From positions 1 to 64,000 of the forward strand of contig NZ_CP048030.1 in the NCBI RefSeq assembly GCF_010092425.1: DNA of 64,000 bases, read 5' to 3'. A program made the translations under genes and the position numbers. The notes under the pieces are model-generated. The model did no database searches. It was not told the DNA's origin and saw only the letters and a program-made list of their open reading frames with translations. The stretch is from Sinimarinibacterium sp. NLF-5-8. Its GTDB lineage: Bacteria; Pseudomonadota; Gammaproteobacteria; Nevskiales; Nevskiaceae. Shown here in pieces: positions 1 to 64,000 of this stretch. The first letter of the stretch is position 1; every line of letters begins with the position of its first letter.

Positions 1-291
1 GATCCCGTGTGACATCAGGCTGGCGATCAGGCCGCCACTGCCCGCGCGCGCCAATTCCTCGGTGAGAATCACCATGTAAAACAAATCAGGGACTTCCACG
101 CCTCCATAGGCTTCGGGAAAGCCGATTTGCAGCAAGCCCGCATCGGCGGTTTTTTTATGCAGCGCGCGCGGCAGTTCGCCCGCAGCTTCCCATTGCTCGA
201 CATGCGGCGTGAGTTCCTGCGCAACAAAGCGGCGTGCCTGGTCACGAAAGGCGGAATGTTCGGCGGTATGGAAGGGATGTTTTGCGGTCAT
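1..291 (-). CDS. Acyl-CoA dehydrogenase, N-terminal part (cut by window edge)
   Basis: Reading the minus strand from an ATG at 291 gives 97 codons that run off the left edge. The protein begins MTAKHPFHTAEHSAFRDQ and continues through FVAQELTPHVEQWEAAGELP and IGFPEAYGGVEVPD to LAELARAG-like helix EELARAGSGG. This is the helical N-terminal domain of flavin acyl-CoA dehydrogenases, which oxidise acyl-CoA to enoyl-CoA in beta-oxidation or branched-chain degradation. The catalytic Glu and FAD domain lie outside the window, so the chain-length class cannot be told. About 100 bases without a gene separate its start from the end of folD on the same strand. Confidence 0.85.
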   Translation of the reverse strand, partial: MTAKHPFHTAEHSAFRDQARRFVAQELTPHVEQWEAAGELPRALHKKTADAGLLQIGFPEAYGGVEVPDLFYMVILTEELARAGSGGLIASLMSHGI

Positions 292-391
292 TTTGATTAC
301 CGATAATGGGGTAAGAACAAAGTCATCGCGTAAACATAAACGCCCGTCGCTGGTAAATCCAGGTGATTGATTTGGAAATATATATTACCAA

Positions 392-1252
392 TCAGGATTC
401 TGATTCACGCAATATGGCGGCTTCGAGGGTGTTTTGCATCAGCATGGCCACCGTCATCGGGCCGACGCCACCGGGCACCGGGGTGATGAAGGCGGCGCGT
501 TGGCGGACACTGTCAAAGTCGCAATCGCCGCACAGCTTGCCGCTGTCGAGCCTGTTGATGCCGACATCGATGACGGTCGCGCCGGGCTTGATCCACTCGC
601 CCTTGACCATGCCGGGCTTGCCGACGGCGACGACCAGGATGTCGGCGCGCGAAACTTCAAACGCAACGTCGGCCGTAAAGCGATGGCAGCAGGTGGCGGT
701 GGCTCCGGCCAGCATCAGCTCCAGCATCATCGGGCGACCGACGTGGTTGCTGGCGCCGACCACGACCGCCGTGCGTTTTTTGAAGGGCTCGCCGACGCTT
801 TTGAGCAGTTCGATGACGCCATAGGGCGTGCAGGGACGCAAAACCGGATGGCGCTGCGCCAGACGGCCAATGTTGTAGGGATGAAAGCCGTCCACGTCTT
901 TGTCGGGGCGGATGCGCTCGGTCACTGCAACGGGGTCGATCTGCGGCGGCAGCGGCATCTGCACGAGGATGCCATCGACGCTGTCGTCGGCATTGAGGCG
1001 GTCGATCGTGGCCATCAATTCGGCCTGGGTCAGCGTTTCTTCAAAGTGAACCGGCACCGAACGGATGCCGACTTTTTCGCAGGCCAGGCGCTTGTTGCGC
1101 ACATAGACCTCGGATGCGGGGTCGTGACCGACCAGGATGGTGGCCAGTGCAGGCGCGCGCAGCCCGCGCGCCAGGCGGCTGGCAACGGCGCTGTGAACAC
1201 GGTCATGGACGGAGGCGGCGACGGCTTTGCCGTCAATCAATCGTGCAGTCAC
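392..1252 (-). CDS. folD: Bifunctional methylenetetrahydrofolate dehydrogenase / methenyltetrahydrofolate cyclohydrolase FolD
   Basis: A 286-residue protein of the usual FolD length. It interconverts 5,10-methylene-, methenyl- and 10-formyl-tetrahydrofolate with NADP in the cytosol. Visible signatures are [14 protein letters not shown] with the catalytic Lys, QMPLPPQID, the nucleotide-binding stretch [17 protein letters not shown], and the C-terminal [19 protein letters not shown]. The start is GTG at 1252, giving [12 protein letters not shown], which matches the family N-terminus. It is divergent from ccmA with about 100 bases between the starts, so that gap must hold both promoters. Nothing in the protein looks unusual. 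Confidence 0.97.
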
Positions 1253-1352
1253 TTTGAAGGTCTTGGGTTGGGAATCGGGCGTGCCTATTGTACGGCTTGT
1301 GCAACGCTTGCCTTACACTAGCCCGCCTTTTTCACTGCCGGTCTGATGAATC

Positions 1353-1952
1353 GTGCTGCACGTTGACCAATTATCGCTGAGTCGGGGTGATCGTCCGCTG
1401 ATTGTCGGCTTTGATCTGCATGTGCAACCGGGTCAGCTGATTCATCTGCGCGGCGCCAACGGCTGCGGCAAAACCAGTCTGCTGGAAACACTGGCAGGCT
1501 TGCGCCGCGCCGACAGCGGCAGCATCGAGACCCATCCTGATCCATTGCCGCAGCACTGGATCGGCCATCGCAACGCCTTGGCGGTGCAGCTGTCGGCACT
1601 TGAAAACCTTGAGTTCTGGTGTGGCCTGAACGGGATTGACCGCGCGCGCGCCAAGCCGGCGTTGGCCCGCGTGGCGCTGCCTGCGGCGGCGCAGCGGCGG
1701 GCGGTGCGGACGCTGTCGGCGGGGCAAAAGCGCCGCAGCGCAATTGCGCGGCTGCTGCTGGAGTCGCGCCCCTTGTGGTTGCTGGATGAGCCACTCGATG
1801 GGCTGGATGTGGACGGGCTGGCGCTGATGAGTGCGTTGCTGTCCGAACATCTGTGCGCAGGCGGTGCCGTGGTGATGACCAGTCATCAGCCGTTGCCGCA
1901 GGCACTGCCGGTGCGTTTTGTCGAGCTGGCCGATTGGCGGGCAACGGCATGA
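1353..1952 (+). CDS. ccmA: Heme exporter ATP-binding protein CcmA
   Basis: A 199-residue ABC ATPase, first gene of the cytochrome c maturation operon. It powers the CcmABCD complex that releases holo-CcmE carrying heme. The Walker A motif is GANGCGKTSLL near residue 35, the ABC signature is LSAGQKRR near 125, and Walker B is PLWLLDEPLDGLD near 140. The start is GTG at 1353; an ATG at 1346 is in another frame and hits a stop at once. The stop overlaps the ccmB start as ATGA, implying translational coupling. The short length is normal for CcmA. Confidence 0.96.
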   Translation: MLHVDQLSLSRGDRPLIVGFDLHVQPGQLIHLRGANGCGKTSLLETLAGLRRADSGSIETHPDPLPQHWIGHRNALAVQLSALENLEFWCGLNGIDRARAKPALARVALPAAAQRRAVRTLSAGQKRRSAIARLLLESRPLWLLDEPLDGLDVDGLALMSALLSEHLCAGGAVVMTSHQPLPQALPVRFVELADWRATA

Positions 1953-2614
1953 GCGCATTGGCGGCCTTGCTTGAGCGCGAATGGCGTCTGGCCGCGCGCA
2001 GTAAAAGCGATTGGCTGATGCCGCCGTTCTTTCTGGTGGTGGTGATCACCCTGTTTGGCCTTGGCACCGAGCCCAATGATGCGCGCCTGATCGGCTTTGC
2101 CCCGGCGATCATCTGGGTGGCGAGTCTGTTGGCGGCGCTGCTGACGCTGGAGCGTTTGTTTCGTGCCGATCACGAAGACGGCACCCTGGAGCAACTCTGC
2201 ATGGCGCCGTTTCCGCTGTATCTGGCGGTGCTGGCCAAGCTGCTGTCGCATTGGCTGTTGACCGGATTGCCGTTGGCGCTGCTGTCGGTGCCGCTGGCCA
2301 TGGGACTGGGATTGCCCGGGAACGCGGTGCCGGCATTGTTACTCGGTTTGTTGCTCGGCACGCCGTGCATCAGTGCCATCGGCGGATTTGTTGCCGCGCT
2401 GACGGTAGGGCTGCCGCGTGCGGGCTTGCTGCTGCCGGTTCTGGTGCTGCCGATGATTGCCCCGGTGGTGATCTTTGGCGCCGGTGCGGTGCGCAGCGCA
2501 TTGGACGGGCTGGACGTGGCGGCTCCGCTATACTTTCTGGCGGCCATTTTGAGCCTGTGCATCACGCTGATCCCGTGGGTGGCGAGTGCGGCGCTGCGCA
2601 ACGCAATTGAATAA
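1949..2614 (+). CDS. ccmB: Heme exporter membrane protein CcmB
   Basis: A 221-residue integral membrane protein with about six hydrophobic segments, for example PPFFLVVVITLFGLG and the Leu-rich stretches after residue 90. The FREADHEDGTLEQL-like loop (FRADHEDGTLEQLCMAPFP) between early helices is characteristic of CcmB. It is the permease partner of CcmA. I place the start at the ATG overlapping the ccmA stop; a longer reading frame upstream adds 32 residues out of the ccmA frame with no family resemblance. It ends 16 bases before ccmC. Confidence 0.94.
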   Translation: MSALAALLEREWRLAARSKSDWLMPPFFLVVVITLFGLGTEPNDARLIGFAPAIIWVASLLAALLTLERLFRADHEDGTLEQLCMAPFPLYLAVLAKLLSHWLLTGLPLALLSVPLAMGLGLPGNAVPALLLGLLLGTPCISAIGGFVAALTVGLPRAGLLLPVLVLPMIAPVVIFGAGAVRSALDGLDVAAPLYFLAAILSLCITLIPWVASAALRNAIE

Positions 2615-2630
2615 TGGGTATCCAAACACC

Positions 2631-3374
2631 ATGTGGACTTGGTTTCATCGCCTGGCGTCACCGCCACACTTTTACCGCATCGCCGAGCGTTGGGCGCCCT
2701 GGGTTGGCGTTGCCGCATTCGGCTTTTTGGTTTGGGGCTGGCTCGGCGGGCTGATTTTTGCTCCGGCCGATTATCAGCAAAAAGACGCGTTTCGCATCAT
2801 TTACGTCCATGTGCCGACGGCGGCAGTGTCGTTGTCCCTGTACACCGCGATGGCCGCCGCCGGTTTTGTTGCGCTGATCTGGCGGATGAAACTGGCCGAG
2901 GTTGCGCTGGTCGCCATTGCTCCGGTGGGCGCCGCGATGACCGCCGTGGCGCTGGTCACCGGCATGTTGTGGGGCAAGCCGATGTGGGGAACCTACTGGG
3001 TGTGGGATGCGCGCCTGACCGCTGAACTGGTGCTGCTGTTCTTGTACCTGGGCGTGCTGGGGCTGAATCAGGCGTTTGAAGATGCGCGCGCCGGTGCGCG
3101 CGCCTGTTCGTTGCTGGCGCTGGTGGGGGTGGTCAATGTCCCCATCGTCAAATATTCGGTGGAGTGGTGGAACTCGCTGCACCAGACCTCCACCATTTTG
3201 AAACTCGGCAAGCCGACGATCACCGGCGAAATGGCGGTGCCGCTGTATGCGGCCTTGCTGGGGACGTTTTTGCTCTGCGCCTATGCCGTATTGCGCCGGG
3301 TACAGAATGAATTGCTGGCGCGCGAGCGGCGCGCCAGCTGGGTCAAGGAACTGGTGCGGCAAAGCGGAGTCTGA
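2631..3374 (+). CDS. ccmC: Heme exporter / heme handling protein CcmC
   Basis: A 247-residue membrane protein of the heme-handling family. It presents periplasmic heme to CcmE. The tryptophan-rich WWD-type loop is visible as WGTYWVWDARLTAELV near residue 120, and heme-ligand histidines are expected at YVHVPTAA near 60 and at WWNSLHQTSTILK near 180, both present. Six hydrophobic segments are evident. The start at 2631 gives MWTWFHRLASPPHFYR, the family-typical N-terminus; in-frame codons upstream overlap the end of ccmB and are not conserved-looking. Confidence 0.95.
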   Translation: MWTWFHRLASPPHFYRIAERWAPWVGVAAFGFLVWGWLGGLIFAPADYQQKDAFRIIYVHVPTAAVSLSLYTAMAAAGFVALIWRMKLAEVALVAIAPVGAAMTAVALVTGMLWGKPMWGTYWVWDARLTAELVLLFLYLGVLGLNQAFEDARAGARACSLLALVGVVNVPIVKYSVEWWNSLHQTSTILKLGKPTITGEMAVPLYAALLGTFLLCAYAVLRRVQNELLARERRASWVKELVRQSGV

Positions 3375-3411
3375 TCCCGCGCGTGCATGGGCTTTATTCC
3401 AGAGTTGATTG

Positions 3412-3558
3412 ATGGATCTTGAACGGTTTTTACAGATGAGCGGCTATGCCACCTATGTGTGGGGCAGCTTTGGCTTTTCGGCCGTGGTGTTTGCCTGGTG
3501 CGTTTTTGCACCGCGCGCGCGTCGCCGCCAATTACTTGAGGACATCCGCGAATCATGA
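3412..3558 (+). CDS. ccmD: Heme exporter small subunit CcmD
   Basis: A 48-residue ORF lying between ccmC and ccmE, too small for routine gene listing. It reads MDLERFLQMSGYATYVWGSF, then a single hydrophobic helix (GFSAVVFAWCVFAP), then a basic tail ARRRQLLEDIRES. This is the CcmD layout of a short N-terminal part with a Y-x-x-YVWxS motif, one membrane helix and a positively charged cytoplasmic end. CcmD stabilises the CcmABC-CcmE complex. Its stop overlaps the ccmE ATG as ATGA. Confidence 0.9.
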   Translation: MDLERFLQMSGYATYVWGSFGFSAVVFAWCVFAPRARRRQLLEDIRES

Positions 3559-4043
3559 GCAGACGACAGCAACGCATGGTGGCGGTGATCAGCCTGTTGA
3601 TCGGGTTGGGGGTGGCCGCCGCACTGGGCTTTACCGCCATTCGTAAAAACATGATGTATTTCTACACGCCGAGCGACGTGGCCGCGCAGCCGCCACATGT
3701 GGACGCGCGCATTCGTCTGGGAGGGCTGGTCGTCAATGGCAGCGTCAAACGCGGCGAAGGCCTGGATGTGGCCTTTGCGGTGGCCGACTGCGAACACACC
3801 CTGCCGGTGCGCTACACCGGCATCCTGCCCGATCTATTCCGCGAGGGGCAGGGCATTGTCGCCTCCGGGCGGGTTGGCAGCGATGGCGTATTCACCGCCG
3901 ATGAAGTGCTGGCCAAGCACGATGAAAACTACATGCCGCCCGAGCTTGCGGAGAAACTCACCGATGCCAGCGGCCAGCACAACTGCGCGGAATTCAAATC
4001 GGTGATTTCCAGAACGCCGCGTGCAGACGGGATGCCCTCATGA
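3555..4043 (+). CDS. ccmE: Cytochrome c-type biogenesis heme chaperone CcmE
   Basis: A 162-residue periplasmic heme chaperone anchored by an N-terminal helix (VAVISLLIGLGVAAALGF, residues 10-28). The covalent heme-binding motif HDENYMPPE is present near residue 122, so the protein carries the normal His and Tyr. The OB-fold core includes IRLGGLVVNGSVKRG and VRYTGILPDLFREGQGIV. It accepts heme from CcmC and hands it to CcmF. It overlaps both ccmD and ccmF by 4 bases. Confidence 0.97.
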   Translation: MSRRQQRMVAVISLLIGLGVAAALGFTAIRKNMMYFYTPSDVAAQPPHVDARIRLGGLVVNGSVKRGEGLDVAFAVADCEHTLPVRYTGILPDLFREGQGIVASGRVGSDGVFTADEVLAKHDENYMPPELAEKLTDASGQHNCAEFKSVISRTPRADGMPS

Positions 4044-6007
4044 TTGCCGAACTCGGTCACTTTGCACTGCTGGCCGCACTGGCGGTCACCCTGATCCAGG
4101 GCACAGTGCCCTTCATCGGCGTCAGATTGCGCCAGCCCCGTCTGATGGCGGTGGGGGCTTCGGCGGCACAGGCACAGTTTGCCCTGGTGTTTTTGGCCTA
4201 TCTGTGCCTGACCCTTTCGTTTGTGAACATGGATTGGTCGGTGGCGTATGTGGCTGCCAACTCGCATTCCGAGCTGCCGCTGATGTACCGCATCAGCGCC
4301 GTCTGGGGAGCTCACGAAGGGTCGGTTTTGTTGTGGATTCTGATGCTCACCGGCTGGGGGGCAGCCGTATCCGTTTTCAGCCGCAGCCTGCCGCGTGATG
4401 TGCAGGCTCAGGTTCTGGGCGTGCTGGGTGCGCTGGGCATAGGCTTTTTGCTGTTTGTGCTGATGACCTCCAACCCGTTTGATCGCAACTTTCCGGTGCC
4501 GCTGGATGGCCGTGATCTCAACCCCTTGCTGCAAGACCCCGGATTGGTCATGCATCCGCCGCTGCTGTACATGGGCTATGTGGGGTTTTCGGTCGGGTTT
4601 GCGTTTGCGCTTACCGCGCTCATCAGTGGCCGCCTGGACGCGGCCTGGGCGCGCTGGACGCGTCCCTGGATCACCACCTCCTGGCTGTTTCTGACCCTGG
4701 GGATCACTCTGGGCTCGTGGTGGGCCTACAACGAGCTGGGCTGGGGCGGCTGGTGGTTCTGGGATCCGGTTGAAAATGCCTCGTTTTTACCGTGGCTGGT
4801 CGGCACTGCACTGATTCACTCGCTGGCGGTCAGCGAAAAACGTGGGCTGCTCAAATCATGGACCGTGTTGCTGGCGATCATCGCTTTTGCGTTGTCGCTG
4901 CTCGGCACCTTTCTGGTGCGCTCAGGGGTGCTGGTTTCGGTTCATGCGTTTGCGTCAGACCCCGCGCGCGGCATCTTCATCCTGGGGTTTTTGTGCCTGG
5001 TTCTGGGGATTGCCTTTGTGCTGTACGCCTGGCGCGCGCCACGCTTTGCCGCCGATGGCGAGCTCAACCTGTTTTCACGCGAAGGCTTTCTGCTGCTGAA
5101 CAACGTGTTTCTGGTGATTGCCGCCGCAGCGGTGTTGATCGGCACGCTGTACCCGCTGATTGCCGATGCCTTTGCCCTGGGCAAGATCTCGGTCGGGCCG
5201 CCTTATTTCAACAGTGTGTTTCTGCCGCTGACCGCACCGCTGGCGGTGCTGATGGGGTTGGCGTCGATTGTGGGATGGAAACGCGCCTCATGGCCGGAAA
5301 CCTTGCGCAAAATCCGGATTCCGGCCGCGGTGGCCCTGATTCTCGGCGCCCTGCTGCCGTGGCTGTTGCAGCATCAAACGCAGTGGATTGCGGTGGGTGG
5401 GAGCATCCTTGGCTTGTGGACGCTGGTCATGGCCTTCGAGGAACCGTGGCGGCGCTGGCGCCTGCGCGGCGCGCATGGCATTGCCCATACCCCGCGCGCG
5501 ATCTGGGGCATGTCGCTGGCACATTTCGGGATTGGCATCTGGATACTGGGCGTGACCTTCGTCAGCCTTTACAGCATCGAGCGCGATGTGCGCCTGGGCC
5601 CCGGGCAATCCACCGAACTCAGTGGCTATCGGTTTTCAATGGTCAACGTGACGCCCTATGTCGGCCCCAATTACCGCGCCGACCGCGCGCAGATGGTCAT
5701 CACCCAGGACGACAAAACCATTGCCACCCTGTGGCCGGAGCGGCGCCTGTACAACGCCCAGGGCAGTGTGATGACCGAGGCTTCGGTGAGTCACAACCCG
5801 CTGCGTGACCTGTATGTGGCGCTGGCCGAGCCGCTGGACAAGGGCGAATGGGCGTTGCGGGTGTATTACAAGCCGATGATGCGTCTGGTCTGGTTTGGTG
5901 GGGTGCTGATGGCGCTGGGCGGGGCGCTGGCGGCGACTGACCGGCGTTATCGTCTGGCGCGCGCGCTGGAGCGTTCGCGCGCGCCGGTTGAAGGAGCGCC
6001 AGCCTGA
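4040..6007 (+). CDS. ccmF: Heme lyase subunit CcmF
   Basis: A 655-residue polytopic protein, the size expected of gammaproteobacterial CcmF. It attaches heme to apocytochrome c together with CcmH and CcmI. The WWD domain appears as YNELGWGGWWFWDPVENA near residue 235, preceded by DLNPLLQDPGLVMHPP and followed by many transmembrane segments. The C-terminal periplasmic domain contains PERRLYNAQGSVMTEA. Its last base is shared with the ccmG ATG. No anomaly was seen. Confidence 0.97.
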   Translation: MIAELGHFALLAALAVTLIQGTVPFIGVRLRQPRLMAVGASAAQAQFALVFLAYLCLTLSFVNMDWSVAYVAANSHSELPLMYRISAVWGAHEGSVLLWILMLTGWGAAVSVFSRSLPRDVQAQVLGVLGALGIGFLLFVLMTSNPFDRNFPVPLDGRDLNPLLQDPGLVMHPPLLYMGYVGFSVGFAFALTALISGRLDAAWARWTRPWITTSWLFLTLGITLGSWWAYNELGWGGWWFWDPVENASFLPWLVGTALIHSLAVSEKRGLLKSWTVLLAIIAFALSLLGTFLVRSGVLVSVHAFASDPARGIFILGFLCLVLGIAFVLYAWRAPRFAADGELNLFSREGFLLLNNVFLVIAAAAVLIGTLYPLIADAFALGKISVGPPYFNSVFLPLTAPLAVLMGLASIVGWKRASWPETLRKIRIPAAVALILGALLPWLLQHQTQWIAVGGSILGLWTLVMAFEEPWRRWRLRGAHGIAHTPRAIWGMSLAHFGIGIWILGVTFVSLYSIERDVRLGPGQSTELSGYRFSMVNVTPYVGPNYRADRAQMVITQDDKTIATLWPERRLYNAQGSVMTEASVSHNPLRDLYVALAEPLDKGEWALRVYYKPMMRLVWFGGVLMALGGALAATDRRYRLARALERSRAPVEGAPA

Positions 6008-6528
6008 TGCGGATGCAGTATCTGTGGCCGTTTGCGGTATTGGGGGCGCTGGCACTGCTGTTTGTGTTTGGCCTGAACAATGATCCGCGCACGGTGCCGT
6101 CCCCGTTGATTGGCAAGCCGGCACCTGATTTTTCGCTGCGTCTGGTGGGGGAGCAAACCCCTTATACGCGCGACGATCTGCTGGGGCGCCCGGTGTTGGT
6201 CAACTTCTGGGCGAGCTGGTGTGTGGCTTGTCGGGTGGAGCACCCTTATTTGATGCAGCTCGCCGAGCAAGGCGTTGAAATCATTGGCATGGATTACAAG
6301 GATACCGATGAGGAGGGCTTGCGCTGGCTCCGGCAGCACGGCAATCCGTATCGCACCATCGTCGCCGATCCTGAAGGGCGCGCGGGCTTTGACTGGGGCG
6401 TTTACGGCGTTCCCGAAACCTATGTGCTGGATGCGCAGGGCACGATTCTCTACAAGCAGATTGGCCCGATGACCGACGAAGCCTGGCGCAGCAAGATTGC
6501 CCCGCTGATCAACGGAGTGCGTGGATGA
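6007..6528 (+). CDS. ccmG: Periplasmic thiol:disulfide reductase CcmG/DsbE
   Basis: A 173-residue membrane-anchored thioredoxin-fold protein. The N-terminal helix is LWPFAVLGALALLFVFGL, and the redox motif is NFWASWCVACRVEHP with the CVAC active site near residue 75. It reduces the CXXCH cysteines of apocytochrome c or the CcmH disulfide in the periplasm. The cis-Pro loop GVYGVPETYVLD is present near residue 138, the GVxGxPETF signature of DsbE. Start and stop overlap ccmF and ccmH. Confidence 0.96.
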   Translation: MRMQYLWPFAVLGALALLFVFGLNNDPRTVPSPLIGKPAPDFSLRLVGEQTPYTRDDLLGRPVLVNFWASWCVACRVEHPYLMQLAEQGVEIIGMDYKDTDEEGLRWLRQHGNPYRTIVADPEGRAGFDWGVYGVPETYVLDAQGTILYKQIGPMTDEAWRSKIAPLINGVRG

Positions 6529-6989
6529 GAGTCTGGATCGCCGCCCTGTTCTGGCTGTGCACCCCTTTGTTTGCGCAGACGCAAACCGGGTTTTTGGATT
6601 TGTCCGACATGAGCCGCGCACAGTTGCAGCGTTACCAGGCGTTGACCATGGAGCTGCGCTGTCTGGTGTGCCAGAACCAGTCGATTGCCGACTCCAACGC
6701 CGAGCTTGCCCAGGACATGCGCAAGCTGGTGCATGAACAGATCATGCAAGGCCGCAGCGATGCCCAGATCAAGGACTATCTGATCGCGCGCTATGGCGAC
6801 TTTGTGCTGTACCGTCCGCCGGTCAAGGCCAGCACCTGGCTGCTGTGGTTTGGCCCGTTTGGTCTGCTGTTGATGGGACTGGCAACCGTTGTCGTGATCT
6901 CGCGCCGCCGCGCGCGCGCCAGGCCGGTGGGGGCGCGCGCAGATGATGCCGAACGGCTGAAAAAACTACTCGACAAGGAAGCGCCATGA
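6525..6989 (+). CDS. ccmH: Cytochrome c maturation thiol oxidoreductase CcmH (CcmL-like)
   Basis: A 154-residue protein with an N-terminal signal sequence (WIAALFWLCTPLFAQ), the CcmH redox motif LRCLVCQNQSIADSNA near residue 45 with the two cysteines, and a C-terminal anchor helix (LLWFGPFGLLLMGLATVVVI). The length corresponds to the short CcmH form, with the TPR part encoded by the separate next gene ccmI. It keeps apocytochrome thiols reduced for heme ligation. Overlaps ccmI by ATGA. Confidence 0.96.
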   Translation: MRVWIAALFWLCTPLFAQTQTGFLDLSDMSRAQLQRYQALTMELRCLVCQNQSIADSNAELAQDMRKLVHEQIMQGRSDAQIKDYLIARYGDFVLYRPPVKASTWLLWFGPFGLLLMGLATVVVISRRRARARPVGARADDAERLKKLLDKEAP

Positions 6990-8239
6990 GTATGCTGACC
7001 CTCGTTGCCATGGCTGCGATCGTCCTGTTGGCTGCCGGATTGGCACTGTGGCCGTTGCTGTGGGGGCAGCACCAGCATGGACTGCGCCGTCGCGCCCTGA
7101 ATGTGGCGGGCTATAAAACCCGGTTGGCCGAGATCGAGGCCGATCTTGCCCACGGCAGTCTCGACGCCGAAGCCGCCGAAGCCTTGCGCAGCGAGACCGC
7201 GCGCCGCTTGCTGGATGATGTGGAACAAGGCAGTGATGCGCAGGGTATGGACGCCCCCGGGCAGGCGCCTTACGGCGTGCTGGCGCTGGGGCTGACATTA
7301 ATGATTGCGGCGCTCGCCGGTGTCAGTTATTACGCCGGGCAAAGTCGCCACCAGGCCGCCTTGATTGCGCAGGCGCAAACCCATCCGGCAGCGGCACAGC
7401 AACGCATGGTGGCCGAGATGCTGGGCAAGCTGGAAGCGCGCCTGCAATCCAGCCCCGACGATGCCGAAGGCTGGGCGATGCTGGGGCGCTCATACGCGGT
7501 CTTGCAGCGCCACGACGAGGCCATTGCCGCGTATGCCAATGCCAATCGTCTGAGCGCGGCACAACCCCAGCCCGAATGGCTGGCCGACGAGGCCGAACTG
7601 CGTATTTTTGCCAACGATCACGATTTTCGGGGCAAGCCCAGTGCGCTGCTCGATCAGGTTCTGGCGCTGGCACCGCACTATCCCAAGGCGCTGTGGTACG
7701 GCGGTCTGGCGTCTGCCCAGAATGGCCAGTACGCCGAGGCGGTGCAGCGTTGGCAGACCTTGTTGCAGGACCCTGAAATCCCGGACGATTTTCGACAGGT
7801 ACTGGAGCAGCGCCTGCCCGAACTGCGCGCGCTGGCAGGGGTGGCTGCGCCCGCAGCGCCCGCGGCTGCCGTTGCCGCAGCCCCTGCCGCTGCGCCCCGG
7901 CTGATCGTGAATGTCAGCCTGGCGCCGGAACTGGCGGGGCAGCTCAATGCCAGCGACACGCTGTTCGTGCTCGCGCGCAAGGTTGGCGGTGGCGGCCCGC
8001 CGCTGGCCGTGCAGCGTCTTGGCGCTGCGCAACTGCCGCTGCAGGTGACGCTGGATGACAGCCATGCCATGGCGCCGGGGTTCAACCTCTCCAGTGCCGA
8101 TCAATGGGATGTGCTCGCGCGCGTCAGCCGCAGTGGCACGCCCACTGCACAGTCCGGCGATCTGCAAGGGCAGTTGGTGGCCACGCGCGCGCAATCCGGC
8201 CAGGTACTTGAACTGGTGATCGACCAGCGTGTTCCCTGA
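6986..8239 (+). CDS. ccmI: Apocytochrome c chaperone CcmI (TPR protein)
   Basis: A 417-residue protein with two N-terminal membrane helices (LVAMAAIVLLAAGLALWPL and VLALGLTLMIAALAGVSYYA), followed by a periplasmic TPR region. TPR-like helices include DDAEGWAMLGRSYAVLQRHD and ALWYGGLASAQNGQYAEAV. An Ala/Pro-rich linker near residues 285-305 precedes a C-terminal domain (RLIVNVSLAPELAGQLNASD) of the cytochrome biogenesis type. It holds the C-terminus of apocytochrome c for CcmFH. It is the last gene of the ccm operon. Confidence 0.93.
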   Translation: MSMLTLVAMAAIVLLAAGLALWPLLWGQHQHGLRRRALNVAGYKTRLAEIEADLAHGSLDAEAAEALRSETARRLLDDVEQGSDAQGMDAPGQAPYGVLALGLTLMIAALAGVSYYAGQSRHQAALIAQAQTHPAAAQQRMVAEMLGKLEARLQSSPDDAEGWAMLGRSYAVLQRHDEAIAAYANANRLSAAQPQPEWLADEAELRIFANDHDFRGKPSALLDQVLALAPHYPKALWYGGLASAQNGQYAEAVQRWQTLLQDPEIPDDFRQVLEQRLPELRALAGVAAPAAPAAAVAAAPAAAPRLIVNVSLAPELAGQLNASDTLFVLARKVGGGGPPLAVQRLGAAQLPLQVTLDDSHAMAPGFNLSSADQWDVLARVSRSGTPTAQSGDLQGQLVATRAQSGQVLELVIDQRVP

Positions 8240-8293
8240 AAACACGCGGCCTGATCCTTATTCTTTTTTGACTTTTCAGCTTCAAATCGAACC

Positions 8294-9142
8294 ATGACAG
8301 AAACATTGAACCGGATTCCCGATGCAGGGGGCTTGTATTTCAAGGCGGCCTTGACCGCCACTCGCAAACCGGGCGCCGACCCGCAGGTGCCACCGCTGGC
8401 TGTGCGCGTTGAGCAGGTGGCGGTGGACGCGGCACATCTGTCCGAATACGGTCGCGTGTGCGGATTTGACTATGTGCAGCAATTGCCGATCACGTTTCCC
8501 CATGTGATGGCCGGCGCCCTGCATTTGCATCTGATGACCCAGGCCGGTTTTCCCTTTCCGCTGCTGGGATTGGTGCATGTCCGCAACCTCATCGAGCAAA
8601 GCCGCCCGATCGAGGCGGATGAGCGCTTCGATCTGCAAGTGCGCATCGGTCAGGCGCGGCGGGTGCGCCAGGGCATCGAGTTTGATCTGCTCACCGATGC
8701 CGAAGTGGACGGGACGGCGATCTGGCGCGAAACCAGCACCATCCTGCACCGCATGCCTGCCCCCAGGCAGCAAGGCGCGCGCCCGGCACCGGAGCCTGGG
8801 CCGATGGCGACCTATCGCAGCTTTGCCGTGCCGGCCGATACCGGACGTCGTTATGCGGCAGTGGGGCGCGACTACAACCCGATTCACCTGACCCCGTTGA
8901 CCGCCCGACTGTTCGGCTTTCCGCAGCATATTGCCCACGGCATGTGGTCGGCGGCACGTTGCGCCGCTATTTTGCAGGCCGATCTCGACCATCCCCCGCT
9001 GCATTTGAGCGTGCAGTTCAGACAGCCTTTGCTGCTGCCCGGACGTGTCACCCTCAAATCAGTGATTACAGATGAAGGCGCCGGGTTTACCCTGATGTCG
9101 GCGCGCAACAGCAAGCCTCATCTGGTTGGCACGTTGCGCTAA
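8294..9142 (+). CDS. MaoC-like hot-dog acyl dehydratase/hydratase
   Basis: A 282-residue double hot-dog protein. The C-terminal half carries the hydratase motif AVGRDYNPIHLTPLTARLFG near residue 197, with the Asp and His of R-specific enoyl-CoA hydratases, followed by IAHGMWSAAR. The N-terminal half is a degenerate hot-dog fold. The family hydrates enoyl-CoA or enoyl-acyl thioesters. The start ATG at 8294 is 54 bases after ccmI. The substrate cannot be told from sequence; neighbouring genes give no lead, though an acyl-CoA dehydrogenase lies at the left edge of the window. Confidence 0.8.
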   Translation: MTETLNRIPDAGGLYFKAALTATRKPGADPQVPPLAVRVEQVAVDAAHLSEYGRVCGFDYVQQLPITFPHVMAGALHLHLMTQAGFPFPLLGLVHVRNLIEQSRPIEADERFDLQVRIGQARRVRQGIEFDLLTDAEVDGTAIWRETSTILHRMPAPRQQGARPAPEPGPMATYRSFAVPADTGRRYAAVGRDYNPIHLTPLTARLFGFPQHIAHGMWSAARCAAILQADLDHPPLHLSVQFRQPLLLPGRVTLKSVITDEGAGFTLMSARNSKPHLVGTLR

Positions 9143-9175
9143 AACCATTTGCTCATTCAAACGCTAGGGAGCGTC

Positions 9176-10093
9176 ATGCGAATTCGTAAAGCTGTTTTTC
9201 CAGTTGCCGGCATGGGGACGCGGTTTTTGCCGGCGACCAAGGCCAGCGCCAAAGAAATGCTGCCGGTCGTTGACAAGCCGTTGATCCAGTACGCAGTGCA
9301 GGAGGCCATCAATGCCGGTGCGCAGGAGCTGATCTTCATCACCGGCCGATCGAAAAATTCGATCATGGATCACTTTGACAAAGCCTATGAACTGGAAGCC
9401 GAGCTGGAAGCGCGCGGCAAGCAGAAACTGCTGGAAACGGTTCAGGACATCGTCCCCAGCGGCGTGACCTGCATCTTTATCCGGCAGAGTGAGGCGCTGG
9501 GGCTGGGGCATGCGGTGCTGTGTGCGTGGCCGGCGGTCGGTGATGAAGATTTTTATGTAATCCTGGCCGACGACCTGATTGATGGCCGCCTGCAACCGGC
9601 ACTGTCACAGATGCACCGCGTCTATCAGCAATACGGCACCAGCGTGCTGGCGGTTCAGCGTGTGCCCAAGGAAGAAACCGGCAGCTACGGCGTCGTTGAC
9701 GCGCAGCCGATCGGGCCAGGACTCAACGAAATCAAGCGGATCGTCGAAAAACCCAAACCCGAAGAAGCCCCGAGCAATCTGGCGGTGGTGGGTCGCTACA
9801 TCCTCACCCCGCGCATCTTCAAGCTGCTGGAGCGAACCCAGCGCGGTGCCGGTGGCGAGATCCAGCTGACCGATGCCATCAGTGCCATGCTCAACGAGCA
9901 GACGGTGCTGGCGTATGAGTTCGAGGGGACACGCTATGATTGCGGCTCCAAGCTCGGTTACTTGCGCGCCAATGTTGAATATGGTCTCAAGCACCCCGAT
10001 CTTGCCGATGAGTTCAAAGCCTATCTTACGAGCCTGACCGCAGGCTGGCATCATGGTGCAGAGCATGTCGGAACCATCGTAAAGAAAGGATGA
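9176..10093 (+). CDS. galU: UTP-glucose-1-phosphate uridylyltransferase GalU
   Basis: A 305-residue nucleotidyltransferase making UDP-glucose from UTP and glucose-1-phosphate for envelope polysaccharides and UDP-sugars. The N-terminal signature is FPVAGMGTRFLPATKASAKE followed by MLPVVDKPLIQYA. Further marks are VILADDLIDG and the Lys-containing IVEKPKPEEAP. I choose the ATG at 9176, preceded by AGGGAG; a TTG 27 bases upstream would add residues with no family match. It lies on its own between the hydratase and sucA. Confidence 0.96.
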   Translation: MRIRKAVFPVAGMGTRFLPATKASAKEMLPVVDKPLIQYAVQEAINAGAQELIFITGRSKNSIMDHFDKAYELEAELEARGKQKLLETVQDIVPSGVTCIFIRQSEALGLGHAVLCAWPAVGDEDFYVILADDLIDGRLQPALSQMHRVYQQYGTSVLAVQRVPKEETGSYGVVDAQPIGPGLNEIKRIVEKPKPEEAPSNLAVVGRYILTPRIFKLLERTQRGAGGEIQLTDAISAMLNEQTVLAYEFEGTRYDCGSKLGYLRANVEYGLKHPDLADEFKAYLTSLTAGWHHGAEHVGTIVKKG

Positions 10094-10104
10094 TGCACAG
10101 GCGC

Positions 10105-10123
10105 GCCGGAGCTGCACTCCGGC
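10105..10123 (+). terminator. Short GC-rich hairpin after galU
   Basis: A perfect 7-bp inverted repeat, GCCGGAG-CTGCA-CTCCGGC, lies 12 bases after the galU stop. It has no T-tract, so it may be a processing or stability hairpin rather than an intrinsic terminator. Confidence 0.4.
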
Positions 10124-10154
10124 TCGGCATAGCAGTTGCGATCAAGGTATGGAT

Positions 10155-13010
10155 ATGACGCAGAGCAAATATCAGAGCTTTATCGAATCTTCTTCGATCC
10201 AGGGCGCCAATGCCCCCTACGTTGAGGCATTTTACGAGCAGTTTTTGGATGATCCGGAGTCCGTCAGTCCCGACTGGCGCGCCTATTTCCGATTGATCCA
10301 GGATCAGAATGCACCGCGTGAAATTGCCCACAGCGAAGTCGTCGCCCGTTTCGAGCGACTCGCGCGCGAACCCCATCGCGTGGTGGCGGCCGAAGCCGGC
10401 TTTGATGCCCTTGCCGCCGAAAAACAAGGGGGTGTGCTGCGCCTGATCAACTACTACCGCATGCGCGGGCACCAGGTGGCCAGACTCGATCCACTGGGAC
10501 TGGCCACGGGCGCGCAGATCGCTGATCTGGATCCGGCCTTTCACGGCCTGGGGCCGGAAGACATGGAGACGGTGTTCAACACCGGCTCGCTTGCCGTTGA
10601 CCAGGATCGCCTGCCGCTCAAGGAGATCATCCGCATTCTCAAGAGCGTCTACACCGACACCATCGGTGCCGAGTACATGTACCTGACCGAAACCGAGCAG
10701 AAGCGTTGGATCCAGAAACGGCTGGAACCGATGGCGTTTCAGCCCAAGCTCTCGCCGACGCGCAAGCGCGAGGTGTTGCACCAGCTGGTGGCCGCCGAGG
10801 GGCTGGAGCGTTATCTGCATCGCAAATATGTGGGGCAAAAGCGCTTTTCCCTGGAGGGCGGTGATTCACTGATTCCGGCCATGGATGAAATCCTGCATGC
10901 CTGCGCGGCGCGCGATGTTGATGAAATCCTCATCGGCATGGCGCACCGTGGCCGTCTGAATGTGTTGATCAATATTCTCGGCAAGGCGCCCAAGGAACTG
11001 TTTGCCGAATTTGAAGGCAAGTATTCAGCCGAAGCGTTGCAGAAAGCGGGTGACGTGAAATACCACATGGGCTTTTCCACGGATGTGGAGGTCAGTGGCA
11101 AACGTCTGCATCTGGTGCTGGCCTTCAACCCTTCACACCTTGAGATCGTCAACCCCGTGGTCGAAGGCTCCGCCAAGGCGCGGCAGATCCTGCGCGGCGA
11201 TGACAGTGGGCAAAAAGTGGTGCCGGTGCTGATTCACGGTGATGCGGCGTTTGCCGGGCAGGGCGTGGTCATGGAAACCCTGCAACTGTCGGACTCGCAT
11301 GGTTATGGCACGGGCGGCACCATGCACATCATCGTCAATAACCAGATCGGTTTTACCACGCCCAACCCGATTGAAGCCGATCCCGGCGCAGAAGCGCGTA
11401 CGTCCCGCTATTGCACCGATCTGGCCAAGATGCTCGAAGCGCCGGTATTCCACGTCAACGGCGATGATCCCGAGGCTGTGGTGTTCGTCACCCGTCTGGC
11501 GATGGATTTTCGCAACGAATTCAACAAGGATGTCATCGTTGATATCTGCTGCTATCGTCGGCTCGGGCACAACGAGGCCGACGAACCCTCGGTAACTTCT
11601 CCGGTGATGTATGAAGCCATCAAGCATCATCCGACCACGCTTGATCTGTATACCCGCAAGCTTGAGGAACAGGGGGTTCTGACCAAGGCCGATGTCGAGA
11701 CCCTCAGCGATGCGTATCGCAAGGGACTGGATCAGGGCGAGAACACCGCGCGCGTGACCCTGGGGCTGGTTGGCAACAAGCACACCATCGACTGGCGCAA
11801 GTATCGTCAGGGCGAGCTGGACGGCAGCGTCGATACCACCGTGACGGCCGATGCCATCCGCACGCTCAACGACAAGCTGTTGAGCCTGCCCGAAGGCTTC
11901 ACCCTGCATCCACGGGTCAAAAAAATCTACGAGGATCGCGCCAAAATGGCGGCGGGCGAGCTGCCAATGGATTGGGGCTTTGCCGAAACCATGGCCTATG
12001 CCGCACTCATCGGTGAAGGTTTTGCGGTGCGTTTGTCAGGACAGGATGCGCGCCGGGGCACGTTTTTCCATCGTCATGTGACGGTGCATGATTACCACAA
12101 TGGTCATCGTCATACGCCACTGGAGCGTCTGGCCGCCGACAAGTCGCGCTTTGATGTCAACGATAGCTTGCTGTCAGAAGCCGGCGTGCTGGGTTTTGAA
12201 TATGGGTACTCCACCACGCTGCCCGACTCGCTGGTGATCTGGGAGGCTCAGTTTGGCGACTTTGCCAATGGTGCCCAGGTCTTGTTCGATCAGTTCATTT
12301 CCAGTGGCTATGCCAAATGGGGTCGCTTGTGCGGCCTGGTCTGCTTTTTGCCGCATGGCTATGAAGGGCAGGGGCCGGAACATTCATCCGCGCGACTGGA
12401 GCGCTATCTGCAACTGTGTGCCGAGAACAACCAGCAGGTCTGCGTGCCATCGACACCGGCACAAATGTTCCACATGCTGCGCCGTCAGATGAAATGGGCA
12501 CTGCGTCTGCCGCTGATCGTGATGACGCCCAAGTCGCTGTTGCGTCATCCGTTGTCGGTGTCGCCGCTGGAGGATCTGATCAAAGGGCGCTTCCAGCCAA
12601 TCATCCCTGAAGTGGATGCGCTCGACGCCGCCCGGGTCACCCGCATCGTGTTCTGTTCCGGCAAGGTCTACTTCGATCTATATCAGGCGCGCGAAAAGCA
12701 GGCGCTGGACCATGTTGCGCTGGTTCGGATCGAGCAGCTCTACCCGTTTCCGCGCGAGGAATACGAGGCCGTTCTTGCCCAGTACCCGAATGCCAGTGAA
12801 ATCGTGTGGACCCAGGAAGAGCCGGAAAACCAGGGCGCCTGGTACCAGATCAAGCATCGCCTGCAAGCCTATCTGCTGCCGCAGCACCGGATGCTCTACG
12901 CCACCCGCGCGGGTTCGGCCACCACGGCCGTGGGCTATCTCAAGGTTCACCAGATGCAGCAGGAAGAAGTCATCAATGCCGCCCTCACCGGCGGCACCCC
13001 GACGGCGTGA
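10155..13010 (+). CDS. sucA: 2-oxoglutarate dehydrogenase E1 component SucA
   Basis: About 951 residues, normal for SucA. This thiamine-diphosphate enzyme decarboxylates 2-oxoglutarate and transfers succinyl to the E2 lipoyl group in the TCA cycle. The N-terminal E2-interaction peptide (YVEAFYEQFLDDPESVSPDW) is present. Others are the SRAHRGRLNVL-like HRGRLNVLINILGKAPKE, FNPSHLEIVNPVVEGSA and the ThDP-binding GDAAFAGQGVVMETL, plus PHGYEGQGPEHSSARLER. The ATG at 10155 has AAGG at a 7-base spacing; the in-frame ATG at 10149 sits too close to it. sucB follows after 59 bases. Confidence 0.97.
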   Translation: MTQSKYQSFIESSSIQGANAPYVEAFYEQFLDDPESVSPDWRAYFRLIQDQNAPREIAHSEVVARFERLAREPHRVVAAEAGFDALAAEKQGGVLRLINYYRMRGHQVARLDPLGLATGAQIADLDPAFHGLGPEDMETVFNTGSLAVDQDRLPLKEIIRILKSVYTDTIGAEYMYLTETEQKRWIQKRLEPMAFQPKLSPTRKREVLHQLVAAEGLERYLHRKYVGQKRFSLEGGDSLIPAMDEILHACAARDVDEILIGMAHRGRLNVLINILGKAPKELFAEFEGKYSAEALQKAGDVKYHMGFSTDVEVSGKRLHLVLAFNPSHLEIVNPVVEGSAKARQILRGDDSGQKVVPVLIHGDAAFAGQGVVMETLQLSDSHGYGTGGTMHIIVNNQIGFTTPNPIEADPGAEARTSRYCTDLAKMLEAPVFHVNGDDPEAVVFVTRLAMDFRNEFNKDVIVDICCYRRLGHNEADEPSVTSPVMYEAIKHHPTTLDLYTRKLEEQGVLTKADVETLSDAYRKGLDQGENTARVTLGLVGNKHTIDWRKYRQGELDGSVDTTVTADAIRTLNDKLLSLPEGFTLHPRVKKIYEDRAKMAAGELPMDWGFAETMAYAALIGEGFAVRLSGQDARRGTFFHRHVTVHDYHNGHRHTPLERLAADKSRFDVNDSLLSEAGVLGFEYGYSTTLPDSLVIWEAQFGDFANGAQVLFDQFISSGYAKWGRLCGLVCFLPHGYEGQGPEHSSARLERYLQLCAENNQQVCVPSTPAQMFHMLRRQMKWALRLPLIVMTPKSLLRHPLSVSPLEDLIKGRFQPIIPEVDALDAARVTRIVFCSGKVYFDLYQAREKQALDHVALVRIEQLYPFPREEYEAVLAQYPNASEIVWTQEEPENQGAWYQIKHRLQAYLLPQHRMLYATRAGSATTAVGYLKVHQMQQEEVINAALTGGTPTA

Positions 13011-13069
13011 GGCACGCCGCGCCGTTTTCCCTTTTTATTTTTTGAACAACGCATCAATACGGAGTACGC

Positions 13070-14281
13070 ATGGCCATTGAAATCAAAGTGCCCAACCTGC
13101 CGGAATCGGTGTCATCGGCAACCATTGCGGCCTGGCACGTCAAGCCAGGCGAAGCGGTGCAGCGCGATCAGAACCTGCTTGACCTGGAAACCGACAAGGT
13201 CATGCTCGAAGTGCCTGCCCTCGATGATGGGGTGATCACCGAGATCCGCATCCAGGCCGGCGATACGGTTCACTCCGGCGATATTCTCGGCATCCTCGAA
13301 GTCGGTGGCGCCGCTGCCGCAGCGCCACAGGCCGCCGCAGCGCCTGCGGCCGAGGCCAGTGCCGCGCCTGCTGCCGCCGACAACGATGCTCAGGGGCCCG
13401 CCGTGCGCAAGCTGCTTTCAGAGCTGGGCTTGTCTGCCGCACAGATCAGCGGCACCGGCAAAGGGGGCCGCCTCACCGTTGAGGATGTCAAAGCCCATGC
13501 CGCCAACGCCCGCAAGCCTGCTCCGGCGGCTGCGCCTGCCAAAGCCGCAGCGCCGGCGCCGGCACCCCGACTGCCAGGTGCGCGCGAAGAACAGCGCGTG
13601 CCGATGACGCGCATCCGCGCGCGCATTGCCGAACGTCTGCTCGAAGCCAAAAACACCACCGCCATGCTGACCACCTTCAACGAGGTGGATCTCAAAGCCG
13701 TATCCGAGCTGCGCGCGCGCTACAAGGCCGAGTTTGAAAAGGCGCATGGCACCAAGCTGGGCTTCATGAGCTTTTTTGTGCGCGCGACGGTCGAAGCCCT
13801 GAAAAAATACCCCGTACTCAATGCCTCGGTAGACGGCAGCGACATCATCTACCACGGCTATTACGACATCGGCATCGCGGTTTCTTCCGAACGTGGCCTG
13901 GTGGTGCCGATCCTGCGCGATGCCGACCAGCTGTCGCTGGCCGGGATCGAAAAAGGCATTGCCGACTTTGGCGCGCGCGCCAAAGCCAACAAACTGACGA
14001 TGGATGATCTCACCGGCGGCACGTTCTCCATCACCAACGGCGGCGTGTTCGGCTCGATGATGTCCACGCCGATCATCAATCCACCGCAATCCGCCATCCT
14101 CGGCATGCACGGCATTACCGAACGTCCGGTGGTGGTCAACGGCCAGATTGAAATCCGTCCGATGATGTACCTGGCGCTGTCTTACGACCACCGCATCATC
14201 GACGGCAAAGAAGCCGTCCTTGGCCTGCGCACCATCAAGGAATGCCTCGAAGACCCGGCCAAACTGCTGCTGCAACTCTGA
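13070..14281 (+). CDS. sucB: Dihydrolipoamide succinyltransferase (2-oxoglutarate dehydrogenase E2) SucB
   Basis: A 403-residue E2 protein. It has one N-terminal lipoyl domain with the lipoyl Lys in [13 protein letters not shown] near residue 43 and an Ala/Pro-rich linker (about 80-108). The peripheral subunit-binding domain is [20 protein letters not shown], a second Ala/Pro linker follows, and the catalytic core ends in [13 protein letters not shown] with the active-site His and Asp. It passes succinyl from the lipoyl arm to CoA. The start has GGAG upstream. The E3 gene (lpd) that often follows is absent; a terminator closes the unit. Confidence 0.97.
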
Positions 14282-14307
14282 TCAGAGTGATCCAGCTAAA
14301 GCCGCAC

Positions 14308-14343
14308 ACACAATGCCCTCGTCAAACGAGGGCATTGTGTTTT
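14308..14343 (+). terminator. Intrinsic terminator after sucB
   Basis: A perfect 14-bp stem (ACACAATGCCCTCG / CGAGGGCATTGTGT) with a TCAAA loop, followed by TTTT, starts 27 bases after the sucB stop. Confidence 0.85.
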
Positions 14344-14412
14344 AGCGGACTGACCTTTCCTTCAAGCTGACGCCGTCTCGAGGCGCGGTTTCATTCGGAT
14401 GTGAGGCTGTTC

Positions 14413-14670
14413 ATGGAAATTCCTGTAGCGGTAATCATTGCAATCTGTGCGCTGGTTTTTGTGCTCCTCACTTTTGGATTCACTCGAAACACAAAAGAAC
14501 ATCGCCTTGTCATTCAGCTTCCCAAGCCAGACGCGAAAGTTATTGAGTTGATTGATCAACGCAGGAAATTGGAGGCTGTGAAGTTGTACCGACAGATGAC
14601 CGCGACCAGCTTGCTGGAGGCCAAACGGGTTGTTGACCACTATGCACTGATTCGCGGATCAGCAGCCTGA
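14413..14670 (+). CDS. Small membrane protein with ribosomal L7/L12 C-terminal-like motif
   Basis: An 85-residue ORF. An N-terminal membrane helix (VAVIIAICALVFVLLTFGF, about residues 5-23) is followed by a short cytosolic part. The segment KLEAVKLYRQMTATSLLEAK, then RVVD, closely follows the L7/L12 C-terminal pattern (K-x-x-AIK-x-x-R-x-x-T-x-x-x-L-x-EAK-x-x-V). In L7/L12 this helix-turn region contacts translation factors. Such fused small proteins occur in bacteria, but I know of no defined function. ATG at 14413 is preceded by GTGAGG. It stands alone between the sucB terminator and a decayed csaA. Confidence 0.65.
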   Translation: MEIPVAVIIAICALVFVLLTFGFTRNTKEHRLVIQLPKPDAKVIELIDQRRKLEAVKLYRQMTATSLLEAKRVVDHYALIRGSAA

Positions 14671-14737
14671 CAGTTGACGCAGGCCGACGCCGGTTCTTGG
14701 TGTGGTTTAATTTAGAGCCTGGCCGGTGAGAGTATCT

Positions 14738-14918
14738 ATGGAACGCATATCATTTGATGATTTTCTGAAAGTAGAGTTGCGTGTCGGGCGCATCGTCAAT
14801 GCATCTGTATTCAAAGAGGCGCGAAAACCTGCTTACGTCTTGCATGCATAATGAGTGTGATCAGGTTGTTCTTTGTGTGCCAGACAAGTCTGTTCCGCTC
14901 GGAACCAGATTGTTGTAG
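14738..14918 (+). pseudogene. csaA: Remnant of a csaA-type tRNA-binding protein gene with internal deletion
   Basis: From ATG 14738 the reading frame gives 37 codons, MERISFDDFLKVELRVGRIV then NASVFKEARKPAYV, and stops at TAA 14849-14851. This is the N-terminus of the CsaA/MetG C-terminal tRNA-binding OB fold. In another frame from 14856 the sequence CDQVVLCVPDKSVPLGTRLL ends at TAG 14916-14918, matching the C-terminus of the same family. The family is about 110 residues, so roughly 50 internal codons are gone. The 246 bases from 14919 to 15164, before pcnB, show no gene or clear structure beyond a presumed pcnB promoter. Confidence 0.8.
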
Positions 14919-15164
14919 CAAGCAGTTTGCCTGTCGGGCTGTGTTTCGCCCTCGGCGATTTGCAGTTATCCTTGTCGGCTTGAAGTTTGGGCGTTTGTCT
15001 GGGAACACGGGTGGTTGCAGGCCGTTGTTCGTTAAAGCGTTTTGAGTTTGATTGAGCGCCGCCGTGCCGCATCCGTATATGCGTCAAGTGCCTGAGTGTG
15101 CATCACCATACAAAAATAATCGGCGCAGTTTTTGCGTTTTGACGGTGTTACGTTTTTATAAATT

Positions 15165-16568
15165 ATGAATTGGTTGAAATCGTTGATGCCGCGCCGCCGC
15201 GCGGGTAAATCTGCTGTTGCAGCGGCAAAACCGGCATTGGTACGGGTGGCGCGCGAGGATCATCCGATCTCACGCAGTCAGCTCACCAAGGGCACGCTCA
15301 ATACCTTGTACGGCCTGAAAGACGCCGGTTATCAGGCGTATGTGGTCGGTGGCGGGGTGCGGGATCTGCTGGCGGGCAAGGCGCCCAAGGACTTTGACAT
15401 TGCCACCGACGCGCGTCCTGAACAGGTGCGCAAGATTTTTCGCTCGTGCCGCACGATCGGGCGGCGCTTTGTCATCTGTCATGTGCGCTGGGGGCGGGAG
15501 GTTTCGGAAGTCACCACTTTTCGCGGCGCGCTGACGGCAGCCAATGCGCGCGATGACACGGGCCGTATTCTGGATGACAACGATTACGGTACGCTGGAAT
15601 CGGATGCGTTTCGCCGTGATTTCACCGTCAACGCCTTGTATTACGACATCCGTGATTTTGCGATTGTTGATTACGTGGGCGGTTTGGCCGATATGCGCGC
15701 GCAGGTGATTCGCTTGATTGGCGACCCTGAAACCCGCTACCGCGAAGACCCAGTGCGGATGCTGCGCGCGGTGCGCATTGCCAACAAATTACGCTTTGAG
15801 ATTGAGTCGGCCACCGCAGCGGCGATTGCGCCGCTGGCGCATTTGCTGCGCGAGATTCCGCCCGCGCGCTTGTTTGATGAGGTGATCAAGCTGCTGCAAT
15901 CGGTGGATGGCGTGGCCAATTTGCAGGGCTTGCACGATTACGGCCTGCTCAAACATTTATTGCCGGGCGTGGATGCCGCTTTTCGGGATGCGCAGGCGCT
16001 GGCGTTCATCAATCGCGCGCTGGCCAATACGGCGGAGCGCATTGGCAATGAGCAGTCGGTGAATCCGGCGTTTTTGTATGCAGCGCTGCTGTGGCCGGCG
16101 GTGCAAAAAACGTTTGCGCAGCTGGTGGCCGATGAGCTGCATCCGAATGTGGCGATTCATCAGGCTGCCGATGTGGTTTTGGCCAAGGTGCAGCCGCATG
16201 TGGTGATCCCCAAGCGTTTTTCGGTGCAGATGCGCGAGATCTGGATGCTGCAACTGCGCCTGGAGCAAATGCCGCGAACCGCGCGCGCGCGCCGGGTTTT
16301 GAGCCATCCGCGGTTTCGTGCGGCGTATGACTTTTTGCTGCTGCGAGTCGCCATTGGCGAGTTGCCGCAGGCTTTGGGCAATGCCTGGACGCGCGCGCAC
16401 CATCAGCATGTGGCCACAGTGGATGTGTCCGGCGATGGGGTTGAAACCGATGACGCGGCGGATGATTTTCCGGCTGAATCGGTTGATGAAGTCACGAGCG
16501 CGCCGCGCAAGCGTCGTCGTCGTGGCGGGCGCAATCGGCGTCGTTCGGCACCGCCTGCGGCTGAATAA
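15165..16568 (+). CDS. pcnB: Poly(A) polymerase I PcnB
   Basis: A 467-residue nucleotidyltransferase that adds 3' poly(A) tails to RNA, marking it for decay. The polymerase beta-like core reads AYVVGGGVRDLLAGKAPKDF with the catalytic DFD. It is followed by FRSCRTIGRRFVICHV, the FRR-type residues that set PcnB apart from CCA-adding enzymes. A strongly basic tail (APRKRRRRGGRNRRRS) closes the protein, as is common in PcnB for RNA contact. folK follows after 8 bases, the usual pcnB-folK pair. Confidence 0.95.
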   Translation: MNWLKSLMPRRRAGKSAVAAAKPALVRVAREDHPISRSQLTKGTLNTLYGLKDAGYQAYVVGGGVRDLLAGKAPKDFDIATDARPEQVRKIFRSCRTIGRRFVICHVRWGREVSEVTTFRGALTAANARDDTGRILDDNDYGTLESDAFRRDFTVNALYYDIRDFAIVDYVGGLADMRAQVIRLIGDPETRYREDPVRMLRAVRIANKLRFEIESATAAAIAPLAHLLREIPPARLFDEVIKLLQSVDGVANLQGLHDYGLLKHLLPGVDAAFRDAQALAFINRALANTAERIGNEQSVNPAFLYAALLWPAVQKTFAQLVADELHPNVAIHQAADVVLAKVQPHVVIPKRFSVQMREIWMLQLRLEQMPRTARARRVLSHPRFRAAYDFLLLRVAIGELPQALGNAWTRAHHQHVATVDVSGDGVETDDAADDFPAESVDEVTSAPRKRRRRGGRNRRRSAPPAAE

Positions 16569-16576
16569 AGCGCGCG

Positions 16577-17098
16577 ATGTTCACGGCCTATATCGGACTG
16601 GGTGCCAATCTGGGCGATCCGCCACAGCAGTTACAGCGCGCGCTGACGTTGCTGGCAACGGTGTGTGAGGTGCAGGCGGTTTCGCCGGTTTACCGCAGCG
16701 CGCCGATGGGCCCCGCCGATCAACCCGATTACGCCAATGCGGTGTGCGTGCTCAAAACCGCGCGCGCGCCTGAGGATTTAATGCGCGCGCTGCTGGGTAT
16801 TGAGCAGCAAATGGGGCGGGTGCGCGCGTTGCACTGGGGGCCGCGCCTGATTGATCTGGATTTGCTGCATGTGGACGGCCAGCGCTGCCAAAGCGCGCTG
16901 TTAACGCTGCCGCATCCGGGCATTGCCCAACGCAATTTTGTGTTGCAACCCTTGCTGGACTTGGCCCCCAACCTGCTGATTGAGGGCGTTGGCGATCTGC
17001 GCGCGGCGTTGGCGCGCGTGGGCACGGCGGGTTTGCAGCGCTGGGACGATCAAGGCGCGCGCGCGTCGTCGCCGGATTCAATTACATGGCCGACATAG
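16577..17098 (+). CDS. folK: 2-amino-4-hydroxy-6-hydroxymethyldihydropteridine pyrophosphokinase FolK
   Basis: A 173-residue HPPK, transferring pyrophosphate from ATP to the pterin in folate synthesis. Visible motifs are YIGLGANLGDPPQQL at the N-terminus, SPVYRSAPMGPADQPDYAN, the Mg-binding WGPRLIDLDLLHVDG, and LPHPGIAQRNFVLQPLLDLA. Its last 49 bases overlap the end of the convergent HTH-citrate synthase gene on the other strand, so both C-termini are encoded by the same DNA. It follows pcnB closely and is probably co-transcribed. Confidence 0.95.
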   Translation: MFTAYIGLGANLGDPPQQLQRALTLLATVCEVQAVSPVYRSAPMGPADQPDYANAVCVLKTARAPEDLMRALLGIEQQMGRVRALHWGPRLIDLDLLHVDGQRCQSALLTLPHPGIAQRNFVLQPLLDLAPNLLIEGVGDLRAALARVGTAGLQRWDDQGARASSPDSITWPT

Positions 17099-18312
17099 CT
17101 GGCGCGCGGGCGGATCAAGCCGCCATCGGCTTGTTGTTCCAGCGCATGCGCAATCCAGCCCACAACGCGCCCGGCGGCAAATAAAATCAAGCTGGCGTCA
17201 GCCCCCAGTTCAAACGCATGGGCGAGCGCGGCCAGCGCAAAGTCGGTGCTCGGCGCCTGGCCGGTGGCTTCAAAGGCGGCGTCCATTAAGGTTTGAATGG
17301 CTTTGAAGCGCGCGGGGCGCGGGCGGCATTGCTGAATGCGTTTGAGCAACAAGCGCGCGCGCGGATCGCCCTGCGGATACAGCGGATGGCCGAACGTTGG
17401 CAGGGTTTCGCCGCGTTGCAGGCAGGCCAGGATGTAGCGCGGCGCCGATTCAGCGCGCAATGCCTCATCAATAAACGCATAAGCCTGTGCCGTGGCGCCG
17501 CCGTGCGCGGGGCCGGACAGGGCGGCCAGTCCGGCGCTGACCGCGCCATGCAGGCTGCCGCCGGTGGAGGCGACCACGCGCGCGGCAAAGGCGCTGGCGT
17601 TGAGCTCGTGATCGGCGCACAGCAGCAAGGCGGTGCGAATCAGCTCGGCGGCGTCGGCATCATCCGGTCGCCACGCTTGTGCAAACACTTGATGGGCGGG
17701 GCGATCATCGGCCGCCGTACCCGCCAGCAGTGCGGTGGTCTGGCGCAGCAATTGAGCGGCGCTTTGGCGGCGGCGCAGCGGATCGGGTGACCAGTCGCGC
17801 ACCGAGCTGGCGGCCAGCAAGGGCAGGGCGGCGGCGGTGCGATCCAGTGCGGGCAGGGTGGTTTCGCGCATCAGCGCGCGCACCACGCTGGGCCACGCCG
17901 GTGGCGGCGGCTGGCTGAACGGGTTGTTTTCACCGCAATCCCACAGCAGGCGAGCGGTGTCTTCCAGGCTGGCACCACTGGCCACCAGCTGGCTGACCGC
18001 GCGCCCTCGGTAGTAATGCCCTTCGGGGCGGATCAGCGAGACGCGTGTTTCCAGCACCGGCAAGCCCCAGGCGAGGCTGCTGGCGGCGCCTTGGGCAGCG
18101 CCGCGACCGGCATCTTTGCGTTCGATCAGGCGCTCAATGTCTTGCAGGCGGTAGAGGCGGTGGCGGCTGTCACCACTGCTGCGCGAATGCACCAGGCCAC
18201 GGCTGACATAGGCATACAGCGTGGACAGGCTCACGCCGAGGCGCTGGGCGGCATCGCGCGCGTTGATGTAGTCGCTGGAGGCGGTGGCGGCAGTGGCTTT
18301 GCGGATGGGCAT
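17050..18312 (-). CDS. Helix-turn-helix regulator fused to a citrate/methylcitrate synthase-like domain
   Basis: About 420 residues. The N-terminus (residues 1-60) is a MerR-type winged helix with DYINARDAAQRLGVSLSTLY and RHRLYRLQDIERL. The rest is a citrate synthase fold with the catalytic residues apparently intact: ADHELNASAFAARV, SGPAHGGATAQAY, TFGHPLYPQGDPRAR, TDFALAAL for the Asp, and GRVVGWIAHALEQ. It is divergent from prpB across a palindromic region. I infer a regulator of the methylcitrate operon that senses acyl-CoA or oxaloacetate through the synthase domain; whether it also catalyses is open. The ATG at 18312 is chosen over a TTG at 18345 that lies inside the operator. Confidence 0.85.
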   Translation of the reverse strand: MPIRKATAATASSDYINARDAAQRLGVSLSTLYAYVSRGLVHSRSSGDSRHRLYRLQDIERLIERKDAGRGAAQGAASSLAWGLPVLETRVSLIRPEGHYYRGRAVSQLVASGASLEDTARLLWDCGENNPFSQPPPPAWPSVVRALMRETTLPALDRTAAALPLLAASSVRDWSPDPLRRRQSAAQLLRQTTALLAGTAADDRPAHQVFAQAWRPDDADAAELIRTALLLCADHELNASAFAARVVASTGGSLHGAVSAGLAALSGPAHGGATAQAYAFIDEALRAESAPRYILACLQRGETLPTFGHPLYPQGDPRARLLLKRIQQCRPRPARFKAIQTLMDAAFEATGQAPSTDFALAALAHAFELGADASLILFAAGRVVGWIAHALEQQADGGLIRPRASYVGHVIESGDDARAP

Positions 18313-18332
18313 GAGGGCGCGCGGTGGATAGG

Positions 18333-18360
18333 TTGATTGGATCAATCAAGATTGATCAAT
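18333..18360. promoter_or_regulatory. Palindromic operator between the HTH-citrate synthase gene and prpB
   Basis: Two adjoining palindromes lie here: TTGATTG-GAT-CAATCAA (18333-18349, perfect 7-bp arms) and ATTGATCAAT (18351-18360, perfect). The repeated core is ATTG(G)ATCAAT. The site starts 21 bases upstream of the regulator ATG and lies 118 bases upstream of prpB. A dimeric regulator controlling both directions is the natural reading, but binding is inferred. Confidence 0.65.
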
Positions 18361-18477
18361 ACACCCCATTCTGACACAGTAAGCATCCACAGGTAGAGAG
18401 GCGCGCGCGGTGCTGCCTGCTTTGCCACTCCACTTTTTGCGCCGTTGTGGCGTTTGTTTGTTTGGGAGATGAATCCA

Positions 18478-19365
18478 ATGAGCACTTCTTCTGCTGGCGC
18501 GCGGTTTCGCGCCGCACTCGCGGCTGAAAAGCCTTTGCAGGTGATTGGCGCGATCAACGCCAACCACGCTTTGCTGGCACAGCGCGCGGGCTTTAAGGCG
18601 ATTTACCTCTCAGGGGGCGGTGTGGCCGCCGGCTCGCTGGGCCTGCCCGATTTGGGCATCAACACGCTGGATGATGTGCTCACCGATACCCGCCGCATTA
18701 CCGATGTCTGCGATCTGCCGCTGCTGGTGGACATTGACACCGGCTTTGGTCCGTCGGCGTTCAACATCGAGCGCACCATCAAGAGCCTGATCAAAGCCGG
18801 TGCGGCGGCCTGCCATATTGAAGACCAAGTGGGCGCCAAGCGCTGCGGCCACCGTCCGGGCAAGGAAATCGTCACCCAAGGTGAGATGGTGGATCGCGTC
18901 AAAGCCGCAGCCGATGCCAAAACCGACCCCAACTTTTTCTTGATCGCGCGCACTGATGCGATTCAGGCCGAAGGCGTGGATGCCGCCATTGAGCGCGCGA
19001 TTGCCTGCGTTGAAGCCGGTGCCGATGCGATTTTTGCTGAAGCCGCCTACGACCTGCCGACCTATAAAAAGTTTGTCGATGCCGTCAAAGCGCCGGTGCT
19101 GGCCAACATCACCGAGTTTGGCGCCACGCCGCTGTTTAGCCGCGATGAGCTGGCCTCGGTGGGCGTGAGCATTCAGCTGTTCCCGCTGTCGGCCTTTCGC
19201 GCTGCCAACAAAGCCGCCGAAGCGGTTTACAACTCAGTGCGCCAAAACGGCCATCAACGCGACGTGGTGGACACCATGCAAACCCGCGCCGAGCTGTACG
19301 ATCGCATCAACTACCATGCTTTTGAAAACAAGCTCGATGCGCTGTTTGCCGCCAAGAAAAAATAA
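18478..19365 (+). CDS. prpB: 2-methylisocitrate lyase PrpB
   Basis: A 295-residue isocitrate lyase-family protein. It splits 2-methylisocitrate into pyruvate and succinate, the last step of the methylcitrate cycle. The catalytic loop is [16 protein letters not shown] with the active-site Cys near residue 122. Metal-binding DIDTGFGP and the substrate region [20 protein letters not shown] are present. The ATG at 18478 has GGGAG upstream at 9-base spacing; an in-frame ATG 9 bases earlier is directly against the Shine-Dalgarno and less likely. prpC follows after 67 bases. Confidence 0.96.
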
Positions 19366-19432
19366 CTTTTTTGCACTGCGACCGCGCACGCCGGTTTTTG
19401 AGCGCGCGCCTTTTTAACCCAGGAGATTTTTA

Positions 19433-20590
19433 ATGTCTGAAGCAACCCCAACCCCAGGTTTTAAACCCAAAAAATCCGTTGCCCTGTCCGGCACCGCCGC
19501 AGGCAACACCGCGCTGTGCACCGTGGGCCGCAGCGGCAATGATCTGCACTACCGTGGCTATGACATTCTCGATCTCGCCACCACCTGCGAATTTGAAGAA
19601 GTCGCGCACTTGCTGGTGCACGGCAAGCTGCCCAACAAGGCCGAACTCGCCGCCTACAAAAACAAGCTCAAAGCCCTGCGCGGCCTGCCGGCTGCGGTTA
19701 AAACCGCGCTGGAACAACTGCCGCCGTCGGCGCACCCGATGGACGTGATGCGCACGGGCGTATCGGTTCTGGGCTGCGTAAAACCGGAAAAAGACGATCA
19801 CAACCACCCCGGCGCGCGCGATATTGCCGACAAGCTGATGGCCAGCCTCGGCTCCATGCTGCTGTACTGGTACCACTTTGCCTACAACGGCAACATCATC
19901 GACGTGGAAACCGACGATGACTCCATCGGCGGCCACTTCCTGCACTTGCTGCACCAGGAAAAACCGCGCGAATCATGGGTGCGCGCAATGCACACCAGCC
20001 TGATTCTGTACGCCGAGCACGAGTTCAACGCCTCCACCTTTACCTCGCGCGTGGTCGCCGGTACGGGTTCGGATATGTACAGCGCCATTTGCGGCGGCAT
20101 CGGCGCCCTGCGCGGGCCCAAGCACGGCGGCGCCAACGAAGTCGCGTTTGAAATCCAAAAACGCTACGAAACCCCGGACGAAGCCGAGGCCGACATCAAG
20201 GCGCGCGTGGAACGCAAAGAAGTGGTCATTGGCTTTGGTCACCCGGTTTACACCGTCTCCGATCCTCGTAACAAGGTCATCAAACAAGTGGCCAAAGAGC
20301 TGTCGGACGAAGAAAGCAACACCAAGATGTACGACATTGCCGAGCGTCTGGAAACGGTCATGTGGGACATCAAAAAAATGTTCCCCAACCTCGATTGGTT
20401 CAGCGCTGTGAGCTATCACATGATGGGCGTGCCCACCGATATGTTCACCCCACTGTTTGTGATTGCCCGCACCGCCGGCTGGAGCGCGCACGTGATCGAA
20501 CAACGTCAGGATGGCAAGATCATTCGCCCGTCGGCCAACTACACCGGCCCGGAAGATCAGAAGTTTGTGCCTTTGAAAGACCGTAAGTGA
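19433..20590 (+). CDS. prpC: 2-methylcitrate synthase PrpC
   Basis: A 385-residue citrate synthase-family enzyme that condenses propionyl-CoA and oxaloacetate. Catalytic histidines lie in [16 protein letters not shown] and [15 protein letters not shown]. The active-site Asp is in [16 protein letters not shown], and [14 protein letters not shown] is present. The opening [20 protein letters not shown] is the PrpC type rather than the longer hexameric GltA type. An AGGAG Shine-Dalgarno precedes the ATG. It sits between prpB and acnD in the expected order. Confidence 0.95.
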
Positions 20591-20596
20591 TTTGTG

Positions 20597-20644
20597 AAGG
20601 GTGATTCGTGATTGGGTAAGCCGCCGCAGTCACGAGTCACCCTT
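20597..20644 (+). terminator. Hairpin between prpC and acnD
   Basis: AAGGGTGATTCGTGA pairs with TCACGAGTCACCCTT over 15 positions with one G-T wobble, loop 18 bases. A short TTTT lies at 20651-20654. It could be a partial terminator or an RNA-stability element. Its left arm reuses the same GTGATT words as the heptamer repeats. Confidence 0.5.
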
Positions 20645-20654
20645 TGCGCGTTTT

Positions 20655-20682
20655 AATCACCAATCACCAATCACAAATCACG
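20655..20682 (+). repeat. Short AATCACC heptamer cluster upstream of acnD
   Basis: About three and a half imperfect copies of AATCACC lie just before acnD. The same unit makes the 17-copy array at 24255-24373. Confidence 0.75.
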
Positions 20683-20691
20683 AGTATTTAG

Positions 20692-23304
20692 ATGAACAGT
20701 GCTTTTCGTAAAAAACTGCCCGGCAGTACGCTGGATTACTTTGACGCGCGCGAGGCCGTCAATGCGATCCAGGCCGGGGCGTGGGACAAGCTGCCGTATA
20801 CCGCGCGCGTCTACGCCGAAAACATCGTGCGCAAGGCCGATCCGGCCAAAATCAACGACTTTTTAGGCCAGTTGATCTATCGCAAACGCGATCTCGATTT
20901 TCCCTGGTTCCCGGTGCGCGTGGTCTGCCACGACATTCTGGGACAAACCGCGCTGGTCGATCTGGCCGGTCTGCGTGAAGCCATTGCTGCGCAAGGCGGC
21001 GATCCGGCGCAGGTCAACCCGGTGGTGCCGGTGCAGCTGATCGTCGATCACTCCTTGGCGGTGGAACACGCGGGCTTTGAAAAAGATGCGTTTGCCAAAA
21101 ACCGCGCGATTGAAGACCGCCGTAACGCCGACCGTTTTGACTTCATCGAATGGTGCAAGCTGGCGTTTGACAATGTGGATGTGATCCCCGCAGGCAACGG
21201 CATCATGCACCAGATCAATCTGGAGAAAATGTCGCCGGTGATCTACACCGACAAGGGCGTGGCCTTCCCCGACACCTGTGTCGGCACCGACTCGCACACC
21301 CCGCACGTTGATTCGCTGGGCGTGATCGCCATCGGCGTGGGCGGCATCGAAGCCGAAAGCGTCATGCTGGGTCGCGCTTCGTGGATGCGCCTGCCCGATA
21401 TTGTTGGCGTGGAGCTGACCGGCAAACCGCAGCCGGGCATCACCGCCACCGACGTGGTGCTGGCACTGACCGAGTTCCTGCGTAAAGAAAAAGTCGTTGG
21501 TGCTTATCTTGAGTTTCGCGGCGAAGGCGCAGCGGCGCTGACGCTGGGCGACCGCGCGACCATCTCCAACATGGCGCCGGAATACGGCGCGACTGCGGCG
21601 ATGTTCTACATCGACCAAAACACCATTGACTACCTCAAGCTCACCGGGCGTGACGATGAACAAATCAAGCTGGTGGAAAACTACGCCAAGCACACCGGCC
21701 TGTGGGCCGAGGCGCTGAAAACGGCGGAATACGAACGCACGCTGCACTTTGACCTGTCCACCGTGGTGCGTAACCTGGCCGGGCCGAGCAACCCGCACCG
21801 CCGCCTGCCGGTGACTGCGCTGCAAGAGCGTGGCATTGCTGGTGAGGACAAACTCGCCGCCGCGCGCGCCGAAGAAGCGCAAGGCTTGATGCCGGATGGT
21901 GCGGTGATCATCGCCGCCATCACCAGCTGCACCAACACCTCCAACCCGCGCAACGTCGTGGCTGCTGGCTTGATCGCGCGCAACGCCGTGCAAAAAGGTC
22001 TGGTGCGCAAGCCGTGGGTCAAATCCTCACTGGCGCCCGGCTCCAAAACCGTGGAGATGTACCTCAAAGACGCCAACCTGCTGGGCAGTCTGGAACAGCT
22101 GGGCTTTGGCATCGTCGCCTTTGCCTGCACCACCTGTAACGGCATGAGTGGCGCGCTAGACCCGGTGATTCAAAAAGAAATCATCGACCGCGACCTGTAT
22201 ACCGCCGCCGTGTTGTCGGGCAACCGCAACTTTGATGGCCGCATCCACCCGTATGCCAAGCAGGCTTTTTTGGCCAGCCCGCCGCTGGTGGTGGCCTATG
22301 CGATTGCCGGCACCGTGCGTTTTGACATCGAAAAAGACGCGCTGGGCACGGACAGCAACGGCCAGCCGGTTTATCTGAAAGACATCTGGCCGGATGATGC
22401 CGAGATCGACGCCATCGTTGCCGCGCACGTCAAACCGGAGTTTTTCCGCACCGTGTACGAGCCGATGTTCGCCTTCAAAACGGTGGAAGAAAAAGCCAAG
22501 CCACTGTACGACTGGCGGCCACAGAGCACCTACATTCGCTCGCCTCCGTACTGGGAAGGCGCGCTGGCCGACAAGCCGGTGCTCAAGGGCTTGCGTCCGC
22601 TGGCGGTGTTTGGTGACAACATCACCACCGACCATATTTCCCCGTCCAACGCCATCCTGCGCAGCAGCGCAGCCGGTGAGTATCTCGACAAAATGGGCCT
22701 GCCGGAGGAGGACTACAACTCCTACGCCACCCATCGCGGCGATCACCTCACCGCGCAGCGCGCGACCTTTGCCAACCCCAAGCTGTTCAACGAGATGGTC
22801 AAGGATGCCGACGGCAAGGTGCGTCAAGGCTCGTTGGCGCGGGTGGAGCCGGAAGGCGAAGTCAAGCGCATGTGGGAAGCGATCGAAACCTATATGGATC
22901 GCAAGCAATCGCTGATCATCATCGCCGGTGCCGACTACGGCCAAGGCTCCAGCCGCGACTGGGCGGCCAAGGGCGTGCGTCTGGCCGGTGTTGAAGTGAT
23001 CGTGGCTGAAGGCTTTGAGCGCATCCACCGCACCAACTTGTTTGGCATGGGCGTGTTGCCGCTGCAATTCAAATCCGGCACCACGCGCCTGACGCTGGAC
23101 ATCGATGGCACGGAAACCTTTGACGTCAAAGGCGAGCCGACCCCGCGCGGTGAAATGACGCTGGTCATCAATCGCAAAAATGGTGAAACCGTTGAAGTGC
23201 CGGTGATCTGCCGCCTGGATTCGGACGAAGACGTCGCCATCTATGAAGCCGGCGGCTTGTTGCCGCGCTTTGCCAAAGACTTCATGGCTGGCAAAACCGC
23301 TTAA
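20692..23304 (+). CDS. acnD: Fe/S-dependent 2-methylcitrate dehydratase AcnD
   Basis: An 870-residue aconitase-superfamily enzyme. Cluster cysteines are seen in AAITSCTNTSNPRNV and FACTTCNGMSGALD. The substrate-site region CVGTDSHTPHVDSLGVIA and the swivel-domain GADYGQGSSRDWAAKG are also present. The N-terminus MNSAFRKKLPGSTLDYFDAR is the AcnD type seen in prp operons, not AcnA. It dehydrates 2-methylcitrate to 2-methyl-aconitate. AcnD normally works with the isomerase PrpF; no prpF is found next to it here. Confidence 0.93.
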   Translation: MNSAFRKKLPGSTLDYFDAREAVNAIQAGAWDKLPYTARVYAENIVRKADPAKINDFLGQLIYRKRDLDFPWFPVRVVCHDILGQTALVDLAGLREAIAAQGGDPAQVNPVVPVQLIVDHSLAVEHAGFEKDAFAKNRAIEDRRNADRFDFIEWCKLAFDNVDVIPAGNGIMHQINLEKMSPVIYTDKGVAFPDTCVGTDSHTPHVDSLGVIAIGVGGIEAESVMLGRASWMRLPDIVGVELTGKPQPGITATDVVLALTEFLRKEKVVGAYLEFRGEGAAALTLGDRATISNMAPEYGATAAMFYIDQNTIDYLKLTGRDDEQIKLVENYAKHTGLWAEALKTAEYERTLHFDLSTVVRNLAGPSNPHRRLPVTALQERGIAGEDKLAAARAEEAQGLMPDGAVIIAAITSCTNTSNPRNVVAAGLIARNAVQKGLVRKPWVKSSLAPGSKTVEMYLKDANLLGSLEQLGFGIVAFACTTCNGMSGALDPVIQKEIIDRDLYTAAVLSGNRNFDGRIHPYAKQAFLASPPLVVAYAIAGTVRFDIEKDALGTDSNGQPVYLKDIWPDDAEIDAIVAAHVKPEFFRTVYEPMFAFKTVEEKAKPLYDWRPQSTYIRSPPYWEGALADKPVLKGLRPLAVFGDNITTDHISPSNAILRSSAAGEYLDKMGLPEEDYNSYATHRGDHLTAQRATFANPKLFNEMVKDADGKVRQGSLARVEPEGEVKRMWEAIETYMDRKQSLIIIAGADYGQGSSRDWAAKGVRLAGVEVIVAEGFERIHRTNLFGMGVLPLQFKSGTTRLTLDIDGTETFDVKGEPTPRGEMTLVINRKNGETVEVPVICRLDSDEDVAIYEAGGLLPRFAKDFMAGKTA

Positions 23305-23314
23305 AGTGAGGCGC

Positions 23315-23346
23315 TTGAACAGCCGGGCGCGCGCTCGGCTGTTCAA
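23315..23346 (+). terminator. Hairpin after acnD
   Basis: A perfect 11-bp stem, TTGAACAGCCG / CGGCTGTTCAA, with a 10-base GC loop, begins 10 bases after the acnD stop. There is no strong T-run, so it may only attenuate transcription into the next gene. Confidence 0.5.
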
Positions 23347-23376
23347 TGCACCCTTTGATTTAAGGAGAATCCTGCG

Positions 23377-23655
23377 ATGAAAACCTTGCCTGATGAGGTC
23401 AAGCCGTTTGAACGCACGCCAGAGTTTGATGCCAGCTCGGTGCCGGTGGGGCTGCTGCGCGGCCATCACACTTCGCACGGCGTATGGGGCGCAATCACCG
23501 TGTTGCAAGGCCGGGTGATTTACCGCATCAACAGCACGCCTGCCGAAGAAGTGACGCTGACGCCGGGTGTGGTCGGCATTATTGAGCCGGATGTGCCGCA
23601 CTCGGTTGAACTGCTGGATGGCGCGCGCTTTTTTGTCCAGTTTTACAAAGCCTAA
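23377..23655 (+). CDS. DUF1971 family small cupin-like protein (TehB N-terminal-like)
   Basis: A 92-residue protein reading PVGLLRGHHTSHGVWGAITV, VLQGRVIYRIN and GVVGIIEPDVPHSVELLDGA. This is the compact beta-fold of the DUF1971 family, also found in front of tellurite-resistance methyltransferase domains. Two histidines near residues 29-32 and one near 70 could bind a metal or small ligand. AAGGAG precedes the ATG closely. It follows acnD by about 70 bases and may be read through with the prp operon, but a direct role in propionate use is not shown. Confidence 0.75.
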   Translation: MKTLPDEVKPFERTPEFDASSVPVGLLRGHHTSHGVWGAITVLQGRVIYRINSTPAEEVTLTPGVVGIIEPDVPHSVELLDGARFFVQFYKA

Positions 23656-23692
23656 AAAGCCTAAAAAGCCCGAGCTTTTGAATGTTGTTTTT

Positions 23693-23726
23693 GTAAAAGC
23701 CCGTTGATGGTACAGCGGGCTTTTAC
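23693..23726 (+). terminator. Intrinsic terminator after the DUF1971 gene
   Basis: GTAAAAGCCCG pairs perfectly with CGGGCTTTTAC over 11 bp around a 12-base loop, followed by TTTT at 23727. It ends only about 20 bases before the next ATG, whose AGGAG Shine-Dalgarno lies just beyond. Confidence 0.7.
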
Positions 23727-23745
23727 TTTTTCAGGAGTCGTAAAA

Positions 23746-24213
23746 ATGACGCAACGATTGAACTATCAAACCGCCTCGCCCGAGGCGTTTAAAGCCCTGC
23801 TGCATGTTGAGCAAGTGATCCGCCGCTTAGGGCTGGATGAGAATCTGCTGGAACTGCTGAAAACGCGCGCCTCACAGCTCAACGGCTGCGCCTGGTGCCT
23901 GGATATGCACACCAAAGATGCGCTGGCGCGCGGTGAAACCGCACAGCGCCTGTTCCTGCTCAGTGGCTGGCGCGACACGCCGTGCTACAGCGACAAAGAG
24001 CGCGCGATGCTGGCCTGGGTTGAAGCCGTCACCACGCTGCAAGGCCAAAGCGTGCCGGACGATGTGTACAACGACGCGCGCAAGCACTTTGACGAAAAGC
24101 AGCTGGTGGATTTGACCTTGGCGATCATCGCCATCAACGGCTGGAACCGGCTGAATGTGGCGTTCAGAACCACGGTGGGGGATTACGTCAGCCCGCATGG
24201 CAAGGCTGCTTAG
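23746..24213 (+). CDS. AhpD-like carboxymuconolactone decarboxylase family protein
   Basis: A 155-residue alpha-helical protein. The AhpD/CMD signature is QLNGCAWCLDMHTKDALARG with the CxxC pair and the downstream His near residues 49-56. The second half has DLTLAIIAINGWNRLNVAFR, typical of the alkylhydroperoxidase core. Members act as peroxidases or thiol oxidoreductases. The ATG at 23746 follows an AGGAG; upstream in-frame codons run through the terminator and are rejected. Its link to the prp operon is only by position. Confidence 0.85.
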   Translation: MTQRLNYQTASPEAFKALLHVEQVIRRLGLDENLLELLKTRASQLNGCAWCLDMHTKDALARGETAQRLFLLSGWRDTPCYSDKERAMLAWVEAVTTLQGQSVPDDVYNDARKHFDEKQLVDLTLAIIAINGWNRLNVAFRTTVGDYVSPHGKAA

Positions 24214-24220
24214 GTTTTGT

Positions 24221-24378
24221 GGTGATTAGTGATTGATCGCTGCACCATCTTGTCAATCACCAATCACCAATCACCAATCACCAATCACCAATCACCAATC
24301 ACCAATCACCAATCACCAATCACCAATCACCAATCACCAATCACCAATCACCAATCACCAATCACCAATCACCAATCA
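24221..24378 (+). repeat. 17-copy AATCACC tandem repeat with an inverted partner
   Basis: From 24255 to 24373 the heptamer AATCACC is repeated 17 times without error, followed by AATCA. Just upstream, 24221-24237 reads GGTGATTAGTGATTGAT, close to the reverse complement of two units plus, so a long stem could form with the array. A 61-codon open frame across the array (PITNHQS repeats) is an artefact of the period. The array fills the gap between the AhpD-like gene and the cysH terminator. Confidence 0.95.
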
Positions 24379-24416
24379 AAAACGCCCTGAAGTCCAAACA
24401 ACTTCAGGGCGTTTTT
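24378..24416. terminator. Bidirectional terminator between the AhpD-like gene side and cysH
   Basis: A perfect 16-bp stem, AAAAACGCCCTGAAGT / ACTTCAGGGCGTTTTT, with loop CCAAACA. A-tract and T-tract flanks make it work on both strands, serving cysH on minus and any plus-strand transcript. Confidence 0.9.
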
Positions 24417-24433
24417 GACGGGCATCGCAAAAA

Positions 24434-25186
24434 TTACAAATGCAGGCCGCATTCGGTTTTGGGCTTGCCCGCCCAGCGACCGCTGCGGCCTTCGCCGGGG
24501 ACGGTGCAGTGGGTGCAGCCAATCGACTGATACCCGCGCGACACCAGCGGATGAAACGGCAGGTGATGCTCCTGGATATAGGCATCGCGCTGCTCGCGGG
24601 TGACATCGATCATCGGATTGAATTTGATGATGTTGCGGCGGCGCTCAAAGATATTCAGGTGCGAGCGATGTTCGGTTTGCCAGTGCATCAGGCTTGAAAC
24701 CCAGATATCAAAGTTGGGTTTGATCGACTCCAGCGGCTCGACCTTGTTGATCTGGCAGCAGTAATCCGGGTCGCGCGACCAGGTTTTGTCTTGCACGGTG
24801 AAGTCGTGCTTCCACTGCTCGGCGCGCAGATCCTTGACCTTGAGCTGGAACAGATCAATCAGATATTGGCGATACGTCAGCGTCTCGGCAAAGTGGTAGC
24901 CGGTATCAATGAAGTGCACGATCTGATCCGGGCGAATGCTCGAAATGATGTGCAGAAAATAGGCCGATGTTGCCGCAAACGAGGAGGTCACCAGCACCTT
25001 TTCCGGCGCAAAGTCCTCATACAGTTTGCGAATACGCTGATCAAACGTCAGCGGCGCATAGGCTTGGTTCAGCGCCGCCAGGCGCGCGTCGAGGCTGGCC
25101 GATGCCGCTTCCGGCAGACCCGGGGACGTCGCGCCGGTGACGGTCTGATCCAGTAATTCAGCGAGAGTGATCGGTGGGTTTTTCAT
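24434..25186 (-). CDS. cysH: Phosphoadenylyl/adenylyl-sulfate reductase CysH with Fe-S cysteines
   Basis: A 250-residue assimilatory sulfate reductase. The catalytic C-terminal ECGLH motif is present. Two further cysteine pairs, DYCCQINKVEPL and SIGCTHCTVPGEGRSGRW, form the CC...CxxC set that binds a [4Fe-4S] cluster. By family knowledge that set marks enzymes able to use adenylylsulfate (APS), unlike the cluster-free E. coli PAPS reductase. It yields sulfite for cysteine synthesis. SSFAATSAYFLHII is the nucleotide-binding region. No other cys gene is adjacent. Confidence 0.92.
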   Translation of the reverse strand: MKNPPITLAELLDQTVTGATSPGLPEAASASLDARLAALNQAYAPLTFDQRIRKLYEDFAPEKVLVTSSFAATSAYFLHIISSIRPDQIVHFIDTGYHFAETLTYRQYLIDLFQLKVKDLRAEQWKHDFTVQDKTWSRDPDYCCQINKVEPLESIKPNFDIWVSSLMHWQTEHRSHLNIFERRRNIIKFNPMIDVTREQRDAYIQEHHLPFHPLVSRGYQSIGCTHCTVPGEGRSGRWAGKPKTECGLHL

Positions 25187-25301
25187 AGTGCGCGCAGTCT
25201 AGGAGTGTGCGCCGACAGGCTCAATCAAAACCATTGCTGTGCGCTGATTTGATCTAAGGATAGAAGCGCCGATCGGGTCTTTGCGGAGGCGATCAGACGG
25301 T

Positions 25302-25691
25302 TTATTGCAGGCTGCGCTTGAACCCGATCAAGGCGCGGCGCTGTTGCTTGTCGGGCCGGTCAAAGCTGACCAGCCCGGTGGCCATTTGGCGTTGCAGTTG
25401 ATGCGCCTGGCGGCGTGCCAAGCTGGCCGCTGTTTCGGCATACAGCTGCTGTGCCTGAGCCGCATTTTGGCGCTGATCGGAGACGGCCAATACGGTGACT
25501 TCGATCTCGTCGTGGCCGCGTTTGATGGTCAGCAGCGCACCGGCGGCGACGGATTTGCTGACTTTGCAGCGTTCGCCGTTGTAGCGCACATGGCCGCTTT
25601 CAATGGCGGCCTTGGACAGCGCGCGGGTTTTGAAAAAGCGCGCGGCCCATAGCCATTTGTCGAGACGGATCGGCGTGTTGACGGTGGTCAT
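25302..25691 (-). CDS. hslR: Ribosome-associated heat shock protein Hsp15 (S4 domain)
   Basis: A 129-residue S4-domain protein. IRLDKWLWAARFFKTRALSK begins the S4 fold near residue 8, followed by AIESGHVRYNGERCKVSKSV. The basic C-terminus, RPDKQQRRALIGFKRSLQ, fits Hsp15. Hsp15 binds free 50S subunits bearing nascent chains and helps recycle them. The ATG overlaps the stop of the upstream barrel gene by 4 bases, so it is probably translated from a shared message. Confidence 0.9.
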   Translation of the reverse strand: MTTVNTPIRLDKWLWAARFFKTRALSKAAIESGHVRYNGERCKVSKSVAAGALLTIKRGHDEIEVTVLAVSDQRQNAAQAQQLYAETAASLARRQAHQLQRQMATGLVSFDRPDKQQRRALIGFKRSLQ

Positions 25692-26728
25692 GGGGCAGAG
25701 GGTTGTCCAAACGGGATTTCGATGCCAAGGCCGATTTCGTAAGAACCCTGGCGCGGCGTGGGGCGATCAAAGCGTGGCCAACTGTAGCCCAGTGTGGGTT
25801 CCAGAAATAATTTTTGCGCGATCAGCGGGTGGCGGTACAGCAGCCTTGCGCCGTATTCGAAGACACCGATATCGGTGCCGGTGTCGCCGCGCACGAACAG
25901 CTGATAGGCCATGGCGCGCGCGTGGTTGAGGTTTTGATACAGGATCACCGCAGAGAGCCAGTCCATGCCAATGGTGCGCGCGCTCAGCGTGCCGACTTCA
26001 CTGAACCGCAGCAGCAGGCGCGGGGTGAGAATGCGGCTGAAGTCGCCGTTGAAGGTGATCCCCAGGCCATCGTAGGTCTGCCAGAACGGGGTAGCGCTGA
26101 CGTAGAGCACGTTTTCGTTGTCGGCGTAGAGGTTGTAGTGCAGCCGCCCGCGCAAAAAAACGCGCGGCGAGGTGAGATTGGAGGCGCCGATTTTGAGATT
26201 GGCGGAGAGGCGCTGTGAGCCGGGCAGGGCGTATCCCAGACCCGCCAGCCATTGATCGCTGTTGTTGACGCGCGGAAACTGTGAGCGCAGGCCAAAGGCC
26301 TCGGTGCGTCCTTTGATGAAGTCTTCTTCGCTGTCGCGTCCCAAAAACGCCGAAACGCGATTTTTCAGATTGGGTAAATCCATGCTCACACGAAAACGGA
26401 TGCGAGGCTTGAACCCGTCGATCTGGGATTCCAGCCCGGCGATTTCCAGATAGCCGTTGGTGCGCTGGGTGTGGCTCAGATCCAGATCATTGCCGAACAG
26501 GCTGTCCAGCCAGATTGCGGCGCGGCAACTGGTTTGCGCCAGCAGCGTCTGGGTTTCATCGATCCATTGGTGCCGATCCTGCATCGGGTGGGTACACAGC
26601 AGATCGACTTGTGCACTCATGTCAGCGGGTCGGTGCAGCGTGGTTTCGAGAACGTAGCTATAGCCCGTGCTGCTGATCAACATCAGCAGCATCGTCAGTA
26701 TCGGGCGCAGCGCGGGCGGTATCTGCAT
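25688..26728 (-). CDS. Predicted outer-membrane beta-barrel protein, function unknown
   Basis: A 346-residue protein with a signal peptide (ILTMLLMLISSTGYS, cleavage after about residue 24). After a region with two cysteines (DLLCTHPMQ and AQTSCRAAIW) it consists of alternating hydrophobic/aromatic strands, such as FKPRIRFRVSMDL, RLHYNLYADNENVLYVSATP and KLFLEPTLGYSWPRFDR. It ends in SYEIGLGIEIPFGQ. This pattern points to an outer-membrane barrel, but the last residue is not the usual aromatic. I do not recognise a named family. It is translationally coupled to hslR and divergent from lon. Confidence 0.6.
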   Translation of the reverse strand: MQIPPALRPILTMLLMLISSTGYSYVLETTLHRPADMSAQVDLLCTHPMQDRHQWIDETQTLLAQTSCRAAIWLDSLFGNDLDLSHTQRTNGYLEIAGLESQIDGFKPRIRFRVSMDLPNLKNRVSAFLGRDSEEDFIKGRTEAFGLRSQFPRVNNSDQWLAGLGYALPGSQRLSANLKIGASNLTSPRVFLRGRLHYNLYADNENVLYVSATPFWQTYDGLGITFNGDFSRILTPRLLLRFSEVGTLSARTIGMDWLSAVILYQNLNHARAMAYQLFVRGDTGTDIGVFEYGARLLYRHPLIAQKLFLEPTLGYSWPRFDRPTPRQGSYEIGLGIEIPFGQPSAP

Positions 26729-26856
26729 GAGATCTCGGCGGCAACAAATTTGCTGAATGCGGCGTCAGCCTAGCCGCTGTGCTTGAGGCTGTCAGGTCAT
26801 CGGTGCTCTTGATTTGCCGGGGGTTGCCCGCATGAACCTGACAGAGCCTTGGCGCT

Positions 26857-26885
26857 TTGCTGTTGATGCGCGATTGGCATAATGC
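26857..26885 (+). promoter_or_regulatory. Possible sigma70 promoter of lon
   Basis: TTGCTG, 17 bases, TAATGC lies about 30 bases upstream of the lon Shine-Dalgarno. Both hexamers are moderate matches. I did not find a convincing sigma32 motif here. Confidence 0.4.
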
Positions 26886-26914
26886 CGTTTTTACCTTGCA
26901 GGTCAGGAGTTTTT

Positions 26915-29314
26915 GTGACTATCGCCGATGATGCTTATACCCCTGTTTTGCCGCTGCGCGATGTTGTGGTGTTTCCACATATGGCGATTCCGCTGTTTGT
27001 CGGACGCGAGGGTTCCATCAAGGCCCTGAACAGTGCAATGCGTCATGACAAGCGAATCCTGTTGCTGGCGCAGCGCGTGGCCGAAACCGATGACCCCGGC
27101 ATGGCCGATCTGTATGAAGTGGGGACGCTGGCGAGCATCCTGCAAATGCTCAAACTGCCGGATGGCACGGTCAAGGTTCTGGTTGAGGGGCAAACCCGCG
27201 CGCGCGTGATCGGCGCCGATCAGCAGGGCGATTATCTGCGCGCGCAGTGCCTGGCCCTGGCCGAGGACGTGCCGGCCGGTGCTGCTGACAAGCAGATGGA
27301 TGCGCTGACCCGTTCGGTACTCGCACAGTTTGAAAGCTATGCCAAGCTCAACAAGAAGATTCCGGTGGAACTGCTGCCGTCACTGGCCAGCATGGATGCG
27401 CCGGGGCGGCTGGCAGACACCGTTGCTGCGCATCTGAATCTCAAGCTGGAAGACAAGCAGCAGGTGCTTGAAATTGACTCCGCCCAGCAGCGCCTGGAGC
27501 ATGTGCTGCAACGGCTGGAAGGTGAGATCGACGTTCTTGAGATCGAAAAAAGCATCCGCACGCGGGTGAAGTCGCAAATGGAAAAAAACCAGCGCGACTA
27601 TTACCTCAACGAACAGATGAAGGCGATTCAAAAAGAGCTGGGCGACCGCGAAGATGGCCTCACCGAACAGGAGGAGCTGGAGCAAAAGATCGAAAAGTCC
27701 GGCATGCCCAAGCAGGCTAAGGCCAAGGCACTGGCCGAGTTCAACAAACTCAAGATGATGCCGCCGATGTCGGCCGAGGCCACGGTGGTGCGCAACTATC
27801 TGGACTGGCTGACCCAGGTTCCGTGGAAAAAGCGCAGCAAAACCCAGATTGATCTGGATCTGTGCCAGGCGCGCCTGGACGCCGATCACTACGGTCTGGA
27901 AAAAGTCAAAGAGCGCATTGTCGAATACCTCGCCGTGCAGGCGCGGATGAAAAAGCTCAAAGGCCCGATTTTGTGCCTGGTGGGGCCGCCGGGCGTCGGC
28001 AAAACTTCGCTGGGGCGCTCGATTGCCGAATCGGTGGGGCGCAAGTTTGTCCGCATGAGTCTGGGCGGCGTGCGCGATGAAGCCGAGATTCGGGGGCATC
28101 GCAGGACTTACATTGGCTCCATGCCCGGCAAGATCGTGCAAAACATGGTCAAGGTCGGGGTCAAAAACCCGCTGTTCCTGCTCGACGAAATCGACAAGAT
28201 GGCGATGGATTTTCGCGGCGATCCGTCCTCGGCCCTGCTCGAAGTGCTCGACCCTGAGCAGAACAACAGCTTTCAGGATCATTACATGGAGGTGGATTAC
28301 GACCTCTCCGATGTGATGTTCATTGCCACCGCCAACACGCTCAACATCCCCGCGCCGCTGCTCGATCGCATGGAAGTGATCCGTCTGGCCGGATACACCG
28401 AGGAAGAAAAGCTCAACATCGCGCGCCAATATCTGCTGCCCAAGCAAATGCGCGATAACGGCGTCAAAAAAACGGAGCTGGATGTCAGTGACGAAGCGCT
28501 GCTGCGCGCGATCCGGCTGTATACCCGCGAGGCCGGGGTGCGCAGTCTTGAACGGTTGATGGGCAAAATCTGCCGCAAGGTGGTCAAGCGCGTGCTGACC
28601 GATAAAAAGACCAAGAAAATCAAAGTCACCGAGAAAAATCTTGACGACTTTTTGGGCGTACCGCAGTACCGCTATGGTCGCGCCGAAGAACAAAACCGCG
28701 TCGGCCAGGTGACCGGTCTGGCATGGACCGAGGTGGGCGGTGAATTGCTGACCATTGAAGCGGCGCTGGCGCCGGGCAAGGGCAAACTGACCCAGACCGG
28801 CTCGCTGGGCAATGTGATGCAAGAGTCGATTCAGGCCGCGCTCACCGTTGTGCGCGCGCGCGCACAGCAGTGGGGGATCGAGGCCAAAGCCTTTGAAACC
28901 CAGGACGTTCACGTCCATGTGCCGGAAGGCGCTACGCCCAAGGACGGCCCCTCGGCCGGGATTGCGATGTGTACCACGCTGACCTCGGCGCTGACCGGAA
29001 TCCCGGTGCGCGCGGATGTGGCGATGACCGGAGAAATCACCCTGCGGGGTGAAGTGCTGCCGATTGGCGGCCTCAAGGAAAAGCTGCTGGCGGCGCAGCG
29101 TGGCGGGATCCAGGTGGTGATGATCCCGCATGAGAACGTCAAGGATCTGGCAGATATCCCCGAGGCGGTTAAAAACAGCCTGCAGATCGAGCCGGTTCGC
29201 TGGATTGAAGACGTGCTCAAAATTGCGCTGGAGCGGATGCCGGAGCCATGCCCGCCGAGCGAGCCGGTTTTAACGGCCGAAGCTGTCGTTGCCGAAGGCG
29301 CGCGCGCGCACTAG
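26915..29314 (+). CDS. lon: ATP-dependent protease Lon
   Basis: About 799 residues, the normal LonA size. N-terminal substrate domain ([20 protein letters not shown]) and a coiled region (about 185-275) come first. The AAA+ module has Walker [12 protein letters not shown] near 355 and Walker [13 protein letters not shown]. The C-terminal serine protease has the catalytic Ser in [11 protein letters not shown] and Lys in [11 protein letters not shown]. It degrades misfolded and regulatory proteins in the cytosol. I choose GTG 26915 because GGAG lies 5 bases upstream; the ATG at 26882 would add 11 unmatched residues. Confidence 0.96.
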
Positions 29315-29341
29315 AAAACAGCGCGCGCCGTCATCCGCCGA

Positions 29342-29941
29342 TCACGCGGCGGACAAGCACTGCTGCACCTGCCGGCGCAAGGCCGGCAGGGTTTTTTCTT
29401 CAAACCACGGATTGCGCCTGATCCAGATCGTGCTGCGCCATGAGGGATGCGGCAGCGGAAAAAAATCCGGCAAAAACTGTTCGGCGTCGCGCACATTTTC
29501 TGTCAGCGAGGCGCGCGCACGCTGGGGTAAATAGGTTTTTTGCGCATAGTTGCCGACCAGTAAGGTCAGATGATTGGGCGGCAGCAGGTCGAGAATCTGC
29601 TGATGCCAGCGCGGTGCGCATTCACGCCGGGGGGGCAGATCGCCGCTGCGGCCTTTGCCGGGGTAACAAAATCCCATCGGCATCAAACATACCCGTGCCG
29701 GATCATAAAACGTGGCGTCGTCCATCCCCAGCCATTGGCGCAGGCGCGCGCCGCTGTCGTCATGCCAGGGGATGCCGGTTTGATGAACCCGTGTTCCCGG
29801 TGCCTGGCTGATGATCACCAGACGTGAGGTGCTGCTGAACTGCACCACCGGACGCGGCCCCAACGGCAGTGCTGCGGCGCATACGGTGCAGGCACGGATC
29901 TGTTGATGCAGGGCGGTGATGGCGTTGGATGGAACGGGCAT
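29342..29941 (-). CDS. Uracil-DNA glycosylase-superfamily protein
   Basis: A 199-residue protein. The opening IRACTVCAAALPLGPRPVVQ is followed by VIISQAPGTRVHQTGIPWHD, in which the motif 1 region (SQAPG) resembles the GExPG loop of type 4 enzymes. The C-terminal motif is PLPHPSWRS. MGFCYPGKGRSGDLPPR is typical of this subfamily of uracil-DNA glycosylase-like proteins. Only two cysteines of a possible cluster site are near the N-terminus, so Fe-S binding is uncertain. Activity on uracil is not assured. A second, type 4 enzyme is encoded at 58250. Confidence 0.8.
   Translation of the reverse strand: MPVPSNAITALHQQIRACTVCAAALPLGPRPVVQFSSTSRLVIISQAPGTRVHQTGIPWHDDSGARLRQWLGMDDATFYDPARVCLMPMGFCYPGKGRSGDLPPRRECAPRWHQQILDLLPPNHLTLLVGNYAQKTYLPQRARASLTENVRDAEQFLPDFFPLPHPSWRSTIWIRRNPWFEEKTLPALRRQVQQCLSAA
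29368..29397 (+). terminator. Terminator of lon inside the end of the convergent glycosylase gene
   Basis: Perfect 9-bp stem CCTGCCGGC / GCCGGCAGG, loop GCAAG, then G and six T residues. It lies about 55 bases after the lon stop, within the last codons of the minus-strand uracil-DNA glycosylase-like gene. Confidence 0.85.
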
Positions 29942-30069
29942 GGCGGGATGCGCGCCTGTTTTGGGCGCGCGCGCAAATCGGTGGAGGGCTGCATCCTACG
30001 CGGATTTCGCATGTCAAAAACATGGCGCATGGCTTGCGGCGAGTGTTTGATCGTCCGGACAGGCCTATC

Positions 30070-30084
30070 GGCACGAAAATTGCT
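30070..30084 (+). promoter_or_regulatory. Sigma54 (-24/-12) promoter of flhA
   Basis: GGCACG-AAAA-TTGCT matches the sigma54 consensus GGCACG-N4-TTGCW in every conserved base, with GG and GC ten bases apart. The predicted transcription start, about 12 bases downstream, falls at 30094-30096, directly at the flhA ATG. Confidence 0.8.
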
Positions 30085-30095
30085 GATGCTCTGGC

Positions 30096-32168
30096 ATGAA
30101 CTTCGAGCAAATCAAAAAACACCTTCAGAACATGGGCGCCAGCGGATTGGCAGTGCCTTTGCTGCTGCTCTGCATTCTGGCGATGATGGTGGTGCCTCTG
30201 GCGCCGTTTGTGCTGGATATGATGTTCACGATCAACATCACCTTGTCGATCGTGGTGCTGATGGCGGTGATTTATGCCATGCGTCCGCTGGATTTCAACT
30301 CCTTTCCCAGTGTTCTGCTGTTTGCCACCTTGCTGCGCCTGTCGCTGAACGTTGCGTCCACGCGCGTGGTGTTATTGCATGGCCACGATGGCCCCGGCGC
30401 GGCCGGACGGGTCATTGAAGCGTTTGGTGAGTTTGTGATCGGCGGCAACTTTGCCGTCGGCGTCGTCGTATTTGCGATCTTGACCATCGTCAACTTCATG
30501 GTCGTGACCAAGGGCGCCGAACGGGTTTCGGAGGTTTCCGCGCGCTTCATGCTGGATTCGCTGCCCGGGCGGCAGATGGCGATTGATGCGGACTTGAATG
30601 CCGGTATTTTGACGCGCGAACAAGCCGTGACCAAGCGCGAGGAAGTGCGCTCGGAAGCCGACTTCTATGGTTCGATGGACGGTGCCAGCAAATTCGTGCG
30701 CGGTGATGCCATCGCCGGCATTCTGATCCTATTCATCAACATCATCGGCGGCATGGTCATCGGCCCGGTGATGCACGATATGCCGTTCTCGGAGGCGCTG
30801 AGAACGTACACCCTGCTGTCGATCGGTGATGGTCTGGTGGCGCAGGTTCCGGCACTGCTGCTGTCGACTTCGGTGGCGGTGCTGGTGACCCGCGTTGCCG
30901 ATCCTGGCGAAATGGCCAAGCAGATCGGGGCTCAGCTGTTCAATCACACCAAGGTTTTGTACGTCACCGCCGGCGTACTGGGCCTGGTGGGGCTGGTGCC
31001 GGGGATGCCGAACTTTTCGTTTTTGACCCTGGCGGCGGTTTGTGCAGCCGCAGCCTGGTGGATGAGCAAGCGCGCGCGGGATCAGGCCACTACCCAGAGC
31101 AGCGCACTGGATCAGGCGGCATTGGCGGCCCCCAAACCGGCAGAGCTGAGCTGGGATGATGTGGGGCAGAACGACGTGCTGGGACTGGAGGTGGGTTACC
31201 GCCTGATCCCCTTGGTTGATACCCGCCAGGGCGGTGAGTTGATGTCGAGAATCAAGGGGATACGCAAAAAACTCACGCATGAGCTGGGGTTTCTGGTTCC
31301 GCCGGTGCACATTCGTGACAACCTGCAGTTGGCACCGGGCGCCTATCGGTTGCTGCTCAACGGGGTGCCGGTGGCGGAAAGCAGTGTGCACCCAGAGCGC
31401 GAAATGGCGCTCAACCCCGGGCGCGTGTTCGGCAAGGTCGAAGGGATTGCGACCAAGGATCCGGCGTTTGGGCTGGATGCGATCTGGATTGAAAAAGGCA
31501 GCCGTGAGCATGCCCAATCAATGGGCTATACGGTCGTGGATTGCCCCAATGTGATCGCCACCCACCTGTCGCATGTGATCAAGCAGCATGCGTCCGAACT
31601 GCTGGGACATGATGAAGCCCAGGCATTGCTTGATCAGCTGGCCAAGCAGACGCCGAAACTGGTCGAGGATCTGGTGCCCAAGGCGCTGTCGCTGTCGGTG
31701 TTTGTCAAAGTGCTGCAAAACCTGCTTTCCGAACGTGTCCCGATCCGCAATCTGCGGGTGATTGCCGAGGCGCTGGCCGAGAGTGCGGGGCGTACCCAGG
31801 ATCCTGCGCAGCTCTCGGGGCTGGTGCGGGTGGCACTGGGGCGGCAGATCGTCCAGGACATCAACGGCATGGACCCGGAGTTGCCGGTGATGACGCTGGC
31901 AGGTCAACTGGAACAGGTTTTGCAGGATAGCCTCAAGAGTGGTGGTGCGGCCATCGAGCCGGGGCTCGCAGAGCGGATCCACAAGTCGCTGAGTGACCAG
32001 ACCCGACAACTGGAAACCAGCGGACAGCCCGCAGTGCTGTTGGTTCCACCTGGGTTGAGGCCGTTGCTGGCGCGGTTTACGCGGCAAACCATTCCAGGGT
32101 TGCACGTTCTGGCGTTTGATGAAGTTCCAGAAAGCAAGCAGTTGAAGATGATCGGTGCGATTTCGTAA
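30096..32168 (+). CDS. flhA: Flagellar type III export apparatus protein FlhA
   Basis: A 690-residue export-gate component with about eight N-terminal transmembrane helices (to about residue 325) and a cytoplasmic chaperone-docking domain. The FHIPEP-family signature RLSLNVASTRVVLLHG is near residue 75, and GSMDGASKFVRGDAIAGI is near 195. It exports flagellar subunits by proton motive force. flhB is not next to it. No Shine-Dalgarno is visible before the ATG at 30096; an in-frame ATG at 30132 would start at MGASGLAVPLLLL and also fits the family, so the exact start is uncertain. Confidence 0.95.
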   Translation: MNFEQIKKHLQNMGASGLAVPLLLLCILAMMVVPLAPFVLDMMFTINITLSIVVLMAVIYAMRPLDFNSFPSVLLFATLLRLSLNVASTRVVLLHGHDGPGAAGRVIEAFGEFVIGGNFAVGVVVFAILTIVNFMVVTKGAERVSEVSARFMLDSLPGRQMAIDADLNAGILTREQAVTKREEVRSEADFYGSMDGASKFVRGDAIAGILILFINIIGGMVIGPVMHDMPFSEALRTYTLLSIGDGLVAQVPALLLSTSVAVLVTRVADPGEMAKQIGAQLFNHTKVLYVTAGVLGLVGLVPGMPNFSFLTLAAVCAAAAWWMSKRARDQATTQSSALDQAALAAPKPAELSWDDVGQNDVLGLEVGYRLIPLVDTRQGGELMSRIKGIRKKLTHELGFLVPPVHIRDNLQLAPGAYRLLLNGVPVAESSVHPEREMALNPGRVFGKVEGIATKDPAFGLDAIWIEKGSREHAQSMGYTVVDCPNVIATHLSHVIKQHASELLGHDEAQALLDQLAKQTPKLVEDLVPKALSLSVFVKVLQNLLSERVPIRNLRVIAEALAESAGRTQDPAQLSGLVRVALGRQIVQDINGMDPELPVMTLAGQLEQVLQDSLKSGGAAIEPGLAERIHKSLSDQTRQLETSGQPAVLLVPPGLRPLLARFTRQTIPGLHVLAFDEVPESKQLKMIGAIS

Positions 32169-32193
32169 ATCGCAGTACAGGCTGGAGTTGAAT

Positions 32194-33456
32194 ATGAAAA
32201 TCAAACGGTTTGTGGCAAGCAGCATGCGCGAAGCGATCCGCCTGGTGCGCGAAGAGCAGGGCGCGGATGCGGTGATCCTGTCCAATCGCCGGGTCGAAGA
32301 GGGCATCGAAGTGGTCGCGGCCACTGATTACGATGCCGCGCTGATGCAAATGGCGCTGCCCCGACCCGAGCCGCGCAAGTCCGAGCCAACGGCTGCAGCC
32401 GCAGCGCCGGCCAAGTCGGCACCGGCCAAGCGCAGCCTGTTCAAGTCCGAGCCGGTCAAGGCTGCAACCTTGCCGCCCGCACCGCCGCCGCCGACGACTG
32501 TCGAATTGCCGACACTGGCATCGCCCGAGGTGCAGCAGTTGCGTCAAGAACTTGGCGGTATGCGCAAGATGCTGGAACAGCAAATGGCCCATCTGGCCTG
32601 GCAAGAGATGAGTGAGCGCCAGCCCGAGCGGATGGCTGCGCTGCGCACGATGACCGACCTGGGGCTGGATGTGGCGCTGTCACACGCTATCGCGCACGAG
32701 TTACCGCGGGACACCGACCCGGAAAAAGCACGGTTTTTGCCGCTGGGTTTGCTGTCACGCAAGATTCCTGCGCCAACAACGCCGGATCCGGTTCTCAGTG
32801 GTGGCATGTTTGCCCTGATCGGCCCGACCGGGGTTGGCAAGACCACGACGATTGCCAAACTTGCCGCGCGCTTTGCTGCGCGACATGGCACCCGTGACCT
32901 GGCTTTGGTCACCACCGATCACTATCGGGTCGGCGCCCAGGAACAATTGTTCAGTTATGGCCACATGCTCGGGGTGCCGGTACAGACCGCCAGTGGTGCC
33001 GCAGAGCTGGCGCGCGTGCTCAAGCGCCTGTCCGATCGAAAGCTGGTGCTGATCGATACCGCCGGGATGGCGCCGCGTGACCAGAAGCTGGCCGCGCAGT
33101 TTGCCGAGCTGCGTGTGCCCGGCGTCGATGTGCGCAATTGGCTGGTGTTGTCCGCCACGACCCAGGCCGCTGATCAAGACGAAATCATCCGTCGATTTGG
33201 CGACGCACACCCGGAAGGTTGCGTACTGACTAAGATTGATGAGGCTGCCCGCATCGGCGGTGTATTGTCGGCAGCGATCCGCCATCGTCTGCCCATACAA
33301 TACTTCTGCGATGGGCAGCGGGTGCCGGAGGATTTGCATCCGGCGCGTGCGGATCAGTTGGTATTGCGCGCGATGCAGTTGGCTCGGCAAGCGCCGGCGC
33401 GGGTGCTGGACAGCACGCTGGCACTGCAATTCGGAGCCATTCATGCAGGTGCGTAG
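32194..33456 (+). CDS. flhF: Flagellar biosynthesis GTPase FlhF
   Basis: A 420-residue SRP-type GTPase that places the flagellum at the pole. The N-terminal basic domain (MKIKRFVASSMREAIRLVRE) is followed by a Pro/Ala/Lys-rich linker (about 60-115). The NG domain carries G1 GPTGVGKTTTIAKLAARF near residue 210, TTDHYRVGAQEQL, LIDTAGMAPRD and TKIDEAARIGGVLS. The start at 32194 is preceded by CTGGAG. Its end overlaps fleN by 14 bases. Confidence 0.96.
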   Translation: MKIKRFVASSMREAIRLVREEQGADAVILSNRRVEEGIEVVAATDYDAALMQMALPRPEPRKSEPTAAAAAPAKSAPAKRSLFKSEPVKAATLPPAPPPPTTVELPTLASPEVQQLRQELGGMRKMLEQQMAHLAWQEMSERQPERMAALRTMTDLGLDVALSHAIAHELPRDTDPEKARFLPLGLLSRKIPAPTTPDPVLSGGMFALIGPTGVGKTTTIAKLAARFAARHGTRDLALVTTDHYRVGAQEQLFSYGHMLGVPVQTASGAAELARVLKRLSDRKLVLIDTAGMAPRDQKLAAQFAELRVPGVDVRNWLVLSATTQAADQDEIIRRFGDAHPEGCVLTKIDEAARIGGVLSAAIRHRLPIQYFCDGQRVPEDLHPARADQLVLRAMQLARQAPARVLDSTLALQFGAIHAGA

Positions 33457-34330
33457 ATCAGTGGAAGGACGACAGGCAGCGGGGCTGATGAACATGCGAA
33501 CACTTCAACCGGTACAGGTTATTGCGGTCACCAGCGGCAAAGGCGGTGTTGGCAAGACCTCGACGTCGGTCAATCTTGCGGTGGCAATGGCGCAGATGGA
33601 TCGCAAGGTGATCTTGTTGGATGGTGATCTGGGGCTGGCCAATATCGACGTCATGCTGGGTCTGCAGCCCACGCGCAACCTGTCGCATGTGCTGGAAGGG
33701 CAGTGCAGCCTCGAAGACACCCTGATCGAAGGGCCTGCCGGCATCATGGTGGTCCCGGCCTCCAGCGGCAAGCGCAACATGGCTGAACTTTCTGCTGCGG
33801 AACATGCCGGGCTGGTGCGTGCTTTTTCAGATTTGCGGACGCCGCTGGATACCTTGATCGTGGATACCGCCGCAGGCATCGCAGACAGTGTGATCACCTT
33901 CAGCCAGGCGGCACAGGAGGTCATCGTTGTTGTCACCAATGACCCGCAGTCGCTGACCGACGCCTATGCCTTGATCAAGGTATTGTCGCGTGATTACGAG
34001 GTGCGGCGTATCCAGGTGCTGAGCAATCAGACCCATACACCCGCCGAAGGGCGCGAGATTTTTGAAAACCTGCGGCGTGTGGCCGAACGCTTTCTGGATG
34101 TGATGCTGGTGCATCTGGGAACCGTGCCGCATGACGAATGGCTGCGGCGCGCGGTGCGCCGTCAGCGCTCGGTGGTGGATGCCTATCCCAGCTCGCCCAG
34201 CGCGCGCGCTTACCAGGAAGTGAGCAAGCGCATCATTGCCTGGGGAACGCCGTCGGGCGCGCGCGGCAATCTTGAATTCTTTGTCGAGCGACTGATTGCC
34301 GGTGCCAACAATGCGGGGGCTGCTGCGTGA
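33443..34330 (+). CDS. fleN: Flagellar number regulator FleN/FlhG (MinD-like ATPase)
   Basis: A 295-residue ParA/MinD-type ATPase. The deviant Walker A is VTSGKGGVGKTSTSVNLAVA near residue 28, with VILLDGDLGLANIDVMLGLQ and LIVDTAAGIADSVI following. It limits flagellar number by antagonising FlhF and the sigma54 activator. I choose ATG 33443 because GGAG lies 6 bases upstream and the resulting RQAAGL segment resembles the DQAAGLR start of homologues. ATGs at 33488 and 33494 are alternatives. Its last bases overlap fliA as GTGA. Confidence 0.94.
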   Translation: MQVRRSVEGRQAAGLMNMRTLQPVQVIAVTSGKGGVGKTSTSVNLAVAMAQMDRKVILLDGDLGLANIDVMLGLQPTRNLSHVLEGQCSLEDTLIEGPAGIMVVPASSGKRNMAELSAAEHAGLVRAFSDLRTPLDTLIVDTAAGIADSVITFSQAAQEVIVVVTNDPQSLTDAYALIKVLSRDYEVRRIQVLSNQTHTPAEGREIFENLRRVAERFLDVMLVHLGTVPHDEWLRRAVRRQRSVVDAYPSSPSARAYQEVSKRIIAWGTPSGARGNLEFFVERLIAGANNAGAAA

Positions 34331-35058
34331 GTTTGGCCGTGGACACCGACGTGGGTGACAGCGAGGCCCTGCTGGTTCAGCGTCATGCCGGTCTGGTGCG
34401 GCGGATTGCCCATCACCTGGTCGCGCGCCTGCCGTCGAATGTCGATGTCGATGACATGATCCAGGCCGGTGTGATCGGTCTGATCGAGGCGGCGCGCAAC
34501 TACAGCGACGATCGCGGCGCATCATTTGAAACCTACGCCGGTATCCGGATTCGCGGTGCCATGCTCGATGAGCTGCGTGCCAACGACTGGGCGCCGCGCT
34601 CGGTGCATCGGCGTCTGCGCGAGGCCTCTGACGCGGCGCGCGCGCTGTCCCAGCAGTATGGCCGCGATGCCACCGAACTGGAGATCGCCACGCATATGGG
34701 ACTTGATGCCAGTGCCTATCAGGACATCGTCAGCGATGCCGCGCGCTGTCAGATCCTGAGCCTGGATATGGGCGGTGACGATGGAACCGAAACGCTCGAC
34801 AGCCCCGATCCTTCCGCCGGTCCGCTGGATCATCTGCAGGATCAGGAGTTTCGGCATGCTCTGGTGCAGGCCATTGCGACTTTGCCCGAGCGCGAACGGC
34901 TGGTGATGTCGCTGTATTACGACGATGAGCTGAACCTCAAGGAGGTGGGCAAGGTTCTGGATGTCAGCGAAAGTCGTGTCTGTCAAATCCACGGACAGGC
35001 CTTGGTAAGACTGCGGGCAAAATTGCAGAATTGGCGTGATGAACACAAAGCGGCATGA
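34327..35058 (+). CDS. fliA: Flagellar sigma factor 28 FliA
   Basis: A 243-residue sigma70-family factor for late flagellar genes. Region 2 is visible as LPSNVDVDDMIQAGVIGLIE, with the -10 recognition helix around FETYAGIRIRGAMLDELR. Region 3 includes EIATHMGLDASAY, and region 4 LKEVGKVLDVSESRVCQIHG. The GTG start overlaps the fleN stop. No flgM is in the window, so its anti-sigma factor must be elsewhere. Confidence 0.96.
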   Translation: MSLAVDTDVGDSEALLVQRHAGLVRRIAHHLVARLPSNVDVDDMIQAGVIGLIEAARNYSDDRGASFETYAGIRIRGAMLDELRANDWAPRSVHRRLREASDAARALSQQYGRDATELEIATHMGLDASAYQDIVSDAARCQILSLDMGGDDGTETLDSPDPSAGPLDHLQDQEFRHALVQAIATLPERERLVMSLYYDDELNLKEVGKVLDVSESRVCQIHGQALVRLRAKLQNWRDEHKAA

Positions 35059-35117
35059 GGTCAACGCTAGAATGCCGACCTTGATTTTTCATCGGGTCTC
35101 AAACTGGGTAGTCAAAC

Positions 35118-35510
35118 ATGGATAAAAACATGCGCGTCCTCGTCGTGGACGATTTTTCAACAATGCGACGCATCGTCAAGAACCTGCTGACCGATCTGGG
35201 ATTTACCAATATTGCGGAAGCCGACGATGGCAAGACGGCATGGCCGATGCTGCAGGCAGGGAATTTTGATTTTGTCGTGACCGACTGGAACATGCCCGGC
35301 ATGACGGGCATCGAGCTGTTGCGCAATATCCGTGGAGATGCCCGGATCGGCAAGACGCCGGTTCTGATGGTGACGGCAGAGGCTCAGCGCGAGCAGATCA
35401 TTGAAGCGGCCCAGGCGGGCGTCAACGGCTACATCATCAAGCCTTTTACCGCGCAGACGCTCAAGGAAAAGCTCGACAAAATCTTCCAGCGTCTGACCGA
35501 GGCGGCCTGA
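35118..35510 (+). CDS. cheY: Chemotaxis response regulator CheY (flagellar cluster)
   Basis: A 130-residue single receiver domain. The phosphoacceptor is Asp56 in [13 protein letters not shown]; the acidic pair is [15 protein letters not shown], Thr is in LMVTAEAQ and Lys in [22 protein letters not shown] is the motif of flagellar-motor-binding CheY. It is followed one base after its stop by cheZ. Together with CheA it sets flagellar rotation direction. Confidence 0.96.
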
Positions 35511-35511
35511 C

Positions 35512-36225
35512 GTGACCGCCGTACTGGATGCGGAACAGCGCGCACAGATTGCCGGGCAATTGCATCGCCTGTTGGCCGCTTTTGAGTCGGGCGAGGAGGC
35601 GTGCTTTGATCGGGACTTTGAACGACTGATCCAGTTGCAGCAGCAGGCGCTGTTCACCCGCGTGGCGCTGCTGACGCGCGAACTTCACAATGCCGTGTCG
35701 CAGATGCGACTGGATGAGCGTCTTGCCCGCATTGCCGGTGACGATATTCCAGATGCCCGGCACCGGCTCGATTACGTCATGCAGGTCACGGAAAAAGCAG
35801 CACACCGCACGCTCGATCTGGTCGAGCAGGCGCGCGGTGTCACCGCAGGAATCCGTCATGCCGTCGAACAGCTTGATGATGCTGCACAGTTGACCGGGGT
35901 CGATGCCGTGAGGACAACGATCCTGGGCGCGCGCGATGCCCTGAACGGCCATGCCGATTTTCTGCGAACCACCCTGAGCGATCTGGCCCAGGCGCAGGAG
36001 TATCAGGACATCTCCGGGCAGATCATCAAAAAAGTGATCACCCTCGTGCGTAACATGGAAAACGCTTTGCTGGAACTGTTGCGCGGTGTCGGCGGCAGCG
36101 TATCGGCACCGCCTTCGGGCGCGTCGGCTGCCTCGCCCGGCGCGTTGCCCGGTCCGGCTGTACCGGGCGTGGCTGCAGCCAGTCAGCAGGATGCGGATGC
36201 GTTGCTGGCGGAACTGGGGTTCTGA
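35512..36225 (+). CDS. cheZ: CheY-P phosphatase CheZ
   Basis: A 237-residue helical phosphatase starting with GTG. DARHRLDYVMQVTEKAAHRT forms the long hairpin start. The catalytic region is AQAQEYQDISGQIIKKVITL, with the Gln of the QEYQD motif. After an Ala/Pro/Ser-rich linker (about 190-222) the last residues are QQDADALLAELGF, the CheY-binding tail known from E. coli CheZ. The stop overlaps the cheA start. Presence of CheZ fits a beta- or gammaproteobacterium. Confidence 0.95.
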   Translation: MTAVLDAEQRAQIAGQLHRLLAAFESGEEACFDRDFERLIQLQQQALFTRVALLTRELHNAVSQMRLDERLARIAGDDIPDARHRLDYVMQVTEKAAHRTLDLVEQARGVTAGIRHAVEQLDDAAQLTGVDAVRTTILGARDALNGHADFLRTTLSDLAQAQEYQDISGQIIKKVITLVRNMENALLELLRGVGGSVSAPPSGASAASPGALPGPAVPGVAAASQQDADALLAELGF

Positions 36226-38285
36226 TGATGGGCGACGTCGATAACGAGATCCTGAGCGACTTTTTGATCGAGGCCGGCGAGTTGATTCAGCGCCTCGGGG
36301 GGCAGCTCGTTGAACTCGAAACTCGACCGCAAGATCATGCGCTGCTCAATGACATCTTTCGCGCGTTTCACACGGTCAAGGGCGGTGCCGGGTTTCTGGA
36401 ACTGCAACCACTGGTATCGCTGTGTCACGCGGCTGAAGATGTTTTCAACGCACTTCGGTCTGGCAAGCGTCAGGTAGACGCGGCATTGATGGACGCCGTG
36501 TTGCAGGCACTCGACGGTGTGCAGGAAATGATGGATGCGGTGGCTGAAGGTCAGCCGCTGCCTGATGCACCAGAAACATTGATTCAAACACTGCATGCCA
36601 TGGCTGCGAACAGCGAACCGGCGACGGCAGTGCCGGTCGCGGCGCCGGAGCCAGAGCCAGTGGTTGAGACGCCTGCTGCGGCAAGCGATGCCTCTGCGGT
36701 TTCGCAAACCATCAGTGAGGATGAATTCGAAGCGCTGCTTGATGAGTTGCACGGAACGGGCAAGGGGCCGGGCGCTACAGCGCAATCGGGCGATACCATC
36801 AGTGAGGATGAATTTGAAACCTTGCTGGATGAGCTGCACGGTGCAGGCAAAGGGCCGAGCAGCGTGGCAACGTCCCCTGCAACAGCGTCCGGCACGATCA
36901 GTGAAGATGAGTTTGAAGCGTTGCTGGATCAGCTGCATGGCGTTGGCAAGGGGCCTGGCGCTGCCGCCGTACCTCAGCCAACGCTGGCAGCTTCTCCGGT
37001 TGCGGCCCCGCCTCCGGTTGCCGGAGCGTCGCCACCGGCATCGGCGGCCAGTCGTGCCAGGGCGGGTTCTGCCGAGCCCGCGCGCGCCGTCGTCACCGAA
37101 ACCACGGTGCGCGTTGATACCGCCAAGCTGGATGCACTGATGAATCTGGTGGGTGAGCTGGTGCTGGTGCGTAATCGTCTCAAGGATCTGCGCGCGCGCG
37201 GGGCGGCTGCGGAGTCGATGACGCGACCGATTGGCGAGCTGGATTTCATCACGCGCGGGCTGCAAAACGCCGTCATGCAGGTTCGGATGCAGCCCGTGGG
37301 CAAGGTGTTTGCGCGTTTTCCAAAGATTGCCCGTGATGTGGCGCGTGGCTTGGGCAAGCAGGTCGAAGTCACCTTGGTCGGAGAGGACACCGATCTGGAT
37401 AAAAACCTGGTTGAGGCGCTGGCGGATCCGCTGGTGCACATGGTACGCAACAGTGTTGATCACGGCATTGAAATGCCGGACGAGCGCGTGCGCAAAGGCA
37501 AGCCTGCCGCAGGGCATCTGACGCTGAGCGCGCGCCAGCAGGGCGACAGCATTCTGATCGAGGTGCGCGATGACGGCGCCGGTATTGACGCGACGCGGGT
37601 TCGCAGCAAGGCCGTGGAGAAAGGGCTGATCAGCGCCACCGAAGCGGCACAGATGACGCCGGATGATTGTCTGCAGCTGGTGTTCTTGCCCGGCTTTTCG
37701 ACCAAGGAGCAGGTTTCCGATCTGTCCGGGCGCGGTGTCGGCATGGATGTGGTGATGTCAAAAATCCGTGCGCTGGGGGGCAGCGTTCGCATGGAATCCC
37801 GGCTGGGGCAAGGCAGTTGTGTGCATATCCGGGTGCCGTTGACGCTGGCGATTCTGTCAGCCCTGATGGTCAGCGCTGCGGGGCGCCGCTATGCCTTGCC
37901 GCTGGCGCCGGTGCTGGATGTGTTCGAGCTGGATCCGAGCGAGCCGGAACTGCTGGATTACTGGGATGTGGTGCTCACACGGCGCGACACTTTGCGGCTG
38001 ATCTATCTTGATCCATGGCTGGCGCGCCCGCGCGATGGCGTGCGCCGGCATGTGGTGGTGGCGCAGGTGGGAGAAGATCGCTACGGCTTTGTCGTTGGCG
38101 AGGTTCGGGGGCGTGAAGAAATTGTCATCAAGCCTCTGGGCGCATCGCTGCGCGGGGTTCAGGGCGTTTCGGGGGCCACGGTGCTGCCGGATGGTCGGGT
38201 GGCCTTGATTCTGGATTTTTCAGGTTTGATCGAAGTCTGGCGGCGATCGGCGCTGCGCGCGCGTGCGGAGGCACTCAATGGATAA
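36225..38285 (+). CDS. cheA: Chemotaxis histidine kinase CheA (flagellar cluster), with triple linker repeat
   Basis: A 686-residue kinase. The P1 domain carries the phospho-His49 in IFRAFHTVKGGAG. Residues about 130-290 form a Pro/Ala-rich linker with three copies of ISEDEFEALLDELHGxGKGP at 162-182, 191-211 and 224-244; I cannot see a folded P2 domain. P3 dimerisation (KLDALMNLVGELVLVRNRLK) and P4 ATPase ([30 protein letters not shown]) are complete, followed by a CheW-like P5. It phosphorylates CheY and CheB. ATG 36225 or 36228 may be used. Confidence 0.95.
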   Translation: MMGDVDNEILSDFLIEAGELIQRLGGQLVELETRPQDHALLNDIFRAFHTVKGGAGFLELQPLVSLCHAAEDVFNALRSGKRQVDAALMDAVLQALDGVQEMMDAVAEGQPLPDAPETLIQTLHAMAANSEPATAVPVAAPEPEPVVETPAAASDASAVSQTISEDEFEALLDELHGTGKGPGATAQSGDTISEDEFETLLDELHGAGKGPSSVATSPATASGTISEDEFEALLDQLHGVGKGPGAAAVPQPTLAASPVAAPPPVAGASPPASAASRARAGSAEPARAVVTETTVRVDTAKLDALMNLVGELVLVRNRLKDLRARGAAAESMTRPIGELDFITRGLQNAVMQVRMQPVGKVFARFPKIARDVARGLGKQVEVTLVGEDTDLDKNLVEALADPLVHMVRNSVDHGIEMPDERVRKGKPAAGHLTLSARQQGDSILIEVRDDGAGIDATRVRSKAVEKGLISATEAAQMTPDDCLQLVFLPGFSTKEQVSDLSGRGVGMDVVMSKIRALGGSVRMESRLGQGSCVHIRVPLTLAILSALMVSAAGRRYALPLAPVLDVFELDPSEPELLDYWDVVLTRRDTLRLIYLDPWLARPRDGVRRHVVVAQVGEDRYGFVVGEVRGREEIVIKPLGASLRGVQGVSGATVLPDGRVALILDFSGLIEVWRRSALRARAEALNG
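36708..36956 (+). repeat. Three in-frame 63-base repeats in cheA
   Basis: Repeats lie at 36708-36770, 36795-36857 and 36894-36956, each encoding T-I-S-E-D-E-F-E-x-L-L-D-(E/Q)-L-H-G-x-G-K-G-P. Codon differences between copies (for example GAATTC, GAATTT, GAGTTT) show they are not recent duplicates and are held by protein-level selection. Confidence 0.9.
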
Positions 38286-39018
38286 ACTCTCGGTCATTGG
38301 CGTGGTGCTGGCACTGTTCGCACTGATCGTCGGCAGCATTCTGAAGGGTGCGGGCGTTGCTTCGCTGGTCAATTCAGCCGCGTTTACGATCGTCGTGATC
38401 GGAACCACGGCCTCGATTCTGTTGCATACCCCGCCGGTGACGTTCAAGCATGGGATGCGCATCGTCAAATGGGCATTCAAGCCGCCGCTGCAGGATCCGG
38501 CGGCGCTGATCGCGCGCATCGTCGAGTGGAGCGGGGTGGCGCGCAAGCAGGGGCTGCTGGCGCTCGAAAGTGTGGTGCAGAGCGAGGAAGATCCATTCCT
38601 CAAGAAAGGCTTGCAGATGTTGGTGGATGGCACCGAGCCCGAGATGATTCGCAATATCCTGGAGGTTGAACTGCAAACCAGCGAGCACTTTGACCAACAG
38701 GGGGCCAAGGTGTTCGAGGGGATGGGGATCTATGCGCCGACACTGGGCATCATCGGCGCCGTGCTGGGGCTGATTGCCGTGATGAAGAATCTGGCCGATC
38801 CCAGCAAGCTGGGGCCGGGTATTGCAGCGGCATTCACGGCCACGATTTACGGCATTGGTCTGGCCAATCTGTTCTTTTTACCGATTGCCAACAAGCTCAA
38901 GGCTGTGATTGCGGATCAGGTGCGAATGCGCGAGATGATGATCGAGGGGCTGATTGCGATCTCCCAAGGCGAAAACCCGCGCAATATCGAAGTCAAGCTG
39001 CAAGGCTTTGTTCACTGA
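38278..39018 (+). CDS. motC: Flagellar motor stator protein MotC (MotA family)
   Basis: A 246-residue MotA/TolQ/ExbB-family membrane protein with four predicted helices. MGIYAPTLGIIGAVLGLIAV is the conserved third-helix region, followed by LGPGIAAAFTATIYGIGLAN and a cytoplasmic loop containing PEMIRNILEVEL. With MotD it forms an ion-driven stator around the flagellar rotor. The ATG overlaps the last 8 bases of cheA. Gene order cheA-motC-motD is that of Pseudomonas-type flagellar clusters, so this is named MotC rather than MotA. Confidence 0.9.
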   Translation: MDKLSVIGVVLALFALIVGSILKGAGVASLVNSAAFTIVVIGTTASILLHTPPVTFKHGMRIVKWAFKPPLQDPAALIARIVEWSGVARKQGLLALESVVQSEEDPFLKKGLQMLVDGTEPEMIRNILEVELQTSEHFDQQGAKVFEGMGIYAPTLGIIGAVLGLIAVMKNLADPSKLGPGIAAAFTATIYGIGLANLFFLPIANKLKAVIADQVRMREMMIEGLIAISQGENPRNIEVKLQGFVH

Positions 39019-39030
39019 ACCGCCGCATCC

Positions 39031-40014
39031 ATGGCCAGAAAGCACAAACATGAAGAACACGCCAATCATGAAGCGTGGGCGATTCCCTATGGCGATCTGG
39101 TGACACTGCTGCTGGCCTTTTTTGTGGTGATGTATGCCGTCTCATCGATCAACGAGGGCAAATACAGGGTGATGGCGGAGTCGATGACCACGGCATTTGG
39201 CGGCCCGCCGAGATCATTCAAGCCGGTTCAGATTGGGGATCAGCCCGAGCGTGGCATGCAGCCCGATGCCTTGTTCAATACCGTGTCGATGCGCGGTTTT
39301 GAACAGGAGCGCAGCACCGTGTTGCCGAATACGCCGAGCGCCCGATTGGGGGGAGATGACATTGAGCCCAGTCGCGACAGCATCGAGCGGGTACAAGGTC
39401 GGCGCGCCGAGGTCGAGCTGATGGCCATGTCCAAAGCGGTGCAGCAGGCCATGCAGGAGCTGATCGAGCAGGAGCGCCTGATCGTGCGCCGTACCGATCG
39501 CGGGCTTGAGATCGAGATCAACACCGATATTCTGTTTGCCAGTGGCGCGGCCAACATCAGCCAGACTGCCGTTGTGATTCTGGAACGTCTGGCTCGTGTG
39601 CTGGCGCCATTTCCCAACGCTTTGCAAATCGAAGGGCATACCGATGATCGGCCGATTGCGACCTTGGCGTTTCCTTCCAATTGGGAGTTGTCAGCCGCGC
39701 GCGCGGCGACGGTTGTGCACCTGTTCATGCGCAGCGGTGTCGAGCCGACACGGATGACGGTCGTCGGGCTGGGTGAATATCATCCGGCAGCCAGCAATGC
39801 CACGACTGAAGGGCGTAATCGCAATCGCCGTGTCGTCATCGTTGCCTTGGCGCGGACGCAGCTGATGCGCAGTGGTGTTACGCAAGTGGACGCTCCATTC
39901 GGGCCTCATGTGGATGGCGTGGTGCGCGTGCCAACGCCAGCCATAGTCGAGCAAGGAGCGGTGCCGGAAGCAGGGGCGACGTCTGCCACAAGTGGAGTTG
40001 CTGATGATGATTGA
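39031..40014 (+). CDS. motD: Flagellar motor stator protein MotD (MotB family)
   Basis: A 327-residue MotB-type protein. The single N-terminal helix (GDLVTLLLAFFVVMYAVSSI, from about residue 24) contains the proton-carrying Asp near its start. The C-terminal OmpA-like peptidoglycan domain has ITDILFASGAANIS-type and IEGHTDDRPIATLAFPSNWE, LSAARAATVVHLF and EGRNRNRRVVI. It anchors the MotC/MotD stator to the wall. Its tail ends in an Ala/Thr-rich stretch. The 3' end overlaps cheW by 11 bases. Confidence 0.92.
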   Translation: MARKHKHEEHANHEAWAIPYGDLVTLLLAFFVVMYAVSSINEGKYRVMAESMTTAFGGPPRSFKPVQIGDQPERGMQPDALFNTVSMRGFEQERSTVLPNTPSARLGGDDIEPSRDSIERVQGRRAEVELMAMSKAVQQAMQELIEQERLIVRRTDRGLEIEINTDILFASGAANISQTAVVILERLARVLAPFPNALQIEGHTDDRPIATLAFPSNWELSAARAATVVHLFMRSGVEPTRMTVVGLGEYHPAASNATTEGRNRNRRVVIVALARTQLMRSGVTQVDAPFGPHVDGVVRVPTPAIVEQGAVPEAGATSATSGVADDD

Positions 40015-40495
40015 AAGTCAATCACAACCAATCATCCGCCGGGATGACAATGTTTCACGCTGGGTTTGTTTCTATCTGAACCAGCAAATTTATGGATTGC
40101 CGATTCTGGATGTCCAGGAAGTTCTGAGCCAGTTTGATATCGAGCCGGTTCCGGGAACCGATCCACAGGTGCTGGGCGTGATCAATCTGCGCGGAACCGT
40201 CGTCACGGTATTGGATCTGCGTCGTCGGCTGGGAGCCGAGGTTACCGAAGTCAACGATACTTCGCGGGTGATCATCATTGATCATGGCGCAGAGCACTTT
40301 GGCTTGCTGGTGGATCATGTTGCCGATGTTCGCAAGGTGGTTGATGGCGCCATCAAACCTGCCCCGGAAATGGGGCTGGCCGCAGGCAGTGTCAAGTATC
40401 GGGGCATCTACAACAAAGACCGAGAAATGTTGACGCTGCTGGATGCGGCATCGTTGATCGAAGGGGCAAGTTTTGTAGTGGCGCCCGGTGCCTGA
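40004..40495 (+). CDS. cheW: Chemotaxis coupling protein CheW (flagellar cluster)
   Basis: A 163-residue CheW domain with [34 protein letters not shown] and LLVDHVADVRKV. The NLRG motif is the usual receptor/kinase-binding mark. It couples receptors to CheA. I choose the ATG at 40004, inside motD, with GGAG 6 bases upstream; ATG 40007 is equally possible. It ends the first chemotaxis gene set; 63 bases separate it from the STAS gene. Confidence 0.93.
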   Translation: MMIESQSQPIIRRDDNVSRWVCFYLNQQIYGLPILDVQEVLSQFDIEPVPGTDPQVLGVINLRGTVVTVLDLRRRLGAEVTEVNDTSRVIIIDHGAEHFGLLVDHVADVRKVVDGAIKPAPEMGLAAGSVKYRGIYNKDREMLTLLDAASLIEGASFVVAPGA

Positions 40496-40558
40496 CTTTA
40501 TCGTTGTCGGGCACGGTCAGGTCTTTTTCGTTTTGATTAAGGTGTTTGAGAGGTCGAT

Positions 40559-40864
40559 ATGCCGGATATTTCCCCCGATCAAGCTGTGCTTGGGCGTGGC
40601 ACACTGGTGCTGCCTGCGGATCTGGGCATCGAGCAGGTGCATGATTTGCGGCGGATCCTCGATGATGTGCTGACTCAAACAACGCCGGTCGAAATCATGG
40701 CTGCCGATGTCGCTCGCATCCATGCCGCCGCATTGCAGTTGCTGGCCGCTTTTTGCCGCGATCGCCGTCAGGCGGGCACGATGACGCGCTGGTCGCAGCC
40801 TTCCACAACACTGCGTCAAGCTGTAGAAAATCTCGGGTTATCCCCGTGGATCGAATTACCCTAG
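40559..40864 (+). CDS. STAS-domain protein at the head of the second chemotaxis cluster
   Basis: A 101-residue protein with the sulfate transporter/anti-sigma antagonist fold: GTLVLPADLGIEQVHDLRRI, then VEIMAADVARIHAAALQLLA and TLRQAVENLGLSPWIELP. In SpoIIAA-like proteins a Ser or Thr phosphorylation site sits in the D-x-S/T-x-x-x-S-G-x-x-x-L loop. Here the aligned stretch is ARIHAAALQLL with Ala at that place, so phosphorylation seems unlikely. Small STAS proteins of this kind often precede cheY-cheA in proteobacteria. cheY follows after 8 bases. Confidence 0.75.
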   Translation: MPDISPDQAVLGRGTLVLPADLGIEQVHDLRRILDDVLTQTTPVEIMAADVARIHAAALQLLAAFCRDRRQAGTMTRWSQPSTTLRQAVENLGLSPWIELP

Positions 40865-40872
40865 GAGCATGC

Positions 40873-41235
40873 ATGAGCCGTATTCTTGCCGTAGACGATT
40901 CCAACTCCATGCGAGAGATGGTGGCGTTTACATTGAAAACTGCCGGGTTTGATGTCGCCGAGGCGGCAGATGGCGTTGAGGCGCTCGCCATGGCCCAGAA
41001 AGAAAAATTCAGACTGGTGCTGTGTGATGTGAACATGCCCCGAATGGACGGCATCACCTTGGTCAAGGAATTGCGTCAACTGCCGGATTACAAATTCACG
41101 CCGTTGCTGATGCTGACCACCGAAGCCGGCCCGGAAAAAAAGCAGGAGGGTCGTGCGGCCGGGGCAACTGGCTGGCTGGTCAAACCGTTCAATCCTGAGC
41201 AATTGATTGCCACCATCAACAAAGTGATTGGTTGA
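40873..41235 (+). CDS. cheY: Chemotaxis response regulator CheY (second cluster)
   Basis: A 120-residue receiver with phosphoacceptor Asp52 in LVLCDVNMPRMDG, acidic pair in AVDDSNSMREMVAFTL, Thr in LMLTTEAG and Lys in WLVKPFNPEQL. The AGGAGC before the ATG is a good ribosome site. It differs from the first CheY in the helix-1 sequence, suggesting a different target or a phosphate sink. It stands between the STAS gene and the second cheA. Confidence 0.94.
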   Translation: MSRILAVDDSNSMREMVAFTLKTAGFDVAEAADGVEALAMAQKEKFRLVLCDVNMPRMDGITLVKELRQLPDYKFTPLLMLTTEAGPEKKQEGRAAGATGWLVKPFNPEQLIATINKVIG

Positions 41236-41240
41236 CTGCC

Positions 41241-43265
41241 ATGGCCACGATCGATCTTGCGCAGTTTCATCAAACCTTCTTCGAAGAAAGTTTCGAAGGC
41301 CTGGATACGATGGAAGCGACGCTGTTGAGTCTGGATCTCGACGCTGCGGATGCCGAGGCGATCAACACCATTTTTCGTGCAGCACACTCCATCAAGGGCG
41401 GAGCAGGCACTTTTGGTTTCAGTGCCATTTCCAGTTTTACCCATGGACTCGAAACCCTGCTGGATCGTGTGCGCAGCGGTCAGCATGTCTTGAGTCAGAG
41501 CGATGTCGATCTGCTGCTGCGCGCGGTCGATACCACGCGCGCCATGCTGCGCGCGGCCGGCAGCGGGGATGTCATCGACGTTGAAACCGTTGCCCAGACA
41601 CAGGCGGCCATTGATCGGGTGCTGAATGATTCGGCAAGTGCGCAGGCCACACAGCCCGAAGTGGTGGCAGCGCCAAGTGGCCATTGGAAGATTCGTTTTG
41701 CGCCGTATGCGAGTCTGTTTGCCAGCGGCAATGACCCGGTCAGAATCTTGCGTGAGTTGCAGACGCTGGGGCGCTCGCATGTTCAGTGTGATCTTCAGCG
41801 GCTGCCGGCATGGTCGGCATTACAGCCTGAGCAATGTTATCTGGCCTGGGAAATCGAGCTTGAGGGAGACTGCACCGAAGCCGAGATTTTTGAGGTTTTT
41901 GCCTGGGTTGAGGATGAGTCCGATTTACGGATCGAGGCTCTTGCCGCGACAGACTCGCCGACGCCGCCAGCCGCCGCGGTCGAGACGCCCCTTGCGAGTG
42001 CCGTGCCGGATGAGCCTCCCGCAGCGGTACATAAACCGGTCAGCGCAGCTGTGGCGCCGGCGGCGTCGCGGCGCAGCCTGAGCGAAAGCTCGACGATCCG
42101 TGTCGGCACCGCCAAGATCGATGCACTGATCAATCTGGTGGGTGAGCTGGTCATTACACAGGCGATGTTGCAGCAGACGGCGGCATCGCTGGATCCGGTG
42201 CAGCATGAACGACTGATTCAGGGGCTGGCGCTGCTGGATCGCAATACCCGTGAACTGCAAGAGGCCGTGATGTCCACCCGGATGATGCCGGTGGAGTCGG
42301 TGTTCAACCGCTTTCCCCGCATGGTGCGGGATGTGGCGGCCAAGCTGGGCAAGCAGGTTCACCTGCAAACCGTTGGCGAGAGCACAGAGCTGGACAAGGG
42401 CGTGATCGAACGCATTGCAGATCCGTTGACGCATCTGGTACGCAATTCACTCGACCATGGTCTGGAAACAGCAGAACAGCGCATCGCTGCGGGCAAAGAT
42501 CCCAGCGGTACGATTACGCTCAAGGCAGCACACCAGGGAGGGCATATCGTCATCGAGGTCATGGATGACGGGCGCGGACTGAATCGCCAGAAGATTCTCG
42601 ACAAGGCGCAGCAGCGCGGCATTGAGGTGCCGGCCAACCCTGCCGATGCCGATGTCTGGCAGCTGATTTTTGCGCCGGGGTTTTCCACCGCCGAGCAGAT
42701 CACCGATGTTTCCGGGCGTGGCGTCGGCATGGATGTGGTGAAGAAGAATATCCAGGCCTTGAGTGGCCAGATCGAGATTGCGTCTGCGCAGGGGCAGGGC
42801 ATGCGCGTCATCATCCGTCTGCCGCTGACGTTGGCGATTCTCGATGGGATGTCGGTGCGGGTGGGCGAGGATATTTTCATCGTTCCGCTGAATTGCATCG
42901 TCGAATCCCTGCAGCCACAGCCGGGGCAGGTTCGCACGATGACCGGTGATGTGCGGGTGGTGAAGGTTCGGGATGAATATCTGGCGGTTGTCTCGCTGCA
43001 ACAGCTTTTCAATATCCGCGCCGATACCAGTGAGCCGCATGAAGGAATTCTGGTTCTGCTCGAGGCCGAAGGCCGCAAAGTGGCGGTGCAAGTCGATGAG
43101 CTGGTCGGACAGCAGCAGGTGGTGATCAAATCGCTTGAAGCCAATTACCGACGGGTTGGCGGTATTTCGGGCGCCACCATTCTCGGCGATGGCCGGGTGG
43201 CGTTGATTTTGGACGCGGCTGAGCTGGTGCGAGGCCATGCGGCGCGCGCGCGCGCTGCGTCATGA
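41241..43265 (+). CDS. cheA: Chemotaxis histidine kinase CheA (second cluster)
   Basis: A 674-residue kinase. P1 has the phospho-His49 in [17 protein letters not shown]. Residues about 145-235 contain a folded extra domain ([40 protein letters not shown]) of the type found in class CheA proteins of this gene arrangement. P3 ([20 protein letters not shown]), P4 ([30 protein letters not shown]) and P5 are complete. It lacks the linker repeats of the first CheA. The ATG at 41241 is chosen over a TTG at 41232; no strong Shine-Dalgarno is present. Confidence 0.94.
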
Positions 43266-43291
43266 GGGATCACAGTGAGAAAAGGCATGCC

Positions 43292-43807
43292 ATGAGCGCA
43301 TTAGACACAAAAGAACGATCGACGGAGATGGGGTTGCTGCCCAGCATGCCCAACGAGTTTTTGACCTTTACACTGGGCGATGAGGAATATGGCGTGGATA
43401 TCCTCAAGGTTCAGGAGATTCGCGGTTACGACACCGTTACCAAGGTGCCCAACGCCCCGGATTTCATCAAGGGCGTGATCAATCTGCGCGGAACCATTGT
43501 TCCGGTGGTTGATCTGCGCTTGAAGTTTCGGCTGGGCAGAGCCGATTACAACGAATTTACCGTGATGATCATCCTCACTGTGGCGGGTCGGGTGATGGGT
43601 ATCGTGGTTGACGGTGTTTCGGATGTCCTGCAGCTGACCCCGGAACAAATTCGGCCTGCGCCTGAATTTGGCGGCGCAATGAACACCAAATTCATCACTG
43701 GCATCGGTACGCTCGATCAGCGCATGCTGATTTTGATCGACATTGAAAAAATGATGACCAGCGAGGACATGGCACTCGTTGATTCCGGCGCGCAAGGCGT
43801 GCAGTGA
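43292..43807 (+). CDS. cheW: Chemotaxis coupling protein CheW (second cluster)
   Basis: A 171-residue CheW with [40 protein letters not shown] and [19 protein letters not shown] choose the ATG at 43292, with AAAGG upstream, over an ATG at 43262 that overlaps the cheA stop. It couples the following receptor to the second CheA. The stop overlaps the GTG of the receptor gene. Confidence 0.94.
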
Positions 43808-46218
43808 GTGAAGCCATGACTGAATCAACTCCTTCAAACAACCTTCACGATTCCGTGACGGCGACAACCCCGAATCCCAAGCAAGGTGGAAATGCCATGA
43901 GCCAGAGCACTTCAAAGGCACCTGAGATGACTGAAAAAGCAGAAAAGACCAGCAAAAAAGCCTCGGTCAAACGAACCCGCAGCACAGAGTCGGCACGCAA
44001 GGCGGGCGGCAAGGCGATTGCACCTGCGGCTTCCGCCTCGCGCGACTTGCGGATGCCAACGATCGACACGGTGCTGGCTGTTGCCGAATACACCCCCGAT
44101 GGCGAATTGGTCAATGCCAATGAACATTACCTGACGCTGCTGGGCTGGTCGCTGGATGAGGTGCAAGGCCGCCGTCATGCCGATCTGCTGGACCCGAGTG
44201 AAGCCGATACGCACAAGATGCTGTGGAAGGCGCTGGAGCAAGGTGAGCCTGCGGGGGGGCGTCATAAATATCTGGGCAAGGGTGGGCGCGAAGTTTGGCT
44301 CCAGTCCAGTTTTGGCGTGCTGACCGATCGCAATGGCAAGCCGACGCGCATCGTTGAGATGGCGATGGATGTCACCAGTGAATGGATAGAGGTCGAAGCG
44401 ATGCGAGCCGATCTGCGGGTTCGCAAGCAGATCATGGATTTGACCCACATCGTTTCATATGCAGACAAAAAGGGCGATATTCTGGAGTTCAACCAGAAAT
44501 ACATGGAGATTTCTAAGTTTTCGCCCGAGGAGCTGATCGGGTCGCCACACAGCATTACCCGCCACCCGGATATGCCCAAGTCGGCGTTCAAGGATCTCTG
44601 GAATACCATCGGTCATGGCAAGCCCTGGCGCGGCATGATCAAAAACCGGGCCAAGGATGGGACGGTTTATTACGTCGATACCGTGGTGGCACCGTTTATT
44701 GGCAAAAACGGCAAGCCCGAAAAATACCTGGGCGCGCGCTATGAGATTACCGAAGCCGAACTGGCGCGGCAGAACATGCAGGGCACCATGGATGCCTTGA
44801 ACCGGTCAATGGCGGTGATCGACTTTGATCTGGATGGGCGCATTCTCAGCGCCAATGCCAATTTTTTGAACGTTGTCGGTTACTCGCTGGACGAAGTCAA
44901 AGGACAGCATCACAGCATGTTTGTTGATGCACAGTTTCGTGCCAGTCCGGAGTATCGGCAGCTCTGGGAAAAGTTCAAAAAGGGTGAGTTTGAAGCCGGA
45001 CAGTTCAAGCGGATCGCCAAAGATGGGCGAGAAGTCTGGTTGCAGGCCAGTTATAACCCGATTTGTGATGAACTGGGACGGCCAGTCAAAGTTACCAAGT
45101 TTGCCACCGATATCACCGCACAGGTTCATGCCAGCCGTGCCCTGCAGGTTGCAGTCGAGCAAACCCAGGAAGTGGTTGCTGCGGCCAAGGAGGGGGATCT
45201 GACCCAGCGGATTCCGCTGGATGGCAAGGACGGCTCCATCCTCGATCTGTGTGAAGGTATCAATGCGCTGATGGACAACATGGCCGATGTGGTCGGCCAG
45301 ATCCAGACTGCGACCGAGGCGATCAATACCGCAGCACGCGAAATTTCCACCGGCAACGCTGATTTGGCCGCGCGCACCGAACAGCAAGCCGCGTCTTTGG
45401 AGGAAACGGCTTCATCAATGGAGGAGCTGACTTCCACGGTGCGTCAGAACGCCGACAATGCGCGCCAGGCCAATCAATTGGCGATTGGTGCGGCTGACGT
45501 GGCCAGCAAAGGGGGCAGCGTGGTTGGCGAAGTCGTGACCACGATGTCGGCAATCAATGAGTCCAGCAAAAAGATCGTGGACATCATCAGCGTCATCGAC
45601 GGTATTGCATTCCAGACCAATATTCTGGCACTCAACGCTGCGGTTGAAGCCGCGCGCGCAGGTGAACAGGGGCGTGGTTTTGCGGTCGTCGCGGCCGAAG
45701 TTCGCAGCCTGGCGCAGCGTTCTGCGGGGGCGGCCAAGGAGATCAAGACCCTGATCGGCGATTCGGTCGAAAAAGTGGGCAACGGTTCCAAGCTGGTCGA
45801 GCAGGCCGGGCGCACGATGGAAGAAATCGTCACCAGTGTGAAGCGTGTGACCGACATCATGGCCGAGATCAGTGCCGCATCCCAGGAGCAGAGCCAGGGC
45901 ATCGAGCAGGTCAATCAGGCGATTACGTCGATGGATGAGGTCACCCAGCAAAACGCCGCGTTGGTCGAAGAAGCCTCTGCCGCCGCGCGTTCGCTCGAAG
46001 AACAGGCCGGTAACCTCAGCAACTCGGTCAGCCAGTTCCGGCTCAGTGATGATCAGGTTCTGGCAGCACCGGCGCGCGCGCCGGCCTACGCTGCACCGAC
46101 AGCTGCTCGACCCGCGCCGCGTCCGGCACCGCGTCCCGCACCACGGCCTGCACAAGCCCCGCGTGCACGGCCAGTGGCCAAGAGCAGCGGCGATGATGGT
46201 CAGTGGACCGAATTCTGA
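43804..46218 (+). CDS. Soluble methyl-accepting chemotaxis protein with three PAS domains and a C-terminal CheR-type pentapeptide
   Basis: An 804-residue receptor without a clear membrane helix. A Lys/Ser-rich N-terminus precedes PAS domains at about 80-195, 200-320 and 325-440. The second has the Aer-like [19 protein letters not shown]-like segment ([20 protein letters not shown]) leads to the MCP signalling domain with tip [20 protein letters not shown]. After a Pro/Arg/Ala linker it ends DDGQWTEF, resembling the NWETF tether for CheR/CheB. It probably senses redox or an internal ligand. Start GTG 43804 overlaps cheW; ATG 43816 or 43897 are alternatives. Confidence 0.93.
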
Positions 46219-46272
46219 TGTGGCTTTAAGTTCAACGGATCAAGATCATCAAAATGATGCAAGTCGATGAAT

Positions 46273-46315
46273 GCGCGCGCCTGCTGACAGCCAGTGATGG
46301 CCTGTTGGCGCGCGC
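46273..46315 (+). other. GC hairpin upstream of cheR
   Basis: GCGCGCGCC and GGCGCGCGC form a perfect 9-bp stem around a 25-base loop in the 153-base gap between the PAS receptor and cheR. There is no T-tract. Nothing else was recognised in the gap. Confidence 0.45.
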
Positions 46316-46371
46316 GTCCGATCCAGCTTGTGTATGTTCGAAGCGGCGGCTTGCCGCTCAAAGGAGCTTTC

Positions 46372-47229
46372 ATGGGGCGTGATTCTGCGGTATTGGATCC
46401 CAGCCGTGAGTTCGCCTACACCCTTGCCGACTTTGAGCGTGTGCGAAGCATGATCCACCGCCATGCCGGGATTGCATTGGCCGACAGTAAACGTGATCTG
46501 GTCTACAGCCGTCTGGCACGACGCCTGAGGGCATTGGATATCGAGACATTCCGGCGCTATCTGGATCAACTGGAACAGGCGCCCGAATCCGATGAGTGGG
46601 AGCATTTCACCAATGCCCTGACGACGAATCTGACGTCTTTTTTTCGTGAGGCGCATCACTTTGACATTCTGCGTGACCAATTGCGTAGCCTGCCGCCGGG
46701 CAAACGGATTCTGATCTGGTGTTGTGCCGCGTCTACCGGGGAGGAGCCTTACAGCATTGCAATGACCGCCTGTGAAGCGTTTGGCAGGCTTGACCCGCCG
46801 GTGTCCATTTTGGCGACTGACATTGCCACGGATGTTCTGGACACCGCCCAGCGCGGCGTCTATGCCATGGAGCGCGTGGAGTCTTTGTCGAAAGAGCGGT
46901 TGAAGAAGTTTTTTCTTCGCGGCGGCGGCAGCAATGAAGGGCAAGTCAAGGTGGTGGATGCGCTCAAGCGGCTGGTCACGTTCCGCCAGCTTAATTTGCT
47001 GGAACCGCATTGGGGACTCAAAGGGCCGTTCAGTGCGTTGTTCTGCCGCAACATCATGATTTATTTTGATAAACCCACCCAGGCCGAGATCTTGCAGCGC
47101 TTTGTCCCGCTGATCGCCGATGGAGGTCATCTGTATATGGGGCATTCCGAAACCCTGTCGAACCCTCCTGGCAATATCCAGAGCATTGGCCGGACGACAT
47201 ATCGCAAGCGCAGCGTGGTGCGTTCATGA
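46372..47229 (+). CDS. cheR: Chemotaxis methyltransferase CheR
   Basis: A 285-residue S-adenosylmethionine-dependent glutamate methyltransferase acting on MCPs. The N-terminal helical domain includes HAGIALADSKRDLVYSRLAR. NALTTNLTSFFREAHHFDIL and the SAM site LIWCCAASTGEEPYSIAM are typical, as is FCRNIMIYFDKPTQ. The ATG at 46372 has AAAGGAGC upstream. It overlaps cheD by 4 bases. The neighbouring receptor ends in a likely CheR-docking pentapeptide. Confidence 0.96.
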   Translation: MGRDSAVLDPSREFAYTLADFERVRSMIHRHAGIALADSKRDLVYSRLARRLRALDIETFRRYLDQLEQAPESDEWEHFTNALTTNLTSFFREAHHFDILRDQLRSLPPGKRILIWCCAASTGEEPYSIAMTACEAFGRLDPPVSILATDIATDVLDTAQRGVYAMERVESLSKERLKKFFLRGGGSNEGQVKVVDALKRLVTFRQLNLLEPHWGLKGPFSALFCRNIMIYFDKPTQAEILQRFVPLIADGGHLYMGHSETLSNPPGNIQSIGRTTYRKRSVVRS

Positions 47230-47852
47230 CTGCCGCACTCAAGCATGCCTGGGATGTGCGTATTGCGCAGGGTGGTGCGCCCAAGCATTGGGATCATGAG
47301 CTCAAACGCTATCTGACCAAGGTTTTGCCGGGGGAATACGAAGTCGGTGACGCTGAAGCCACGCTGAGCACCTTGCTCGGATCCTGTGTCTGTGCCTGTA
47401 TCCGCGACCCGGTTCTGAGCGTTGGCGGGATGAACCATTTCATGTTGCCGGACGATTCTCGCGAGGGCAGTGGTGGTGGCAATAACGGCCGTTATGGGGC
47501 CTATGCCATGGAAGTGCTGATCAACGAGATCATGAAAATGGGCGGTAAAAAACACCGACTGGAGGCCAAGGTGTTTGGCGGCGGCGCGGTGCTGGCCGGG
47601 ATGACGATGGCAATCGGCGAGCGCAATGCGCAGTTTGTTCTGGCTTATCTTGCCGCTGAGCGGATTCCTGTGATCGCTCAGGATCTGGGCGGTACTGTGG
47701 GTCGCAAGGTGGTTTATTTTGTGGATAGCGGTCGCGCTTTGGTGCGCCACGTTTCCATGGGTGCGTCGTCTGCCGATTTGGCGGCTGAACGTGATTACAG
47801 CCGGACACTGGTCAGTCAGCCAGTGGCGGGCGACATCGAGTTGTTTGATTGA
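47226..47852 (+). CDS. cheD: Chemoreceptor glutamine deamidase CheD
   Basis: A 208-residue deamidase. The catalytic Cys lies in TLLGSCVCACIRDPV and the His in GGMNHFMLPDD. KVFGGGAVLAGMTMAIGERN and VNYFVDSGRALVRH-like VVYFVDSGRALVRHV complete the fold. It converts receptor glutamines to methylatable glutamates. The final residues AGDIELFD resemble the end of the MCP encoded at 48974 (AGDVELF). It lies between cheR and cheB, the usual order. Confidence 0.95.
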   Translation: MTAALKHAWDVRIAQGGAPKHWDHELKRYLTKVLPGEYEVGDAEATLSTLLGSCVCACIRDPVLSVGGMNHFMLPDDSREGSGGGNNGRYGAYAMEVLINEIMKMGGKKHRLEAKVFGGGAVLAGMTMAIGERNAQFVLAYLAAERIPVIAQDLGGTVGRKVVYFVDSGRALVRHVSMGASSADLAAERDYSRTLVSQPVAGDIELFD

Positions 47853-47861
47853 AGCCGAGTC

Positions 47862-48902
47862 ATGCCGATCAAGGTTCTCATCATTGATGATTCTGCACTG
47901 GTACGCAGCGTACTCAGCGAGATTTTATCTGGCGATCCGGGCATTCAAGTGGTCGGCACGGCGTCAGATCCCTACATCGCGCGCGAAAAAATCAAACAGC
48001 TCAACCCGGACGTTCTGACGCTGGATGTCGAAATGCCGCGCATGGATGGCCTGACATTCCTCGATAATCTGATGCGCCTGCGGCCGATGCCGGTGCTGAT
48101 GGTGTCGTCTTTGACCGAGCGCGGGGCAGAAATCACGTTCCAGGCACTGGAGCTGGGTGCAGTCGATTTTGTCACCAAGCCCGCGATCGATGTGAAAAAT
48201 GGGCTGGAAGGATATGCCCAGGTCTTGCGGGATAAAGTGCACGCGGTCGCTTGTGCCCGGCCACAGGCGCGGACAGTCAAATCCGGCACGGCATCTCCCG
48301 AGGTGATCTCTGCGCGCCCTCGCAGCCTGCGAACCACTGAAAAAATCATTGCCATCGGCGCCTCTACCGGCGGAACTGAAGCGATCAAGGCTGTTCTGGA
48401 GACGATGCCGCCGGATGCGCCGGCAATCGTCATCACCCAGCATATTCCTGCCATGTTCAGTGCACCATTTGCGGCGCGGATGGACCGCAGCAGTGCGATG
48501 TCGGTTTGTGAGGCACAGGATGGCCAGCAAATCCTGCCCGGGCATGTTTACATCGCACCGGGTAGCCATCACCTCTTGGTTGAACGCAGCGGCGCACGTT
48601 ATTACTGCCGCCTCTCCGATGCGCCGCCCGAAAATCGCCATCGCCCCAGTGTCGATACGCTGTTTCGTTCTGTTGCGGAGTATGTTGGTGCCAATGCCGT
48701 GGCTGCGATCCTGACCGGGATGGGTGATGATGGTGCGCGCCAGCTTTTGGCGTTGCGCGAAATCGGCGCGCGCACTTTGGTACAAGATGAAGCCACCAGC
48801 GTGGTCTGGGGAATGCCCGGCGCGGCGGCTAAAATCGGTGCGGCAGAATGTGTCTTGCCCCTGGATCGCATCACGGCTCAATTATTGGAGTGGACTCAGT
48901 GA
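47862..48902 (+). CDS. cheB: Chemotaxis methylesterase/response regulator CheB
   Basis: A 346-residue protein with an N-terminal receiver (phospho-Asp55 in [13 protein letters not shown], Lys in DFVTKPAI) and a C-terminal methylesterase. The catalytic triad is visible as Ser in [13 protein letters not shown], His in [13 protein letters not shown] and Asp in [12 protein letters not shown]. It removes receptor methyl groups when phosphorylated by CheA. It starts 9 bases after cheD. The region just past its stop runs into the start of the next receptor gene. Confidence 0.96.
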
Positions 48903-48973
48903 GTCGATCACTTAAACGGCTGGAGCCCCAGCCAATATGGATTTCAGAAACCCCTGTTCATGCGGAGCGCGCC

Positions 48974-50116
48974 ATGCCTGCCTTGTTGTTAAAGCTGATC
49001 ATTCCGGTTTTTTTCACCACCGTACACCTTGTTATTCTGGTGATGGGCACCAACGTGATCGTTAGCAGTGCCAGCGGCGTTGCAGTACTGCTGGCCTGGG
49101 CATGGAGTGTGTGGGCCATGCACCAGCAAGCGCGCGCGGCCCAGGCTGAGGCCGAGCGCCTGCGCGCCGAACAGGAGCGGCATCAGGGCGCATTTGCCGG
49201 GTTTGGCACCAGCCTGGAATCGGAAACCGACGGTGTTCAGCGCGAAATCGAGCGCGTTCGCGGGCTGGTTACCGAAGCGGTTCGGGAACTTGGCGCCAGC
49301 TTTGCGGACATGAACCGGCATGCCCAGCGTCAGCAGGCCGCCGTCAACCGGCTGATCAGCCAGACCGGGGGCGAGGGCGGCGTGGATGTCAGCCATTTTG
49401 CGCAAACGGCGTCGGGGTTGATGAACAGTCTGGTTGACTCTCTGGCGCAGGTTTCTCGCCAGAGTTCTGCCACCGTCGGGCAGATCGATGAGATGGTGCG
49501 CCAGTTGGATGCCATCTTTGATTTGCTTGGGGATGTGAAGTCGATTGCCGATCAGACCAATCTGTTGGCTCTCAATGCTGCGATTGAAGCTGCGCGCGCA
49601 GGTGAGGCCGGTCGCGGTTTTGCCGTGGTTGCCGAGGAGGTGCGTAATCTTTCCGAGCGCTCCACCAGCTTTAACGAGCAGATCCGTAAACTGGTTGCAG
49701 GCTCCAAAGAAGCCGTGGCCAAGGTGCGCGAGAATGTTGGGGCGATGGCTTCGCGCGATATCAGCTTGAGCGAAGATGCGCGGGATGAAGCCGGACGCTT
49801 GTTCGGGCAGGTTGAAAAGCTCAACAGTGGACTGGAAGCAGGGATTCAGGAAGTGTCTGCTGCGCGTGAGCAGATCAGTGAAGCCGTCAGTCGTGCGGTC
49901 CGCAGCCTGCAGTTTGAAGATATTTCAACACAGGCATTGGGCAGTGCAATCAACCACGTTCAGCGGATTTCGAGCATTGGCGTGGACGCCTGTGAAGCGG
50001 TTGATGCGCCGGTCAGTGCTCAGGCCAAGGCGATGCCGCGAGTGGACTGGCGCGCGCCACAGCATAAGCCGGTATCGCAACAATCCATGGACGCAGGCGA
50101 CGTCGAGCTGTTTTGA
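48974..50116 (+). CDS. Membrane-anchored methyl-accepting chemotaxis-like protein, no periplasmic sensor
   Basis: A 380-residue MCP. Two closely spaced hydrophobic helices ([18 protein letters not shown] and [14 protein letters not shown]) leave only a short loop outside, so there is no ligand domain. A coiled-coil region follows, then the signalling tip [20 protein letters not shown] and [14 protein letters not shown]. It ends [11 protein letters not shown] 48974 has GGAG at 6 bases; a GTG at 48899 overlapping the cheB stop also has GGAG upstream and would add 25 residues. It may be a signal-relay or intracellular sensor. Confidence 0.9.
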
Positions 50117-50130
50117 AGTGTTGGGATGAT

Positions 50131-50169
50131 GCAAAAACCCCTTGATGTTTGACATCAAGGGGTTTTTGC
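50131..50169. terminator. Bidirectional terminator closing the chemotaxis region
   Basis: A perfect 18-bp inverted repeat, GCAAAAACCCCTTGATGT / ACATCAAGGGGTTTTTGC, around TTG. It separates the receptor gene from the convergent TetR gene. Confidence 0.92.
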
Positions 50170-50181
50170 TGCCTGTGTTCC

Positions 50182-50841
50182 TCAGCGGGCTGCGCCGCGC
50201 AGCATTCGGGAGCCGAGACGGATCAGCCGTGGTTGATCGACCAGGCTGCCAATGCCTTCGAGGAACAGGCGGGTGACGAACTGTGCAGCCGCTTCGGGCG
50301 TGCGCTCTGGTTGCTGGGACAGCAGCCGCGCAAGTTCATAACCGGCACCGAAGCTGACTGCAGTCATCGCCTCCAGATCCAGCTCGGCAGGAATGACGCC
50401 GCGCGCCACCGCATTGTGCAGATCGTCTTTCAGCGTCTGCAGAATCAGGCCAAATACATTGTCGTGGTAAAACGAGCGCACTACCGGCTCGTTGCGAAAC
50501 ATCAACTCAAAAAAGGTCGGATCGTCGCGGACAGCCTGAAATGGCACCAGAAATGATTCGTAAAAAAACGAGCGCACATCCACCGCACGCTCACGCACCT
50601 GATGCATTTGCTCCTGCAATTCGCCCAAGCGTGCCTCGACGAGCGCGCGAAACAGGGAAGGCTTATCGGGGAAGTAGTTGTAGAAGGTGCCGGAGGCGAG
50701 TTTGGTGCGCCGGATGACATCCCGGATGGTCACCGCCTCGAATCCCAGATCAAGAAAGCACGCGAGAGCCGCATCGAGAATCGCGCTGCGATTGACGAGT
50801 TTGCTGCGCTCGCGTTTGGAGAGGTAGCGGGGGAGTTTCAT
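50182..50841 (-). CDS. TetR family transcriptional regulator
   Basis: A 219-residue regulator. The N-terminal HTH reads NRSAILDAALACFLDLGFEA, then VTIRDVIRRTKLASGTFYNY and FPDKPSLF, typical of TetR. The C-terminal ligand domain is not assignable by eye. It lies 31 bases downstream of the enoyl-CoA hydratase gene on the same strand and is likely in its operon, so a fatty acyl-CoA or aromatic acyl-CoA effector is a reasonable guess only. Confidence 0.88.
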   Translation of the reverse strand: MKLPRYLSKRERSKLVNRSAILDAALACFLDLGFEAVTIRDVIRRTKLASGTFYNYFPDKPSLFRALVEARLGELQEQMHQVRERAVDVRSFFYESFLVPFQAVRDDPTFFELMFRNEPVVRSFYHDNVFGLILQTLKDDLHNAVARGVIPAELDLEAMTAVSFGAGYELARLLSQQPERTPEAAAQFVTRLFLEGIGSLVDQPRLIRLGSRMLRGAAR

Positions 50842-50872
50842 CCCTTCAAGGTTGCTGGATTACCGGAAGGCT

Positions 50873-51646
50873 TTAACGGAATCGGGAAAAGTCTGGCTTG
50901 CGTTTTTCCATGAACGCGCCGATGGCTTCCCGTGCTTCGTCCTGCTTAAGCATGGCCATGAAAAAATCGGCTTCATGGTCAATGGCTTCCAGGACTTTTT
51001 CGGTTGTCCAGTGCTTGAGCAGGCGTTTTGTAACGCGCAAGGCATTGGGCGGCTGCTGTGCCAGCCTGACGGCACGGCTGCGGGCATGAGCCTCGACTTC
51101 ATCGTTGGGTAATACCGCGTTGATCAGGCGTGCGTCCAGGGCTTTGGCTGCTGTGAAAGGCTCGCCAAACATCATCAGCTCTGCGGCCTGGACATGGCCG
51201 ATCATGCGCGGCAGCAACAGGGTGGAGGCGTATTCCGGGCAGATGCCGATATTGACAAAAGGCAGGGCAAACCGTGTGGATTCACCGGCGTAGGCCAGAT
51301 CCGCGTGGAACAGCAGTGTGGTGCCAACACCCACCGCCGGGCCGTTGACGGCCGCAATCACCGGTTTCTGGATCTGTGCAAGTGTGCGCATGAAGCGCAG
51401 CACCGGCGCATCGGGGCTGGCGGGGGGCAGTTTCAGAAAATCCTGGAGATCGTTTCCGCTGGAGAAGCAGTCAGCGGCGCCGGTGATCAGAATGACCCGG
51501 ACTTCGGGGTCGGCTTCGGCCTGCGCCAGCACTTCGGCCATGCGGACATACATCGCCTGTGTCAGTGCGTTTTTCTTGTCGGGGCGATTCAGGCGAAGCG
51601 TAAAAACCCGATCGCTGAGATCGGTCAGGATATGTTCGGTGGTCAT
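50873..51646 (-). CDS. Enoyl-CoA hydratase/isomerase family protein
   Basis: A 257-residue crotonase. The oxyanion-hole segments are CFSSGNDLQDFLKL and VNGPAVGVGTTLLFHADLAY, with the catalytic Glu region in NIGICPEYASTLLLPRMIGH. The N-terminus MTTEHILTDLSDRVFTLRLN is family-typical, so I choose ATG 51646; upstream in-frame codons add 24 residues without a match. One of the usual two catalytic Glu positions seems occupied by Asn or Pro, so isomerase versus hydratase activity is unclear. It precedes the TetR gene. Confidence 0.87.
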   Translation of the reverse strand: MTTEHILTDLSDRVFTLRLNRPDKKNALTQAMYVRMAEVLAQAEADPEVRVILITGAADCFSSGNDLQDFLKLPPASPDAPVLRFMRTLAQIQKPVIAAVNGPAVGVGTTLLFHADLAYAGESTRFALPFVNIGICPEYASTLLLPRMIGHVQAAELMMFGEPFTAAKALDARLINAVLPNDEVEAHARSRAVRLAQQPPNALRVTKRLLKHWTTEKVLEAIDHEADFFMAMLKQDEAREAIGAFMEKRKPDFSRFR

Positions 51647-51725
51647 GGCACAAGGATTTGGTAGGGGCAAAAAGCCGGTTCGGGTGAGAGCGAAGCTGCG
51701 GGCGGGTGCCGCCCGCAAAAAACGA

Positions 51726-53576
51726 TCAAAACATCTGCGTATTCTTGACCTCTTCGGCGCTGGGTGCGGCGGTACCGCTGCGCGAAGTGATCCACTCGCC
51801 GGTGATCATCTGTTCGTAGGTCATTCCGGGGCCGACCATCGGGTAGACCGAGGCCATGGGGTCGATGATCACTTCCAGGAATGCCGGGCCTTCAAAGGCC
51901 ACGAACTCGGCGACGGCTTGCGCGAGGTCTTCTTTTTTCTCGACACGGCGCGCAAAGCTGTAGCCATCAGCTTCGGCGGCTTTGATGAAGTCCTTTCGAT
52001 ACAGACCTTTGTCCGAGCCGGCATAGCGACTTTCAAAAAACAGGCGCTGCCACTGTTTGACCATGCCGTCGCCGTAGTTGTTGAGTACGACGATTTTGAT
52101 GGGCACGTTGTAAGTGGTACAGGTTTCCAGTTCGCCAAAATTCATTCGGATCGAGGCATCGCCGTCGATATCGATGACGATTTTGCCGGGTTGGGCAAAT
52201 TGTGCGCCGATGGCGGCAGGCAGGCCAAAGCCCATTGTTCCCATCGAGCCGGATGTCAACAGCAGGCGCGGGCGCTTGAAGTCGAAATACTGCGCCGCCC
52301 ACATCTGATGCTGTCCCACACCGGTGGCAACGATGGCTTCGCCCTGGGTGAGTTTGTTGATTTCCTCGATCACCGCGTGCGGCTGGATGCAGTCGCCATT
52401 GCGTTCGTAATTCATCGCGTGAATGCGCTTGAGATCGGCAATGTGGCTGTGCCATGCGCGGTAATCGGGTCGAAACCCCTTGCCCTGGATGAACTCGCGC
52501 AGGGTGTCGAGTGCCGGCACCAGCAATCCGACATGTGCCCAATCGACGCGTTTGACCTTGTTGATCTCGGAGGGATCAATGTCCAGGTGCGCGATGTGTC
52601 GGGCATTGCGTGCAAACTGGGCGGGCACGCCTGCCACACGATCATCAAAGCGCGCGCCCACGGCAATCAGAAAGTCGCAGTCGTCGGTGGCGTAGTTGGC
52701 AAAGGCGGTGCCGTGCATACCCAGCATTTGCAAACACAGTGCATCGGTCGTGTCTGCTGCACCGATGCCCATCAGCGTGGTGGTGATGGGGATGCCGAAC
52801 GCATCGGCAAACTGGCGCAATGCGGCACTTGCATTACCGTGGATAATGCCGCCGCCGGCGTAGATCAAGGGGCGACGGGATTGGCTGAGCATGGCAAAAA
52901 ACTGATTCGCCGAGGCCTCGCTGACCTGATGCTGCGTGATCGCCTGCAGGCGTTTGCGATAACCCGGAATAGCCAGTTCACCATGCCCCCGGAACATGCC
53001 TGTCCAGTTCTGCACGTCTTTGGGAACATCAACCACCACCGGGCCGGGGCGCCCCGTGCGCGCAATTTCAAAAGCCGTGCGCACGGTTGATTCAAGCTGG
53101 GTGGGATCGGTGACCAGAAAGACATGCTTGGCTGCACTGCCCATGATGGCGCTGATCGGCGCTTCCTGGAAAGCATCGGTACCAACGGCGCCTGTTGGCA
53201 CCTGACCGCAGATCACCACGATGGGAATGGAGTCGGACATGCAGTCGCGCACCGGGGTAACGGTATTGGTTGCACCGGGGCCGCTGGTGACCATGCACAC
53301 GCCCACCTTGCCGGAAGCGCGCGCGTACCCGGCCGCCATGAAACCTGCTGCTTGCTCGTTTGAAGGCACGACGAGCTGCAACGGATCTTGTGTCGGTGTG
53401 CTGCGGTGCTGGTCGTTGTAGCGAAAAATAGCGTCGTAAGTTGGCAGGATCGCGCCACCGGAATAGCCAAATACGACATCCGCACCTTCATCGGCCAGGA
53501 TCTGGACGATCATCTCTGCACCGGTCATGGTGGTGCCAGCGAGAGGGTGAGATGCTGCGGGTGCGGCGGCGTTCAT
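51726..53576 (-). CDS. ilvI: Acetolactate synthase large (catalytic) subunit
   Basis: A 616-residue thiamine-diphosphate enzyme, first common step of branched-chain amino acid synthesis. The N-terminal domain reads MTGAEMIVQILADEGADVVF followed by GYSGGAILP, which includes the ThDP Glu region. The FAD/central domain and the C-terminal ThDP motif IDIDGDASIRMNFGELET-type (GDASIRMNFGELETC) follow. GGAG precedes ATG 53576, but ATG at codon 17 is also possible. It is divergent from ilvH with 130 bases between starts, unlike the normal ilvIH order. Confidence 0.95.
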   Translation of the reverse strand: MNAAAPAASHPLAGTTMTGAEMIVQILADEGADVVFGYSGGAILPTYDAIFRYNDQHRSTPTQDPLQLVVPSNEQAAGFMAAGYARASGKVGVCMVTSGPGATNTVTPVRDCMSDSIPIVVICGQVPTGAVGTDAFQEAPISAIMGSAAKHVFLVTDPTQLESTVRTAFEIARTGRPGPVVVDVPKDVQNWTGMFRGHGELAIPGYRKRLQAITQHQVSEASANQFFAMLSQSRRPLIYAGGGIIHGNASAALRQFADAFGIPITTTLMGIGAADTTDALCLQMLGMHGTAFANYATDDCDFLIAVGARFDDRVAGVPAQFARNARHIAHLDIDPSEINKVKRVDWAHVGLLVPALDTLREFIQGKGFRPDYRAWHSHIADLKRIHAMNYERNGDCIQPHAVIEEINKLTQGEAIVATGVGQHQMWAAQYFDFKRPRLLLTSGSMGTMGFGLPAAIGAQFAQPGKIVIDIDGDASIRMNFGELETCTTYNVPIKIVVLNNYGDGMVKQWQRLFFESRYAGSDKGLYRKDFIKAAEADGYSFARRVEKKEDLAQAVAEFVAFEGPAFLEVIIDPMASVYPMVGPGMTYEQMITGEWITSRSGTAAPSAEEVKNTQMF

Positions 53577-53706
53577 GAAAATTGACTCCGTGGAAAACGG
53601 GCTGGGAAACGCGCGATGTTAGCTTGATTTTGCAGTGCAGCAAAGCTATGTTGCGCGCCCTTGATCCGCAAATATACGCCGGAGCGTGTTCCGGCAGGTC
53701 GTTTTG

Positions 53707-54201
53707 ATGCGCCATATTATTTCTATCCTGCTGCAAAATGAGGCTGGTGCGCTGGCGCGCGTGGCTTCGATGTTTTCTTCGCGCGGGTACAACATCGATT
53801 CACTGTCGGTTGCGCCAACCCAGGATCAGGCTGTATCCCGGCTGACGTTGGTCACCTCTGGCTCTGAGGCGGTCATTGAGCAGATCATCAAGCAAGCACG
53901 CAAGTTGATCGATGTGGTCGAGATCGTCGATCTGTCCGTGGTTGATCACGTCGAGTGCGAACTGGTGATCGTCAAGGTGCGGCTGCTGCCGGAACAGGCC
54001 AATGCGTTCATCCATTGCGTGCGTGATCATCACGCCATCACCCTGGATGGCACCGACAATACCCGAACGACCCAGCTTGCCGGCACCAGCGCACAGATTG
54101 CGGCTTTCATTGCGGCGCTTTCGCAGTTTTCCAACGTCATGGAACTGGTGCGCAGCGGTGTTGCTGCGGTACAGATCGGCCAACACGTCGTCAGCGCCTG
54201 A
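53707..54201 (+). CDS. ilvH: Acetolactate synthase small (regulatory) subunit IlvH
   Basis: A 164-residue subunit with an N-terminal ACT domain (RHIISILLQNEAGALARVAS and RGYNIDSLSVAPTQD) that binds valine. The C-terminal half (VECELVIVKVRLLPEQANAF) modulates the large subunit. ATG 53707 gives MRHIISILLQNE, the family start. The catalytic partner is encoded on the other strand upstream. ilvC follows after 70 bases. Confidence 0.95.
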   Translation: MRHIISILLQNEAGALARVASMFSSRGYNIDSLSVAPTQDQAVSRLTLVTSGSEAVIEQIIKQARKLIDVVEIVDLSVVDHVECELVIVKVRLLPEQANAFIHCVRDHHAITLDGTDNTRTTQLAGTSAQIAAFIAALSQFSNVMELVRSGVAAVQIGQHVVSA

Positions 54202-54226
54202 CGCGTAGAATCGCCTTCTTTTTTAG

Positions 54227-55294
<1,068 letters not shown>

Positions 55295-55343
55295 CGGTGC
55301 CATTTGTGCCAAACCTTGAGGTTTTGGACACATTGCGGTGAAT

Positions 55344-55371
55344 CATAAGGGCACTTTCGGGTGCCCTTATG
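55344..55371 (+). terminator. Hairpin after ilvC
   Basis: CATAAGGGCAC pairs perfectly with GTGCCCTTATG over 11 bp around TTTCGG, about 50 bases past the ilvC stop. The T-tract that follows is broken (TTGTTC), so termination may be partial. Confidence 0.6.
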
Positions 55372-55425
55372 TTGTTCGGGCTTATCTCGTCGTAAGATGC
55401 GGCAGATTTTTGAGGGTTGATGACA

Positions 55426-56187
55426 ATGGATGAAACCACACCGGGGACATCACCGCGTAAAGGGATTTATCTGCTGCCCAATTTGTTTACCACGGGCACC
55501 CTGTTTGGCGGCTTCTATGCAATTGTTCAGGCAATGGGGGGGCATTTTGAAGCGGCCGCTGCGGGTATTCTGGCGGCGATGATTGCCGATGGACTGGATG
55601 GGCGGATTGCTCGTCTGACCCACACCCAAAGCGATTTTGGCAAGGAATACGATTCGATCTGCGACATGGTGGCCTTCGGCGTCGCGCCCGCTATTCTGAT
55701 GTATGCGTTCAGCCTGCACCATTTTGAACAATACGCCTGGTTGGGCGGCAAGCTGGGCTGGGCCATGGCGTTTTTGTACTGCGCCTGTGCAGCGTTACGG
55801 CTGGCACGGTTCAATGTTTTGGCGGCGATTGCCGGCAGCAACAAGGATTTTTTTGGATTGCCCAGCCCGTCGGCTGCAGCGAGCGTAGCGTTTTTTGCGT
55901 GGATGGCGCATAGCTGGGAAGTCGATGGCGCAACGCTGTTGTTGCCATGCTCGATCGTCACGATGGGGTGCGCGCTGTTGATGGTCAGCAATATTCGCTA
56001 CAACAGCTTCAAGCAATTGCACCTGTCCAGGCGTGGCCCCTTTATCTACATGGTGGCGCTGATCGGTGTGTTCACACTGGTGTTGATGAATCCGCCCGTT
56101 GTTCTGTTCGGTGCGTTTTTTCTGTACACCTTATCGGGGCCGGCGACGACGCTGTGGCGGCGCATGCGGCGTACCGCAGGTGTATGA
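55426..56187 (+). CDS. pssA: CDP-diacylglycerol-serine O-phosphatidyltransferase PssA
   Basis: A 253-residue CDP-alcohol phosphatidyltransferase that makes phosphatidylserine in the inner membrane. The motif D-G-x-x-A-R-x8-G-x3-D-x3-D appears as DGLDGRIARLTHTQSDFGKE followed by YDSICDMVAFG. About six to eight hydrophobic segments are visible. This ilvC-pssA-leuA order is common in beta- and gammaproteobacteria. Start candidates at 55417 (TTG), 55420 and 55426 lie together; I choose 55426 for Shine-Dalgarno spacing. Confidence 0.95.
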   Translation: MDETTPGTSPRKGIYLLPNLFTTGTLFGGFYAIVQAMGGHFEAAAAGILAAMIADGLDGRIARLTHTQSDFGKEYDSICDMVAFGVAPAILMYAFSLHHFEQYAWLGGKLGWAMAFLYCACAALRLARFNVLAAIAGSNKDFFGLPSPSAAASVAFFAWMAHSWEVDGATLLLPCSIVTMGCALLMVSNIRYNSFKQLHLSRRGPFIYMVALIGVFTLVLMNPPVVLFGAFFLYTLSGPATTLWRRMRRTAGV

Positions 56188-56231
56188 GGCGAGGGCGCTG
56201 TGGCTTTTTGTGTGGCGGATGAGGCCGAGAT

Positions 56232-56260
56232 TTGGCAGCGGGCTTTGGATGTTTTATAGT
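56232..56260 (+). promoter_or_regulatory. Sigma70-like promoter ahead of the leucine leader and leuA
   Basis: TTGGCA, a 17-base spacer, then TATAGT. Both hexamers are near consensus. The expected start point, 7 to 9 bases past the -10, falls at 56267-56269, at or just before the leader ATG. Confidence 0.7.
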
Positions 56261-56268
56261 CGCGCGTC

Positions 56269-56367
56269 ATGAACACTCGTTACGGCTCAGTTTTATCTTC
56301 AGCTCCGGTCTTGCGCCGCAGCTGGCCGTGCGCGCTGCTATCTCTGCACCTGCTTCTTCTGCCGTAA
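56269..56367 (+). CDS. Leucine-rich leader peptide upstream of leuA (putative attenuator)
   Basis: A 32-residue ORF, MNTRYGSVLSSAPVL then RRSWPCALLSLHLLLLP. Seven of the residues from 23 to 31 and nearby are Leu, four of them consecutive (CTG CTT CTT CTG). It ends 136 bases before the leuA ATG. A small stem, TCTGCC-GTAA-GGCAGA (56358-56373), encloses its stop codon, and a T6 run lies at 56426-56431. CTGCTA within the Leu codons (56335-56340) is complementary to TAGCAG before the T6. No Shine-Dalgarno is visible. It is probably a leucine sensor for leuA expression, though I find no strong classical terminator. Confidence 0.7.
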   Translation: MNTRYGSVLSSAPVLRRSWPCALLSLHLLLLP

Positions 56368-56503
56368 GGCAGATCGAATAGTGCCGTGCCGGCATGGGGC
56401 CAAAACCGTGCAAACCCTGTAGCAGTTTTTTCTCGAAGCATTTGAGATTTGATGACGATGCATGTGCTTTTTGCAAAGCCATGAATCGGGCGAGGATAGC
56501 GCC

Positions 56504-58198
56504 ATGAGTATGTTGAAAAACCCTTCCCAAAAGTACCGCGGCTTTGCCCCTGTGCGACTGACTGATCGCACCTGGCCGGATGCGGTGATCCAAAAGCCGC
56601 CGATGTGGTGCAGCGTTGATCTGCGCGACGGAAATCAGGCCTTGATTGAGCCGATGGATCACACGCGCAAGCTGCGCATGTTTGAGCAATTGGTCAAGAT
56701 CGGCTTCAAGCAAATTGAAGTGGGCTTTCCCAGTGCCTCACAAATCGAGTTTGATTTTGTTCGGCACCTGATCGAAAACGATCTGATTCCCGAGGACGTG
56801 ACCATCCAGGTCTTGACCCAGTCGCGCGAACCGCTGATCCGGCGTACGTTCGAATCCCTGCAGGGCGCTCCGCGCGCGGTGGTGCACTTTTACAACGCCA
56901 CGGCGCCGGTCATGCGTCGCGTGGTGTTTGGTATGGATCAGGAGCAGGTCATCGCGCTGGCGGTGACTCATGCACGCTTGATCAGGCAACTGGCGGCTGC
57001 GCAGCCGGATACGGACTGGCAATTTGAGTATTCGCCGGAAATGTATTCAGGCACCGAGCTTGATTTTTCCCGGCAGATCATCGATGCCGTCAGTGCGGTA
57101 TTTGAACCGACGCCTGAAAAGCCGTTGATCATCAATCTGCCGGCAACGGTGGAGCACTCCACCCCCAATATTTTTGCCGACATGGTCGAATGGACGCACC
57201 GCCATATTGCGCGGCGTGACAGCATTGTGTTGTCGATCCATCCGCACAATGACCGTGGCACCGGCGTTGCTGCTGCCGAGTTTGCCTTGATGGCCGGTGC
57301 CGATCGGATCGAAGGCTGTTTGTTTGGTAACGGTGAGCGCACCGGCAACGTCGATGTGGTCAATCTGGCCTTGAACCTGTATACCCAGGGCGTTGATCCG
57401 GGGCTGGATTTTTCCGATATCGACGCCGTGCGGCGCACGGTTGAGTTTTGTAACCAGTTGCCCGTGCATCCGCGTCATCCTTATGTCGGCGATCTGGTTT
57501 TTACCTCGTTTTCCGGATCACACCAGGATGCGATCAAAAAAGCCTTTGCCGCGCGTGCCGAGGACGATTTGTGGGATATGCCTTATCTGCCGATCGACCC
57601 CTTGGATCTGGGGCGTAGCTACGAGGCTGTGATCCGTGTCAACTCGCAGTCCGGCAAGGGCGGGATTACCTATTTGCTTGAATCAGAATTCGGCCTCAAC
57701 TTGCCACGTCGCCTGCAGATCGAGTTCAGCCAGGTCGTACAAGAGGTGATGGAAGAATCCGGCAAGGAAATGTCGGCAACCGATATCGGTGATATTTTTG
57801 ATAAAGAATATTTTTCAAAAACAGAACCTTATGGATATGTTGCGCATCAGCTTCTGGAAGATTCCGCACGCAGCAGCGTGGAGCTGGTGGCCGAGGTGCG
57901 AGTCAATGGCGCGGTCCAGCGCTTGGACGAAAAGGGGAATGGGCCGATTGATGCGTTCGTCGCAGGATTATCACGACTGGTGGGGCAGCCCGTCAGTGTG
58001 CTCGACTACAACGAACACTCCATTGGTGGCGGCGCCCAGGCTGCGGCGGTGACCTATATCGAAATGAAGGTGGGTGATGGCCCCAGTCTGTTTGGCGTGG
58101 GGCGCGATGCCAATATCGTGACCGCATCCATGAAGGCGATCCTGTCTGGTCTCAACCGCGCACTGGCGCGCGCCGAGCAGCTTCGCCGTGCGGCCTGA
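56504..58198 (+). CDS. leuA: 2-isopropylmalate synthase LeuA (long form)
   Basis: A 564-residue enzyme that condenses 2-ketoisovalerate and acetyl-CoA in leucine synthesis. The TIM-barrel catalytic domain has [36 protein letters not shown], metal ligands in [17 protein letters not shown] and [15 protein letters not shown]. The C-terminal LeuA allosteric domain (about 435-560) contains [20 protein letters not shown]. It is the long, actinobacterial/proteobacterial type 2 form. ATG 56504 starts [14 protein letters not shown], typical for it. It is preceded by the leucine leader. Confidence 0.96.
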
Positions 58199-58207
58199 GC
58201 CTGAACC

Positions 58208-58235
58208 TGAAGCCTGCCTGCACAGGCAGGCTTCA
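58208..58235 (+). terminator. Hairpin after leuA
   Basis: TGAAGCCTGCCTG is the exact reverse complement of CAGGCAGGCTTCA, separated by two bases. It starts 9 bases past the leuA stop. No T-tract follows, so it may serve as a stability hairpin. Confidence 0.5.
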
Positions 58236-58249
58236 ATCGGTTGACCTGC

Positions 58250-59053
58250 ATGGATAGCGCGCGTCGGCAGCTTTATCTGCGCCGTCTCGGACTGGCCACA
58301 TGGCGGCTGCGAGAAGACGGCGACGTCAATGATATTGCGCCCGAGCCGGTGTCCGGTAGCAGCGAGCCTTTGGCGTCTTCAGTGCAAGCTGCGCCTGACC
58401 CTGTAGCGGAAAGTCCGGTGGCAGATCTTCAGGCCAAGGTAGTTGTTGTACAACCCGCTGTTCACCGGGTCATCCCGACAGATTGGGGTGGTTTGCGTGC
58501 AGCGGTTGCGGATTGCACCGCCTGCAAGCTGTGTGAAACCCGGCGCAGCACCGTGTTCGGCGTGGGCAGTGAGCATGCGCCACTGATGGTGATCGGCGAA
58601 GGGCCTGGGCAGGAAGAAGATGCGCGCGGTGAACCCTTTGTAGGGGCGGCCGGGCGGCTGCTGGATCAAATGCTCAAAACCATTGGTCGCAGCCGTACTC
58701 AAGCCAGTGATGCGCAAGCGGTGTTCATTGCCAATGTGGTCAAATGCCGCCCGCCGGGTAATCGTGATCCGCAGGTCGATGAAGTCGAAGCCTGTCGCCC
58801 CTATCTGGACCGACAGATTGAGCTGGTTCAGCCCAAGCTGATTGTTGCCCTGGGGCGCGTTGCGGCACAGCGTTTGCTGGCCACCGACGCACCGCTGTCA
58901 CGGCTGCGCGGCAAACAACACTTTTACGGCGCCAATAAAATCCCGGTTTTCGTCACCTACCATCCCGCCTACCTGCTGCGCAGTCCCGGCGAAAAAGCCA
59001 AAAGCTGGCAGGATCTCAAGCACATCCACCGGCAACTTGCGGAGTTGGTGTGA
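58250..59053 (+). CDS. Type 4 uracil-DNA glycosylase
   Basis: A 267-residue Fe-S glycosylase that removes uracil from DNA. An N-terminal extension of about 75 residues, Pro/Glu/Val-rich, precedes the core. The cluster cysteines are in DCTACKLCETRRSTVFGVG, in NVVKCRPPGNRDP and in VEACRPYLD. Motif 1 is IGEGPGQEEDARGEPFVG and motif 3 TYHPAYLLRSPGEKAKSW. I choose ATG 58250 (MDSARRQLYLRRLGL). The gene overlaps rimI by 4 bases. Confidence 0.94.
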   Translation: MDSARRQLYLRRLGLATWRLREDGDVNDIAPEPVSGSSEPLASSVQAAPDPVAESPVADLQAKVVVVQPAVHRVIPTDWGGLRAAVADCTACKLCETRRSTVFGVGSEHAPLMVIGEGPGQEEDARGEPFVGAAGRLLDQMLKTIGRSRTQASDAQAVFIANVVKCRPPGNRDPQVDEVEACRPYLDRQIELVQPKLIVALGRVAAQRLLATDAPLSRLRGKQHFYGANKIPVFVTYHPAYLLRSPGEKAKSWQDLKHIHRQLAELV

Positions 59054-59526
59054 CCCAACAGCCATTTGCAGCAGAGCCTTGGCAATTGCAGCTGATGAGC
59101 GAGATGCAGCTTGAGCAGGTCATGGCGATCGAATCCAGGGCATCGGCTTTTGGTTGGAGTATCGGCAACTTTCAGGACTGCCTGCGCGCGCAATATGGCG
59201 CGTGGGTGGTCTGTGCCGGCGCGCGCGTGGTCGGTTATGCCGTACTTCGGCTGGCCGCAGATGAAGCGGAATTATTGAATATCGGGGTTGATGCGGCGTA
59301 TCGGCGGCGTGGCATCGCACGGCTTTTGATGCGCCATTTGCTGGCCATTGCCTGTGCTGCGCGCACCCGGCAGGTTCTGTTGGAAGTGCGCGCCTCCAAT
59401 GCGCCGGCGCAGGCGCTGTACGCGCGGTTTGGTTTTGTCCAGATCGGGCGGCGGCGTGATTACTATCGCGCGCACGATGGGCGCGAAGATGCGTTGGTTT
59501 TGGCTTTGACTCTCAAAGACCACTGA
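59050..59526 (+). CDS. rimI: Ribosomal protein S18 alanine N-acetyltransferase RimI
   Basis: A 158-residue GNAT enzyme. The acetyl-CoA motif is NIGVDAAYRRRGIARLLMRH near residue 76, and EVRASNAPAQALYARFGF near 118 is the RimI-specific end. It acetylates the N-terminal Ala of S18. The GTG start overlaps the glycosylase stop (GTGA), so the two are translated together. Confidence 0.92.
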   Translation: MTQQPFAAEPWQLQLMSEMQLEQVMAIESRASAFGWSIGNFQDCLRAQYGAWVVCAGARVVGYAVLRLAADEAELLNIGVDAAYRRRGIARLLMRHLLAIACAARTRQVLLEVRASNAPAQALYARFGFVQIGRRRDYYRAHDGREDALVLALTLKDH

Positions 59527-59542
59527 ACAAGGAGCGTACCGC

Positions 59543-60772
59543 ATGCCATCCCACCGCAAACAACAATGGTCATGGGCGCTGTATGACTGGGGCAATTCAG
59601 CTTTTGCGACGACGGTGTTGGCGGGTTTTTTTCCGATTTTTTTCAACCAGTACTGGGCGGCGGACGTGGCGCCGCAGACGCAGACGCTCTATCAGGGCAT
59701 TACCGCGACCATTGCCAGTGTGGTGGTGATGTTGCTGGCGCCATGGCTGGGGATGGTGGCGGATCAGCGCGCGGCAAAAAAGCGGTTTTTGGCAGGCTTT
59801 ACCGCTTTGGGAGTGGTGACGACGGCGGCGCTGTATCTGGTGGGGCAGGGACAGTGGTTATGGGCGATGGGGTTGTCGGTTTTGGGGCGGATCGGCTTTT
59901 TTGGCGGGCTGTCTTTTTATGACGCGTTGCTGATCAACGTCGCGCGCGCCGATGAAATGGATCGGGTGTCGTCGCTGGGGTACAGCCTGGGCTATCTGGG
60001 CGGCGGAGTGTTGTTTGCGGTGAATGTGGCGATGGCGCTCAAGCCGGAGCTGTTTGGCCTGGCCGATGCGGCGCTGGCTACGCGGGTGGCGTTTGTGATG
60101 GTGGCGCTGTGGTGGCTGGTGTTTGCGCTGCCGCTGTTTCGGTTTGTGCCAGAGGGCGCAGCCAGCGCCGGTGAAGGCGGTTGGTCCGCGATTTTGAGCA
60201 CCTTCGGCCAGCTGCGGCAGCACAAGTCGATTTGGCTGTTTTTGCTGGCGTATTGGCTGTATATCGACGGCGTGGATACGGTCATCGTCATGGCGGTGGA
60301 CTTTGGCATGAAGCTGGGGTTTGCCTCGGACAGCCTGATTGTGGCGCTGCTGCTGGTGCAGTTTGTGGGGTTTCCAGCGGCGCTGGTGTTTGGCTGGCTG
60401 GGCGAGCGTCTGGGCACGCGGCAGGCCATTTTTATGGCGCTGGCGGTGTATGCGGCGGTCACGGTATGGGCGTATTTTTTGCAAACCGTGGGGCAGTTTT
60501 ATGCAATGGCAGCGGCCATTGGCTGCGTACAGGGCGGGGTGCAAGCGCTTTCGCGCGCGTATTACGCGCGCTTGATTCCGGCGGATCAGGCTGGTGAGTT
60601 TTTTGGCTTTTACAACATGCTGGGCAAGTTTGCGGCGGTGCTGGGGCCTTTGATTGTGGGCATTACCGCGCAGCTCAGCGGCAGCCCGCGCTTGGCGATT
60701 TTGAGTTTGCTGGTGTTTTTTGTGGCCGGTGGCGTGCTGCTGGCCAAAGTGCAAGAGCCGCAGGCGCGCTAG
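59543..60772 (+). CDS. MFS transporter of the UMF1/Atg22-like family
   Basis: A 409-residue protein with about 12 transmembrane helices. The opening QQWSWALYDWGNSAFATTVL is the mark of the UMF1 (Atg22-like) branch of the major facilitator superfamily, as is YSLGYLGGGVLFAVN near residue 150. Members include putative amino-acid effluxers, but the substrate here is unknown. AAGGAG precedes the ATG. It follows rimI by 16 bases and ends just before the arsR operator. Confidence 0.88.
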   Translation: MPSHRKQQWSWALYDWGNSAFATTVLAGFFPIFFNQYWAADVAPQTQTLYQGITATIASVVVMLLAPWLGMVADQRAAKKRFLAGFTALGVVTTAALYLVGQGQWLWAMGLSVLGRIGFFGGLSFYDALLINVARADEMDRVSSLGYSLGYLGGGVLFAVNVAMALKPELFGLADAALATRVAFVMVALWWLVFALPLFRFVPEGAASAGEGGWSAILSTFGQLRQHKSIWLFLLAYWLYIDGVDTVIVMAVDFGMKLGFASDSLIVALLLVQFVGFPAALVFGWLGERLGTRQAIFMALAVYAAVTVWAYFLQTVGQFYAMAAAIGCVQGGVQALSRAYYARLIPADQAGEFFGFYNMLGKFAAVLGPLIVGITAQLSGSPRLAILSLLVFFVAGGVLLAKVQEPQAR

Positions 60773-60802
60773 ATTACGGGTCTGGAAGTTGTTGTGGATA
60801 CT

Positions 60803-60826
60803 ATATTTCGATTATTATAGAAATAT
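60803..60826. promoter_or_regulatory. Inverted repeat overlapping the arsR start, probable ArsR operator
   Basis: ATATTTC-N10-GAAATAT, a perfect 7-bp-arm inverted repeat whose right arm includes the first bases of the arsR ATG at 60825. The AT-rich site stands out from its GC-rich neighbours. Confidence 0.65.
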
Positions 60827-61139
60827 GGAAACAAGCACCGCTGTTACCGCCCTCGCAGCACTGGCACACGCTTCCCGATTGAGCGTTTTCCGCTTGTTGG
60901 TGCAGGCCGGACAGGCCGGACTTGCCGCCGGGCAGATCAGTGAAGCGCTGGGCATTCCCCCTTCGTCGCTCTCGTTTCACCTTAAAGAGTTGGCGCGCGC
61001 GGCAATGGTCAGCTGTGAGCAGCAGGGGCGCTTTGTGATCTATCGGGCCGATTTTGCCGCCGCCGCCGAGTTGGTCGCTTTTTTGAGTGAAAACTGCTGT
61101 GCCGGACAAGACTGTGATTTGTCGAATACTTGCAGATGA
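60825..61139 (+). CDS. arsR: Arsenic-responsive repressor ArsR (C-terminal cysteine type)
   Basis: A 104-residue ArsR/SmtB winged-helix repressor. DNA-binding helix: LGIPPSSLSFHLKELARAAM. The canonical ELCVC As(III) site in helix 3 is absent (QISEALGI instead). Cysteines sit at 91, 92 and 97 (SENCCAGQDCD) with another near 103. That matches the type known from Acidithiobacillus ferrooxidans, where C-terminal cysteines bind As(III). It heads the operon arsR-arsH-arsC-acr3. Confidence 0.9.
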   Translation: METSTAVTALAALAHASRLSVFRLLVQAGQAGLAAGQISEALGIPPSSLSFHLKELARAAMVSCEQQGRFVIYRADFAAAAELVAFLSENCCAGQDCDLSNTCR

Positions 61140-61148
61140 GCTTTGGTG

Positions 61149-61892
61149 ATGAGAATCAGAACCCTGCCAACACCTGATGATTTGCCGGCGCTGTCGCCGG
61201 CGTTTATTCACCGCCGCCCCGCACGGGGGTTGGCGCCAGATGAGCCGCCGGTGCGGATTTTGCTGCTGTATGGCTCGTTGCGCGCGCGCTCGTATTCACG
61301 GCTGGTGGTGGAAGAAGCCGCGCGCTTGCTGGCGTTTTTTGGCGCAGAAACGCGGATTTTTGATCCATCCGACTTGCCACTGCCGGATCAGGTGCAAGGA
61401 GATGATCATCCGGCGGTGGCCGAATTGCGCGCGCTATCGCAGTGGTCAGAAGGGCAGGTTTGGTGCAGTCCTGAGCGACACGGGCAAATCACCGGCGTGA
61501 TGAAGGCGCAGATTGATCACCTGCCGCTGGAGCTGGCGGGGATTCGTCCCACCCAGGGGCGCACGCTGGCGGTGATGCAGGTCAGCGGTGGCTCGCAGAG
61601 TTTTAATGCCGTCAACACCTTGCGCGTGCTAGGACGCTGGATGCGGATGTTCACCATTCCCAACCAATCCAGCGTGGCCAAGGCGTTTCAAGAGTTTGAT
61701 GATGCCGGGCGCATGAAGCCATCGGCGTATTACGACCGGATTGTGGATGTGATGGAAGAACTGGTGCGATTGACGGTGCTGCTGCGTCCGCACCGGGATC
61801 TGTTGCTTGACCGTTATTCCGAACGCAAGGCACGGGGCGTACCGCTTGATTTGCATACGGATCTGTCGGCGGTCGCCACCGCCCGGGCGTGA
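61149..61892 (+). CDS. arsH: Arsenical resistance NADPH-FMN reductase ArsH
   Basis: A 247-residue flavodoxin-like protein. The FMN site reads [18 protein letters not shown] near residue 40, and [18 protein letters not shown] near 115 is the ArsH signature. ArsH oxidises trivalent organoarsenicals and reduces quinones or iron. ATG 61149 is chosen from a TTG/GTG/ATG run directly after the arsR stop (10 bases). It is second in the ars operon. Confidence 0.94.
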
Positions 61893-61923
61893 TCGATCTT
61901 GATCCTGCCATGAGTCATTGAGC

Positions 61924-62430
61924 ATGACGAAAAAAACATATCGTATTTTGGTGCTGTGTACCGGCAACTCGGCGCGCAGCATCATGGCCGAGGCTTTGAT
62001 CAATACCCTGGGACAAGGACGCTTTCGGGCGTATAGCGCGGGGAGTCATCCAGCGGGTCAGGTTCATCCGCTGGCGATCGAGCAATTGCAGACCCTGGCC
62101 TATCCGGTGGAAACGCTGCGCAGCAAGAGCTGGGATGAGTTTACTAAGGCAGATGCGCCGGAATTGGATTGGGTGATCACCGTTTGCGATGCGGCGGCCG
62201 GGCAAATCTGCCCCATCTGGCCCAATCGACCGGCAACGGCGCATTGGGGCTTTGAAGATCCGGCCTCGGTGCAAGGCGACGATGCACAAAGACGGCAGGC
62301 GTTCTCCGAGGTGTTTGCACGCATCCGAAACTGTGTGCAGCAACTGGTGGACTTGCCTGTGGAGACGCTCGAATCTGCGACGCTCATCGATGCGCTCCGC
62401 CGGATCGGCACAACGAGCGGGCAGGCTTGA
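61924..62430 (+). CDS. arsC: Arsenate reductase ArsC (low-molecular-weight phosphatase fold)
   Basis: A 168-residue thioredoxin/glutaredoxin-coupled type enzyme. The P-loop is VLCTGNSARSIMAEALI with the CX5R-S catalytic Cys. Further cysteines follow in WVITVCDAAAGQICPIWP. The conserved Asp-Pro near FEDPASVQGDD completes the site. It reduces arsenate to arsenite for export by Acr3. ATG 61924 is chosen; a TTG at 61918 is possible. acr3 starts 4 bases after the stop. Confidence 0.93.
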   Translation: MTKKTYRILVLCTGNSARSIMAEALINTLGQGRFRAYSAGSHPAGQVHPLAIEQLQTLAYPVETLRSKSWDEFTKADAPELDWVITVCDAAAGQICPIWPNRPATAHWGFEDPASVQGDDAQRRQAFSEVFARIRNCVQQLVDLPVETLESATLIDALRRIGTTSGQA

Positions 62431-62434
62431 AGGC

Positions 62435-63457
62435 ATGAACAATTTCGAGCGCTATCTCACGGTGTGGGTGACCCTGTGTATTGGTGTCGGGATTGTGCTG
62501 GGGCAACTGTTGCCTGCTGTCTTTCAGGCGATTGGACGCATGACGATCGGCGAGGTTAATTTGCCGGTCGGCGTGCTGATCTGGGTCATGATCGTGCCGA
62601 TGCTGGTCAAGATCGATTTCAGCACGCTGCATCAGGTGGGCAAGCACTGGCGAGGGATCGGCATCACGCTATTCGTGAACTGGGCAATCAAGCCTTTTTC
62701 GATGGCGTTTTTAGGGTGGCTGTTCGTGCGGCAGGTGTTTGCCCCGGTTTTGCCGGAAGACCAGATCGAAAGCTACATCGCCGGACTGATTTTGCTCGCC
62801 GCTGCGCCTTGTACCGCCATGGTGTTTGTGTGGAGTCGATTGACGCGGGGCGACCCGGCGTTCACCTTGACCCAGATAGCCTTGAACGACGTCATCATGA
62901 TCCTGGCCTTTGCGCCGATCGTGGGGCTGCTACTGGGTATTTCTGCGATCACGGTTCCCTGGCTGACGTTATTGCTATCGGTCGTGCTTTATATCGTCGT
63001 GCCTGTGGTTCTGGCGCAGCTTTGGCGGCGCTACTTGCTGGCCCGGAGGCGAGATGTTTTTCAGCGGGTGATGCAAAAGACCGAGCCATGGGCAACGGGC
63101 GCGCTTTTGCTGACACTGGTTTTGCTGTTTGCCTTCCAAGGGGAGCAGATCATCCGCCAGCCTGTGGTGATTGCCATTCTGGCGGTGCCCATTCTGGTGC
63201 AGGTTTTTTTCAGCTCGACCCTGGCCTATGTGCTCAATCGGCAGGCAGGCGAAGCGCACGCCATTGCCTGCCCCTCGGCGCTCATTGGTGCCAGCAATTT
63301 CTTTGAGCTGGCGGTGGCAACGGCTATTGGGCTGTTTGGCCTGCATTCCGGCGCGGCATTGGCAACAGTCGTGGGCGTGCTGGTGGAAGTACCGGCTATG
63401 TTGCTGGTGGTTTATGCCGTCAATCGTTCAAGGCCGTGGTACGAGCGCGCGCGCTGA
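62435..63457 (+). CDS. acr3: Arsenite efflux permease Acr3
   Basis: A 340-residue membrane transporter with ten predicted helices. The essential Cys of the fourth helix lies in LAAAPCTAMVFVWSRLTRGD, and ALNDVIMILAFAPIVGLLLG and PSALIGASNFFELAVATAIG are typical Acr3 segments. It expels arsenite using the proton gradient and is not related to ArsB. It is the final gene of the ars operon. The stop sits within a GC hairpin. Confidence 0.95.
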   Translation: MNNFERYLTVWVTLCIGVGIVLGQLLPAVFQAIGRMTIGEVNLPVGVLIWVMIVPMLVKIDFSTLHQVGKHWRGIGITLFVNWAIKPFSMAFLGWLFVRQVFAPVLPEDQIESYIAGLILLAAAPCTAMVFVWSRLTRGDPAFTLTQIALNDVIMILAFAPIVGLLLGISAITVPWLTLLLSVVLYIVVPVVLAQLWRRYLLARRRDVFQRVMQKTEPWATGALLLTLVLLFAFQGEQIIRQPVVIAILAVPILVQVFFSSTLAYVLNRQAGEAHAIACPSALIGASNFFELAVATAIGLFGLHSGAALATVVGVLVEVPAMLLVVYAVNRSRPWYERAR

Positions 63458-63489
63458 TATTTGGAGCTGCGCGCGATTTATTTTGTTTG
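63446..63489 (+). terminator. Possible terminator at the end of the ars operon
   Basis: CGCGCGC (63446-63452) and GCGCGCG (63469-63475) can pair, followed by a T-rich stretch ATTTATTTTGTTT. It overlaps the acr3 stop. The repetitive GCGCGC text weakens the case. Confidence 0.4.
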
Positions 63490-63493
63490 ACCC

Positions 63494-63520
63494 CTTGAAT
63501 CTGAAAAAGCCGTCCCCAAC
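63494..63520 (+). promoter_or_regulatory. Sigma32-type heat-shock promoter of groESL
   Basis: CTTGAAT, 13 bases, CCCCAAC. This is close to the sigma32 consensus CTTGAAA-N13/14-CCCCATNT. It lies just upstream of the CIRCE-like site. Confidence 0.75.
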
Positions 63521-63522
63521 AA

Positions 63523-63549
63523 TTAGCAGCCTCCACTGGTGAGTGCTAA
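63523..63549. promoter_or_regulatory. CIRCE-like element (HrcA operator)
   Basis: TTAGCAGCC-N9-GAGTGCTAA. The right arm is perfect and the left differs from TTAGCACTC at two positions. A second GAGTGCTGA half-site follows at 63571-63579. HrcA repression of groESL is inferred. Confidence 0.65.
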
Positions 63550-63620
63550 CAACGCGCAATGACGCGGCGTGAGTGCTGACGTGGTGGACTCTTAACTCAT
63601 TGAAACCTTGGAGATTGGTA

Positions 63621-63911
63621 ATGAACTTGCGCCCTTTGAACGATCGCGTGATCGTCAAGCGTCTGGAAGAAGAAAAGAAATCAGCCGGTGGCATCATCAT
63701 CCCCGACAGCGCGGCTGAGAAGCCGGCGCGCGGTGAAGTTCTGGCGGTGGGGCCGGGCAAGAAAGATGACGATGGCGATGTGATTCCCATGGATGTCAAA
63801 AAAGGCGACGTGGTGCTGTTTGGCAAATACTCCGGCACCGAGGTCAAGGTTGATGGACAGGATGTACTGGTGATGCGCGAAGACGACATCCTCGCCGTAT
63901 TCACCAAGTAA
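63621..63911 (+). CDS. groES: Co-chaperonin GroES
   Basis: A 96-residue Cpn10 protein. [20 protein letters not shown] starts the fold, [20 protein letters not shown] is the mobile loop that docks on GroEL, and [13 protein letters not shown] closes it. It caps GroEL for protein folding. ATG 63621 gives the standard start; upstream in-frame codons cross the promoter and are rejected. groEL starts 66 bases after its stop. Confidence 0.97.
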
Positions 63912-63977
63912 GTTCCGTTTGTTCCATCTGTCTGCGCCCGTGGGCGCAACCGTATTCAATCAACTGTAGAGATCAAC

Positions 63978-64000
63978 ATGTCCGCAAAAGAAGTGAAATT
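63978..64000 (+). CDS. groEL: Chaperonin GroEL, first codons only (cut by window edge)
   Basis: ATG 63978 begins MSAKEVKF, the usual GroEL N-terminus, directly downstream of groES. The gene leaves the window after seven full codons. Confidence 0.9.

Follow-up and report, generated by a model that had tools for sequence, protein, structure and literature searches.

A MerR-type HTH–citrate synthase fusion proposed as a regulator of the methylcitrate operon in Sinimarinibacterium sp. NLF-5-8

Regulators that carry a PrpR_N domain (PF06506) are sigma54 activators. Several enzymes have become sensors of transcription factors, and in the GabR/MocR regulators a helix-turn-helix (HTH) is joined to an aminotransferase fold. 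The GntR-type PrpR of Pseudomonas aeruginosa, which consists of a winged HTH and an FCD domain, represses the prp genes as a one-component regulator (PMC9765439). Promoters activated by MerR proteins have spacers of 19–20 bases (PMC8113463).

In the 64,000-nucleotide stretch analysed here (the window), a gene encoding a MerR-type HTH joined to a citrate synthase fold lies opposite prpB-prpC-acnD (Table 1). The protein shares with sigma54-type PrpR the operon and the place divergent from prpB, but it lacks PrpR_N and has a different operator. It resembles the GntR-type PrpR in its proposed role, but GntR HTH and FCD domains, like PrpR_N, are not among its Pfam matches. With the MerR family it shares the type of DNA-binding domain and the long helix that follows it, whereas its sensor would be a whole enzyme and its predicted target promoter has a spacer of 17 instead of 19–20 bases. 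By analogy, the fusion may work in the manner of GabR and other one-component regulators that derive from enzymes and use an enzyme fold as sensor, although HTH and enzyme both differ. The open-access literature searched contained no HTH–citrate synthase regulator, and an earlier description is possible. On the strength of comparative genomics, we hold with high confidence that the fusion is a regulator dedicated to the operon it faces and to the operator described below.

Table 1. Positions of the features at the fusion–prpB locus in the window
Feature	Position	Strand	Basis
HTH–citrate synthase fusion, proposed prp regulator, 420 aa	17050..18312	-	Pfam, active-site residues, structure model
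MerR/HTH_17-type DNA-binding domain and the long helix after it, residues 17–80	18073..18264	-	Pfam, structure model
Citrate synthase domain, residues 82–403, with H235, H270, H309, R318, D357, R382, R401	17104..18069	-	Pfam, active-site alignment
Predicted operator, 32-base motif	18328..18359	-	Matrix score 34.1; half-sites TTGAT 18333–18337, AATCAA 18344–18349, TTGATCAA 18352–18359
Proposed prpB -35 box, TTGATC, lying within the operator	18352..18357	+	Hexamer scan
Proposed extended -10 of prpB, TGA CACAGT, 17-base spacer from -35	18372..18380	+	Hexamer scan
prpB, 2-methylisocitrate lyase	18478..19365	+	NCBIfam equivalog 520.5 bits, cut-off 353; start ATG 18478
prpC, 2-methylcitrate synthase	19433..20590	+	NCBIfam equivalog 726.5 bits, cut-off 550
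acnD, Fe/S 2-methylisocitrate dehydratase	20692..23304	+	NCBIfam equivalog 1682.4 bits, cut-off 1419.85

Domain architecture and active site of the fusion

Translation from the ATG at 18312 gives the 420-residue protein; the longest frame, from a TTG at 18345, was rejected because it would cross the conserved operator, inside which that codon lies. The N-terminal part matches HTH_17 (residues 17–66, 32.9 bits, cut-off 27) and MerR_1 (27.7 bits, cut-off 21.6) in Pfam, with PF00376 (MerR) at 26.9 bits, under its cut-off of 28.2. In the structure model it forms an HTH and a wing (hairpin strands 43–45 and 52–55), followed by a long helix, and six weak PDB matches to residues 1–80 (phmmer, E 0.0025 to 0.73) comprise GlnR, SoxR, Mta and SkgA and also SeqA and an AlpA-family protein. 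The Pfam profile Citrate_synt is aligned over positions 3–357 of its 357 with 208.4 bits, so the fold is complete. The initial annotation, which had proposed a MerR-like DNA-binding domain joined to a full-length citrate synthase fold with both catalytic histidines and the aspartate kept, is borne out on both points: seven active-site residues are present, which we take to be the equivalents of pig H238, H274, H320, R329, D375, R401 and R421. An enzyme-level NCBIfam match is absent, the best model scoring 157.7 against a cut-off of 332, unlike PrpC and citrate synthase II. None of 50 entries among the matches listed for the protein describes an HTH fusion.

In a citrate synthase domain tree of 70 rows, a quick tree with long branches whose rows were recruited by similarity to the window fusion, a branch with SH-aLRT 100 sets the 50 fusion rows off from the rest. 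The 15 prp-type rows group as a single clade (99), distinct from PrpC, from GltA and from the stand-alone citrate synthases encoded opposite many other fusions (partner synthases). Descent of the regulator from the facing PrpC was rejected on account of this separate clade; the resemblance to the target enzyme remarked on in the initial annotation lies in the citrate synthase fold.

All seven active-site residues recur at 80 of 80 loci (best 80 of 356 relatives), in all five close relatives and in 49 of the 54 rows of a second set. That nearly all members have their catalytic residues intact is equally compatible with an active enzyme, and the fusion could be read mainly as a further (methyl)citrate synthase whose HTH acts at most on its own gene while another protein controls prpB. 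We consider this very unlikely: gltA and prpC are both present in the window genome besides the fusion, the operator precedes differing target genes and is absent where PrpR_N is present, and the five relatives without the full set of catalytic residues (L113, L146, L148, L090 and L091) still keep the HTH. The operator-like sites of these five are strong at L148, L090 and L091, weak at L113 and missing at L146. Other branches thus seem able to lose catalysis and still bind DNA, but the fusions of the window's branch may well be catalytic. The fusions of G024 (L090/L106) and G008 (L091/L107) have lost three or more active-site residues, including catalytic histidine and aspartate. Next to an MFS transporter gene and genes for TonB-dependent receptors, these genomes carry at least two operator-like sites; the fusions possibly represent a pure-sensor branch. 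At L117 (G190, 4733–5734, minus strand) a fusion with one catalytic histidine replaced by isoleucine and the aspartate by glutamate faces a receptor gene of a tripartite tricarboxylate transporter. Partner synthases (e.g., L005, 3785–4936, minus strand) have glutamate in place of the catalytic aspartate in 48 of 49 rows and a gap in one (best 80 of 356), unlike the fusions of L001–L080, which have aspartate in 80 of 80.

Further observations concern the ends of the gene. The fusion gene is convergent with folK (16577–17098, plus strand), and their 3' ends share 49 bases (17050–17098). In the four close relatives (L102–L105), TATATC or TATATG stands so few bases 5' of the likely ATG of the fusion that a ribosome site would have hardly any space; their mRNA is possibly leaderless, and the window sequence has diverged at that place.

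A predicted three-half-site operator that accompanies the fusion

The intergenic region had been described as holding a 28-base operator of two palindromes. Both ATTGGATCAAT and ATTGATCAAT are present, but conservation extends over a longer element with three half-sites; the letters of the first palindrome are as stated, but in relatives its middle is a spacer of varying sequence. Five of five closely related genomes, the window included, have the identical 17-mer AATCAAGATTGATCAAT, and their intergenic regions also share a TTGA upstream of it. The 17-mer occurs once in the 3.2-Mb window genome, where the next best site has 2 mismatches, so chance does not explain its conservation. In the more distant relatives, TTGATCAA is found upstream of the fusion at only 10 of 74 loci (from the best 80 of 356; six of the 80 were omitted for want of an anchor). 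These relatives mostly have other partners, yet their operator has hardly changed and reads TCAATnTTGAT-N7-RTCAA.

The 49 partner-synthase loci (best 80 of 356 relatives), mostly of alphaproteobacteria, supplied 44 sites for the training of a 32-base matrix. Across the 64 kb of the window, the operator in the divergent promoter region of the fusion scored 34.1, and the sole other site above 0 scored 0.3. Among loci without a partner synthase (same 80), 29 of 30 scored above all 600 shuffles; the two sets were divided by neighbour, not by taxonomy, and the latter includes loci such as L022, L032, L037 and L076, which lack a recognised CoA-transferase or belong to other kinds. All 11 loci from a further genome search exceeded all 220 shuffles, L079 being omitted from these tests (29 bases upstream). 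In a further locus set, which has six loci from genomes also present in the matrix test, 49 of the 51 scored loci reached at least 24, the exceptions being L113 (G190) and L146, with L089, L147, L152 and L176 unscored. The matrix scan detected no operator motif at L032 and L146; weak sites lie on the opposite strand at L037 (Ktedonobacter, 3.0) and in G190 (7.4), and L046 combines a low score upstream of the fusion with a site of 34.5 at 4277–4308 near the partner synthase.

Of 13 genomes with the fusion, all 13 contain exactly one perfect match to TCAATNTTGATN7RTCAA, which lies a short way upstream of the fusion gene, and nine genomes with PrpR_N (sigma54-type PrpR) contain none; the matrix had detected all 13 sites earlier, so that the uniqueness per genome and the absence from the nine are what this search adds. 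By this sequence evidence, the operator appears to track the regulator, not the operon. Since binding of the operator by the fusion is itself a prediction, an unlinked regulator might occupy the site, the fusion protein being merely its neighbour. The single perfect site beside the fusion gene, its absence from the nine genomes without a prp-type fusion and its presence with fusions that have unrelated partners make this highly improbable. A large regulon in the window genome was rejected: the closest further sites deviate from the degenerate pattern by 1 mismatch (two sites) and from the 17-mer by 2.

Genomic partners and alternation with PrpR

The fusion is divergent from prpB-prpC-acnD, as initially proposed, and the identity of these three genes is confirmed by NCBIfam equivalogs, each above its cut-off. 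Downstream of acnD lie a DUF1971/cupin gene and an AhpD-like gene (23377–24213), and prpF stands apart from the operon at 1194718 of the window genome. Close orthologs (72–76% identity) are present in four genomes besides the window among 85 of the order, window included, and the fusion faces prpB-prpC-acnD in five of five close genomes. With E 1e-40 or better, matches were found in 5 of the 369 genomes searched in the class and in 48 of the 398 in the phylum, the own genome being counted in both; the family of G096 gave 25 of 119, and a plasmid search at 1e-40 returned none. Relatedness among genomes inflates all counts. In the family of G096 the fusion lies opposite prpB at 24 of the 24 loci with upstream sequence, one more locus (L176) being cut off; the G827 fusion faces prpB, and that of G448 faces acnD, then prpF.

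The initial annotation had called for a gene-neighbourhood survey, with a location mostly beside unrelated genes as the refuting outcome. The survey gave the opposite: in the window's branch every locus that has upstream sequence (31 of 31, counting the window) shows methylcitrate genes opposite the fusion, and elsewhere the partners belong mostly to CoA or organic-acid metabolism. Among the best 80 of 356 relatives, the gene opposite the fusion encodes a stand-alone citrate synthase at 49 loci, a CoA-transferase III at 25 and an HMGL-like protein at one (Pfam matches of representatives), and no partner is recognised at five, among which L044 has a synthase-like frame dropped by the distance filter and L079 is without upstream sequence. 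The phylum search, in which neighbours were examined at 30 of 49 match places, yielded 24 non-prp loci; 20 face a partner synthase, three a CoA-transferase and one neither. The domain pair is thus widespread and not a single-strain oddity.

PrpR_N occurs in 40 of the 85 genomes of the order and in 12 of the 119 of the family of G096, never together with a prp-type fusion, although both associations are weak (hypergeometric P 0.037 and 0.050). Within the window's genus (11 genomes), four carry the fusion and exactly the other seven PrpR_N, of which the whole window genome has no match. In G008, PrpR_N coexists with a fusion that has lost its catalytic residues and lies in a different gene context. 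The PrpR_N gene lies opposite prpB at 10 of 12 loci, and at these 12 the fusion-type operator is absent (best matrix score -11.1). Judged by gene position, the fusion appears to occupy the place held elsewhere by the sigma54-type regulator.

For Xanthomonas citri, one study gives the PrpR site as GTTGCAA-N2-TTGCAAC and compares the protein with Salmonella PrpR (PMC12153269). We take this PrpR to be of the PrpR_N type, not of the HTH–citrate synthase family, and its palindrome is present at one of the 12 PrpR_N loci (L188). In the same study, X. citri PrpR was unresponsive to 2-methylcitrate, and propionate still induced prp when PrpR was missing (PMC12153269), so a second regulator could act at the window prp genes too.

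Promoter geometry and proposed mechanism

The end of the operator on the target side reads TTGATC at 31 of 31 prp loci, and at 30 of them a -10-like hexamer with a preceding TG follows 17 bases later. When a -10 consensus with approximate hexamer weights was scored over offsets, 17 bases was the best spacer in the prp set (z 14.1) and 9 bases the next (z 11.2); the latter is too short for a promoter, so the z statistic partly reflects sequence conservation. The partner-synthase set was likewise best at 17 (z 5.9) and the set without partner synthase at 16 (z 4.6). A protein bound to the predicted operator would sit on the -35 box of a promoter that is ordinary in other respects. This geometry speaks for repression rather than activation in the manner of MerR, and from it we infer that the fusion is likely a repressor, not an activator.

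Alternatively, the fusion could sit at the -35 region and recruit or remodel RNA polymerase with its ligand, as MerR proteins do. The MerR type of its DNA-binding domain, a prpB -10 far from consensus (CAGATT or CACAGT) and the activating role of the alternating regulator PrpR in Salmonella (PMC12153269) speak for such an activator, but the predicted operator covers the -35 itself and does not lie within a 19–20-base spacer, the best spacers being 17 or 16. On present evidence classical MerR-style activation was rejected, and activation in general seems unlikely.

Under the favoured reading as a repressor, the fusion would, when no inducer is present, bind the three half-sites between its own gene and prpB, cover the -35 box and repress prpB-prpC-acnD and probably its own gene. 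With rising propionyl-CoA flux, a ligand, most likely 2-methylcitrate or the pair propionyl-CoA/oxaloacetate, would enter the citrate synthase pocket and close the domain; closure would move both HTH domains of the dimer and free the -35 box. A dimer and domain closure are known for the citrate synthase enzyme family. The ligand is probably a substrate or product of methylcitrate synthase, and 2-methylcitrate in particular is a tentative candidate. Taken as a whole, the proposal of a one-component repressor of the methylcitrate operon, with a citrate synthase as sensor and relief by ligand, is reasonably likely.

A bolder version is rather doubtful. It would make the fusion a trigger enzyme, i.e., an active methylcitrate/citrate synthase that switches DNA binding by opening and closing in its catalytic cycle and measures propionyl-CoA by turnover. 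The protein would then belong to an old, transferable regulator–operator module of several proteobacterial groups and perhaps Chloroflexota, with nearly one operator and with targets that shifted among methylcitrate genes, a further citrate synthase gene, a CoA-transferase gene and, in branches without catalysis, genes for transporters and receptors.

If the regulatory proposal is true, citrate synthase, an enzyme of central metabolism, would join the enzymes turned sensors of transcription factors, and control of the methylcitrate cycle would have a further, unrelated solution that swaps with PrpR inside one genus. The few members with lost catalytic residues would offer a natural test of sensing versus catalysis, and because the operator is so well kept, the targets of many such fusions should be predictable and testable.
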